From IMG/VR virus record IMGVR_UViG_3300017773_000043, positions 1 through 37,159 of that record: 37,159 nucleotides of DNA, one strand, 5' to 3'. The stretch is from a virus. Position 1 is the first letter of the stretch; each line of letters opens with the position of its first letter. The position numbers and the translations under genes are program-made. The notes beneath the pieces were generated by a model. That model saw only the letters and a list, made by a program, of their open reading frames with translations, ran no database searches and was not told the origin of the DNA. Below are positions 1 to 37,159 of this stretch, in pieces.

Positions 1-2226
1 AGTATTAAATAAATAATCTGCAACTTTTTCAGGTCTTTGTTCTAATATAGAACGTACTGCTTGTGAATTAGCTAACTGTATAGCTTCTTTTTGTTCTGAC
101 CAAGCTAGTCTTAAATCATCACCGTATTTATTTTGTGTCATCCAGTTTTCTAATTCTACTTTTCTTGTAATAGGTATACCTGATTCAGCAGAAGCACCTT
201 CTCGTAACAACTGATTCATTTGTTCTTCTAGTCCACGTTCTAATTGTCTTGCTTGTTTTGCTGCTTTTAAATTATTAGTCGTACTAGCGAATTCGTTTAA
301 CGATACTCTAGCATCATTAAGTTCTCTTAACGTAAAATTAGGTGATTCAAATTTACCTTTTTGACCAATACCTCTTAATCTATTTAATGTGTTTTTAGTT
401 CCAGCAGGTATTTGTTCGTATAACAACTTAACAGATTCATCTGATTCAGCTGAACGGAACAATTTATTAGCTTCGCCTTTTCTTAAATTCATCCATTCAT
501 TAGCAGGTTTTCTTGTAAATCCTGCACCTGTAGTTAAGTCAGCATAACGAGGGTTTTCTAAAGCATTGTTCCAAGCTTGGTTGTATGGTGCGATATAATC
601 TTTTTTAAGCTCTAATAGCCTAGTTTGTTGTCTTTCGAATAAAGGACCTGTAGATGCATCAGGGTCGTCTACTTGTTTAAGTAATGACTGTCCTGCAACA
701 GCAGCATCATCTGCACCACCCACTTGTAACCTAACTTGGTCAATCATATCGTAGGCTTGGTCGCTAAAAGCATCTATATCTTTTTGAGCTAGTTCTCTAA
801 TACCCGCACCAACAGTAGAACCTGTAGCACCTCCTAATGTCGAAGGTCCTATCTTTTCGTTTAATGTTTGTATGAAACGGTCAATAACTTCTTGGTTGCC
901 TATTTTTACTTGTTTGTAAAAAGCTCTTAAATCTTTGTCGTCTGCGTATTTTAAAAACAATGTTTCTAAATCAGCAGCACCTTGTGTGCCAGCAGCCGAA
1001 GCTATTGTAGGGTTGTAGTTTTTTAACTCTACATCAAAACGGTTAGCTAAATCGTTTATTTGGTCGTTAATTTCTTTTACTGATATTGCATCACCGTAAA
1101 GTATTCCAGAAGCCAATGCTCCGTCTCCTCGTTCTTGTGCTCTAGCTTCTTGCATAGCATCATCTATCTTTTCATAAAAACTAGGGGGTACATCTTTACC
1201 TGTAATCATTTTCCAAATTTTAGGTATTGTTTGTGCTGCTCCACTTATAACTGCAGTACCGCCAAACGCCCACGCACCAATCATTCCTGACTCTTTTAAT
1301 ATTTCATCGAAATCTCTATCGTGAGCGTCCATTGCTAATCCAGCAGTTAAACGTAAAAAGTCTCCACCTGCTGCACCTGCTGCTGATAAACCAGACAAAC
1401 CTAAAACTTTACCAACTTTACCCCTTACTTTATCACTTAAACCAAAAGGACTAGTAAACTTTTTACTGCCGTAAACTGTTAAAGCAATGTCTCCCGCTAT
1501 GGCAGGAAACTCTTGTACAACAAAATTATACACATCTTCATCAGTCATAAACGGTGTATTTAATAATTGGAAATCATCAGAGCCTTCAGGCTTAAATGCT
1601 AAACCTAGCGAAGGGTCACTGGGGTTTATATATCTATATTCTCCTGTTAAACCGTATTGTTCACCTAGTTTTTTAAAATCTTCTGTTGTTGTTTTTCTAG
1701 GTGCGAACGCTAATTTCGTTCTAAAGCCGACGCCATCTTTAAACGTTTCAAATTTTAATTCATTAGCAGGGTCAAAACCAAGAGCCGCTATCTTTTTTGC
1801 TTTTTCTAATCCAATCGGTTCCGTAGGTTTAAAGGGCTCATACGTATCAGGGTAATTACCACGTGTTTTTATTAAATTAGTTCTTTCCCTGCCTTCTGGA
1901 CTATTAAAATAGTCAAGCTGTTTCATATACTCAGGGTGACGTTCGTACATATCGTATTCGATAGGTGCTCTATTGTACGGAGCAACTCTGTTTTGCCATT
2001 CAATAGTATTCTCTATTCTTACCATATCTTCTGACGAATAAATACCTTCAGCTTTAGATTTAAGTTCAGGACTATACATGATTGCGGCTACTTTCAGTTC
2101 CATAGGGGACAACAACTGACCGTAGGTAACGTTAGGGTTATCTTTTAATGTCTGTTTTGATAAGTCAAGAGCATACTTTTCTTGCATCTCTTTAAATTCA
2201 TCAAGTTGTTGTTGCGTAATAGCCAT
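1..2226 (-). CDS. Large virion protein, probably an internal/ejection protein (3' end outside window)
   Basis: The frame is open for 742 codons from an ATG at 2226 to the left edge, so the C-terminus is missing. The start overlaps the stop of the upstream gene by one base (TAATG). The protein is mostly helical, charged and Gln/Asn-rich. A Gly/Ala-rich, moderately hydrophobic stretch lies at about residues 265-335. I see no enzyme motif. It is the last of four large consecutive proteins after the tail genes. P22- and T7-like podoviruses keep their DNA-ejection proteins in comparable late clusters, and the size, helical character and weakly membrane-active stretch fit that role. The function is inferred from position and composition, not from homology. 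Confidence 0.75.
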   Translation of the reverse strand, partial: MAITQQQLDEFKEMQEKYALDLSKQTLKDNPNVTYGQLLSPMELKVAAIMYSPELKSKAEGIYSSEDMVRIENTIEWQNRVAPYNRAPIEYDMYERHPEYMKQLDYFNSPEGRERTNLIKTRGNYPDTYEPFKPTEPIGLEKAKKIAALGFDPANELKFETFKDGVGFRTKLAFAPRKTTTEDFKKLGEQYGLTGEYRYINPSDPSLGLAFKPEGSDDFQLLNTPFMTDEDVYNFVVQEFPAIAGDIALTVYGSKKFTSPFGLSDKVRGKVGKVLGLSGLSAAGAAGGDFLRLTAGLAMDAHDRDFDEILKESGMIGAWAFGGTAVISGAAQTIPKIWKMITGKDVPPSFYEKIDDAMQEARAQERGDGALASGILYGDAISVKEINDQINDLANRFDVELKNYNPTIASAAGTQGAADLETLFLKYADDKDLRAFYKQVKIGNQEVIDRFIQTLNEKIGPSTLGGATGSTVGAGIRELAQKDIDAFSDQAYDMIDQVRLQVGGADDAAVAGQSLLKQVDDPDASTGPLFERQQTRLLELKKDYIAPYNQAWNNALENPRYADLTTGAGFTRKPANEWMNLRKGEANKLFRSAESDESVKLLYEQIPAGTKNTLNRLRGIGQKGKFESPNFTLRELNDARVSLNEFASTTNNLKAAKQARQLERGLEEQMNQLLREGASAESGIPITRKVELENWMTQNKYGDDLRLAWSEQKEAIQLANSQAVRSILEQRPEKVADYLFNT

Positions 2227-3887
2227 TAATATAAGTTTTCTATTTCTTTTAAGTCTTTATCTAGCTCTATAGATGGATTTACAGGCGACGTTAAATTAGC
2301 TGAGCCTTTTGTTTTTCTATCGTAAAACATTGTGTCGTGTTTTTGCCACTGGTCTACTGCTCCTACACCTTTATATCTTTCGTAAAAAGGTTTGTAAGTA
2401 TAAGCACTGTGGTTTAACCATTGAGGCGTATCTGCTCCTGATGCGTCTTTTCCTATCAACGGATTATAATACATAGTAACAATAGACTGAAATGTTTCGT
2501 CATTCATATTGTAACGTTGTAACCCGTTTCTAGGAATAGCTACTTGTGTTTGGTCATCTGCTCCACCAACCAAAGTATCAACAAAACGTATTAAGTTGTC
2601 TTTCAATACTTTAGGGTCTTGTGTTGAACCAAAACCAACTATATTCAAATGATGTGCTAAGTCTTTATCAGAAAGCGTTCTACCTGTTTGACCGTTTGCT
2701 GCCGCTGCCATATAAGCTAATTGTAAAAAATTTGCTCTAGTTGCTACGTTAGCGTAAGCAGCTTGACCCATAACTTGTCTAAGGTTTGTTCCTGTTGCGT
2801 TTTCAAAATTAGCCGTAGCTCGTTCTATTTGTTCTTCGTCTCCTGATTTAAGAGCTATATATAATTCTCTAGCGTTATCTCCTCTACCTATAAACATACT
2901 ACCACCTGCGTCATCAGCACTGAAATATGTTAGAGGGTCACGATTACCGTTTAATGAAGCTATTTGGTCAAAGTTAGTTAATGCACTATTACCCATATTC
3001 ATTAAAGAAGAAACAACAGTTGTCGGTGCTTTACTAGGGTCTTTAATAGCTTCGTCTAACATCTCTATTGTGTTATTAGCAACGTTTAATGTTCCCATAA
3101 CCGCACTGTCTTTAGCAGTTATTTCTGCATTAGTTTTTACAAGCTCGGTATATTGAGGGTCTTTGTAAATATCAATACCTGTTGAACCACTAGTAGCTAA
3201 TTTAGCAGGGTCTATCCAATTTTGACCCGCTACTACAAAACCAAAATCATTAGCGTCTTTATTATCAGGGTCTTTTATATAAGTTTGACCTGTTTCTTTA
3301 TCAAAATATCCTGGACGTATATCTACAACACCTGTTTTAGCTTTATTAGTATCTTGTAAGTTTAAGAATTGGAAGGCATCAGGTGATACTTGTTTTTGTA
3401 TAAAACTTGCTCGTCTTCCTTCTCTTGTTAATCTATCTTGTTCTTTAGCTCTGTTTAAAGCTACAGTGTTTTTTGCAAAATCACTCGCACCTCTACCTAA
3501 TTGACTAGCAGCTACAATATCAAAAATATCATCAAAACCAAAACCGTCTTTTTCTTCTTGTGGTCCAAATAAAGTATAAGCGTCGGCTTGTGCACTTTGT
3601 AATTTAGTTGGGTCTTCTACATCAGCACCTATACTTTTTAAATAAGCCTCTCTGTTCATAGGTGCTTTTTGTTTACCACTAAACATTGAACCAATACCGT
3701 CAAAAAGTAACGGTAATAACGGTGCTACTTTTTCTAATGTGTCTGGCTCAGGTGCACGTCTAACAGGTCCACGAGCCGTTGGAAACCTCATTTGAGTCGG
3801 GGCTAACTTAACAGGTGTTATACCTGCAATGCCGTTTTTACCTCCGAACGTTGGGAAAGGATTGTACTTAGCCATATAAACCTCCAA
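2226..3887 (-). CDS. Hypothetical virion protein, ejection-protein candidate
   Basis: This 553-residue protein starts inside the 3' end of the gene upstream (20 nt overlap) and ends on the start of the next gene, so the three are probably translated as one block. The N-terminus is Pro/Gly-rich and basic (residues 1-50); the rest is soluble, mixed alpha-helical, without transmembrane segments or recognisable catalytic motifs. An alternative start is the Met at residue 5 (MAKYNPF), a more typical phage N-terminus. The context between a Gln-rich structural protein and a 742+ residue protein suggests a virion component delivered with the DNA. I do not recognise the family. Confidence 0.75.
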   Translation of the reverse strand: MEVYMAKYNPFPTFGGKNGIAGITPVKLAPTQMRFPTARGPVRRAPEPDTLEKVAPLLPLLFDGIGSMFSGKQKAPMNREAYLKSIGADVEDPTKLQSAQADAYTLFGPQEEKDGFGFDDIFDIVAASQLGRGASDFAKNTVALNRAKEQDRLTREGRRASFIQKQVSPDAFQFLNLQDTNKAKTGVVDIRPGYFDKETGQTYIKDPDNKDANDFGFVVAGQNWIDPAKLATSGSTGIDIYKDPQYTELVKTNAEITAKDSAVMGTLNVANNTIEMLDEAIKDPSKAPTTVVSSLMNMGNSALTNFDQIASLNGNRDPLTYFSADDAGGSMFIGRGDNARELYIALKSGDEEQIERATANFENATGTNLRQVMGQAAYANVATRANFLQLAYMAAAANGQTGRTLSDKDLAHHLNIVGFGSTQDPKVLKDNLIRFVDTLVGGADDQTQVAIPRNGLQRYNMNDETFQSIVTMYYNPLIGKDASGADTPQWLNHSAYTYKPFYERYKGVGAVDQWQKHDTMFYDRKTKGSANLTSPVNPSIELDKDLKEIENLY

Positions 3888-5898
3888 TACCTGCTTTTAA
3901 TTGAGGTTGAACATCTAAGGTTGCTATCATAGGTTGGTTTTGAGAACTTCCAGGACCTTTCATAGGTTGAACAAAGTTTTGATATTTTCCTTGATTCATA
4001 TTTTGAAGACTTCCAGGACCTGTATTTTGATATGTACCTAAGTTAGGGTTTGTTGGAAAACTAAAACTTCCTATTCCGCCACCCATAACTCCTGATGGGG
4101 TATAGTTATAATTAGTAGTCGGTGCACCACCTGCATAACCGAAACCACCCGCCATAGGTCCAAGAGAAGCTGTAAGTGCTCCAACGTTTTGTAATGTTTG
4201 CATAGGTAAGTTGTATTGACCTACGAAGTTTTGGTAATTTAAGTCCATTAGCGACTGTTGTCTACCTCTACCTAGTCCGCCCATACCCATCATTGATTGA
4301 ATATCTTGTTGTTGTAGTTGTGGTAATAAACTCGCCATTCCACCGTATTGACTACCGAAACCACTTAACGCACCTGCTGTTTGTTGACCTAGTCCTGCTA
4401 ATCCTTGACCGCCTTGTAGTCCCATACCGAACTGTTGTTGACCTAATGCACCCAGTTGTGAACCTTGTTGTAACTGACTAGCGAATCTTTGTTGGTCTAT
4501 ATTAGATAGTTGTTGTCCTTGTTGTAGTTGGTTAGCGAATTGTTGTTGGTCTAGCGTATTAAGTGCTTGACCTCTATTCATAGCGTTTTGTATAGCTTGT
4601 AGTTCAGAAGCATTTAACGCTTGACCTGTTGCTAATTTAGCTTGTGCTTGTTGTGCTTCTAAACTTCCTAGTTGTGAAGCTCTAGCTAATTGGTTTTGAG
4701 CTTCTGTTGTAGAAAGGTCGCCAAACTGTCTGCCTCTTGCTAATGCTGCTTGAGATTCTTGACCTGCTAATCCTGCTTCTTGACCTGCTAGATTACCTAA
4801 CTGCGAAGCTCTGCCTAATGCAGTTTGTGCTTCTTGACCTGCGAAACCGCCTAGCTGTCCTGCTATATTAGATTGTAATCCTGCAAGACCTGCTTGTCTT
4901 TGTTGTTGTGCTTCGAATGCTTGTTGTGCTCTATTAGCCGCGTCAGAATAACCACCACTACGAATAGCCCCTACTTGTTCTGCTGCTCCTCTTGCAACAT
5001 TTTCTGCTAGTTCGTCACGTCTTAATCTTGACCTTGAACCGCCGAAAGCTCCTCCGCTAACAGCTTCGTCTCTAAGACCCATATCACTTTTAGCTAATCC
5101 TTCTCTAACGTCTTTTAATGTTTGTTGTACTACATCTTCTTCAAAAGGATTATAAAAACTTGCTATACCTCTGGGGTCAAAACTACCTGCAGAACCATAA
5201 CCTGTTTGTTCTGCTCTACCTAATGTTCCTGTAGCACCTCTAAAATCTGGTCTTGCTCCTAAAGTTTCTGCTCTAGCACCTGCAAAACCAGCCCTAGCAC
5301 CACCGAACTGTGGTCTAGCTGCTGCTGTTTCCATTCTAGCTAAATCTAAATTAGGTGCTCCTGCTCTTGTTAATGCTTGTGCTTCACTAAACGAAGGCAC
5401 TCCACCTTGTAGATAACCTCTGCCTGATTGACCGAACCTTGCTCCTTCTATAAGACCTCTGCCTGATTGTCTTTGTTGTGCTCCTGCTAATAAATCTCTA
5501 CCTGCTGTGTCAAACGTAGCTCCTCTAGTAAGGTCAGCACCTAAACCTGCTAATCCTCTACCAGCACCTAGTCCTGCGGTTATTTCATCTTGTCCTCTAG
5601 CTAATGCTCCTCTAGATATCCCTGCCGCTTCGTCTAGTAAATCAGCTTGTGCACCTAAGTACGGTCTGTAACTACCAATCGCTGAATCAGCAAGTTCCAT
5701 ACCATACAGTTCTCTAGGGTCAAAATCAGCAACCCTTTGCCCTGTATAAGTAAACGGACTTGAATCAGCTTCGCCTAAGTTTTGGAACTGTTGTCTTAAA
5801 AACTGTTGTGCAAAAGGAAATATATCCTGTTGTAAAAACTGCCCTATATAGGGGGCGGGGGCTTGACTGGAATATTCTTGTTCTTCTCTAGACGCCAT
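3868..5898 (-). CDS. Gln/Ala/Gly-rich repetitive virion protein
   Basis: The 676-residue protein is dominated by Ala, Gly, Gln, Leu and Arg. Residues about 330-520 form an irregular series of short helical repeats built around LAGQEAQ, ALGRASQLG and QQFANQLQQGQQL, which should make a long amphipathic rod or coiled coil. Residues about 110-230 hold a second Gly/Ala/Arg-rich series, and the C-terminal 130 residues are Gly/Asn/Pro-rich and probably flexible. The N-terminus (PAPYIGQFLQQDIFPF) is of a kind I associate with structural proteins of marine podoviruses. It overlaps the genes on both sides. A role as internal virion or tail protein is inferred; no enzymatic motif is visible. Confidence 0.75.
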   Translation of the reverse strand: MASREEQEYSSQAPAPYIGQFLQQDIFPFAQQFLRQQFQNLGEADSSPFTYTGQRVADFDPRELYGMELADSAIGSYRPYLGAQADLLDEAAGISRGALARGQDEITAGLGAGRGLAGLGADLTRGATFDTAGRDLLAGAQQRQSGRGLIEGARFGQSGRGYLQGGVPSFSEAQALTRAGAPNLDLARMETAAARPQFGGARAGFAGARAETLGARPDFRGATGTLGRAEQTGYGSAGSFDPRGIASFYNPFEEDVVQQTLKDVREGLAKSDMGLRDEAVSGGAFGGSRSRLRRDELAENVARGAAEQVGAIRSGGYSDAANRAQQAFEAQQQRQAGLAGLQSNIAGQLGGFAGQEAQTALGRASQLGNLAGQEAGLAGQESQAALARGRQFGDLSTTEAQNQLARASQLGSLEAQQAQAKLATGQALNASELQAIQNAMNRGQALNTLDQQQFANQLQQGQQLSNIDQQRFASQLQQGSQLGALGQQQFGMGLQGGQGLAGLGQQTAGALSGFGSQYGGMASLLPQLQQQDIQSMMGMGGLGRGRQQSLMDLNYQNFVGQYNLPMQTLQNVGALTASLGPMAGGFGYAGGAPTTNYNYTPSGVMGGGIGSFSFPTNPNLGTYQNTGPGSLQNMNQGKYQNFVQPMKGPGSSQNQPMIATLDVQPQLKAGIGGLYG

Positions 5899-6877
5899 AT
5901 CTCTTATTTCCCATTTTGTTAAATTTATCTAAGACAGCAACTCCTTTAGCATGGCTGCCGCCACCTGCCGCATCTACTGCCGCTTTTGATAACATATACT
6001 CTCCGTTACTTGCCATTACTGGTATTAAATCATCTTTTGGACCACCTGGACCGTTCATAGGACCTCCGTTAGGCATAAACATTGGTCTTTGTAATACTTT
6101 GCCATCAGCTGCGAAGTCAACAGTTGAGCCACCTATAGGTGATATATTTTGTAATTGGTTTCTTCTTCTTGCTGCATTTCCTGGAAGTGTTTGTGTTCTA
6201 ACCATACTGCCTTTAGGTTCAGGCATGTCTACTAATAAAGCTGTTAAAACTTGTCCTAAGGCTCCTATACCTGCGTTAAATAGTTGAGGATTCGCTTCAG
6301 CAAAATTTTCTACCCCTATTTTCATATTTTCAAGACCTGTAGGTACTTCTGTTAAAGGTACGTCGGGCGGGTCAATACTAGGAACTAAACTTCCAGCATC
6401 AACTTCTAATTGTTCTACCATAATATCACCTAAGTCAGGTTCTTCAATAGAAGTAAAATCTATCACATCCGTGTTAGGACGGTCTGGTAAACTTGTTATC
6501 ATTTCTTTTAGTTTTTCTAGTTCTTCTTTATTTGACAACAAAGCACCTATCCCACCACCATTTGCTTTATGGTCAATTTTTCCTCCAAAAGCAAGACCTG
6601 TTATACCTAATTCTTCAGGACTTACTCCTGCTTGTTGTAACATAGCTAGTAATTGAGCTTCTTGGTCTAGTTCAGGTTCAGCCATATTTTCATATTCGAA
6701 ATCGCCAAAAGTATTTAACTCACTTCCTTCAATCGGTGTAAACCCTCCTCCCTCTCCAGGTTGTAGTGTTGGAGCTGTTCCACTTCCAATAGCAGCTTTA
6801 GGGTCTTTTGTTCTATTAGACTGAATTTTTCCTGCTAAAAGCGTTCCTCCTACTATTGCTGTTGCTACCCATGCCAT
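5888..6877 (-). CDS. Hypothetical virion protein with C-terminal SNGEYMLSKAA motif
   Basis: The 329-residue protein starts with a short hydrophobic segment (residues 3-16) followed by a Gly/Pro-rich linker and an acidic middle. Near the C-terminus it carries DDLIPVMASNGEYMLSKAAV followed by a Gly-rich loop and a short helix. Similar 'DD-hPAMLSxGEFVV' motifs occur in phage tape-measure and other tail-interior proteins, and I take it as a mark of a virion interior protein. It overlaps the next gene by 11 nt and follows the cupin gene after one base. A specific function cannot be assigned. Confidence 0.72.
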   Translation of the reverse strand: MAWVATAIVGGTLLAGKIQSNRTKDPKAAIGSGTAPTLQPGEGGGFTPIEGSELNTFGDFEYENMAEPELDQEAQLLAMLQQAGVSPEELGITGLAFGGKIDHKANGGGIGALLSNKEELEKLKEMITSLPDRPNTDVIDFTSIEEPDLGDIMVEQLEVDAGSLVPSIDPPDVPLTEVPTGLENMKIGVENFAEANPQLFNAGIGALGQVLTALLVDMPEPKGSMVRTQTLPGNAARRRNQLQNISPIGGSTVDFAADGKVLQRPMFMPNGGPMNGPGGPKDDLIPVMASNGEYMLSKAAVDAAGGGSHAKGVAVLDKFNKMGNKRYGV

Positions 6878-6878
6878 A

Positions 6879-7433
6879 CTATATGCTCCTTATTTGGTCG
6901 ATAAGTTTATCTATCTGTTTTGTATCGACTGGTAAAAATTCTTTTTCAAAGTCTTTAGCAATACATTCTTCTTCCACTTCTGCTAAAGTTAATTTATCTG
7001 TACAATGCACAGTCACCCAAACACATTCTTCGTGTATATATAAAAGTCTTTTTGTTCCTGAATCAGTTATTCCGTGATACGGAGCCTCTATAGTTTCTGT
7101 TCCTTTTTCACTATATACAGAACACTTGCCTTTCATTACAAAAAACGGGTGGTTTTGGTTATGTATTTTAGTTGCTATAACCATTCCTTTAGGCATAGTA
7201 ATAGCTCTTATGTATTGACCGTCTGCAAAACTATGTTTAACATAGCCTTCTTCATATCCTTGATAAGCGGGTAAGTCTTTATCTTGATTAATTTCTGTTG
7301 CGTAGTCTGCTAAAGCTTTTTCAAATTGTTTTACTTTATTTTGAAAATTAAGTTTATTTTCTTTATGTTCTAGGAACTCACAAACATCTGTGTATGTAAA
7401 ATTATCTGTTGTCTTTAATTCAGTTAAAGCCAT
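6879..7433 (-). CDS. Cupin-like small protein
   Basis: This 184-residue protein has a helical N-terminal third and then a beta-rich stretch (about residues 68-150) with a cupin-type pattern: a start strand (YIRAITMPKG), a metal-site-like segment with histidines (KIHNQNHPFFVMKG), a glycine turn, and a closing segment (APYHGITDSGTKR, then IHEECVWVTVH). Cupin-fold proteins of about this size are common among phage late genes, where the role is unknown. The start is backed by an AAGGAG site in the upstream gene and by a TAATG overlap. Metal binding is inferred from the His pattern only. Confidence 0.72.
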   Translation of the reverse strand: MALTELKTTDNFTYTDVCEFLEHKENKLNFQNKVKQFEKALADYATEINQDKDLPAYQGYEEGYVKHSFADGQYIRAITMPKGMVIATKIHNQNHPFFVMKGKCSVYSEKGTETIEAPYHGITDSGTKRLLYIHEECVWVTVHCTDKLTLAEVEEECIAKDFEKEFLPVDTKQIDKLIDQIRSI

Positions 7434-7540
7434 TAGAAACGGCTCCTTGATTTTATTTTCTTTCCTTTAGACGTATATATGTAGAAGTCCGAACGGCTCC
7501 CTTTTTTCTTCAGATATGTCTTCTTATCTACTCCAGTCAT
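7433..7540 (-). CDS. Small basic hypothetical protein (35 aa)
   Basis: An ATG at 7540 preceded by GGAG at good spacing opens a 35-codon frame whose TAA overlaps the ATG of the cupin gene (TAATG), the same linkage used by many gene pairs here. The peptide starts MTGVDKKTYLKKKG and contains DFYIYTSKGKK; it is strongly basic with an aromatic cluster. The ribosome site and the exact stop-start overlap are the evidence that it is real. It also fills most of what would otherwise be a gap between the cyclase and cupin genes. Function unknown; translational coupling to the cupin gene is likely. Confidence 0.6.
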   Translation of the reverse strand: MTGVDKKTYLKKKGSRSDFYIYTSKGKKIKSRSRF

Positions 7541-7578
7541 TGTTTCTCCAGCGTGTTGCCACGTATTTGCGAGTTAAA

Positions 7579-7627
7579 GCTCACCCCGTAAGCTGCAGCA
7601 CAATGGCTGATATACTGATTATATATC
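7579..7627 (-). terminator. Possible weak terminator after the cyclase gene
   Basis: Two inverted repeats follow the cyclase stop on the minus strand. GATATA/TATATC with a 7-nt loop (7609-7627) overlaps the stop itself. GCTTAC/GTGAGC with a 3-nt loop and one G-T pair (7579-7593) is followed by TTTAA. The T-run is short, so this is at best an attenuating terminator separating the accessory cassette from the virion genes downstream. Confidence 0.3.
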
Positions 7628-9362
7628 AAAAAGTGTATATTTTTAAAGGTTTTTGTTTACCTTTTACTTTTATTGGTTTTAATGCTTTTAACTGTACCCC
7701 ACAATATTTTTCAGTTTCTTCGCCTATTAGTATGTCTACACCTGCTTCTTTAGTTCCAGACTCTAGCCTAGCTGCTGTGTTTACAGCGTCTCCTATAGCT
7801 GAATAATCAAACCTAGTATCGCTACCCATGTTGCCAATAACTGCTTCTCCTGTATTAACTCCTACTCCAATAGCTACGCCGATATCTGCTTTTATAATAT
7901 TATCTTGTATTTCTTTAGCACAAGTAACAGCTATGTGTTCGTGGTGTTGTAAATCCATTGGTGCATTAAATATAGCCATCATTGCATCACCGATATATTT
8001 ATCTACCATACCGCCATGTTTTTGTACTGCGTCTGACTGTATAGTTAAGGCTTTGTTCATAATCTTAGTTACTTCTTCTGGTGGTAATGTTTCTGAAAGT
8101 GCTGTAAAACCTCTGACGTCTGTGAATAAAAATGTACAACGTCTTTTTTCTCCACCTAGTTTTAACAAACTTGGGTCTTTTTGTAAACGTTTAACTTGTC
8201 GTGGGTCTAAGTAATGCTCAAATTGTTTCTTGATTTGTTGTCTTAGTTTATACTGTTCTCTAAAACGTAGGTAGAAAGCTATAGCTCCAGTAATAAATTG
8301 TGAAACTAAAGACCACGTAACATCTATTAAAACACCTGTAGATATCGTGTAATAACCGTATAAGCCCGTTAAACCCATCGTAAGTAAAGCTAGACTTATA
8401 CCCCAAGTTATCCCTAAATAGCTTATAAACGCCCATACGAGCCCTACAGACGCTATGAAAATAAGTAGTTCTAAAGCTAGGGCGTAATCTGGTATAAAAG
8501 GACTATCTTGAATTAAAAGAGACTCTGCTAGTGCTGCTTGTATTTTATGTGGTTCTAGTAAACCAACTGGTGTAGCAACCTGTGGCATAACGCCGTTAGC
8601 GGTTACACCTACAAACACAAACTTACCGTTTACATCCATTTCTTGTAAATTTGTTTGTGGTGTATCTACCCAACTAACCCATTTACGACCAAGACTATCT
8701 GTTTTGACAGGCGGTATACCTCGTATAGCTATTTCTTGTATACCGTTTTCATTTGTAGTTATGATGTAGCTTTTTACACCGAATAATGCTTTATATATTT
8801 GTGTGCCGAAAGAAGCTACCCAACCATCAGGTGTTCGTAATAGTAAAGGAACTCGTCTAACTAGTTGGTCTACTTCGGTGGGAGCACTGGCAATTCCTTG
8901 TAGTATATCTTCGTAGGCGTAGAAATTTTCCTTGACTCCCTGTGTTAGTATACCACCGATATCTTCACCCTTTATTACAGTTCCTGTAGTTTTAGGGTAT
9001 TTATTATTAGGTGTTTCAAACATAGCAATAACACTAGGAGCATAACCTAAAGACCTAGCAAAATCTTCATCACCTATAAGTCTATCAGGCTGTGGAAAAC
9101 TAATTACCCAACCAACACCAAGAGCTCCTTTGCCTAATATTTTTAATTGTATGTCCGCTAATCTTTTTCTAGGCAGTGGGTAACCGCCTTCACGTTCTAC
9201 ATCTTCTTCTGTAATATTAAGAATAACAAAATTACCAGAAGGTTCTTGTTGTTTTATAAATGTATCAAATACTTTAAGTTTTAATATTTCTGTAGGTGTT
9301 GATTGAAATACTAAAGGCAGTGCTAGAATTAATAGTAAGGGTATTATAAGAAGTTTTTTCAT
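7626..9362 (-). CDS. CHASE2-sensor class III adenylate/guanylate cyclase, membrane-bound
   Basis: The 578-residue protein has the standard CHASE2-cyclase layout. An N-terminal membrane helix (3-19) leads into an extracytoplasmic CHASE2 sensor (about 25-285), three membrane helices (about 293-313, 317-338, 346-366), a short linker helix, and a C-terminal class III cyclase domain (about 405-578). The catalytic set appears complete: metal-binding D415 (FTDVRGFT) and D459 (YIGDAMMAIF), purine-selecting K455 with S521 (DYSAIGD), and transition-state N528 and R532 (VNTAARLE). Lys with Ser/Thr favours ATP, so cAMP is the likelier product. The start overlaps the FecR stop as ATGA, so the two are coupled, and FecR is the probable periplasmic partner. 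A cyclase of this kind is very unusual in a phage. Confidence 0.93.
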   Translation of the reverse strand: MKKLLIIPLLLILALPLVFQSTPTEILKLKVFDTFIKQQEPSGNFVILNITEEDVEREGGYPLPRKRLADIQLKILGKGALGVGWVISFPQPDRLIGDEDFARSLGYAPSVIAMFETPNNKYPKTTGTVIKGEDIGGILTQGVKENFYAYEDILQGIASAPTEVDQLVRRVPLLLRTPDGWVASFGTQIYKALFGVKSYIITTNENGIQEIAIRGIPPVKTDSLGRKWVSWVDTPQTNLQEMDVNGKFVFVGVTANGVMPQVATPVGLLEPHKIQAALAESLLIQDSPFIPDYALALELLIFIASVGLVWAFISYLGITWGISLALLTMGLTGLYGYYTISTGVLIDVTWSLVSQFITGAIAFYLRFREQYKLRQQIKKQFEHYLDPRQVKRLQKDPSLLKLGGEKRRCTFLFTDVRGFTALSETLPPEEVTKIMNKALTIQSDAVQKHGGMVDKYIGDAMMAIFNAPMDLQHHEHIAVTCAKEIQDNIIKADIGVAIGVGVNTGEAVIGNMGSDTRFDYSAIGDAVNTAARLESGTKEAGVDILIGEETEKYCGVQLKALKPIKVKGKQKPLKIYTF

Positions 9363-10480
9363 CCATCGTTTTGCGTAATAGTTATAACACTATCGCTTCC
9401 TCCGTTCACTTTGATTATATTAGATACTCCGTCTTGTATCAAAATTACGGTATACGCATCACTACCGTTCAAATCCACTCTTACGCTTTCGTTTACTTGT
9501 CTTCGTAAACTAATTACATTTCCTGTTATTAATGTTGTTATTTGAGTATCTGGGTCTTTGCCTAATGATGTTCCTGTTATTTGTGTACTTGTAGCTTGTG
9601 CTAGTACATCTTCTTCCTCTGCTATAGCTAGTGCATCTAGAACATTTAATAAATCTTCTAAATAATTTACGTCAAGATAATTTATATCTAGTTCTGTAAA
9701 CTCTAGTTCATCTTCTGCTAAGTAATCTTCTGCTAAGTAATCAATATCTAAGTCATTAAAATCTAAAACACTATCTGTTTGAACAGTTGTGGTTTCTTCT
9801 TCTATACGTTGTTCTTCTTTAGGCGGTGTAACTATAAGCATATTGTCAATAACATCTAAGGTTAAATCTAAGATAACAGGTTTTGTTGGTGCAGACTCGA
9901 ATACACTAACAGTAGTTGCTTCGTACGGTTTATTAAGGACAACCGTACCCATAGCTGTTACCACCTCTATTTCACCACTAGAAAGACCTAGTGCGTCAGG
10001 GAGCAGTATAATCAAACTACGTCCTAGCTCATCTACTGTAGCAGTAAAATCTGTGCCTCTAATTGCAATATTAGCTGTGGGTGTTTTAAGTTGAATGTTT
10101 TGTTTATCTATACGGTTTAGATTACCAGTAATAAATCTAGCCGTACCCAAACCAAAGGTGATAGCCATTTTAGATTTACTAGGGTCTGGGTCATAAATAT
10201 ATTCATCTATAAGTAATTGCGAGTGTTCAGTTAATTTTACTACAGAATCATCAAGAAAGGTGATAGCCATTCTGCCATCTTTAGTAATAGCTTCGTCATT
10301 ACTTTGTATAGCGAATTTTAGGTTAGCGTCGTATGACTTGTCTCTTACTATTTGTGCTGAACCGTTTAGTTCAGATATGTCTCCAATATCAACAGCTTGT
10401 GCTAGTGCCTTGGTCGTTTTGAATGACACACACAGTAGAAGAAGCAGTGCCACCGACTGAAATAATTTTAAGCCAGTCAT
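9359..10480 (-). CDS. Secreted FecR-domain protein with curlin-like C-terminus
   Basis: A Sec signal peptide spans residues 1-27 (leucine core, ALA cleavage site). A FecR domain follows at about 30-150, recognisable by DGRMAITFLDDSVVKL, IDEYIYDP and TPTANIAIRGTDF. Residues about 220-290 are very acidic, with short repeats of the DYLAED/DINYL type. The last 40 residues (VILIQDGVSNIIKVNGG, then ITITQNDG) follow the curlin pattern of alternating hydrophobics with Q-x-G and N. Its start lies 92 nt inside the curlin-like gene and its stop overlaps the cyclase start. Canonical FecR is a membrane sigma-factor regulator; this secreted form without a transmembrane segment is the type found beside CHASE2 cyclases in bacteria, so it probably relays a periplasmic signal to the sensor. 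Confidence 0.88.
   Translation of the reverse strand: MTGLKLFQSVALLLLLCVSFKTTKALAQAVDIGDISELNGSAQIVRDKSYDANLKFAIQSNDEAITKDGRMAITFLDDSVVKLTEHSQLLIDEYIYDPDPSKSKMAITFGLGTARFITGNLNRIDKQNIQLKTPTANIAIRGTDFTATVDELGRSLIILLPDALGLSSGEIEVVTAMGTVVLNKPYEATTVSVFESAPTKPVILDLTLDVIDNMLIVTPPKEEQRIEEETTTVQTDSVLDFNDLDIDYLAEDYLAEDELEFTELDINYLDVNYLEDLLNVLDALAIAEEEDVLAQATSTQITGTSLGKDPDTQITTLITGNVISLRRQVNESVRVDLNGSDAYTVILIQDGVSNIIKVNGGSDSVITITQNDG
9711..9740 (-). repeat. Exact 15-bp tandem duplication in the FecR gene
   Basis: Two adjacent identical 15-bp units encode the duplicated pentapeptide of the acidic linker (LAEDYLAED). The repeat is in frame, so slippage would change the linker length without breaking the gene. 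Confidence 0.85.
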
Positions 10481-11120
10481 TATCTTGCGTACTTAGTTGT
10501 TGAATATTAAATGTTCTTGAACCTCCAGTATGGTCTAAATAAAAATAACCACCTGCGGATGCATTTACGCCTGTGCCTGTATAAGTAACGGTGTTATCTG
10601 AACCGTCTATATCCATATAGTTTGTAGCGTTATCGATGTTAATGTTTGATGTAACAGTATTATTAGACCCCTGAATAATCCAATCTAAGTCAAGAGAAGC
10701 TGCTATTGCTGTAGTTCCTTGATTTAAAGTAAAAGTATTACCGCTACCTGTAACTTGTACGTTTTGGTTAGAGCTATCAGAACTGTAGGTGTCGGTAGGG
10801 TCTACCTGTATTGTGAAGCTGTTAGTCCCACCTGTGAATTCATAAAAACCAGTAAAACTGTCAGCGAATATATCACCGAGAAACTTATTAGTTGCACCAA
10901 TCATGTTGATGTCAAGAGTCATACTTGTTCCGTCTAAATCAAAAGGATTTACGCTACCTGCGGTTGAGTTTAGTCCACCAATAATATTAGATATACCGAG
11001 TTGTTCTAAATCTATGTTTGCTCCAGTTCCAGACTGGTCTACATATATCTCATTATCCGCCGCGTACAGAGGAAATAAAGCAAGACATAACATAAACTGT
11101 ATGCACTTCTTCATCATCAT
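10389..11120 (-). CDS. Secreted curlin-like (CsgA/CsgB-type) protein
   Basis: A signal peptide at residues 1-20 ends in LYA. The mature protein opens with IYVDQSGTGANIDLEQLG followed by SN, which fits the curlin consensus (h-x-h-x-Q-x-G-x-x-N-x-h-x-h-x-Q-x-G-x-x-N). Looser repeats follow, rich in Asn, Thr, Gly and Ser (NTFTLNQG, NTVTSNINID, NTVTYTGTG, TFNIQQ), predicting a beta-helical amyloid-like stack. It ends with two cysteines around VIQNDQG. Two further Met codons follow the first, so the exact start is open by two residues. Lying directly after csgG, it is the natural cargo of the CsgG pore. It is longer and less regular than CsgA (about 150 aa), so it could instead be a minor subunit or signal ligand. 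Confidence 0.8.
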   Translation of the reverse strand: MMMKKCIQFMLCLALFPLYAADNEIYVDQSGTGANIDLEQLGISNIIGGLNSTAGSVNPFDLDGTSMTLDINMIGATNKFLGDIFADSFTGFYEFTGGTNSFTIQVDPTDTYSSDSSNQNVQVTGSGNTFTLNQGTTAIAASLDLDWIIQGSNNTVTSNINIDNATNYMDIDGSDNTVTYTGTGVNASAGGYFYLDHTGGSRTFNIQQLSTQDNDWLKIISVGGTASSTVCVIQNDQGTSTSC

Positions 11121-11124
11121 AATC

Positions 11125-11961
11125 TCATTCTACCTCGTTTTCTTTATTTTGTAAAACCCAGTAACCTTTGTCGTAACCAAGTTTTACTATTTCTAGTACA
11201 GCACCTTCTATAGCTTTCATTAAAGCAATAGTAGAAGATTCATTTCTAGCATTACCTAATTCTATTTCTACTAGTTCTGTTCCAGCTTCTATAAACCTAA
11301 AGACATCTTCTGATTTACCGTAACTAAATATAGTTTTTTGACTTAAAACTTCTAATAAGACTTCGCCTGTAGCTACAGAAACCATACGTAAACTAACTGT
11401 TATATTGTCCTCTCTGTATTGAATACTGTTTCCAATACCTAAGTATCTAGCTCCCGCACCTCCAGACTCTAGGTTAGCTTCGTAACTAATAACAGCTCCT
11501 TCTATTAAAATACCTGCAAACAACAAGGGAGCTAATTGTTTTTTCTTTTCTTCATCACTAGCAAACTGTTCTCTAGCTGAGCGTATAAGCTGTCTTTCTT
11601 TTGTAAGGTTATCTAAACCTACTCTTTCTACAACTCTAAAAAAATCACCGTTACCTGCGTGTTTTAATGCACGAATAAGTAATGCGTTAGGTTGTTGTGT
11701 TATAGCTGTACTGAATAAAGCAAATTCACTATTGCTTTTACGCTGACCTGTTTGGTCTGTAAAAGCTGTAGGATATACAGCAACAACAGGACTTACTTTA
11801 GGAATAGCTACATTACGTAAATCGACAGATTGTAAATCTTGTATAGTTACAACGTTATGTTTTTGAAACCTATGTTCGTACGTATCTTCAACTTGGTCTA
11901 ATATAGAACAACTAGAAAGTAAAAGTACCAATAGGAATTGTAATCTCCGTAATTGTCCCAT
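11125..11961 (-). CDS. csgG: CsgG, curli-type outer-membrane secretion channel lipoprotein
   Basis: The 278 residues match the length of E. coli CsgG (277). A lipoprotein signal ends at C18 (LLLSSC). The core follows CsgG closely: ERVGLDNLTKERQLIRSARE at about 112-131, GAVISYEANLESGGAGARYL at 155-174, QYREDNITVSLR and TGEVL, KTIFSY and VFRFIE, and the end GYWVLQN. In E. coli CsgG forms a nine-fold pore in the outer membrane that lets unfolded curlin subunits through. The start lies 50 nt inside csgF; it must be used because the shared segment encodes the signal peptide. The spacing from GAGG to ATG is short, so coupling to csgF translation is likely. Confidence 0.95.
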   Translation of the reverse strand: MGQLRRLQFLLVLLLSSCSILDQVEDTYEHRFQKHNVVTIQDLQSVDLRNVAIPKVSPVVAVYPTAFTDQTGQRKSNSEFALFSTAITQQPNALLIRALKHAGNGDFFRVVERVGLDNLTKERQLIRSAREQFASDEEKKKQLAPLLFAGILIEGAVISYEANLESGGAGARYLGIGNSIQYREDNITVSLRMVSVATGEVLLEVLSQKTIFSYGKSEDVFRFIEAGTELVEIELGNARNESSTIALMKAIEGAVLEIVKLGYDKGYWVLQNKENEVE

Positions 11962-12406
11962 CCGCCTCAGTAATCTTTAGTGTTAGTGTTACACCATCAC
12001 TTGTATATTCGATAGTGTTGCCTTCAAGAGTTATTGTACCTGAATCAGACGGTGTTTCACCAAAGAGGTTATTTACAAGCTGTCTAGAAAGTTCTGCGTA
12101 AACTCTCGATTCAAGATTCCTCATGAATCTAGCTAATGTACTATTTTCTTTTTCTCTTTCTATTTCTTCTTGTAATGCTTTTATTTCTTCCTTTATTGTT
12201 AGTTTACGAGAAAACTCTTGGTTTTCTATGGTTAGGTAATGTGAGGATGTACCAACGCCATTAAAACTTGGAGATTTGAATTTATGAACTATTTGGTCTG
12301 CTTTAATATTTTCTACAAAAATACCAATAATTAAAATTATTCCAATAACCATAATAGTCCAAAGTATTCTATCTTTTTCTTGTTCGGATGTTTTTCGTTT
12401 TCCCAT
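11912..12406 (-). CDS. csgF: CsgF-like curli assembly factor with N-terminal membrane helix
   Basis: After a basic 13-residue leader and a strong hydrophobic helix (14-30), residues 37-68 follow the CsgF pore-binding region (HKFKSPSFNG, HYLTIENQ), matching the FRNPNFGG-type start of mature CsgF. The C-terminal 45 residues (TIEYTSDGVTLTLKITEADG, ending TFTF) match CsgF's beta-rich end. Between them lies an insertion with a charged coiled coil (about 70-88). CsgF binds CsgG and couples the pore to curlin nucleation at the cell surface. AGGAGG precedes the ATG at 8 nt. This is the first gene of the accessory cassette. Whether the hydrophobic helix is cleaved as a signal or kept as an anchor cannot be read from sequence. 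Confidence 0.88.
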   Translation of the reverse strand: MGKRKTSEQEKDRILWTIMVIGIILIIGIFVENIKADQIVHKFKSPSFNGVGTSSHYLTIENQEFSRKLTIKEEIKALQEEIEREKENSTLARFMRNLESRVYAELSRQLVNNLFGETPSDSGTITLEGNTIEYTSDGVTLTLKITEADGTITEITIPIGTFTF

Positions 12407-12417
12407 TAAAGTTCCTC

Positions 12418-12603
12418 CTAATGCAAAATTCTTTCTTTTTCTTCAGTGCCGTCTATACCCACAATTACTTTAGCTTCTGCTACAATAACTACACCATAAG
12501 CTTCTGCTTCTAAGTCTGCTTCTTCAAAACTGTTTGCACATATAAAAGGACCGTCGTATATGGTATCTCCTACTCTAAACTCTGTTATATATACTTTTTT
12601 CAT
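12418..12603 (-). CDS. Small hypothetical protein (61 aa)
   Basis: A 61-residue acidic soluble protein starting MKKVYITEFRVGDTIYDGPF with an alpha/beta pattern and a conserved-looking FEEADLEAEAYGV helix. Its ATG overlaps the previous stop (TAATG) and it ends 11 nt before the csgF start, within the csgF ribosome-site region. The predicted fold (strand, helix, strand) is reminiscent of small phage proteins of unknown function. I do not recognise it. Confidence 0.65.
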   Translation of the reverse strand: MKKVYITEFRVGDTIYDGPFICANSFEEADLEAEAYGVVIVAEAKVIVGIDGTEEKERILH

Positions 12604-12953
12604 TAATCTTTTCTTTGGTCTTCTCTATCCGCTTTAGCTATTTTATCTTGGTTTATTATATGAGGAACTCCTAGTATAGTTTTAATCATAGTATCTTGTC
12701 TTATGATTTCATTATCAAGACTTCTAATTCTGTCTATCAAGGCTACTAAAATACCGTGTTGTGAATCAAGTTTACCGCCTAGTCTTTCCTCTAACTGAGT
12801 TATTTGACCAGCAACTTTTTCGTCAACTACGTCTAACTTACTTTCCATACCGTCTACAATACGCATTATAAGTTTATATATAAACCAACCTAATGCACCT
12901 GCTGCTGCTATTGGAAAACCAACTTCTTGTATTAAAGTAACAGCAGAATCCAT
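12603..12953 (-). CDS. Membrane-anchored coiled-coil protein, holin candidate
   Basis: The 116 residues start with one hydrophobic helix (about 9-31, GFPIAAAGALGWFIYKLIM) followed by a long charged helix with heptads (about 35-95) and a basic tail. Small one-helix proteins with cytoplasmic coiled coils near a lysozyme are frequent holin or antiholin candidates, and the T4-type lysozyme here has no signal peptide and so needs a holin. Start and stop each overlap the neighbours by one base. A holin role is inferred from topology and position; 17310-17492 and 17492-17647 are competing candidates. Confidence 0.65.
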   Translation of the reverse strand: MDSAVTLIQEVGFPIAAAGALGWFIYKLIMRIVDGMESKLDVVDEKVAGQITQLEERLGGKLDSQHGILVALIDRIRSLDNEIIRQDTMIKTILGVPHIINQDKIAKADREDQRKD

Positions 12954-13336
12954 TAATAATCACCCCAGACTTTAGTTTTAGTGCCGCCGTGATACTCTAC
13001 GGCATGACCTTCTTTTATAAGCATTTCACAAATATCTTTACCTTTTTCAGTATAAGGTATTCCTAATATACGACCATACTTGCCTTTACCTAATGATTTT
13101 ACTTTTATTTTTCCTACACAAAGTTCTTTTAGTCTTTCTTTAGCTGCAAGACCTAATACTTTTTCTGCTTTATCTCGTGTTCTTGATTCAGGTGTATCTA
13201 TGCCTGCAAGTCTGACACGTTGTTTATGTAACTTAACATCAAAACCTAAATCTAAACAACAATCAAAAGTATCACCGTCTACAATACGTTCTAGTGTTGC
13301 ATTATATACAAAGGCATCAGGTGCTTTTTTAGCCAT
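12953..13336 (-). CDS. Staphylococcal-nuclease-like (SNase/thermonuclease) enzyme
   Basis: The 127 residues form one SNase domain. The motifs line up with the S. aureus enzyme: VDGDTF (D22, calcium site), RVRLAGIDTPES (R42, D47, E50, matching R35, D40, E43 by spacing) and KYGRILG (R89, matching R87). All catalytic positions are therefore present, so calcium-dependent cleavage of DNA or RNA at the 5'-phosphate side is expected. No signal peptide is present, so it would act in the cytoplasm, perhaps degrading host DNA for nucleotide supply or aiding lysis. It lies one base before the 98-aa basic protein's stop in a tightly packed operon. Confidence 0.93.
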   Translation of the reverse strand: MAKKAPDAFVYNATLERIVDGDTFDCCLDLGFDVKLHKQRVRLAGIDTPESRTRDKAEKVLGLAAKERLKELCVGKIKVKSLGKGKYGRILGIPYTEKGKDICEMLIKEGHAVEYHGGTKTKVWGDY

Positions 13337-13633
13337 TTAACATTTCCACCTTTTACGTGCTTGACGTAATCTTGAGTTAGGGTTTTTTGCTGCTTTAGGA
13401 AACTTTTTCATTTGTCCTGCACTTCTAGCACAGTAAGACTTTCTTCTTTTTGCGGCTTTGCTTCCTTTTTTAACCTTACCTGTTACAGCTCCTTTTAATT
13501 TAGAACCAGGATTTTTTCTTTTATATGCAGCAATACCTTTTTTAGTCATGCCCGCACCTTTTTTAGTAGGTCTGTAATTAGCTCCTTTGCCTTTAGTGGT
13601 ACGTTTTATTGACTTTTCTTTTTTCCTAGGCAT
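13337..13633 (-). CDS. Highly basic small protein (98 aa)
   Basis: Roughly a third of the residues are Lys or Arg. The centre reads KKGAGMTKKGIAAYKRKNPG, followed by SKLKGAVTGKVKKGSK and a Cys-containing tail (SYCARSAGQ). I associate this pattern with a phage family of basic proteins (possibly DUF6321, from memory). Strong positive charge suggests binding to DNA or RNA. Its ATG overlaps the stop of the 65-aa basic protein upstream (TAATG). A histone-like or genome-condensing role is inference only. Confidence 0.75.
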   Translation of the reverse strand: MPRKKEKSIKRTTKGKGANYRPTKKGAGMTKKGIAAYKRKNPGSKLKGAVTGKVKKGSKAAKRRKSYCARSAGQMKKFPKAAKNPNSRLRQARKRWKC

Positions 13634-13830
13634 TATTTCTTTTTCCTAGTAACTTTTTTCTTAGTTGTTTTTCTAGAACGCTTTATAGCTTTATCACTGA
13701 CCGTTCCTTTTCCTGGTCTACTTGTTCCAGCTTTTTTCCTTTTGTTTATGTTATACCATAAACCTTTCTTAGCACGTCTACCGTCTTTAGTAGTGTGGTA
13801 CTTGCTACTTGATTTTTTCTTTGCTGCCAT
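13633..13830 (-). CDS. Highly basic small protein (65 aa)
   Basis: The 65 residues are dominated by Lys and Arg, with low-complexity ends (KKKSSSK at the start, KKKVTRKKK at the end) around a short tyrosine/tryptophan segment (GLWYNINKRKK). GAGG sits 7 nt before the ATG. It is the second of three basic proteins encoded within 1.3 kb. Non-specific nucleic-acid binding is the most likely property; the specific role is unknown. Confidence 0.7.
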   Translation of the reverse strand: MAAKKKSSSKYHTTKDGRRAKKGLWYNINKRKKAGTSRPGKGTVSDKAIKRSRKTTKKKVTRKKK

Positions 13831-13832
13831 AA

Positions 13833-14507
13833 TTAATCCTCGTATAAATTATTAAAAGTTATAGAAGGGTCTAAATAACTTTCATGCCCTTCTGCAGAAT
13901 GCACGTGTTGTGATGGAACAAAATCTGGAGCACCTTCACCAGTTACCCATAAAGCAGGACTTGTAGCCCTTACTCTGTTATTTGGTAAAGCAACTAAGTT
14001 ACCTTTCCATTCACAATCTTCTGTTATATATAATACATGAGACTGTTTGTGTTGTGCAGGACAGTCTGCAATAGCATTATTTGTATAATCTACTGTAAAC
14101 ATATACTTACCAGTATAAAACTTTCCGTCAATTTTGCAAAGCCATGGACTAGAACTAACCCTATCCATAACAATTACTGAGTGTTCCCTAGATTCACAAT
14201 CCCAAGGCTGTGCTAAATGGTCTTCCATAGGAACCGCCCATTCCTCTACAGGTATGTCAGCTATTAGACCTTGAATCGGCATACGTGCCCACATGGCACC
14301 GCCGTGTATATTACCTTCGTCCCAATCGTCGTATTCAGTTTCACAACCTGTAAAAACAACTTGAAAACTTAACGACCTATCTGGTATTGTGTTTACTGCG
14401 AAAGCAATAGCGTGAAGAAACTCGCCGTGATATCTAGAATGATTTGCGGTAAATTCTCTACGTACCCAGCATTTAAAATGTGGGATATTGCTTATAAGAT
14501 GAGGCAC
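13833..14507 (-). CDS. Conserved hypothetical phage protein (224 aa, GTG start)
   Basis: The frame is closed by a TAA immediately before codon 1, so translation must begin at the GTG at 14507 or later, and the opening (PHLISNIPHFKCWVRREFT) resembles N-termini I know from uncultured marine phages. The protein is rich in His, Trp, Tyr and Cys (cysteines at several positions including FKCW, TGCE, WDCE, DCPAQH) and mixed alpha/beta. The abundance of His and Cys could support metal binding, but no known motif is recognisable. It is soluble without a signal peptide. Its neighbours are the basic proteins and the lysozyme. Confidence 0.72.
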   Translation of the reverse strand: MPHLISNIPHFKCWVRREFTANHSRYHGEFLHAIAFAVNTIPDRSLSFQVVFTGCETEYDDWDEGNIHGGAMWARMPIQGLIADIPVEEWAVPMEDHLAQPWDCESREHSVIVMDRVSSSPWLCKIDGKFYTGKYMFTVDYTNNAIADCPAQHKQSHVLYITEDCEWKGNLVALPNNRVRATSPALWVTGEGAPDFVPSQHVHSAEGHESYLDPSITFNNLYED

Positions 14508-14624
14508 TTACTTCTTTTTAGAAGATTTTCTTTTCATTGTTCTTTTCTTAGAACCACCTTTCTTTTTGTATTTTGAGCTTTTGATTGCTCCACCTCTTTT
14601 ATAGCCTTTTGCTCTTTTCATCAT
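14508..14624 (-). CDS. Very small, very basic protein (38 aa)
   Basis: An ATG at 14624 (AAGGAG about 9 nt upstream) opens 38 codons reading MMKRAKGYKRGGAIKSSK and then an almost pure Lys/Arg/Ser tail; about half of all residues are Lys or Arg. The start overlaps the lysozyme stop as ATGA and the TAA stop is directly followed by the GTG of the next gene in the same frame. Codon structure, ribosome site and linkage support it as a true gene. Like the 65-aa and 98-aa proteins, it probably binds nucleic acid. Confidence 0.65.
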   Translation of the reverse strand: MMKRAKGYKRGGAIKSSKYKKKGGSKKRTMKRKSSKKK

Positions 14625-15073
14625 AAGTTTTCTCCTTGCTTTAAAACTCTATCTTTTAATCTTATAGCTCGTGGACCTACTTGTATAGCCCAACGACTAT
14701 CTAACATTTCAACTGCGGCTTTATCCCAGTTACGGTCTTCCATCGCACCTAAAAACTTTTTAAATTTTAGTAACCTTGTAATACCTAAATTAAAACACAT
14801 ATTAGCCATAACTCTTTGTAAATCTTCTGGTAAATCTTTCCACCAAACTAAGTTTCTATCTAAATCGTTTATAACGTTTTGTATATCGTTTTCAAAACAT
14901 TCATCTATTCTTTCTTTAGAAACAGGTGTATCTACGTCTTGTCCGTGTTCAGGGTCTGTTTCTAATATCAAATGTCCTATTCCAAACGTAGGATATCCTA
15001 AATGGTCTAGATATATTTTATCTATACATCCTTCGTCAAAAGTTAATTCTTCTTGTAGCTTTTTTAAATCCAT
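14621..15073 (-). CDS. T4-type lysozyme (GH24 endolysin)
   Basis: The 150 residues are a compact GH24 muramidase. The catalytic triad matches T4 lysozyme in spacing: E14 (DEG), D23 (YLDHLGY) and T29 (TFGIGH) correspond to E11, D20 and T26. The conserved MCFNLGI and the Trp-containing AAVEMLDSRW segment follow. The start at 15073 is chosen because it has AGAGGTG just upstream and gives the usual N-terminus; a longer frame to 15235 only reads through the 108-aa gene out of frame. There is no signal peptide, so it needs a holin for access to peptidoglycan, unlike SAR endolysins. Confidence 0.93.
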   Translation of the reverse strand: MDLKKLQEELTFDEGCIDKIYLDHLGYPTFGIGHLILETDPEHGQDVDTPVSKERIDECFENDIQNVINDLDRNLVWWKDLPEDLQRVMANMCFNLGITRLLKFKKFLGAMEDRNWDKAAVEMLDSRWAIQVGPRAIRLKDRVLKQGENL

Positions 15074-15084
15074 AGTGTCACCTC

Positions 15085-15411
15085 TTACAATATTTTTACT
15101 GTTGTGTCTCCACCAGTTGACACACTTACTTGCCCAAGAGACGCTACTCCCTGAACTCCTTTTTCTGTTCCCGAATAAATATCTGACCATTGTTCTCCCG
15201 TCCATAACTGTAGTTGTTGTGTACTTAAATTCCAAATAAGGTCGCCACTATTAAATTGGTTTATATTCCTTTGTGATTCATTAACATTTATAGTTGAATT
15301 AACATCAACCTTATTTAAACTTAACTCTAAAACCCTAACCAATCTATTGAAAATTTCTGAAGTAATGGGTCCTATAGCTACAGGAAGTTTTGTTTCTAAT
15401 AATTTAGACAT
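15085..15411 (-). CDS. Small tail-associated hypothetical protein (108 aa)
   Basis: The N-terminal half is a helix (LPVAIGPITSEIFNRLVRVL) and a short linker; the C-terminal half is beta-rich with WNLSTQQLQLWTGEQWSDIY. Proteins with this arrangement commonly follow the large tail-hub gene in uncultured marine phages, so a small structural or adaptor role is likely. It starts at the stop of the 629-aa gene and ends 11 nt before the lysozyme. Confidence 0.68.
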   Translation of the reverse strand: MSKLLETKLPVAIGPITSEIFNRLVRVLELSLNKVDVNSTINVNESQRNINQFNSGDLIWNLSTQQLQLWTGEQWSDIYSGTEKGVQGVASLGQVSVSTGGDTTVKIL

Positions 15412-17300
15412 TATCGCATTCCATCAGGTTTAATATCTATACGTGTTGCCCCTAGTCTAAAACCCATTCCTGTATCGTTGGTGTTAGTGTCATTAGATTG
15501 AACTCTTAGCACAGCTTGTCTTCCTCTAGCTCTTGTATCTATTTTAGTCGTTACAGAAGTACAGGCACTTGTAACTGCGGTAGTAAGTTCTTCTCCAGGA
15601 AAGTTTCTTCTTTTTAAAACTATGTCTACTGTTTGACCGTCAGCTCCTGTACTGCCTGAACCTGTAAATTTAACATCAGGAATTATTCTACTAATAGCTT
15701 GATATTGGTCTCCTTCACCTAAATCAAAATCAGCAGATTCTATAAAAACATTAGTCATTGCTGAACCGTCGTCATCATTACCTGTTTCGTGATTAAACAA
15801 ATAACCTGTGTAGTTAGTTGTATACGTTGCTTTAGGGTCACTAAAAATGCCTTCGTCTAACCAACAAGTTCTAGAAAGGTTTCCTATCATCCATATGTTT
15901 TCTTCGTAATTATAAGTAACATACCTATCGATAACATTACTATCAGCAGAACAATAAAACCAACCTACTTCATCAAAAGCTTTATTTACAAAACCAAATA
16001 TCTGATAACTTTGTGTTTGGTTTAAATCAGAAAATACATAGTTATCTACAGTACATGGGAGTTGTTGTATACTTCCCGAATACGCGTAAAAACCTTTTTT
16101 ATCCATCCAAAACACTCCCTTAGGTGTGTTTATCATAGCGTTAGGTCCAACTAACCCAACTCCTTCATTAACTAAATTAATTGAAAAAGTAAAAGGCTGA
16201 CCAACAAAAGTCATAGAATATAACGACGTATCTGTCCATATTAGTGTTTCTTGTCTTGCTCTAACAGCTCCAACGATTGCAGAACCTGCTGAAAGTCTAA
16301 ACGAACCTGCTGTATTAGTAGACAACGGTTCCCATTGTTCTACGTTTTCTTGGTCGCTCCAAGCTATGAACATAGGGTCTATTGCTCCTGTTCTAGCTGT
16401 GCCTGAATCGTTTATAGGGTCTGCTCCGAAACAAATGACGTGTCTGTCTACATCCGAAACCATAACTTGTAAGGCTAATGTGGGGGTTAAGTTAGCTCCT
16501 GATAAATCAGATAAAGCAACAGCTCTTGTTTCCACTCCATTAGTTTCATCCCAATAAAAAATACCTGCTCCACGTGCGTTTATAACTAAGTCTTCGCCAA
16601 AATTATCATGAGACCAAACCCTTAACTGATTAGCGGCGTCTAGTGGTGAAACACTACCCCAAGTTCCTGCTCCCCAGTAATCAGAACCCCAACCTGTAGA
16701 AGGAACGTAAACATCAAGTCCCACGTTTATTTGATAAGTACCTACTGTGTTACTGCCGCCATTTCCAGTATCTGAGCTGTTTGCACTAACTTCTGTTCCG
16801 CTAGTATCTTTAGCTACAATGGTATATGTATTTGTTGTTACAGTAACAATTTGATATTCTTGATTTAAAACTGCGGCTGTTATATTGCCGCCTAAAGAAG
16901 CTGCTGCACTAAAAGTAACAAAATCATTTGCAACAGCTCCATGTGCAGTGTCTGTTACGGTAATAGTTGAAGAACCATTAGTTGCAGCAAACGTCACGTC
17001 TCCTGCAGCTGTGGTAGAACGTATTGGCGTTACATCATTAAAAGATGAACCGTCTACGACATAATATTTCCAAGTAGTTCCTAACCCTAAATATTTAGTT
17101 CCTTGCAGGTCTACCCAAGCATGAAGTGCTCGTCCTGTAGCTTTAAAAGTGTTAGTGCTAGCCTTAACCCAGCCACCTATTTTTTCTGGTAAACCTTTAC
17201 GAAAACGAACTAAATTAGAATTTACCCAACCACCCTCACTAGCGTAATCAGTTGCTTCTTTATTTATTCCTGGTTTAAATAAAAGCTTTTGAAGAGGCAC
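15411..17300 (-). CDS. Large tail protein, P22 gp10-like tail hub candidate
   Basis: The 629-residue beta-rich protein opens with LLFKPGINKEATDYASEGGW and VRFRKGLPEKIGGW, a signature I associate with tail proteins next to gp4-like factors in marine podoviruses. Internal Trp- and Gly-rich blades (WSHDNFGEDLVINARGAGIF, FIAWSDQENVEQWEP, GVFWMDKKGFYAYSG) look like a beta-propeller, the fold of P22 gp10 that plugs the packaged DNA and binds the tailspike. Residues about 85-185 form a Thr/Ser/Gly-rich insert. The gp10 match is a judgement from architecture; an alternative is a tail-fibre adaptor. Confidence 0.72.
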   Translation of the reverse strand: MPLQKLLFKPGINKEATDYASEGGWVNSNLVRFRKGLPEKIGGWVKASTNTFKATGRALHAWVDLQGTKYLGLGTTWKYYVVDGSSFNDVTPIRSTTAAGDVTFAATNGSSTITVTDTAHGAVANDFVTFSAAASLGGNITAAVLNQEYQIVTVTTNTYTIVAKDTSGTEVSANSSDTGNGGSNTVGTYQINVGLDVYVPSTGWGSDYWGAGTWGSVSPLDAANQLRVWSHDNFGEDLVINARGAGIFYWDETNGVETRAVALSDLSGANLTPTLALQVMVSDVDRHVICFGADPINDSGTARTGAIDPMFIAWSDQENVEQWEPLSTNTAGSFRLSAGSAIVGAVRARQETLIWTDTSLYSMTFVGQPFTFSINLVNEGVGLVGPNAMINTPKGVFWMDKKGFYAYSGSIQQLPCTVDNYVFSDLNQTQSYQIFGFVNKAFDEVGWFYCSADSNVIDRYVTYNYEENIWMIGNLSRTCWLDEGIFSDPKATYTTNYTGYLFNHETGNDDDGSAMTNVFIESADFDLGEGDQYQAISRIIPDVKFTGSGSTGADGQTVDIVLKRRNFPGEELTTAVTSACTSVTTKIDTRARGRQAVLRVQSNDTNTNDTGMGFRLGATRIDIKPDGMR

Positions 17301-17309
17301 GTAATCCTC

Positions 17310-17492
17310 CTATAGAAACTTAGTAAGAATGATTGAACCTACTATAAACGGGTATATTCCCCAAAGGAGCATTTCTAATCTTTTAAATTTTGCAGAGCCT
17401 TCGTCTAGACGTTTTTCTATATACTCGTAACGAATAGCACACTCTCTTTCATGTGCGTTAAGCTCTGCTAATGCGTCCTTGACAGTAGGCAT
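17310..17492 (-). CDS. Small coiled-coil membrane protein (XhlA-like)
   Basis: Sixty residues with an amphipathic charged N-terminal helix (ALAELNAHERECAIRYEYIE) and a C-terminal membrane helix (about 43-58, GIYPFIVGSIILTKF). This order, helix then membrane segment, resembles XhlA-type hemolysin/holin partners in phage lysis regions. It overlaps the upstream gene at TAATG. It may work with the 51-aa membrane protein next to it. Confidence in the gene is good; lysis function is inferred. Confidence 0.65.
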   Translation of the reverse strand: MPTVKDALAELNAHERECAIRYEYIEKRLDEGSAKFKRLEMLLWGIYPFIVGSIILTKFL

Positions 17493-17647
17493 TATTTTTC
17501 CTTTGCTTTTCCTATGTTCAAGGCTAATAAGTCTATAAACTTATACAACTTACCTATCCAAACATCATCTTTCGGAGTAGGTGTTGAAGCAGCTACAATA
17601 GAAGCAATAGTAACAATGGATGTTATCCACATAATTAAATCTGCCAT
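17492..17647 (-). CDS. Small membrane protein (51 aa), holin candidate
   Basis: An ATG at 17647 with AGGAG 8 nt upstream opens 51 codons: a membrane helix (about 3-20, LIMWITSIVTIASIVAAS), a short PTPKDD turn, then an amphipathic helix with LYKFIDLLALNIGKAKEK. The TAA overlaps the next ATG. I know closely similar small proteins from many phage genomes, next to lysis or tail genes. One membrane helix and a charged tail fit a pinholin or accessory membrane protein. Confidence 0.65.
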   Translation of the reverse strand: MADLIMWITSIVTIASIVAASTPTPKDDVWIGKLYKFIDLLALNIGKAKEK

Positions 17648-17923
17648 TTATTTCTCCTGTTTTTCTTCTTCAGGATTCTGAAGTTCATTAGTTTGTTCGT
17701 CGATTTCTTCTACTACAGTATCAACTACTTCACCTACAGAATCACCTACAGTATCAACAACTGAACTAACATCATCTAAAACAGCGTTAGTCATTTTCCC
17801 TGCTGTTTTTACAGTTGAATCTACAACACTCATCGTAAGGTCTTTACCTCCATCTATAACAGCTCCTACACTTGCACAAGATGTTATAAAAATAGGTAAC
17901 AATAAATACATATACTTAGTCAT
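17648..17923 (-). CDS. Small phage lipoprotein (91 aa)
   Basis: The signal ends in a lipobox with the cysteine in ITSC at residue 16. The mature part is a long amphipathic stretch built on repeats of VVDTVGDSVGEVVD type, with an acidic tail. It should be attached to the inner or outer membrane and exposed to the periplasm. Its position between the coiled-coil and membrane proteins suggests an envelope function, such as blocking superinfection or aiding lysis. It is separate from the spanin lipoprotein at 35898-36284. Confidence 0.65.
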   Translation of the reverse strand: MTKYMYLLLPIFITSCASVGAVIDGGKDLTMSVVDSTVKTAGKMTNAVLDDVSSVVDTVGDSVGEVVDTVVEEIDEQTNELQNPEEEKQEK

Positions 17924-18156
17924 TATTTCTCCTCTTTTTTATCTAGAACTTTATCTGCTTCCTCTTTTGTTGAAGCTATAAAAGTGTTTTCAAAAACAGT
18001 TAGGGCTGCTTGTATTTGGTCTAAATCGAATTGGATTTTAGCTTTTTTATTTCTTAAATCAGTTATTTGATTAGCCAAATATTTTTGCTCCTCAGTCATT
18101 TCTGTTTCTAGAATTTCGTTATCGCCAATGACGGCTTTGTTTTCTTCTTTTTGCAT
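17923..18156 (-). CDS. Small coiled-coil protein (77 aa)
   Basis: Residues about 18-60 form a charged heptad helix (QKYLANQITDLRNKKAKIQF) flanked by acidic ends; no signal or membrane segment. AAGGAGGTG precedes the start, and that site sits in a short inverted repeat (CACC/GGTG, 18163-18175) that could modulate initiation. Its stop overlaps the lipoprotein gene by one base. It could be a scaffold-like or fibre-chaperone protein, but this is not shown by sequence. Confidence 0.62.
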   Translation of the reverse strand: MQKEENKAVIGDNEILETEMTEEQKYLANQITDLRNKKAKIQFDLDQIQAALTVFENTFIASTKEEADKVLDKKEEK

Positions 18157-18189
18157 TAGTGCACCTCCTTAGGTGATGGTTTATTAAAC

Positions 18190-18468
18190 TTAACTATTTG
18201 CTGATATGTATGCTTTACCAGTAGCAATAGCTGCAACGTGAGTAGTTTTTTTACTATCTGCTGCACCTTTTACATCTGGAGTTTCGTCAGCTGAATCGAC
18301 AGGTGCATATTCTAAAATAGTTTCTAAATGGTCTACGTTTCTTTGAACCATCTCATTTATTTCAGCTTGTGTCATTCCTTCAACGCTCCAAGTTCCAGCT
18401 TTTACACCGTCAATTAAGTTTACGCTATCAGTTCCTGCTGTGAGGACTTCTGTTACTGTTTGTGCCAT
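18190..18468 (-). CDS. Small hypothetical protein downstream of the fibre (92 aa)
   Basis: The 92-residue protein begins MAQTVTEVLTAGTDSVNLID and contains a helix WSVEGMTQAEINEMVQRNVD followed by an acidic/Pro linker and a C-terminal segment GKAYISANS. I have seen similar proteins adjacent to fibres in marine phages. The gene starts two bases after the fibre stop and has an AGGAG site within the fibre's end. It might be a fibre-assembly helper or a small capsid-surface protein. Confidence 0.62.
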   Translation of the reverse strand: MAQTVTEVLTAGTDSVNLIDGVKAGTWSVEGMTQAEINEMVQRNVDHLETILEYAPVDSADETPDVKGAADSKKTTHVAAIATGKAYISANS

Positions 18469-18470
18469 AA

Positions 18471-21400
18471 TTATTCTCCTTTTAAAGTTTGTATTTCGGC
18501 TTTTAATTCATCTACTTGAGTAGACAGTTCTTTTACTGCGTTTACCAAATACCAAGTTATATTATCTGGGTTTACAGATTTAACACCTGTTGACTCTTCA
18601 GTAACTACGTCAGGTAAAATTGTTTCAATTTCTTGAGCTATAACTCCTAGTTGTACGCCTTCTTTATCAATAGCTGCTTCACTAGGTACTTCTGTTATTT
18701 CATCTTCAGTTCTATATTCAAAATTTCTAACTTTAATTTGATTTATAACATCAAGACCAGTTGTATTATTTTTTATGTTCTTTTTAATTCTTTCATCAGA
18801 AGTTTGTGCCCAAGTAGTAGTGTTAGCTGCATTATAAATGCCGCCACCACCAGGAGGATAGATAAGACCTGTATTATTACCTTTACCTACAACTGAATTA
18901 CCTATAACTAATTCTGAATTAGAAGCACCACTTACATTTGCTTCATAACCAATAAGTATACATGAATCGCCAGTTGTTAAACTTGCACCAGAACTTCTAC
19001 CTAAAACAACATTTTGACTTCCTGTTGTAACATTTCTAGCAGCAGCATAACCCATAGCAATATTATTAGCAGCAGTTGTAGAATATTGTAATGATTGTCT
19101 ACCAACAGTAGTATTACCACTACCAGTAGTACAAGTTTCTAAAGCATCCATACCTATGGCAGTTTGATTTCCACCAGTAGTATTTACTTCCAGTGCTCTT
19201 ACCCCAACAGCAGTATTTCCGTCACCTGAAGTGTTTGCTGATAGTGATAGATAACCGACTGCTGTATTATCATTTGCATCTGTATTAGCATCTAATGCTT
19301 GGTCACCAATAGCAGTATTTCTTTGACCTGTAGTGTTTGCAGCTAAAGCGTTATAACCAACAGCAGTATTTGCAGCTCCAGTTGTGTTTGCTGCCATACA
19401 AGCAAAACCCATAGCAGTATTTTCTGTTCCTACAGTATTGTTATTTAAAGATGACTGACCAAAAGCAGAGTTATAAATACCAGTTGTGTTACTTTCTAAT
19501 GCACCATTACCGAAAGCATGGTTATTACTTGCTGTGGTATTAGATGTTAATGCACCTGTACCAACCGCAGTATTATTACTACCCGTTGTATTTGCATCAA
19601 GAGCATGATATCCCAAAGCAAGGTTACCAGTACCTGTAGTGTTTAGATATAAAGCTCTATAACCTAGTCCTGTGTTGTTAGCACCTGTTGTAGTTTCTTG
19701 TAAAGCTGAACGACCAACTCCTGTATTATAACTAGCTGTAGTATTGTTAAGTAAAGCATATCTTCCTAAACCTGTATTACTACCACCAGTGGTATTTAAT
19801 GCTAAAGCTTGATTACCTATACCAACATTTGCACCACCAGTTGTGTTTGCTGCTAATGACTGATTACCAACAGAAGTGTTATTAGCACCTGTAGTGTTTG
19901 CAGATAATGCTGCTGCTCCTACTGCTGTGTTGTTATCTGCGGTTGTATTAGCATCTAAAGATGCCCATCCAAGAGCAACATTGTTTGCACCTGATGTATT
20001 AGCAGCCATTGAGTTTTCACCAATAGCAGTATTGTTACTTGCTGTATTATTACCTAGGGTGTTATCACCTACGGCTGTATTTGAATTTCCAGTAGTGTTG
20101 ATACCTAATGAACTGTAACCAATAGCTACGTTATAACTACCTGTTGTAATTGAATCTCCAGCATACGCACCTAAAGCATTATTTCTTGTACCTGAAGTAT
20201 TTTCTGACAAAGCGTTATAACCCATAGCTATATTATTAGCACCTGTAGTTAATGCGTCTAAAGTTAAGTTACCTACACCAGTATTTTCACTACCTGTAGT
20301 AACAGCCAACATAGCGTTATAACCAATAGCTATATTATTATTGGCTGTTGTACTTCCATCTACACCTAACATTGCAGCTCTGCCTATACCAATACAATTA
20401 TTTACAGAATTAGCATTTTCACCTGCAAAAGCACCTAAAAATGTATTAGCATCGCCAGTAACATTTTGTCCTGCTTCTTCTCCTACAAAAGTATTAGAAG
20501 TTCCGTCTACTAAATCTTGACCTGCATTAGCACCTATAATTGTATTATGAGTACCAGTTGTTACACTATTTCCTGCTCCATCACCTACAAACACAGAAGT
20601 AGCACCAGTAGTTAATGATGAACCTGCTCCATTACCTACCGCAGTAATACTACTTGCTGTTGTTAAACTTCCTAATGCTGTATTACCTAATGCTGTATTA
20701 TTAGAGCCTGTGCTACAAGCATCTAAAGCTGCTGAACCTATAGCTGTATTATTACCACCTGTAGTGTTTAATGCTAAAGCAAAGTTACCAACTGCGGTGT
20801 TGTTATCTGCTGTTGAATTGGTGGTTAAAGAACCATAACCAACTGCCACGTTATTAGCACCAGTAGTGTTTGCATCTAATGATAATGCACCTACTGCTAC
20901 GTTTTGAGAAGCTGTTGTGTTTAATGTTAAAGCTGATTGACCAATTGCAACATTATTAATACCTGAAGTGTTATTTGTTAAGGTTGAAGTTCCTATAGCT
21001 GTATTACTACTAGCTGTAGTTGCAGCACTTAGAGAAAATGCTCCTATAGAAACATTTGAAGCACCTGTAGTAAGTGCGTCACCTGCTCCATAGCCAAATA
21101 ACGAATTATTAGAGCCTGTTGTTACAGATATACCTGCAACCGCACCCAGAACAGTATTACCTGCACCTGTGGTGTTTGCTGTTAAAGCATCTAAGCCAAT
21201 AGCAGTATTGTTACTAGCAGTAGTATTTGCATTTAAAGCATCTTTACCAATAGCAGTATTTCCAGCACCTGTAGTGTTTGCTGTTAAAGCAAGGAAACCT
21301 AAAGCTGTATTATTATCTGCGGTTGTATTCGCGTTTAAACTATTAACACCAACTGCGACATTTGCTGTACCAGTAGTATTTGCTGTTAAAGAACTAGCAC

Positions 21401-22526
21401 CCACAGCAACATTATTATTTGCTGTAGTGTTGGCATCTAAAGCACCGATACCTATTGCGGTATTACTAGAACCTGTTGTTAATTTAGTTAATGCTTGATG
21501 TCCTAAAGCTGTATTGTTATCACCGCTTGTTAAATCATCAAATACTTCAAAACCTAAACCTGTATTTTTATCAGCACTAGATAAAGTACCTGTACCTGCA
21601 TCGTTACTAATAAGTATGCTTTCAGAAAAGTTAGATATATTAGAAGATATACCTACGCCATTGATTGTGTCGGTACTGATAGCTCCTGTTACGTCTATGC
21701 CTGTATTTGTTGTATTTAGTTTTTCAAAGCCATTATAATATAACTGGACTTCTCCATCATTTTGACCAAGGAACATTTTATTTCCATCGCCATCTGTTAT
21801 TCTTACATTAGCTTCACCTTGTATATATAAATCCCCAGTTCCAGCATCTTTTACATAGCTATTACTACCATCATGATAAATCTGTAAATCTGAACCTGCT
21901 CCGAATATGGCTTTGTCGTTATCGCCAAAGTTAATATCGCCTGTAGTTGTTAAACCTGTAAGCGTACCAAGACTTGTAATATTAGGTTGAGCTGCTGTAG
22001 ATAAAGTTCCTGCAATACTACCTGTAACAGTTAAATCTCCTCCAACAGAAGCATCATCTGTTACGGTTAAATCGTCTTGTACTTTTAAATCTACTACGTT
22101 AAGACTAGCGAAAGCGTCAGTAATAGCTGCTCCACTTCCTGCTCCGTCTGAGTAAACTACTTTTACGTCTCCTGCAGGAATAGTGATATTAGCTCCACTA
22201 CCTTGAGAAATTACTATATTTTGAGAACCGCTAGTAGCGTTTTCAATAAACCACATTTTACTAACGGTGTTAGGACCGATGGTAATAGTACAGGCTGAAT
22301 CTAAAGTACCTGTATATTTAAGGTACATTGACCTTCCAGGGTCGGTTGCTCCGTCTGCTATAGTTGTTGTATGCGTATCAGCATTAGTTGTTATAGCTTC
22401 AGTACCATAACTAAAAGCTTCAGCAATTAATTCTAAGTTTGTGTTTGTAACTTCGCCCCATGTACCACTAGCATCCCCAGTAGCCATCTCGTTAAGTCTT
22501 AGGTCATTTACGTATGTACTTGCCAT
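18471..22526 (-). CDS. Giant trimeric tail fibre with YadA-like repeats and S74 chaperone domain
   Basis: The 1351 residues divide into four parts. Residues 1-170 are a virion-attachment region. Residues about 180-300 carry a marine-phage stem (NFGDNDKAIFGAGSDLQIYH). Residues about 320-1190 hold some 51 copies of a 17-residue unit, consensus N-T-A-[IVL]-G-x-x-[AS]-L-x-A-N-T-T-G-x-N. The C-terminus has an S74 intramolecular chaperone: S1243 in TSDERIKK marks the autocleavage site, followed by VQLGVIAQEIETILPD and a terminal coiled coil. The NTAIG spacing resembles the left-handed beta-roll of YadA adhesin heads, and S74 domains drive trimerisation then are cut off. It is the probable host-recognition fibre. 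Confidence 0.93.
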   Translation of the reverse strand: MASTYVNDLRLNEMATGDASGTWGEVTNTNLELIAEAFSYGTEAITTNADTHTTTIADGATDPGRSMYLKYTGTLDSACTITIGPNTVSKMWFIENATSGSQNIVISQGSGANITIPAGDVKVVYSDGAGSGAAITDAFASLNVVDLKVQDDLTVTDDASVGGDLTVTGSIAGTLSTAAQPNITSLGTLTGLTTTGDINFGDNDKAIFGAGSDLQIYHDGSNSYVKDAGTGDLYIQGEANVRITDGDGNKMFLGQNDGEVQLYYNGFEKLNTTNTGIDVTGAISTDTINGVGISSNISNFSESILISNDAGTGTLSSADKNTGLGFEVFDDLTSGDNNTALGHQALTKLTTGSSNTAIGIGALDANTTANNNVAVGASSLTANTTGTANVAVGVNSLNANTTADNNTALGFLALTANTTGAGNTAIGKDALNANTTASNNTAIGLDALTANTTGAGNTVLGAVAGISVTTGSNNSLFGYGAGDALTTGASNVSIGAFSLSAATTASSNTAIGTSTLTNNTSGINNVAIGQSALTLNTTASQNVAVGALSLDANTTGANNVAVGYGSLTTNSTADNNTAVGNFALALNTTGGNNTAIGSAALDACSTGSNNTALGNTALGSLTTASSITAVGNGAGSSLTTGATSVFVGDGAGNSVTTGTHNTIIGANAGQDLVDGTSNTFVGEEAGQNVTGDANTFLGAFAGENANSVNNCIGIGRAAMLGVDGSTTANNNIAIGYNAMLAVTTGSENTGVGNLTLDALTTGANNIAMGYNALSENTSGTRNNALGAYAGDSITTGSYNVAIGYSSLGINTTGNSNTAVGDNTLGNNTASNNTAIGENSMAANTSGANNVALGWASLDANTTADNNTAVGAAALSANTTGANNTSVGNQSLAANTTGGANVGIGNQALALNTTGGSNTGLGRYALLNNTTASYNTGVGRSALQETTTGANNTGLGYRALYLNTTGTGNLALGYHALDANTTGSNNTAVGTGALTSNTTASNNHAFGNGALESNTTGIYNSAFGQSSLNNNTVGTENTAMGFACMAANTTGAANTAVGYNALAANTTGQRNTAIGDQALDANTDANDNTAVGYLSLSANTSGDGNTAVGVRALEVNTTGGNQTAIGMDALETCTTGSGNTTVGRQSLQYSTTAANNIAMGYAAARNVTTGSQNVVLGRSSGASLTTGDSCILIGYEANVSGASNSELVIGNSVVGKGNNTGLIYPPGGGGIYNAANTTTWAQTSDERIKKNIKNNTTGLDVINQIKVRNFEYRTEDEITEVPSEAAIDKEGVQLGVIAQEIETILPDVVTEESTGVKSVNPDNITWYLVNAVKELSTQVDELKAEIQTLKGE
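18940..21565 (-). repeat. About 51 tandem 51-bp units encoding the fibre shaft
   Basis: Units of 51 bp (17 codons), with a few of 48 bp, run without break for about 2.6 kb. Conserved positions at DNA level include AATACTGC (NTA) and AATACAAC (NTT). Copies differ from one another at many sites, so this is an old diverged array, not a recent expansion. Edges are approximate. Confidence 0.88.
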
Positions 22527-22546
22527 TTTTGTTGTTCTCCGTTTTG

Positions 22547-22576
22547 ATTATACCTTATTTTTTATGTAATAGTTAA
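22547..22576 (-). promoter_or_regulatory. Possible sigma70-type promoter for the fibre gene
   Basis: On the minus strand TATAAT (22547-22552) is a perfect -10. TTAACT (22571-22576, 4 of 6) lies 18 nt upstream and overlaps the previous gene's stop. The fibre's GGAG site and ATG follow. This is one of the few gaps over 40 nt, which supports it, but AT-rich DNA gives such matches by chance. Confidence 0.4.
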
Positions 22577-23466
22577 GCAACTTCCTTCCAATTTGGTGTT
22601 TGTGCATCTGAAATAGTTGAATAGTTAGGTGTTTGAGTTGTTGAAACATCTGAATAACTTGGTGTTTGAGCATCGTTTACTAATCCCCAAATATTAATAG
22701 TTTTAACTTTACCCTGTCCTTCTACGCCTGTAAGAACCACAACCGCTTTAGCTATAAGGGTTACAGAACCTACTCCTGAAGTTCCTGCTAAACCTGTTAC
22801 ACTTATTGTATTAGATGTTCTTTGTGTAACCGTACCTAAAGTTGAAGTAAGTCCTGGACCTGTAACAGCTACATTTGCTCCTGCTGTAACAGTTTCTTCA
22901 CCTAAACTTGTAACTGATGCTACTGCTGCAACACCTGTAACAGCTGCTCCTGCTGTAATCGCATTACCTAATGCGGAAGTACCTACATTGCCTGTTGTTG
23001 TGGTATTAGCGTCTGCTGCAATACTTTCATCACCTAAAGTACCTGTTCCAGCAATACCTGTAGGTGAAATAACAGCTGTGCCTGTTACTGTTTCGTTACC
23101 TAATGTTCCTGTTGATGAAACACCTGTAGGTGAAATAACAGCTTCAGCTACTACGCTTTCGTTACCTAACGTTCCTGTTGATGAAACACCTGTAGGTGAA
23201 ATAACAGCTGTGCCTATTACCGTTTCATTTCCTAATGAAGAAGTAAGACTGAAACCAGTAACGCTTACATCTGCATTAGCGGCTACTGTTTCATTACCTA
23301 AAGTCGCAGTTCCTGCAACACCTGTAAGTGTTATATTAGCTTCTGCTACAATAGTTACACTAGTAACAGAAGCTGTAGCGGAAACTCCTGTTAGTTCAAC
23401 AGGTAAAGATGTACTCCAGGCAGCACTGCCCCACGTACCTCGACCCCAACCTGTCACACTCGACAT
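22573..23466 (-). CDS. Repetitive beta-rich structural protein
   Basis: The 297 residues start with a Trp/Gly-rich segment (VTGWGRGTWGSAAW) and then run through about nine copies of a 22-residue unit of the form PTGVSSTGTLGNE-h-V-x-A-x-A. The C-terminus has three short repeats of [DT]-x-QTP-x-[YW] type (AQTPSYS, TQTPNYS, AQTPNWKE). Ends in QTPxW are frequent in small tail or decoration proteins of marine phages. A beta-sandwich or fibre-like role in the tail is likely. Position directly upstream of the giant fibre suggests an adaptor between the tail and the fibre. Confidence 0.72.
   Translation of the reverse strand: MSSVTGWGRGTWGSAAWSTSLPVELTGVSATASVTSVTIVAEANITLTGVAGTATLGNETVAANADVSVTGFSLTSSLGNETVIGTAVISPTGVSSTGTLGNESVVAEAVISPTGVSSTGTLGNETVTGTAVISPTGIAGTGTLGDESIAADANTTTTGNVGTSALGNAITAGAAVTGVAAVASVTSLGEETVTAGANVAVTGPGLTSTLGTVTQRTSNTISVTGLAGTSGVGSVTLIAKAVVVLTGVEGQGKVKTINIWGLVNDAQTPSYSDVSTTQTPNYSTISDAQTPNWKEVA
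22720..23400 (-). repeat. Degenerate 66-bp tandem repeats in the structural gene
   Basis: Three units share an identical 21-bp core beginning at 23057, 23123 and 23189, exactly 66 bp apart; flanking units are more diverged. The period equals 22 codons, so gain or loss keeps the frame. Outer edges are approximate. Confidence 0.8.
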
Positions 23467-23473
23467 AGGTTAT

Positions 23474-23902
23474 TTAAGCTATTCTTATAATAGCGTTTGA
23501 AGCGTCTGCTGTTGGGAATTGAATTGTAAAATCACCTGCTGTTGAAGTTTTATCTCCACCAAAATCTAACACACAAACTGAAGGGTCTGAAGTTGCTGCT
23601 TCGTTATAAATTAAAGCACCTCTTGCAGTAATTGTAGCAGTACTGAATGTTAAATCATTAAAATCAGTTAAAGCTGTTGTACCTGATGTTGTTGGGGTGA
23701 CACTTGTTAAAAATGCACCTTTAGCAGTATACCCAGTTCCACTCACTTCATTACTTGCAGTATATGCAGTAGTGGCTGCATCTAAAGAAGCACTACTTGT
23801 ATAAAGTGCTAACTTAAATTGGTCACTTGCTGCGGTAAAATTATGTGTAGCTGTCATTAATTCTTTTTTAAATGAAGTACACATTGCTTGCGTTATTGCC
23901 AT
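23474..23902 (-). CDS. Tail/virion structural protein (142 aa)
   Basis: It begins MAITQAMCTSFKKELMTATH and carries FKLALYTSSASLDAATTAYT, SGTGYTAKG and a C-terminal beta-strand set, a pattern I know from a widespread family of small phage structural proteins. The protein lacks signal or membrane segments. Its start overlaps the previous stop by one base. The probable role is a tail or baseplate-like surface protein; the precise place in the virion cannot be told from sequence. Confidence 0.75.
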   Translation of the reverse strand: MAITQAMCTSFKKELMTATHNFTAASDQFKLALYTSSASLDAATTAYTASNEVSGTGYTAKGAFLTSVTPTTSGTTALTDFNDLTFSTATITARGALIYNEAATSDPSVCVLDFGGDKTSTAGDFTIQFPTADASNAIIRIA

Positions 23903-24192
23903 TATAGTCTCCTAATAATATCAGCCATTTCTTTATGACCTTGTTTTTGTAATAAACCCGCTACTGTTGCTCTATCGCTACTTATAGCTTGTTTTATATA
24001 TAATAAAATAACTTGTTGTATAGTGTCTTTAAACGCTTCTGCTTGGGCTTTCACCATAGGGTCAGCGTTATCACTTATACCAATAAGTTTTTCTACTAAT
24101 CTTTCAGTCCAATACTCAGGACTTAAACCTTTATTATCTGTTGTTTGAACATTAACCGTTCCTAATGTTGGTTTTACATCTACACTAAACAT
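23902..24192 (-). CDS. Conserved small phage protein (96 aa)
   Basis: Two parts: a beta-type N-terminus (FSVDVKPTLGTVNVQTTDNK) and a helical rest with WTERLVEKLIGISD and AFKDTIQQVILLYIKQAISS. Similar proteins sit beside the head-tail adaptor in many uncultured marine phages. It overlaps the adaptor gene by 8 nt, implying coupled translation. Function is unknown; it may be a tail-completion or assembly factor. Confidence 0.7.
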   Translation of the reverse strand: MFSVDVKPTLGTVNVQTTDNKGLSPEYWTERLVEKLIGISDNADPMVKAQAEAFKDTIQQVILLYIKQAISSDRATVAGLLQKQGHKEMADIIRRL

Positions 24193-24853
24193 TTGTTGTT
24201 CCTTGTGGCATTATTTTAATTTGGTCGTTTCTTGCTTCATCTCTAACGTCTTTATATTCACCTAGTAATTTAAGCATAGCTAAAGCTTCTTGATATTTTT
24301 GTTCGTACAAAGATATTGTATTAGGGTCAGACTTCATGAATACAGCACCTTCTACTAAAGAACCATATAACATAGCATTAGGAGCATTTTCTGATAACCA
24401 AGTTTGATTATCATCACCTACGGTAGTTAATGAATTAGGTCTGTAGTTATAATGAAGTTCAACAGAATAATTTGTATCTGGTGTAGGAGCTACTATAAAA
24501 GTATCTTCATCGAACTGAGCATAGTAAAGAGGTTCACCAGTTGTGGCTTGTTGTGGTGTGTAATCTCTAATAAAAGAAACGTGTTTTAATAATAAATAAC
24601 TGTAATTATTACTTCCGTCTATTAAAGCTAAGCTAAACGGTGATAAAAAATCTGTCGGTGTAGATAAATAGGTATTGTCTTGGGTTAATGTTCCTGTAAC
24701 ATTTTTACGAAAAACAGGAAGTTGTACAGACTTTAAAATACGTTCTTCAGTTGTTTGTATAAACGTATCTAAAGTGCTTACAAACGTAGTTTCAGTATTA
24801 TCTAGATAATTCTGTACTGCTGTTTTTAATCCGCTGTATGTAAATCCTGCCAT
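24185..24853 (-). CDS. Head-tail adaptor protein
   Basis: The 222 residues start with the helix typical of phage adaptor proteins (FTYSGLKTAVQNYLDN) and include FIQTTEERILKSVQLPVFRK, LSTPTDFLSPFSLAL, FIVAPTPDTNYSVELHYNYR and LSENAPNAMLYGSLVEGAVF. These resemble the adaptor family that bridges portal and tail in podoviruses. The last helix (YEQKYQEALAMLKLLGEYKD) is also characteristic. It follows the gp4-like gene and a zinc-ribbon gene. The family assignment rests on recalled motifs. Confidence 0.78.
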   Translation of the reverse strand: MAGFTYSGLKTAVQNYLDNTETTFVSTLDTFIQTTEERILKSVQLPVFRKNVTGTLTQDNTYLSTPTDFLSPFSLALIDGSNNYSYLLLKHVSFIRDYTPQQATTGEPLYYAQFDEDTFIVAPTPDTNYSVELHYNYRPNSLTTVGDDNQTWLSENAPNAMLYGSLVEGAVFMKSDPNTISLYEQKYQEALAMLKLLGEYKDVRDEARNDQIKIMPQGTTNV

Positions 24854-25191
24854 TATGCTATGCTCACTGTTACACTTCCTAAACCACTAGTAGCTCTTAA
24901 TCCATCAAACTTTGTTCCTATAGGGTCTGATTCAAAAGTCATACCGCTACCTGCGTTTGTAGTGATTATAACCCCTAATTGACTTTTAGGTAAAGAAACA
25001 TCTGGACGAGGTTTCCAAAGAACTTCCGCATCTGCAGAAACAACTGGAGGGTCTAGTTGAGGATGTTTTGGTTCATAACACTCTTGACAAGTTCTAAAAT
25101 TTTCCCAATTACCTCTAGCTTCTTTATATGGATATCTAAAACCACAAGTATCGCATATAAAGTAAGCATATTTACCTGAAGCGTATGCCAT
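24853..25191 (-). CDS. Zinc-ribbon small protein (112 aa)
   Basis: Residues 13-39 contain two CxxC knuckles (CDTC and CQEC) separated by 20 residues, with GFRYPYKEARGNWENFRT between, an evident zinc ribbon. A proline-rich linker follows, then a C-terminal beta part (VTVSIA). Such proteins are conserved between the gp4-like and adaptor genes in related marine phages and probably form a small part of the head-tail junction, with zinc stabilising the fold. It overlaps both neighbours by one base. Confidence 0.78.
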   Translation of the reverse strand: MAYASGKYAYFICDTCGFRYPYKEARGNWENFRTCQECYEPKHPQLDPPVVSADAEVLWKPRPDVSLPKSQLGVIITTNAGSGMTFESDPIGTKFDGLRATSGLGSVTVSIA

Positions 25192-25862
25192 TAGATATAC
25201 TCATGTTTTGGAACAAGTCTTAAAGGTGAACGGTCTTCATCGTACCTTATTGCGTTAGCTAAGTCTTGTTCGTATTGTTCCTTCATTATAGCGAGTTTTT
25301 GTACGTTCTTTTTCAAGCACAGATAATACGCTAATCCTGAAACTACACAAGGCATAAACCTGCTTGGTATATCTATGTCATTAACCTGAGCGGTATTATC
25401 TTGTATTCTACGCCACACATAGTAAACGAGTTTGTCTGTCGAGTTCTCGGGCGTTGGATAAAGATGAAGAACAGGTTCTTTTAGTCTTTCTAGCCAAAAC
25501 TCTGTTGACCTTGCTTGTGTAGCTTTGTTCGGAATATTGATGTATTCGTTTCTGTCTACTCTATCTAAAACGTAGTCGGTAACAGTATTGTTTTCTGTTC
25601 TTTCAATATACGCATCTAAGATATCTATGTCAAAAGAATTAAGGGTGTACTCGTTAGTTCCTTGTGTTAGGGTAAGCTCTACTTTAGAAACTTCCCACAT
25701 CTGAATGCCTCTGTTTGACCAGTCAGCAAACATAATGTTTAAAGAACGTCTTGCAGTTACTGCATCATAAGACGTACGAGCTTCCAATCCTGCAAGTTCG
25801 TACGCTTCTTCGATTGCGGTCGCTACATCTAAACTAAATGCACGAGTTCCTGAGGTCGCCAT
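25191..25862 (-). CDS. P22 gp4-like tail accessory factor
   Basis: The 223-residue protein starts with paired helices (FSLDVATAIEEAYELAGLEA; ARRSLNIMFADWSNRG) followed by a beta section, as in the P22 gp4 family that extends the portal ring at the start of tail assembly. Further marks are QMWEVSKVELTLTQGTNEYT, LYPTPENSTDKLVYYVWRRI and FMPCVVSGLAYYLCLKKN. The gene sits between head proteins and the adaptor, as expected. It begins 2 nt after the preceding gene's stop. Confidence 0.82.
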   Translation of the reverse strand: MATSGTRAFSLDVATAIEEAYELAGLEARTSYDAVTARRSLNIMFADWSNRGIQMWEVSKVELTLTQGTNEYTLNSFDIDILDAYIERTENNTVTDYVLDRVDRNEYINIPNKATQARSTEFWLERLKEPVLHLYPTPENSTDKLVYYVWRRIQDNTAQVNDIDIPSRFMPCVVSGLAYYLCLKKNVQKLAIMKEQYEQDLANAIRYDEDRSPLRLVPKHEYI

Positions 25863-25863
25863 A

Positions 25864-26190
25864 TTAGTTGTAATATGCTACAAAAAAGTCGCAATTAGCT
25901 AATACTACATAAGCCCCAGTGTTGAACTTTACTCCATCGTTAGGAAGGTAATGGTCAAACTGTTCGTTTGCTGCACTACCAAATTTAAACTCTATTAGAA
26001 GTTTAGTTCCACTTGCACTAGTTCCGTCATATATTTTTATAGTGGCGTCTGCTGCACTTGCTTGTGCTTGAACAGATTGAATTCTTATTGGTCCTAAGTT
26101 CGTTGCTGTTCCAGCACCACTACCAATATATCCTTGTAGCTGTCCTGTGGCTGTTAAAGCCTTGGACGCTTTTACATCGGATGAACTCAT
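25864..26190 (-). CDS. Small beta-rich head/tail protein (108 aa)
   Basis: The 108 residues are beta-rich, with KALTATGQLQGYIGSGAGTA, IRIQSVQAQASAADATIKIY and a C-terminal ANCDFFVAYYN. I know comparable proteins next to the major capsid gene in marine phages; capsid decoration or tail-tube surface are both possible. It follows the 168-aa gene after 12 nt with its own ribosome site and has no other features. Confidence 0.7.
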   Translation of the reverse strand: MSSSDVKASKALTATGQLQGYIGSGAGTATNLGPIRIQSVQAQASAADATIKIYDGTSASGTKLLIEFKFGSAANEQFDHYLPNDGVKFNTGAYVVLANCDFFVAYYN

Positions 26191-26202
26191 ATTACTCTCC
26201 TA

Positions 26203-26709
26203 TTATGCGTCAGCAAATGGAGTTACTACAGTACCAGAAGCTAATACTATACCTTCTACTGCGTACTTAGCTGAACCAATAGCAGTTACTTTGATAATAG
26301 TTCCAGCTATACCGCCCTTAGTAGTACCGTTTAAGGTAATAACATCATTACTAGCACCTGAAAAGAATGTTTTACCTGCTGCATCGCTTTTACCCAGATA
26401 TAGTCCACCAACAAATTTATCTGTGCCATCTGTAAGAATATCCATATCAGTAGCTGCTGTTTCTACTACAAAAGTAAAAGTAGCACCTAAGTTATTAGTT
26501 TGGTTAGGGTCATCATCTCTTCCTGGAGCAGTAGCTACAATACTTGGTAAAGTAAATTTACCGTCTGCATCGTTACAAGTAAGAATTTTACCTGCATGTG
26601 AGTCTACTGTTAAAGATGTGTCTGCAGTTAGACTAACTACGTTAGCATTACCTGCTGAAATAAATCCTGCTAATGATTTTACAGGACCTGAAAATGTTGA
26701 TTTTGCCAT
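26203..26709 (-). CDS. Beta-rich virion protein, decoration-protein candidate (168 aa)
   Basis: The protein opens MAKSTFSGPVKSLAGFISAG and then alternates short strands (LTADTSLTVDSHAGKILTCN; FTFVVETAATDMDILTD; VITLNGTTKGG). The pattern is common in proteins encoded downstream of the capsid gene in marine phages. It is the first gene after the capsid terminator and has AAGGAG 7 nt before its ATG, so its expression can be set apart from the capsid gene. A trimeric decoration or fibre-base protein are alternatives. Confidence 0.72.
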   Translation of the reverse strand: MAKSTFSGPVKSLAGFISAGNANVVSLTADTSLTVDSHAGKILTCNDADGKFTLPSIVATAPGRDDDPNQTNNLGATFTFVVETAATDMDILTDGTDKFVGGLYLGKSDAAGKTFFSGASNDVITLNGTTKGGIAGTIIKVTAIGSAKYAVEGIVLASGTVVTPFADA

Positions 26710-26811
26710 ATTAAGTCTCCTTAATAAATTCTATCGTCTTGGCTTGTCTGCTAGGTCAGTCGATAGATTGTTTGTATTAATCCTAGAACTCTTGTCATGA
26801 TACATGATTAA
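26710..26811 (-). promoter_or_regulatory. Leader region with inverted repeat between capsid terminator and tail genes
   Basis: On the minus strand the 5' leader of the 168-aa gene contains TCTATCG (26761-26767) pairing with CGATAGA (26730-26736) around a 24-nt loop, ending just before the AAGGAG site. A 15-codon mini-frame (26798-26751) starts MTRVLGLIQT and ends inside the loop. A structured leader or leader peptide that tunes expression is possible. No convincing -35/-10 pair was found. Confidence 0.4.
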
Positions 26812-26843
26812 AAACAAAAAAGAAAGGGAGCCGAAGCTCCCTT
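26812..26843 (-). terminator. Rho-independent terminator after the major capsid gene
   Basis: On the minus strand AAGGGAGC-TTCG-GCTCCCTT (26824-26843) is a perfect 8-bp stem with a UUCG tetraloop followed by TCTTTTTT and more T-rich sequence. On the plus strand the same stem is followed by AATTTTTT, so it could stop transcription in both directions. It lies 20 nt after the capsid stop. Confidence 0.92.
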
Positions 26844-26863
26844 AATTTTTTCACGAAAGTGAA

Positions 26864-27772
26864 TTATGCTCCAGGGGAACCGAAGATACCTCTCCAGTCA
26901 CTCCAACCAAAGCTGTAACGTTCTCTAGCTTTGTATCTTACATTACCAGTTTCGAAGTCGCCTTCCATACTAGTTGATACAGGAGTTCTAACGAAGTGTT
27001 TTAATCCGTTAGGTACGTCAGTTTTGATAAAGAAAGCATCAGTATCTGTTAGATAATGATTTACAACATAACCTTCAGAAATCATTCCCATGTTTCTGAT
27101 TGCATTGATGTCATTATCTGAAGTACCAACTCTTCCAGGAGTTTCCATCAGTCTATCTGCTACAAATTGTAAAGCAGGTGGAATGATAAGTTTTCTTGCC
27201 TGAGCATTAACTTTTAGATTTCTTTCATCTTTGAAGTCAGCGATGTCAATCAACGCTTGTTCAAGAGAAGTTTCGTTTAAGTCAGCTGCTGTAGACAACT
27301 CGTTTCTTAAATCCACGTTAGCAACAGTAGGATGGTCAGTAGCACAAAGCTCTTTTCCATCTCCACCAACATATGAAGAACTAAACGCATTGTTTAATAC
27401 GTTAGCTGCTTTCACTTGCTTAGTTTGTTGCATAGACCTAGCTAAAGCTCTTGTGTATCTTGAAGAAAGAGTATCGTAAAGGTTATCTTCGATAGCTTCT
27501 TCTGTTAACGCAAATGCTAATGCTACGGTTTCGTGTGTGAAACGTGATGTCCAGGATTCTTGAGCTGTATCGTAAACGACCGCTGCTCCTTCTCCTTTAG
27601 TCGGTGCTTCACCAAACCCACTTAACATTACTTCTTCCTCGAAAGCTCTTTCAGAAGTTTCGGTGTCGAAGATGTCTTCGTGTTCGTTATTATATCTCTC
27701 ATACTCTAATCCAAAGAGAGCATGGAGTCCTGGTACTAGTTCTTTAACTAGTTGGGCTCTATTAATTGCCAT
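26864..27772 (-). CDS. Major capsid protein, Mu gpT-like
   Basis: The 302-residue protein has the look of a Mu gpT-type HK97-fold capsid subunit: MAINRAQLVKELVPGLHALF and YERYNNEHEDIFDTETSERA at the N-terminus, ALAFALTEEAIEDNLYDTLS in the long helix region, KLIIPPALQFVADRLMETPG, and the C-terminal RERYSFGWSDWRGIFGSPGA. It has no cleavable leader that I can see. Position after scaffold and small head proteins and before a strong terminator is typical for the most highly expressed head gene. The start has a GGAGAATAA site nearby. Confidence 0.88.
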   Translation of the reverse strand: MAINRAQLVKELVPGLHALFGLEYERYNNEHEDIFDTETSERAFEEEVMLSGFGEAPTKGEGAAVVYDTAQESWTSRFTHETVALAFALTEEAIEDNLYDTLSSRYTRALARSMQQTKQVKAANVLNNAFSSSYVGGDGKELCATDHPTVANVDLRNELSTAADLNETSLEQALIDIADFKDERNLKVNAQARKLIIPPALQFVADRLMETPGRVGTSDNDINAIRNMGMISEGYVVNHYLTDTDAFFIKTDVPNGLKHFVRTPVSTSMEGDFETGNVRYKARERYSFGWSDWRGIFGSPGA

Positions 27773-27789
27773 TATTTATTCTCCTTAGA

Positions 27790-28329
27790 TTATACAGCAA
27801 ATGTATTAGTTGGGAATGTGAATAATCCTCTCGCATAAGCACCTATTTCATTGCTTGGTTGCGAAGCGAATCCAACACATAACGCCACACCACTTGATGT
27901 TGTTGCAGTCACACCCTCTTTAGACCTACCGTTGTTCGAAGAACCAGCAGTTGTAGAAAGAGTGTATTTGTTACCGATAAAGCTTACTGCTGGTGTTCCA
28001 GCTGTAAATTGAGCTTCGTAAACAATTCCTGGGTCATTGTAAACTAGAGCTTCTGCATCGGCACTCCCTTGGGTAGCTGTTGATGCTGACCATACTTTAG
28101 AAAAAGTTGGTGTCCCATCAGTAGCTGTATAGAATACTCCGTAGAATACACCTACAGGGGTATCAGTCGCACCTGCTTGTTGAACGTAACCACTAGAAAG
28201 AGTAACCACATCACCACTATAAATAGCGGTTCCGTAACCACTAGCGATTCTCATTTTTGCAGGACGAATAACACCACCGTACATGTGATACGCAGGAGTA
28301 AAACCATCAGGTTTATTTGTATTAGCCAT
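27790..28329 (-). CDS. Head protein, decoration candidate (179 aa)
   Basis: The beta-rich 179-residue protein starts MANTNKPDGFTPAYHMYGGV and includes RIASGYGTAIYSGDVVTL, PVGVFYGVFYTATDGT and AYARGLFTFPTNTF. The 'NTNKPxGFxP' opening and the place just before the capsid gene are typical of small head-surface proteins in marine phages. AAGGAG precedes the ATG. The structural role is based on position and recalled similarity. Confidence 0.76.
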   Translation of the reverse strand: MANTNKPDGFTPAYHMYGGVIRPAKMRIASGYGTAIYSGDVVTLSSGYVQQAGATDTPVGVFYGVFYTATDGTPTFSKVWSASTATQGSADAEALVYNDPGIVYEAQFTAGTPAVSFIGNKYTLSTTAGSSNNGRSKEGVTATTSSGVALCVGFASQPSNEIGAYARGLFTFPTNTFAV

Positions 28330-28362
28330 GATAATCTCCTTTGATTATATACATTGTTATTA

Positions 28363-28863
28363 TTAATCTCCTTTGTTGGCAGGTTTACTGCCAAACGCGA
28401 CTTTAGAAGTCCTTTGGATATCACTATCTTTTATAGGCATTCTAGCATCGCTTTCTCGCATATAGTTCTGGTCTACACCGTCCATAGCAGATTTTGCTTG
28501 GTTTTGAAAATACTGTGTACGTTCTTGTGCGGTTTCAACTGGTACTTTAGCGAGGATTAAACCTCCAACCCCAATGACTCCCGTGTTGCTTCCACTATCT
28601 ATGGTAGGGGCTTCGAAATCAGGATAATCTTCTGCTCTCACAGGCTCATATCCTTCTCTAATACGTTTAGACATATTAGATTTATCATCTTGTCCTCTAG
28701 TAGCTTCACGAATCCACCTGAATTGATATCCAGGAGGTGCTTCTGGTGCGTCTAACATTGACGGGGGTTTCCAAGGCGTTCTGCGAGTTTGAGAGGCTCG
28801 TGTCTCTGCAGACCGTGAGTTACGGTCAGTTCTGACTTCTGTTGTTTTATTTTCTTCAGTCAT
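28363..28863 (-). CDS. Conserved head-module protein (166 aa)
   Basis: The N-terminal 45 residues are hydrophilic and Arg/Thr-rich, the middle has APPGYQFRWIREATRGQDDK and REGYEPVRAEDYPDF, and the rest is mixed with a Gly-rich VIGVGGLILAKVP and a helix. This WIRE...GYEPV pattern recurs between scaffold and capsid genes in marine phages. It is soluble with no recognised enzyme motif. AAGGAG precedes the start. A head-assembly role is inferred. Confidence 0.75.
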   Translation of the reverse strand: MTEENKTTEVRTDRNSRSAETRASQTRRTPWKPPSMLDAPEAPPGYQFRWIREATRGQDDKSNMSKRIREGYEPVRAEDYPDFEAPTIDSGSNTGVIGVGGLILAKVPVETAQERTQYFQNQAKSAMDGVDQNYMRESDARMPIKDSDIQRTSKVAFGSKPANKGD

Positions 28864-28865
28864 TT

Positions 28866-29759
28866 TTATACTCCTTCGATATGCTTAGCATATTCTTCTA
28901 ATGGCACGTTAAGTCTTTTAGCTATTGCTACCTGACTTGGTGTCAATTTTATTTTGCGTGATGATTTTTTACCACTAGCACCTCTGCTAGAGGCGGCAAC
29001 CTGTTGCACGGGTGCAGATTGCTCATTAGAAAACTTGTGTGGGAATGTTTCAGCCATACGTCTATCTACTTCGCTGTAATACGTATCAGAAGTTGGGTCT
29101 ACTCCGCCCTCTACTAATTCTTTATGTATTCCAAATGCTGCAAATGTCATTGCTTGGTCATCTCCGAACCATGTATTCTTTTTAGCCCATTCCTCTGCCT
29201 TAGGGTCAGGTCCAGCAGCCTGTGGTTGTAGTGTAGGCTGATATGATTCTGCAGGAACTTCTTGTTCTTGACTTTGCTCTCTAACTTTTTGCTGTGCTGC
29301 TAATCTTCTAAGATTTTCAGCTTCTGCACTAACTCTAGAAAGTTTTTCAGTTGCATCAGCAACTGCTTCTCCGTCTCCTGCGTCCTGAGCCTCTCGCAAA
29401 ACGATTTTGGCTCTTGCTATTTCAGATTGTACTCTATTGTCGTACTCTTTGAAAAGGGAAGAATCAGAATTCTTTAACTTTTCTTTTAACTGTGTAGCTG
29501 TTTGATTTACGCTTTGAGCATAAGTAACAGCTTCATCTCGCTGTCTTTCTGCTTCTCGCATTTTATAAGTTAGCTTATCAATACGTTTTTGTACTGAATC
29601 ACTAATTTGGTCTAGCTCGTCTTTTGGTTGAGCTTCTTGTTCTTCTACAGGTGCTTCTTCAACTATTTCATCTTTAATTGAATTATCAACATCTGCTTCT
29701 CTTACGTCAACTTCCCCTTCTGGAAGTTCTAATTCTATTTTTTCTGCTTCGTTTTGCAT
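28866..29759 (-). CDS. Capsid scaffold protein
   Basis: The 297-residue protein is very acidic at the N-terminus, then has a long charged coiled coil (about residues 55-165: RIDKLTYKMREAERQRDEAV), a Gln/Pro-rich linker and a short basic C-terminal helix-turn-helix (RKIKLTPSQVAIAKRLNVPL). This is the typical arrangement of scaffolding proteins, where the basic C-terminus binds the inside of the shell. It is encoded just before the head proteins. AGGAGG precedes the ATG. Confidence 0.85.
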   Translation of the reverse strand: MQNEAEKIELELPEGEVDVREADVDNSIKDEIVEEAPVEEQEAQPKDELDQISDSVQKRIDKLTYKMREAERQRDEAVTYAQSVNQTATQLKEKLKNSDSSLFKEYDNRVQSEIARAKIVLREAQDAGDGEAVADATEKLSRVSAEAENLRRLAAQQKVREQSQEQEVPAESYQPTLQPQAAGPDPKAEEWAKKNTWFGDDQAMTFAAFGIHKELVEGGVDPTSDTYYSEVDRRMAETFPHKFSNEQSAPVQQVAASSRGASGKKSSRKIKLTPSQVAIAKRLNVPLEEYAKHIEGV

Positions 29760-29777
29760 GAGTCCTCCTCAAGATTG

Positions 29778-30233
29778 TTATGATAAAATTGCTTCTGGGT
29801 CATCTATAGTAGCTAGTATCTCATCGTCATTTAGAAGACGCATATCGCCACCTTCTATCTGAAAACGAGCTCCAGCATATCTACCGAAAATAACCCAATC
29901 ACCTTCTTTACACCAAGCTCCTTCAGGAAACTTGAATGTGTCGCTATAGGCGTCTGGTCCCATAGCAACTACATAACCAACAACAGTTGCTAACCTTTCC
30001 TTATCAACAGTTTGTTTAGCTATATGTATGCCACCCTTCGTTACCGAAGCAGGTGCAAAAGGTAATATTAAAATACGATACCCCGTAGGACGAGGTAACG
30101 ATTCCGCATGAGCCTCTAAATTATCAGGAGTAATACCTTCATCAGCCGCTTCTGGGGCTTTTGCGTTATTACTTCCGAAATTCATGACCCTATCTGGAAC
30201 AGTTTCTTTTTGTGTTTCGACTTTACTAGTCAT
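29778..30233 (-). CDS. GroES-like co-chaperonin (Cpn10)
   Basis: After a 45-residue hydrophilic extension the protein has a Cpn10 domain: GYRILILPFAPASVTKGGIH (strand and start of the mobile loop), ATVVGYVVAMGPDAYSD, CKEGDWVIFGRYAGARFQIE and LLNDDEILATI. Phage GroES homologues, such as T4 gp31, replace host GroES to fold the capsid protein; encoding it next to scaffold and capsid fits. The start at 30233 is preferred because GGAGG lies 6 nt before it; the ATG at 30239 sits directly on that site. The mobile loop is shorter than in GroES. Confidence 0.9.
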   Translation of the reverse strand: MTSKVETQKETVPDRVMNFGSNNAKAPEAADEGITPDNLEAHAESLPRPTGYRILILPFAPASVTKGGIHIAKQTVDKERLATVVGYVVAMGPDAYSDTFKFPEGAWCKEGDWVIFGRYAGARFQIEGGDMRLLNDDEILATIDDPEAILS

Positions 30234-30423
30234 GTGCATCCTCCATATTAGAATGTAAAGTTTGAATTTCCTGTTCAGCGAAACTCAAACCTGCTATTTC
30301 CCCGACTATCCTTTGGTATTGTTCGAAATCTTCAATACTTCCAGATGCGAGAGTTTGCGTAAGAGCTTCTTTTCTCTCACGATATTTACGAAGCAAATGC
30401 TCCGTAGCTAAGATATAATCCAT
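30226..30423 (-). CDS. Small helical protein (65 aa)
   Basis: Sixty-five residues, nearly all helical, with a basic N-terminal helix (LATEHLLRKYRERKEALTQT) and an acidic C-terminus (TLHSNMEDAHD). It contains no membrane segment. It overlaps the GroES gene and is separated from the previous gene by no gap. Similar small proteins appear near portal genes in marine phages; they might act in packaging or portal assembly, but this is not shown. Confidence 0.65.
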   Translation of the reverse strand: MDYILATEHLLRKYRERKEALTQTLASGSIEDFEQYQRIVGEIAGLSFAEQEIQTLHSNMEDAHD

Positions 30424-30636
30424 TTATTTAATGTAGTTATACCAAAGAAGTCCTTTAGTTTGTCCGTAAGCAGCCTTTACTTTTGACTCTTTACCAACAA
30501 CGTTGCCTTTTGCGTCTGTATTTACTTCACCAGCAGTAACAGATTGCGTTTTAGTGTTGTCTACTATTTTAGGTTCACTAGGTGCAGGTCTGTTTGCCTT
30601 TTTAGAAGGCGACGGGTAATCTCTGTTTCTATGCAT
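30424..30636 (-). CDS. Small hydrophilic protein after portal (70 aa)
   Basis: The preferred start is the Met at 30636: GGAG precedes it by 8 nt and the portal stop lies one base before, whereas the longer frame reaches back 30 nt into portal. The protein (MHRNRDYPSPSKKANRPAPS) is Pro/Lys/Ser-rich and disordered at first and ends in KAAYGQTKGLLWYNYIK. No function is recognised. It is consistent with a portal-associated peptide. Confidence 0.62.
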   Translation of the reverse strand: MHRNRDYPSPSKKANRPAPSEPKIVDNTKTQSVTAGEVNTDAKGNVVGKESKVKAAYGQTKGLLWYNYIK

Positions 30637-30637
30637 A

Positions 30638-33070
30638 TTATTCTCCGTTTGTTTTTCTACTTTCACGAACTGTTTTTACTAGTTCATTATAGTTCTTATC
30701 AGCGTCAGCTTTTGCTTTTAGTTCTAATTCTTGCAATTCTATAGCAGATTTAGTATCTTGTACTCTTAAATCCGCTTCTATCTTCTCACGCTTAATCTGT
30801 GCATCTAGTTCTGCTTTCATTGCAGCAAGTTGTGCGTCTCTTGCATCATCTTCTGCTTTTTGCATTAATTGTTCTTTTTCAAGCTGTAGCTGTTGCTGGA
30901 ACATTTCCATTTGTGGGTTTTGTTGTGCTGCGGCTTGTGCCTGTGCCATAGCCTGTGCTTGACCTGTAACTTGTTGTGTAGCTTGTGCTGCCATCATAGC
31001 AATTTGGTTCATAACTTCTGGCGGCATTTGACCGTCTTCCATAGGCGGTAACGGTTGACCCATTGCTTGTTCTATTTGCTGTCTGTACAACATAGACTGG
31101 TGCTCTTGAATATTAGCACCTATAGCCTGCATTGCAATAGGGTTTTGTTGAATCATAGGGTTTTGCATAAACGCACTATGTGAAGCAATATAAGCTTCGT
31201 GGTTTTGGAAAGGGTACGCTTTTATAGGATTACCTGTCATCGCGGCTTGTTGTTCGCTTATTGGGTCTCTTGCAGGTACTTCTTCCTCTGGCGGTAATAA
31301 CGCATCAATATCTTTAATATTTAACGCTATATACATTTTTCTGTAAGATTCTCTTAAATCATGTAAATCAGGTGCCGCTTGTGCCATTTGTAGTTGTGCT
31401 TGGGCTAACGTTATTCTTTGCGTCATACTAAAGATATTAGGGTCACTAACAGGAATAACATCTACTGAATTATCGAAATCTTGCTTAAATACGCTTTCTG
31501 ACGCACCTTGTACTTGATATGGGTATTCTGGTGGTAAAAACTCGCCAAATACTCTTTTTAGAATTTTAAACTCACATCTTTGTGCATAATGTAATCTTTT
31601 ATGGATAGCAGACATAACTCTTTGTCCTTTTTCCATAAGTGCTACTGTTGTACCTACAGGTGCCTCAGAATTACCGTCACCTGTCGGATTTTCTACAGTA
31701 GCTGCAAATCTTTTACCTGAATCTACTAATGCTCCTAATAACGTAGCTAAAGTACCGCTTGGCTCTTTATAAGGTAGCGGAAGGAAAGAATCTTGTAATC
31801 TTCCTCCTGGAGCATCCACATCTCGCCATTCTCCAGGCTGTAGTGGGTCGTCATGTCGTTGAATATTCAATCCACGTGATTTAAATCCTGCAGGAAGGTT
31901 AGAAAGCGTTCCTGCGTCTATTAATTGGCGTAAAATCGCGGTAACTGACTTAGTTAGTCCGCCCATCATGTGAATTAAGCCGAATCCGTAGAAACCTAGT
32001 CCTGGAAGAAACTTATAATGAGTAAAATACTCAATTTTCTTCTTCATAGGGTCTTTTTCTTGATAATTTTCTCTAATTGCTAGAATTTTATTGTTATCTT
32101 TGCAAATAGTAACGATATACGGCAGTGCTAAGCCTGTTTCTTCGCCATTTTCGTCTGTATCTTGATATCCTTCTAAATCTAAGTCTACATGCATCTCTAA
32201 AAGCGTGTATTCTTCGTCATTTACTGTTCTAGTTAGTCCTTGTAGCTCATCTATCTTGTCATCTACTTCAGTATTGTCTATAGAACTTCCTGGAGCCGAC
32301 ATATCCATGTCTTTATAAAAACCTGATAGCTGTAATTTACGTAATTCGTTTTCGTTCATGTGAATTACGTGGGTAATTCTAGGAGAAGTTAATAAATCTA
32401 CCGCATAATACGGAACTACTAAATCTTCTGCTTTTACAAAACGTGCTACAGCTCTACCAACAGCAGGGTCGTAGTAAACTTTTTTAAATGCTGAGCCTGA
32501 TAACGGTAAATAAAATAAAAGTTGGTCCATTTCTGGGTCATATTCTTCCATTTTATACGTTATTTGATAATTCATGAAGTTTTTGACACGATTTGCTTTT
32601 TCCATCTTAGCGTTATCCGCCATTCCTAAAACTTCTGTATCTACTGGTCCTCCAGCAGGTAATAATTCTTTATAAGCTTGGGCTTGGAACTGTGTTACTG
32701 CTTCTGCAAGTATTGGGTGGTGTACTCCTGAAGCACCAACAAAAGGTTGTGACCTAGAAGTTGAATTTATTCCTAATAAATCTAGTCCTTCTGTATAGGT
32801 TTGAAACCAATCGTTTCTAGAATCTAAATCGTCTTCAAAAGAACTGACTAATTCTGTGGCTATAGTATTTAATTCACGCTCGTCTAAACTGTCCGCTAAG
32901 TTTTCTCCGAACTTTGAAAAGTTTTCTTCGGGCATATCGCTGCCTCGAACTATTGAACCGTCTGGTTGTACAAAAAGTTCAGTTTCTTCTTCGGGCTGTG
33001 CCATGATTTCAAGCTCTATAGCTTCAGAATTATCAGGTACTGCGGAAATTGCTTGTTTTTCAATAGCCAT
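30638..33070 (-). CDS. Portal protein, podovirus (P22-type)
   Basis: The 810-residue size and order of parts fit a P22-like portal: an acidic N-terminus, DDLDSRNDWFQTYTEGLDLL, a core with SGSAFKKVYYDPAVGRAVAR, FLPGLGFYGFGLIHMMGGLT and NPTGDGNSEAPVGTTVALME, then a long helical C-terminal barrel rich in Gln, Met and Ala (about residues 640-800). The portal is the dodecameric DNA entry ring and packaging motor platform. It follows the large terminase by 26 nt. No clear ribosome site precedes the start, but the reading frame is unambiguous. Confidence 0.93.
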   Translation of the reverse strand: MAIEKQAISAVPDNSEAIELEIMAQPEEETELFVQPDGSIVRGSDMPEENFSKFGENLADSLDERELNTIATELVSSFEDDLDSRNDWFQTYTEGLDLLGINSTSRSQPFVGASGVHHPILAEAVTQFQAQAYKELLPAGGPVDTEVLGMADNAKMEKANRVKNFMNYQITYKMEEYDPEMDQLLFYLPLSGSAFKKVYYDPAVGRAVARFVKAEDLVVPYYAVDLLTSPRITHVIHMNENELRKLQLSGFYKDMDMSAPGSSIDNTEVDDKIDELQGLTRTVNDEEYTLLEMHVDLDLEGYQDTDENGEETGLALPYIVTICKDNNKILAIRENYQEKDPMKKKIEYFTHYKFLPGLGFYGFGLIHMMGGLTKSVTAILRQLIDAGTLSNLPAGFKSRGLNIQRHDDPLQPGEWRDVDAPGGRLQDSFLPLPYKEPSGTLATLLGALVDSGKRFAATVENPTGDGNSEAPVGTTVALMEKGQRVMSAIHKRLHYAQRCEFKILKRVFGEFLPPEYPYQVQGASESVFKQDFDNSVDVIPVSDPNIFSMTQRITLAQAQLQMAQAAPDLHDLRESYRKMYIALNIKDIDALLPPEEEVPARDPISEQQAAMTGNPIKAYPFQNHEAYIASHSAFMQNPMIQQNPIAMQAIGANIQEHQSMLYRQQIEQAMGQPLPPMEDGQMPPEVMNQIAMMAAQATQQVTGQAQAMAQAQAAAQQNPQMEMFQQQLQLEKEQLMQKAEDDARDAQLAAMKAELDAQIKREKIEADLRVQDTKSAIELQELELKAKADADKNYNELVKTVRESRKTNGE

Positions 33071-33096
33071 GTTGATAAATCATAGTATGATTTTGA

Positions 33097-34623
33097 TTAA
33101 TAATAAACCCTTTCGCCTTCATAATAACTTTCTTCCTCGAAATAATCACTAGTTAATTGTAAGAAGCCACCTTCTCTAAACCTTGCCAACGCCAATGTTG
33201 TAGCATCAACGAGGTCATCGTTTTCACCACCAGGAAAATCAGAAACTTCTTCCATAAGTTCTTCGCCAAACCTATTATCAGGCACCCAAACGCGTCCGTC
33301 TTGGAAAATTGGTGATACAGAATTTAATCTAGCGATTTTATCTTGACCTTTTCCTGGACTAAAAGTATTTACAGGTATACCTGCTCTACGTAATTCTTGC
33401 ACTAAAGGTATACCACTAGCTTTTGCTTCAATAATTACTGTATCAGGTACCCAATATTCGTATAAACGTAATGCTTCTTGTTTTAATTCAGGAAAATCAA
33501 ACCTTTCTTTGATACAATCTATCAAAATTAAGTGGGCTTCGTTACCGTGATATACTTCGTCACCTATTTTTCCTTCTGGGTACCAAACGCCCCATGTTGT
33601 TATAGCCGTAAAGTCAGCTCTTTCTGATTTTAAAAATGCTGTATCGTAACTTTGTATAATATAATCGCATTTTGGTGGTGTATTTTCGTCCCAAACGTTA
33701 AACCAGTCTTTAGGAATAATCGAAATACCCTCACCTGTAGGTCTTTGCATGTACTGTGCCGCCCATTTAGACGGACTTACCGAAGCTTTTATACTTTCAA
33801 GTTCTTCTAACTTCCAAAATTCTTTCCATAAAGGTTTTCCGCTAGGTAAAATTGCAGGAAATTCTATAATTTCCCACTGGTCTGAACCTTCGTCTTGTGC
33901 CATTTTTCTAGTTAATCTACCTGTTAGGTCTTTTTTATTCCAACGGGTCATAACTATAACGATTGCACCTCCAGGCTGTAGCCTCTGACGAGGTCCTGCC
34001 ATAAACCATTCGTAAGCTTCTTCTAACGCTTTGTCTGACATAGCGTCTTGTTCAGAATGTGGGTCGTCAATAATAAACAAATCTGCACCTCTACCCGCTA
34101 ACGCACCTCCGATACCTGCTGCGTAATACTCACCGCCTTTATTAGTAAGCCATTTACCAGCAGAACGGCTATCCGCTTTTAGTTCTGTTTCAGGAAATAA
34201 TTCTTTGTAATCGTCGCCGTCAATTAAATCCCTAACTTTCCTACCAAAATTAACTGCAAGGTCAGCGGTGTGGGTCGCTTCTATAATTTTTAACTTAGGG
34301 TTTTTACCTAAAAGGTACGCAGGAAATAAATGCGATGCAAACTCAGACTTTGTATGTCTAGGCGGCATATTGATAATTAAACGTTTTAATTTGCCACTAG
34401 CTATATCATCAAAAGCTTTAGCCATTTTTACGTGATGGTCGCCGTTAATAAATTCAGACCATATAGATTTTACAAAATCCATAAAGGTACTTGTAGCTTT
34501 TTCTTGAAACTCACGTTTTTCTAGTTCTTCTAATAAAACAGTAAACTCTTTAGCTTCTGCTTTGCTAAGATACGCAAGGTCTATATTTCTTAAAGCTTTT
34601 AGCTTATCAGCGTTACTAGTCAT
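33097..34623 (-). CDS. terL: Terminase large subunit
   Basis: The 508-residue protein has an N-terminal ATPase with a Walker A variant PPRHTKS (87-93), Walker B DLFIIDD (181-187) and the coupling motif MTRW (225-228), and a C-terminal RNase H-fold nuclease with acidic residues at D327 (SYDTAF), E399 (IIEAKASG) and D470/D473 (NDDLVDAT). It powers DNA packaging through the portal and cuts concatemers. The start overlaps the upstream gene by 8 nt. No small terminase subunit was identified next to it. Confidence 0.95.
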   Translation of the reverse strand: MTSNADKLKALRNIDLAYLSKAEAKEFTVLLEELEKREFQEKATSTFMDFVKSIWSEFINGDHHVKMAKAFDDIASGKLKRLIINMPPRHTKSEFASHLFPAYLLGKNPKLKIIEATHTADLAVNFGRKVRDLIDGDDYKELFPETELKADSRSAGKWLTNKGGEYYAAGIGGALAGRGADLFIIDDPHSEQDAMSDKALEEAYEWFMAGPRQRLQPGGAIVIVMTRWNKKDLTGRLTRKMAQDEGSDQWEIIEFPAILPSGKPLWKEFWKLEELESIKASVSPSKWAAQYMQRPTGEGISIIPKDWFNVWDENTPPKCDYIIQSYDTAFLKSERADFTAITTWGVWYPEGKIGDEVYHGNEAHLILIDCIKERFDFPELKQEALRLYEYWVPDTVIIEAKASGIPLVQELRRAGIPVNTFSPGKGQDKIARLNSVSPIFQDGRVWVPDNRFGEELMEEVSDFPGGENDDLVDATTLALARFREGGFLQLTSDYFEEESYYEGERVYY

Positions 34624-35695
34624 TTAATAACGTTCTTATGTAATCATCAAGTTGGTCAAAAGGTATTTCGTCTACAATATCTAGTTTACTAGGGTCTAAA
34701 GCAACAACAGTTTCTCCTTCACCTTTCATAGCTCTCGGAGGAAAACGTAAAGCGTCATAACCTTCTTTAGTAAAAACATCTGCGAAATCTTTATCTATAT
34801 TCATAGGTGTTTTACTACGCATAAACTGTTCACCACGTAAAACTTGATTTATATCGAAATCTAGTTTTTCTGAACCTAGTCTACTAGGGCGTCCACGATA
34901 CATTTCTAGATTAGTTAGTTTTTGTAACATATCTTCAGGAATATTGTTTACATCAAGTTCTTTTTCAAATCTAGGTTGTAAAACATATCCAGAGCCTGGA
35001 CTACCTTTACTAGGTAATCCTTCTACGTATCTTGTAAATCTAGGGTCTTTAGGGTTCACTAACGAATAAATACCTCCTCTAGATTGTTTTTGTCCTGTAG
35101 GAAGTTCTAGGTTTTTTAATCCTGTTGTTTGACTGCCGTGAAATAATAAATCTTGTTTAGGTTGTAAATTAAGTTCGCCTTGTACTGCTTTAGGTAATGT
35201 TTTAGGTGAAGTTGTCGGTTCTAAATTTGGTGTAGCTTTTTCTTTAGCTATCATATCGTTTAGTTGTTTTTCCTTTTTGTCCGCTTTTTTCCTGAACCGT
35301 TCTGAAGCATTAAATGCCGCGTCACCATCTCCAGAGCCCATGTTTCGCAGTTCACGTTGTTGGTCAAACCTAGCTTGTTTTATTTCTGCTTGCAACTTTT
35401 CTGCCTTACGCATAAGTGGTGAGCCTGGAACAAAAGGCAACATACTCGCACCCATCATTAAGCCGCCCATCATAGGACTGCCTTCGTCCATCATAAACTT
35501 ACCTTCACGTACACCCTGTACGTCACCGAATCCTGGAATAAATTCAGATAAAAACGTCATGTTTTCCGCTAAACGTTGTGCACGGTAGTTATCTGAAATA
35601 ACTCCTTTATCTAATAGAAAGTTAGCAATAGCTTGTTGTTGTTTTTCCAACGGTGATGGTTCGTAAGGTGCTATTGTGCCTGTAGGTTCAGCCAT
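34616..35695 (-). CDS. ADP-ribosyltransferase-like virion/polyvalent protein
   Basis: The N-terminal part (about 46-100) has FLSEFIPGFGDVQGVREGKF, then Met/Gly-rich MMGGLMMGASMLPFVPGSPL, a module I associate with phage polyvalent proteins. A charged helix follows (about 95-155). The C-terminal half resembles ADP-ribosyltransferase folds: LLFHGSQTTGL (H186), RGGIYSLVNP (Y210), KEGYDALRF and GETVVALDPS (E328), matching an H-Y-E triad order. It starts just after a promoter and precedes terL, where a small terminase might be expected. ADP-ribosylation of a host target is inferred from the fold and needs structural checking. Confidence 0.8.
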   Translation of the reverse strand: MAEPTGTIAPYEPSPLEKQQQAIANFLLDKGVISDNYRAQRLAENMTFLSEFIPGFGDVQGVREGKFMMDEGSPMMGGLMMGASMLPFVPGSPLMRKAEKLQAEIKQARFDQQRELRNMGSGDGDAAFNASERFRKKADKKEKQLNDMIAKEKATPNLEPTTSPKTLPKAVQGELNLQPKQDLLFHGSQTTGLKNLELPTGQKQSRGGIYSLVNPKDPRFTRYVEGLPSKGSPGSGYVLQPRFEKELDVNNIPEDMLQKLTNLEMYRGRPSRLGSEKLDFDINQVLRGEQFMRSKTPMNIDKDFADVFTKEGYDALRFPPRAMKGEGETVVALDPSKLDIVDEIPFDQLDDYIRTLLND

Positions 35696-35701
35696 AGGCT
35701 A

Positions 35702-35730
35702 AGTATATGCTAACTCTAGGCTATTTGCAA
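35702..35730 (-). promoter_or_regulatory. Sigma70-type promoter before the ART/terminase operon, probably leaderless
   Basis: On the minus strand TTGCAA (35725-35730, 4 of 6 to TTGACA) and TATACT (35702-35707, 5 of 6 to TATAAT) are exactly 17 nt apart. The ATG of the next gene begins 6 nt after TATACT, where transcription would start, and no Shine-Dalgarno sequence is present. It lies in the 69-nt gap after the 47-aa gene. Confidence 0.6.
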
Positions 35731-35764
35731 AGCAAAAGGCTAAAATAAAGTAAAGGAGAAAAAG

Positions 35765-35908
35765 TTATGAGTGGAGTTCTTGGTTCGCGGATTGTTTTTC
35801 TTTAGCCTTACGGTCTTTGAATATTCTTTCGAAGTTAGCGTTGAACTTTTCGCGGTCCGTGGGTCGTTGTCTACTACCTTTGCCGCCATGCCATTGTTTA
35901 TTCGTCAT
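35765..35908 (-). CDS. Small basic hypothetical protein (47 aa)
   Basis: An ATG at 35908 opens 47 codons reading MTNKQWHGGKGSRQRPTDRE, then an Arg/Lys-rich FNANFERIFKDRKAKEKQ. I know short phage proteins with this WHGGKG...RP...FxxNxxxIF pattern from many genomes, usually near spanin or terminase genes, with no known role. The start overlaps the end of the lipoprotein gene by 11 nt. It is the last gene of the lysis unit. Confidence 0.75.
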   Translation of the reverse strand: MTNKQWHGGKGSRQRPTDREKFNANFERIFKDRKAKEKQSANQELHS

Positions 35909-36284
35909 CTTTATCGTATTCCCTGTAATACTCAACAATAGATAAAATATCTCGTGTATATCTTTTTATTTCCGCCATGTTCATCGATAAGTTCTCATAC
36001 TGAGGCGTAGTCAACGCATAATACGCAACGGCGGGAGCTTTACCTTCTTGTACTAACTTTAGGTATTCTTCCATGATTTCTGGTGTAAGAACTTTCCATT
36101 CAACATTAACGGCTTGTATTTCTAATGGCAGCGGTGGATGGTACATAGGTGCAGGTAACGCAACCGTATTTACCTCTACAGGTTTGCTAGGTAACAAATC
36201 GCTCATAACTCCTAATGTAGAACAGCCTGTTAAAAAGAAGAATGAGCTTAGTAAAACTAAATGGTAGGACTTATTGATTTTCAT
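35898..36284 (-). CDS. Outer-membrane spanin (Rz1-like) lipoprotein
   Basis: A lipobox with its cysteine at residue 21 (LTGC) gives lipid attachment. A Pro-rich segment follows (LPAPMYHPPLPLEI) before a helical tail (VAYYALTTPQYENLSMNMAE). Phage outer-membrane spanins are short lipoproteins that bind the inner-membrane spanin to fuse the two membranes at lysis. It overlaps the i-spanin gene by 14 nt, the normal partner arrangement. Assignment rests on the lipobox, size, Pro-rich region and neighbour. Confidence 0.78.
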   Translation of the reverse strand: MKINKSYHLVLLSSFFFLTGCSTLGVMSDLLPSKPVEVNTVALPAPMYHPPLPLEIQAVNVEWKVLTPEIMEEYLKLVQEGKAPAVAYYALTTPQYENLSMNMAEIKRYTRDILSIVEYYREYDKDDE

Positions 36285-36660
36285 TAGTTGTTTCCTTCTG
36301 GACCGAAGTTAGCTCTACTAAGTCATTCATGACTTGTTTGCTGCCTTTATTAACGATTTTTTCTATTAGTCCAGGTTTGTTTAACGCAAGGTTATCTAAA
36401 TCGTGTTTAGCAAATGTGTTTTTAAGTTTATTGACTTCACGGAGTGCGTCTTGTTTTTGAGCTTCCAACTTTCCGAGGTCCGCGGAAAGTTGTTGTTGTT
36501 TAGCTAGGTATTGTTTTATAGATTCGTTTTGCTCGGTGATTTTACTTTCTAATATCACTTGATTCGCCTTAGACTGCGATAATTGGTCGAAAAGGTACTT
36601 CGAACCTGCCAAAGAAGCTACCAATAGGACTCCTAGAATCATGCTTAACTTAAATCCCAT
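36271..36660 (-). CDS. Inner-membrane spanin (Rz-like)
   Basis: Residues 5-24 form an N-terminal membrane anchor, followed by a long periplasmic coiled coil (about 26-85), and then the KHDLDNLALNKPGLIEKIVN block, a segment recurrent in Rz-like spanins of marine and T4-like phages. It works with the overlapping outer-membrane lipoprotein to disrupt the outer membrane. Its ATG lies 6 nt after a TATACT box, so its mRNA may be leaderless, like that of the ART gene. Confidence 0.85.
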   Translation of the reverse strand: MGFKLSMILGVLLVASLAGSKYLFDQLSQSKANQVILESKITEQNESIKQYLAKQQQLSADLGKLEAQKQDALREVNKLKNTFAKHDLDNLALNKPGLIEKIVNKGSKQVMNDLVELTSVQKETTNENQ

Positions 36661-36666
36661 ACCAAA

Positions 36667-36694
36667 AGTATAAACGCAAAAATTTTTTTCGCAA
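36667..36694 (-). promoter_or_regulatory. Sigma70-type promoter before the spanin genes, probably leaderless
   Basis: Minus-strand TATACT (36667-36672) with TTGCGA (36689-36694, 4 of 6) 16 nt upstream. The i-spanin ATG begins 6 nt after the -10 box and no Shine-Dalgarno is seen. The same TATACT plus 6 nt plus ATGG arrangement occurs at 35702. A/T-tracts upstream may act as an UP element. Confidence 0.55.
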
Positions 36695-36703
36695 AATTTT
36701 TTT
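36676..36703 (-). repeat. Tandem A/T-tract repeat at the spanin promoter
   Basis: Plus-strand GCAAAAATTTTTTT-C and GCAAAATTTTTTT-C lie next to each other at about 14-nt spacing, giving two phased, bendable A/T tracts across and just upstream of the -35 box. Confidence 0.75.
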
Positions 36704-36726
36704 CACTGGGGACTTATTTGAAAACT

Positions 36727-36773
36727 ACTTGCAAAAGCGGACGCAAGTCCAGGGGCGGGCGGGTGGGACCCGC
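36727..36773 (+). other. G-quadruplex motif with nested inverted repeats
   Basis: Plus-strand GGGG-C-GGG-C-GGG-T-GGG (36752-36767) is a four-run motif with one-base loops, the most stable class of intramolecular G-quadruplex. It overlaps a competing hairpin GCGGGT-GGG-ACCCGC (36759-36773). Just before lie ACTTGC/GCAAGT (36727-36732 with 36743-36748) and GGAC-GCAA-GTCC (36739-36750). The whole 36661-36858 gap has no gene; its plus strand from about 36780 onward is almost pure purine. An origin, packaging or transcription-control site is possible. Confidence 0.7.
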
Positions 36774-36858
36774 GAGCACACGAAAAAGGGGGGTATGGGG
36801 AGTCTGTGAGCGTGCAGAACAAGGGAGTAGAGACCAGAGAGCAAGAGAATGGGAGAGG

Positions 36859-36890
36859 AAAAGAAAAGCCCACTGAGGGAGCAGTGGGCT
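36859..36890 (-). terminator. Rho-independent terminator
   Basis: On the minus strand AGCCCACTG-CTCCCT-CAGTGGGCT (36867-36890) is a perfect 9-bp stem with a 6-nt loop, followed by TTTTCTTTTCC. It stands 13 nt after the stop of the partial gene at the right edge and ends that transcription unit. Confidence 0.93.
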
Positions 36891-36903
36891 CAGTCAGTCG
36901 AGA

Positions 36904-37159
36904 TTACTCGACTGTGATGAACTCAGACTTGATTAGCCTGTTCTTGTAGAACTGCCATATCTTTGCTGGAGTCTGGACTGTGTTGAACTCAGCAACTTTG
37001 TCAAGTGCGGAGTTAAGACCAGATGCGTCAGTTCCAATTAAGTCCTCAACAGTTAAGCTGTTATTATCAGCAGTAGCAAGTGCGGATATGATGCACTGTG
37101 CTTGATGAGGTAATGTATTAGCACCATCAACTTTGTTCAAAGTGATAGTAGAAGTCTTG
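36904..37159 (-). CDS. Hypothetical phage protein, N-terminus outside window
   Basis: The frame has no stop up to the right edge, so the true start may lie beyond; the visible in-frame TTG at 37140 is unlikely to be it because the sequence before it (TSTITLNKVDGANTLPHQAQ) reads as ordinary protein. The rest is helical with a C-terminal IWQFYKNRLIKSEFITVE. I associate short proteins with such an ending with late or middle genes in cyanophages and related marine phages, without known function. It is closed by a strong terminator. Confidence 0.65.
   Translation of the reverse strand, partial: KTSTITLNKVDGANTLPHQAQCIISALATADNNSLTVEDLIGTDASGLNSALDKVAEFNTVQTPAKIWQFYKNRLIKSEFITVE

Follow-up and report, generated by a model that had tools for sequence, protein, structure and literature searches.

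A phage unit of conserved gene order that joins curli-type export genes to a FecR protein and a CHASE2 cyclase

The CsgG pore of the E. coli curli system is gated by CsgE. According to PMC7029224, CsgE boosts export in E. coli, which can nevertheless proceed without it. Curli-type genes have also been described in phages. According to Wittmers et al. 2022 (PMC9599517), the full set of CsgF, CsgG, a curlin-like protein, a FecR protein and an adenylate cyclase is found in HTVC023P-type podophages and in pelagimyophages, and an upstream gene, in one or two copies, is labelled a histidine kinase. In bacteria, clustering of FecR and CHASE2 genes has been published for Campylobacterota, where the CHASE2 protein is a class III cyclase (PMC9239204).

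The viral contig analysed here (37,159 nt, referred to as the window) belongs to the HTVC023P type of pelagiphage. It contains what characterizes the published module, namely CsgF, CsgG, a curlin repeat protein, FecR and the optional cyclase in the conserved order, and a gene in the published "histidine kinase" position, called h here, which is present in one or two copies among relatives. An earlier note on this sequence had placed csgG and csgF, but not the complete set, in some marine phages. It was wrong to take the complete set as unreported: that set was published in 2022 (PMC9599517), and the window is another case of a known module. The five minus-strand open frames that the note had described (CsgF, CsgG, curlin-like, FecR and CHASE2-cyclase, in this order) are confirmed, and each of the Pfam matches for CsgF, CsgG, FecR, CHASE2 and Guanylate_cyc passes its cut-off (Table 1). 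As the note had also stated, phage genes lie on the same strand on both sides, with a short tail fibre gene, structural genes, portal, large terminase and capsid in the flanks. The extent of the cassette has to be revised, as its true start is not CsgF but lies further upstream, at h.

Table 1. Features of the unit in the window
Feature	Position	Strand	Details
h, first gene of the unit	12603..12953	-	116 aa; one N-terminal membrane helix and coiled coil
61-aa open frame between h and CsgF	12418..12603	-	in a subset of relatives
CsgF homologue, secreted accessory of the CsgG pore	11912..12406	-	PF10614 E=8.4e-16; phrog_35372 E=2e-44
CsgG homologue, outer-membrane lipoprotein pore	11125..11961	-	PF03783 E=3.6e-47; lipobox LSSC read in the sequence
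Curlin-like secreted protein	10389..11120	-	243 aa; N-terminal motif NEIYVDQSG...LEQLGISN
Secreted FecR-domain protein	9359..10480	-	373 aa; PF04773 E=9.8e-10
C-terminal curlin-type repeat of the FecR protein	9362..9454	-	two hxhxQ strands 21 residues apart, QxGxxN
CHASE2 adenylate cyclase	7626..9362	-	578 aa; PF05226 E=5.4e-24, PF00211 (Guanylate_cyc) E=1.5e-19
Periplasmic CHASE2 sensor domain of the cyclase	8454..9329	-	PF05226, residues 12-303
Class III cyclase domain	7638..8144	-	PF00211, residues 407-575

The gene overlaps are genuine and conserved: CsgF and CsgG overlap by 50 nt, and the curlin-like and FecR genes by 71-92 nt, in 51/51 relatives. The five genes are intact and all genes of the module are under purifying selection: the median pairwise dN/dS lies between 0.10 and 0.20 in the five genes and is 0.07 in h. 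The 90th percentile for h is 0.55, probably because two paralogues are mixed. The 61-aa frame was detected by tblastn (E<=1e-4) in 37 loci, the window's own stretch being one of them. A tRNA search of the window found none. Rfam gave no match in the window either, so the glutamine riboswitch reported for Melnitz is not seen here.

The linkage of these genes in IMG/VR is close to obligatory whether CsgG, the cyclase or h is used as the anchor. CsgG-anchored loci with a long enough flank contain CsgF in 224/224 cases, the curlin-like gene in 204/206, FecR in 152/152 and the cyclase in 46/46. Cyclase-anchored loci have FecR in 29/29 and CsgG in 28/29 cases, and 65 of 66 h-anchored loci have CsgG. 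The protein distances correlate across phages (r=0.86-0.94). The tightly conserved six-gene unit occurs well beyond the published pelagiphages, and the set is also found on a contig of 337 kb whose capsid and terminase genes are of T4 type. Among 30 distant contigs searched for Terminase_6N and the T4 capsid, this contig alone gave a match, so the viral nature of the others rests on IMG/VR. On one distant contig (L291) the flank includes an HSP70 gene. A Salmonella phage record, OR851715, is 1.5 kb long, unannotated and 43% identical.

The earlier note had considered that a bacterial segment might have been joined to a phage contig in assembly, and had proposed a search for co-occurrence and trees of the genes. 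Bacterial homologues do exist for each part. However, the same gene order is found in hundreds of independent viral contigs and in two isolated phage groups, and the CsgG tree separates the phage proteins from 11 sampled bacterial ones at 100/99 support. The probability of an assembly artefact is negligible, and a chimera is rejected on the basis of the syntenic contigs. The scan of genome contigs yielded few true bacterial CsgG loci; the MAG loci L093-L098 and L102 carry the phage unit, and these were regarded as phage contigs that had been binned with bacterial ones.

A profile of three phage CsgG proteins matches the E. coli CsgG structures with E=1.5e-64. A CsgE homologue was found in 0/16 records, with a positive E. 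coli control. It has been proposed (PMC7029224, PMC9599517) that through an ungated CsgG the infected cell takes up larger nutrients or cofactors. The result for CsgE is consistent with this proposal, as is the oligotrophic nature of the hosts, but it leaves the conserved curlin-like and FecR-curlin proteins, the cyclase and CsgF unexplained, and uptake is considered quite improbable as the function of the unit. The candidate substrate of the pore, the curlin-like protein, has a homologue in Melnitz whose annotation is curlin-associated repeat protein (29% identity, E=5e-15). The window's protein has no significant Pfam curlin match, and Curlin_rpt is matched in only 4/31 relatives, and weakly there. 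Its model is all-beta with a mean pLDDT of 79.6. A Foldseek search of the model against the PDB gave nothing below E=0.001 (best E=0.13), and the CsgA fibril is in the list at E=2.4.

The FecR protein has a signal peptide at its start and a FecR domain at residues 66-151, with no other Pfam domains, and the FecR domain is matched in 30/30 relatives. As read from the sequences, a curlin-type repeat at its C-terminus is near universal. The curlin strand is found in 169/170 distinct FecR C-termini and in 65/1809 control ORFs, and the spacing of 21 is kept in 95/96 podophage-type proteins. This repeat points to a minor fibre subunit and not to an iron regulator. The AlphaFold model was unusable (pLDDT 33), which leaves the sequence as the sole source for both repeat and domain. 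A role as an iron-citrate regulator is rejected because the anti-sigma part is absent and there are no FecI/FecA-type neighbours; no sigma factor or receptor gene adjoins the FecR gene. Could the curlin-like and FecR proteins instead be built into the virion as fibres? The unit does sit among same-strand structural genes in the window. In HTVC008M and Melnitz, however, it sits on the margin of the structural block, adjoining replication genes, and the signal peptides, the lipoprotein signal and the outer-membrane pore are marks of an envelope system. A virion role is very improbable.

The relatives of h are 91-116 aa long and holin-like, with one helix and a coiled coil. All 27 match phrog_18771, and among the 50,697 phage records h occurs only in carriers of the curli set. 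A histidine kinase identity is rejected on length and on the absence of a HisKA or HATPase match in the 27 relatives. Since the position and copy number of h fit those of the published "histidine kinase", the result is read as a correction of that annotation. Extending a proposal in PMC9004378, the CsgG pore, a holin-like h and the cyclase may depolarise or open the envelope and so time or trigger the end of infection, with the curlin-like protein being incidental. The size and layout of h, the holin PHROG matches of 9/27 members (best E=1.3e-5), the position of h next to CsgF and the lack of a detected CsgE gate in the 16 records all agree with a lysis device. Yet the related phages HTVC023P and HTVC027P have no match to h, CsgG or the rest of the unit, and HTVC027P lyses its host (PMC12753301). 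The curlin-like, CsgF and FecR genes, superfluous for a plain lysis pore, are kept at the frequencies given above. Lysis as the purpose of the unit is considered unlikely.

The class III set is complete in the window's cyclase, with intact residues D415, K455, D459, N528 and R532: two metal aspartates, the adenine lysine and the transition-state Asn and Arg. The D, K, D and R residues are kept in 214/214 cyclases, and the N in all podophage-type proteins. The specificity position is S521, and S or T occurs there in all podophage-type relatives, which points to adenylate and not guanylate. The predicted product is most likely cAMP. Of 117 SAR11-type genomes, sampled from the order to which a 'Ca. 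Pelagibacter' MAG belongs, none showed a class III cyclase and only 7 showed a cNMP-binding domain; no such domain was found in 31 phage records. These counts weaken, for SAR11-type hosts, the suggestion that the phage acts on its host through a cyclic nucleotide, and the overall interpretation in the earlier note is partly supported. The likely hosts lack known cyclic-nucleotide receptors, which poses a sharp question. What is the target of the cyclase product?

It is proposed, with about even odds, that the unit exports a phage fibre and couples it to a surface-to-cytoplasm checkpoint, its six genes joining two bacterial modules that are usually separate. By homology, CsgG and CsgF would form an outer-membrane export pore. 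The curlin-like protein would be its main substrate and may assemble into an amyloid-type fibre on the surface of the infected cell, with the FecR protein as a minor subunit that nucleates or caps it. As bacterial FecR/CHASE2 pairs suggest, the cyclase may read the FecR domain in the periplasm through its CHASE2 domain, and its predicted activity would signal the state of export or of the fibre to the cytoplasm via a cyclic nucleotide. The observed linkage suggests that h is a dedicated inner-membrane partner. The likely benefit is an altered surface of the infected cell, which may exclude other phages or hold cells and progeny together. This proposal of fibre export is based on the linkage counts, the correlated distances, the FecR repeat, the cyclase residues, the FecR/CHASE2 pairs and the purifying selection. 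Several results count against it: the lack of a significant Pfam curlin or fold match for the curlin-like protein, the absence of CsgE in the records searched, the scarcity of receptors in the SAR11-type genomes and their absence from the phage records searched, and the report in PMC9004378 that cell clumping was not seen in Melnitz infections. More tentatively, and at best as a minority view, the unit may be a phage-specific amyloid secretion and sensing machine, old in phages and common to podophages, T4-type pelagiphages and at least one jumbo phage. Its FecR-curlin subunit would couple the fibre state to a cyclic-nucleotide signal acting on a novel type of receptor, in hosts without class III cyclases and known receptors. 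With the tight linkage, the FecR curlin tail and the dedicated small membrane protein, what was a vague "curli auxiliary gene" becomes a defined machine whose contacts can be tested.

The closest known system is the pelagiphage type VIII secretion module (PMC9599517; HTVC008M; Melnitz, PMC9004378; PMC7029224), which matches the window in gene content, order and phage type; in both, the genes are accessory to the phage core. The window differs from the module as described there in that h is present once and a second curlin gene is missing. Neither the curlin repeat of FecR nor the conclusion that h is not a histidine kinase was found in the accessible parts of PMC9599517, PMC9004378 and PMC7029224. 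Small phage holins (PHROG 4898 and 1296) resemble h in size, in the single membrane helix and in the charged coiled-coil tail, but the similarity is weak and h, unlike them, is confined to loci with the curli unit; L390 may be the one exception. The E. coli curli system (csgBAC/csgDEFG) shares with the phage unit CsgG, CsgF and a secreted protein of curlin-like sequence. In the phage unit CsgE was not found and canonical CsgA/CsgB were not seen, and a FecR protein, a CHASE2 cyclase and h are added. Six bacterial curli loci contain no FecR or cyclase gene within about 9 kb on each side, and curli loci and FecR/CHASE2-cyclase pairs are met separately in bacteria. The earlier note was right that such pairs are neighbours in bacterial chromosomes: in alphaproteobacteria FecR lies within 6 kb of 33 listed CHASE2 genes, where about 2 are expected, and the same holds in Campylobacterota (PMC9239204). 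In both groups a FecR-domain protein stands beside a CHASE2 protein, as in the phage, but the phage version, unlike the bacterial pairs, is joined to curli export.

The five reading frames that the earlier note had assigned to CsgF, CsgG, a curlin-like protein, a FecR protein and a CHASE2 cyclase were confirmed on the minus strand of the window, and both their positions and their identities were upheld. With h, a small gene upstream of CsgF, they form a unit that is linked across viral contigs. Scans of IMG/VR returned 486 CsgG relatives with one pattern set and at least 598 with another. Gene content was scored with profiles made in the present analysis from phage proteins, and the scored loci are the best 80 of each scan, not random samples. 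Among these, wherever the contig was long enough, CsgG was accompanied by CsgF (224/224), the curlin-like gene (204/206), FecR (152/152) and the cyclase (46/46). Among the best 80 loci fetched with the cyclase, those with at least 3 kb upstream contained FecR in 29 of 29 cases and CsgG in 28 of 29; CsgG was present in 65 of the 66 h-fetched loci (again the best 80) with 2.5 kb downstream. L390 is the sole h-anchored locus that has 10 kb downstream yet lacks CsgG, and here h adjoins an SNase gene and phage packaging genes.

Podophage-type loci mostly have the order h-F-G-c-R-A (h, CsgF, CsgG, curlin-like, FecR, cyclase), and myophage-type loci mostly h-h-F-G-c-R-c-A. On distant contigs h or the cyclase is sometimes on the opposite strand, yet within several kilobases. 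All of the unit genes are under purifying selection, with median pairwise dN/dS across relatives of 0.10-0.20 for the five genes and 0.07 for h. Protein distances are correlated between genes (r=0.86-0.94 overall), which is also expected from shared phage descent. In 51 of 51 complete sets CsgF and CsgG overlap by 50 nt and the curlin-like and FecR genes by 71-92 nt; the exact offsets depend on start choice, because the start codons of relatives were picked by similarity to the window.

Positions of individual features in the window and in retrieved loci
Contig or locus	Positions	Feature	Remark
L003	7917-9968	Melnitz-type cyclase	Ser for transition-state Asn
L329	7201-14175	Whole unit	Two h genes; jumbo-size distant contig
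L291	2402-4318	HSP70 (DnaK) gene	
L390	916-1263	h gene	
Window	13833-14507	Gene with PHROG name ferredoxin	

The FecR protein begins with a signal peptide, followed by a FecR domain (66-151), an acidic linker and the C-terminus YTVILIQDGVSNIIKVNGGSDSVITITQ, which combines two hxhxQ strands, spaced 21 residues apart, with a QxGxxN motif. The curlin repeat has about the same period. Among distinct FecR C-termini, 169 of 170 carry an hxhxQ strand; a C-terminal strand of this kind was seen in 65 of 1809 control frames, which include non-genes. Two strands at a spacing of 21-22 residues were detected in 95/96 FecR proteins of the podophage type, 56/67 of the myophage type and 17/33 distant ones, and QxGxxN in the podophage type only (76/96). 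The Pfam curlin family matched no member, so the assignment of a curlin-type tail is based on motif and period. A role as an iron regulator was also considered; this tail argues against it, and the anti-sigma part is absent.

The tail fits a minor fibre subunit. On the most likely reading, CsgG and CsgF would export a curlin-like fibre containing the FecR-curlin protein as a minor subunit, which the CHASE2 cyclase would read, presumably by contact; the unit would presumably benefit the phage. CsgF and CsgG were reported from the pelagiphage Melnitz by Buchholz et al. 2022 (PMC9004378), who proposed a role in lysis and observed no clumping. Lysis and uptake are both possible roles, but neither gives a reason for the retained curlin and FecR proteins.

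In the cyclase, both the CHASE2 and the class III catalytic domains are complete, and the metal aspartates, adenine lysine and catalytic arginine are kept in 214 of 214 proteins. The second specificity residue of podophage-type cyclases is Ser or Thr; class IIIb adenylate cyclases have Ser or Thr at this position. The transition-state asparagine is present in every podophage-type cyclase. Ser replaces it in 8 of 25 members of one myophage set, including Melnitz, and in 14 of 32 distant cyclases; judged from this residue, Melnitz-type cyclases may be weak or inactive.

Of 117 genomes belonging to the same order as a MAG entitled 'Candidatus Pelagibacter', class III cyclase was found in none and CsgG in two, in one of these on a phage-type contig. 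A cNMP-binding domain was found in seven of these SAR11-type genomes (L496-L499), in frames of 372-870 aa, all longer than CRP, the 372 aa frame sitting at a contig end; it was found in none of 31 phage records, including complete HTVC008M and Melnitz. The idea that cAMP acts via a CRP-like regulator is therefore weakened.

According to Wittmers et al. 2022 (PMC9599517), one or two histidine kinases always precede the set. From position and copy number, these would be the h genes. In the window, HTVC008M, Melnitz and aligned relatives, the h proteins are 91-116 residues long and combine a hydrophobic stretch at the N-terminus, of borderline hydropathy (19-residue mean 1.59), with a coiled coil; the charges flanking the helix weakly suggest that the coiled coil may be cytoplasmic. 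None of 27 h proteins matched a kinase domain, all 27 matched PHROG 18771 (function unknown there) and nine matched a holin family (best E=1.3e-5). A search of 50,697 phage records detected h homologues only in HTVC008M and Melnitz strains, all carrying the unit.

The window portal is nearest to those of HTVC027P, 023Pt_psg01 and HTVC023P (50-55% identity over 76-83% of the length), and the stretch of the window that starts with the large terminase and runs through the tail genes matches these phages, with order largely kept. The unit was found in none of the three, and thus is an accessory insertion. Pelagibacter HTCC1062 is the host of HTVC023P and HTVC027P, and a host of this kind is presumed for the window phage. 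No terminal overlap was found in the 37-kb viral contig, which is therefore likely to be part of a genome some 60 kb long. For the window gene named ferredoxin by PHROG, the match in HTVC023P and HTVC027P falls under a gene annotated PurM; one of the names is probably wrong.

In a CsgG tree of 93 rows, a branch at 100/99 splits the 11 sampled bacterial sequences from all phage sequences, and podophage-type rows and three MAG-contig rows form a single group (100/100); long branches restrict deeper interpretation. In addition to the unit, L329 (IMGVR_UViG_3300023174_005338, 337 kb) encodes a terminase and a capsid protein of T4 type (E=1e-97); the viral status of the other distant contigs is by IMG/VR classification. 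L291, a 92-kb contig classed viral, has a full-length HSP70 gene about 4 kb from the unit. Unit-bearing phage contigs (L093-L098, L102) are binned in MAGs named Maricaulis, Neomarinimicrobiota, Flavobacteriaceae, Rhodobacteraceae and Pelagibacter. Such contigs could lead attempts to trace the unit to bacteria astray.

CsgF and CsgG were reported in pelagimyophages by Zaragoza-Solas et al. 2020 (PMC7029224), and csgGF is among the genes reported for sediment temperate viruses (PMC9636769). The earlier note took the complete set to be unknown; it had already been described, FecR and cyclase included, by Wittmers et al. 2022 (PMC9599517) in podophages of the HTVC023P type and in myophages; they also report expression in metatranscriptomes and propose an alphaproteobacterial origin. 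CsgF is present in 6-7 of 385 alphaproteobacterial genomes, and within about 9 kb on each side of six bacterial curli loci the phage profiles detected neither FecR nor cyclase. FecR-CHASE2 neighbours, which the earlier note had correctly placed in bacterial chromosomes, lie within 6 kb of each other in at least 33 cases in at least 30 of 190 alphaproteobacterial genomes (about 2 expected), about half on opposite strands among the matches listed, and CHASE2 cyclases likewise cluster with FecR proteins in Campylobacterota (PMC9239204). With curli loci and FecR-CHASE2 pairs found apart in these bacteria, the phage unit would seem to bring together two bacterial modules.
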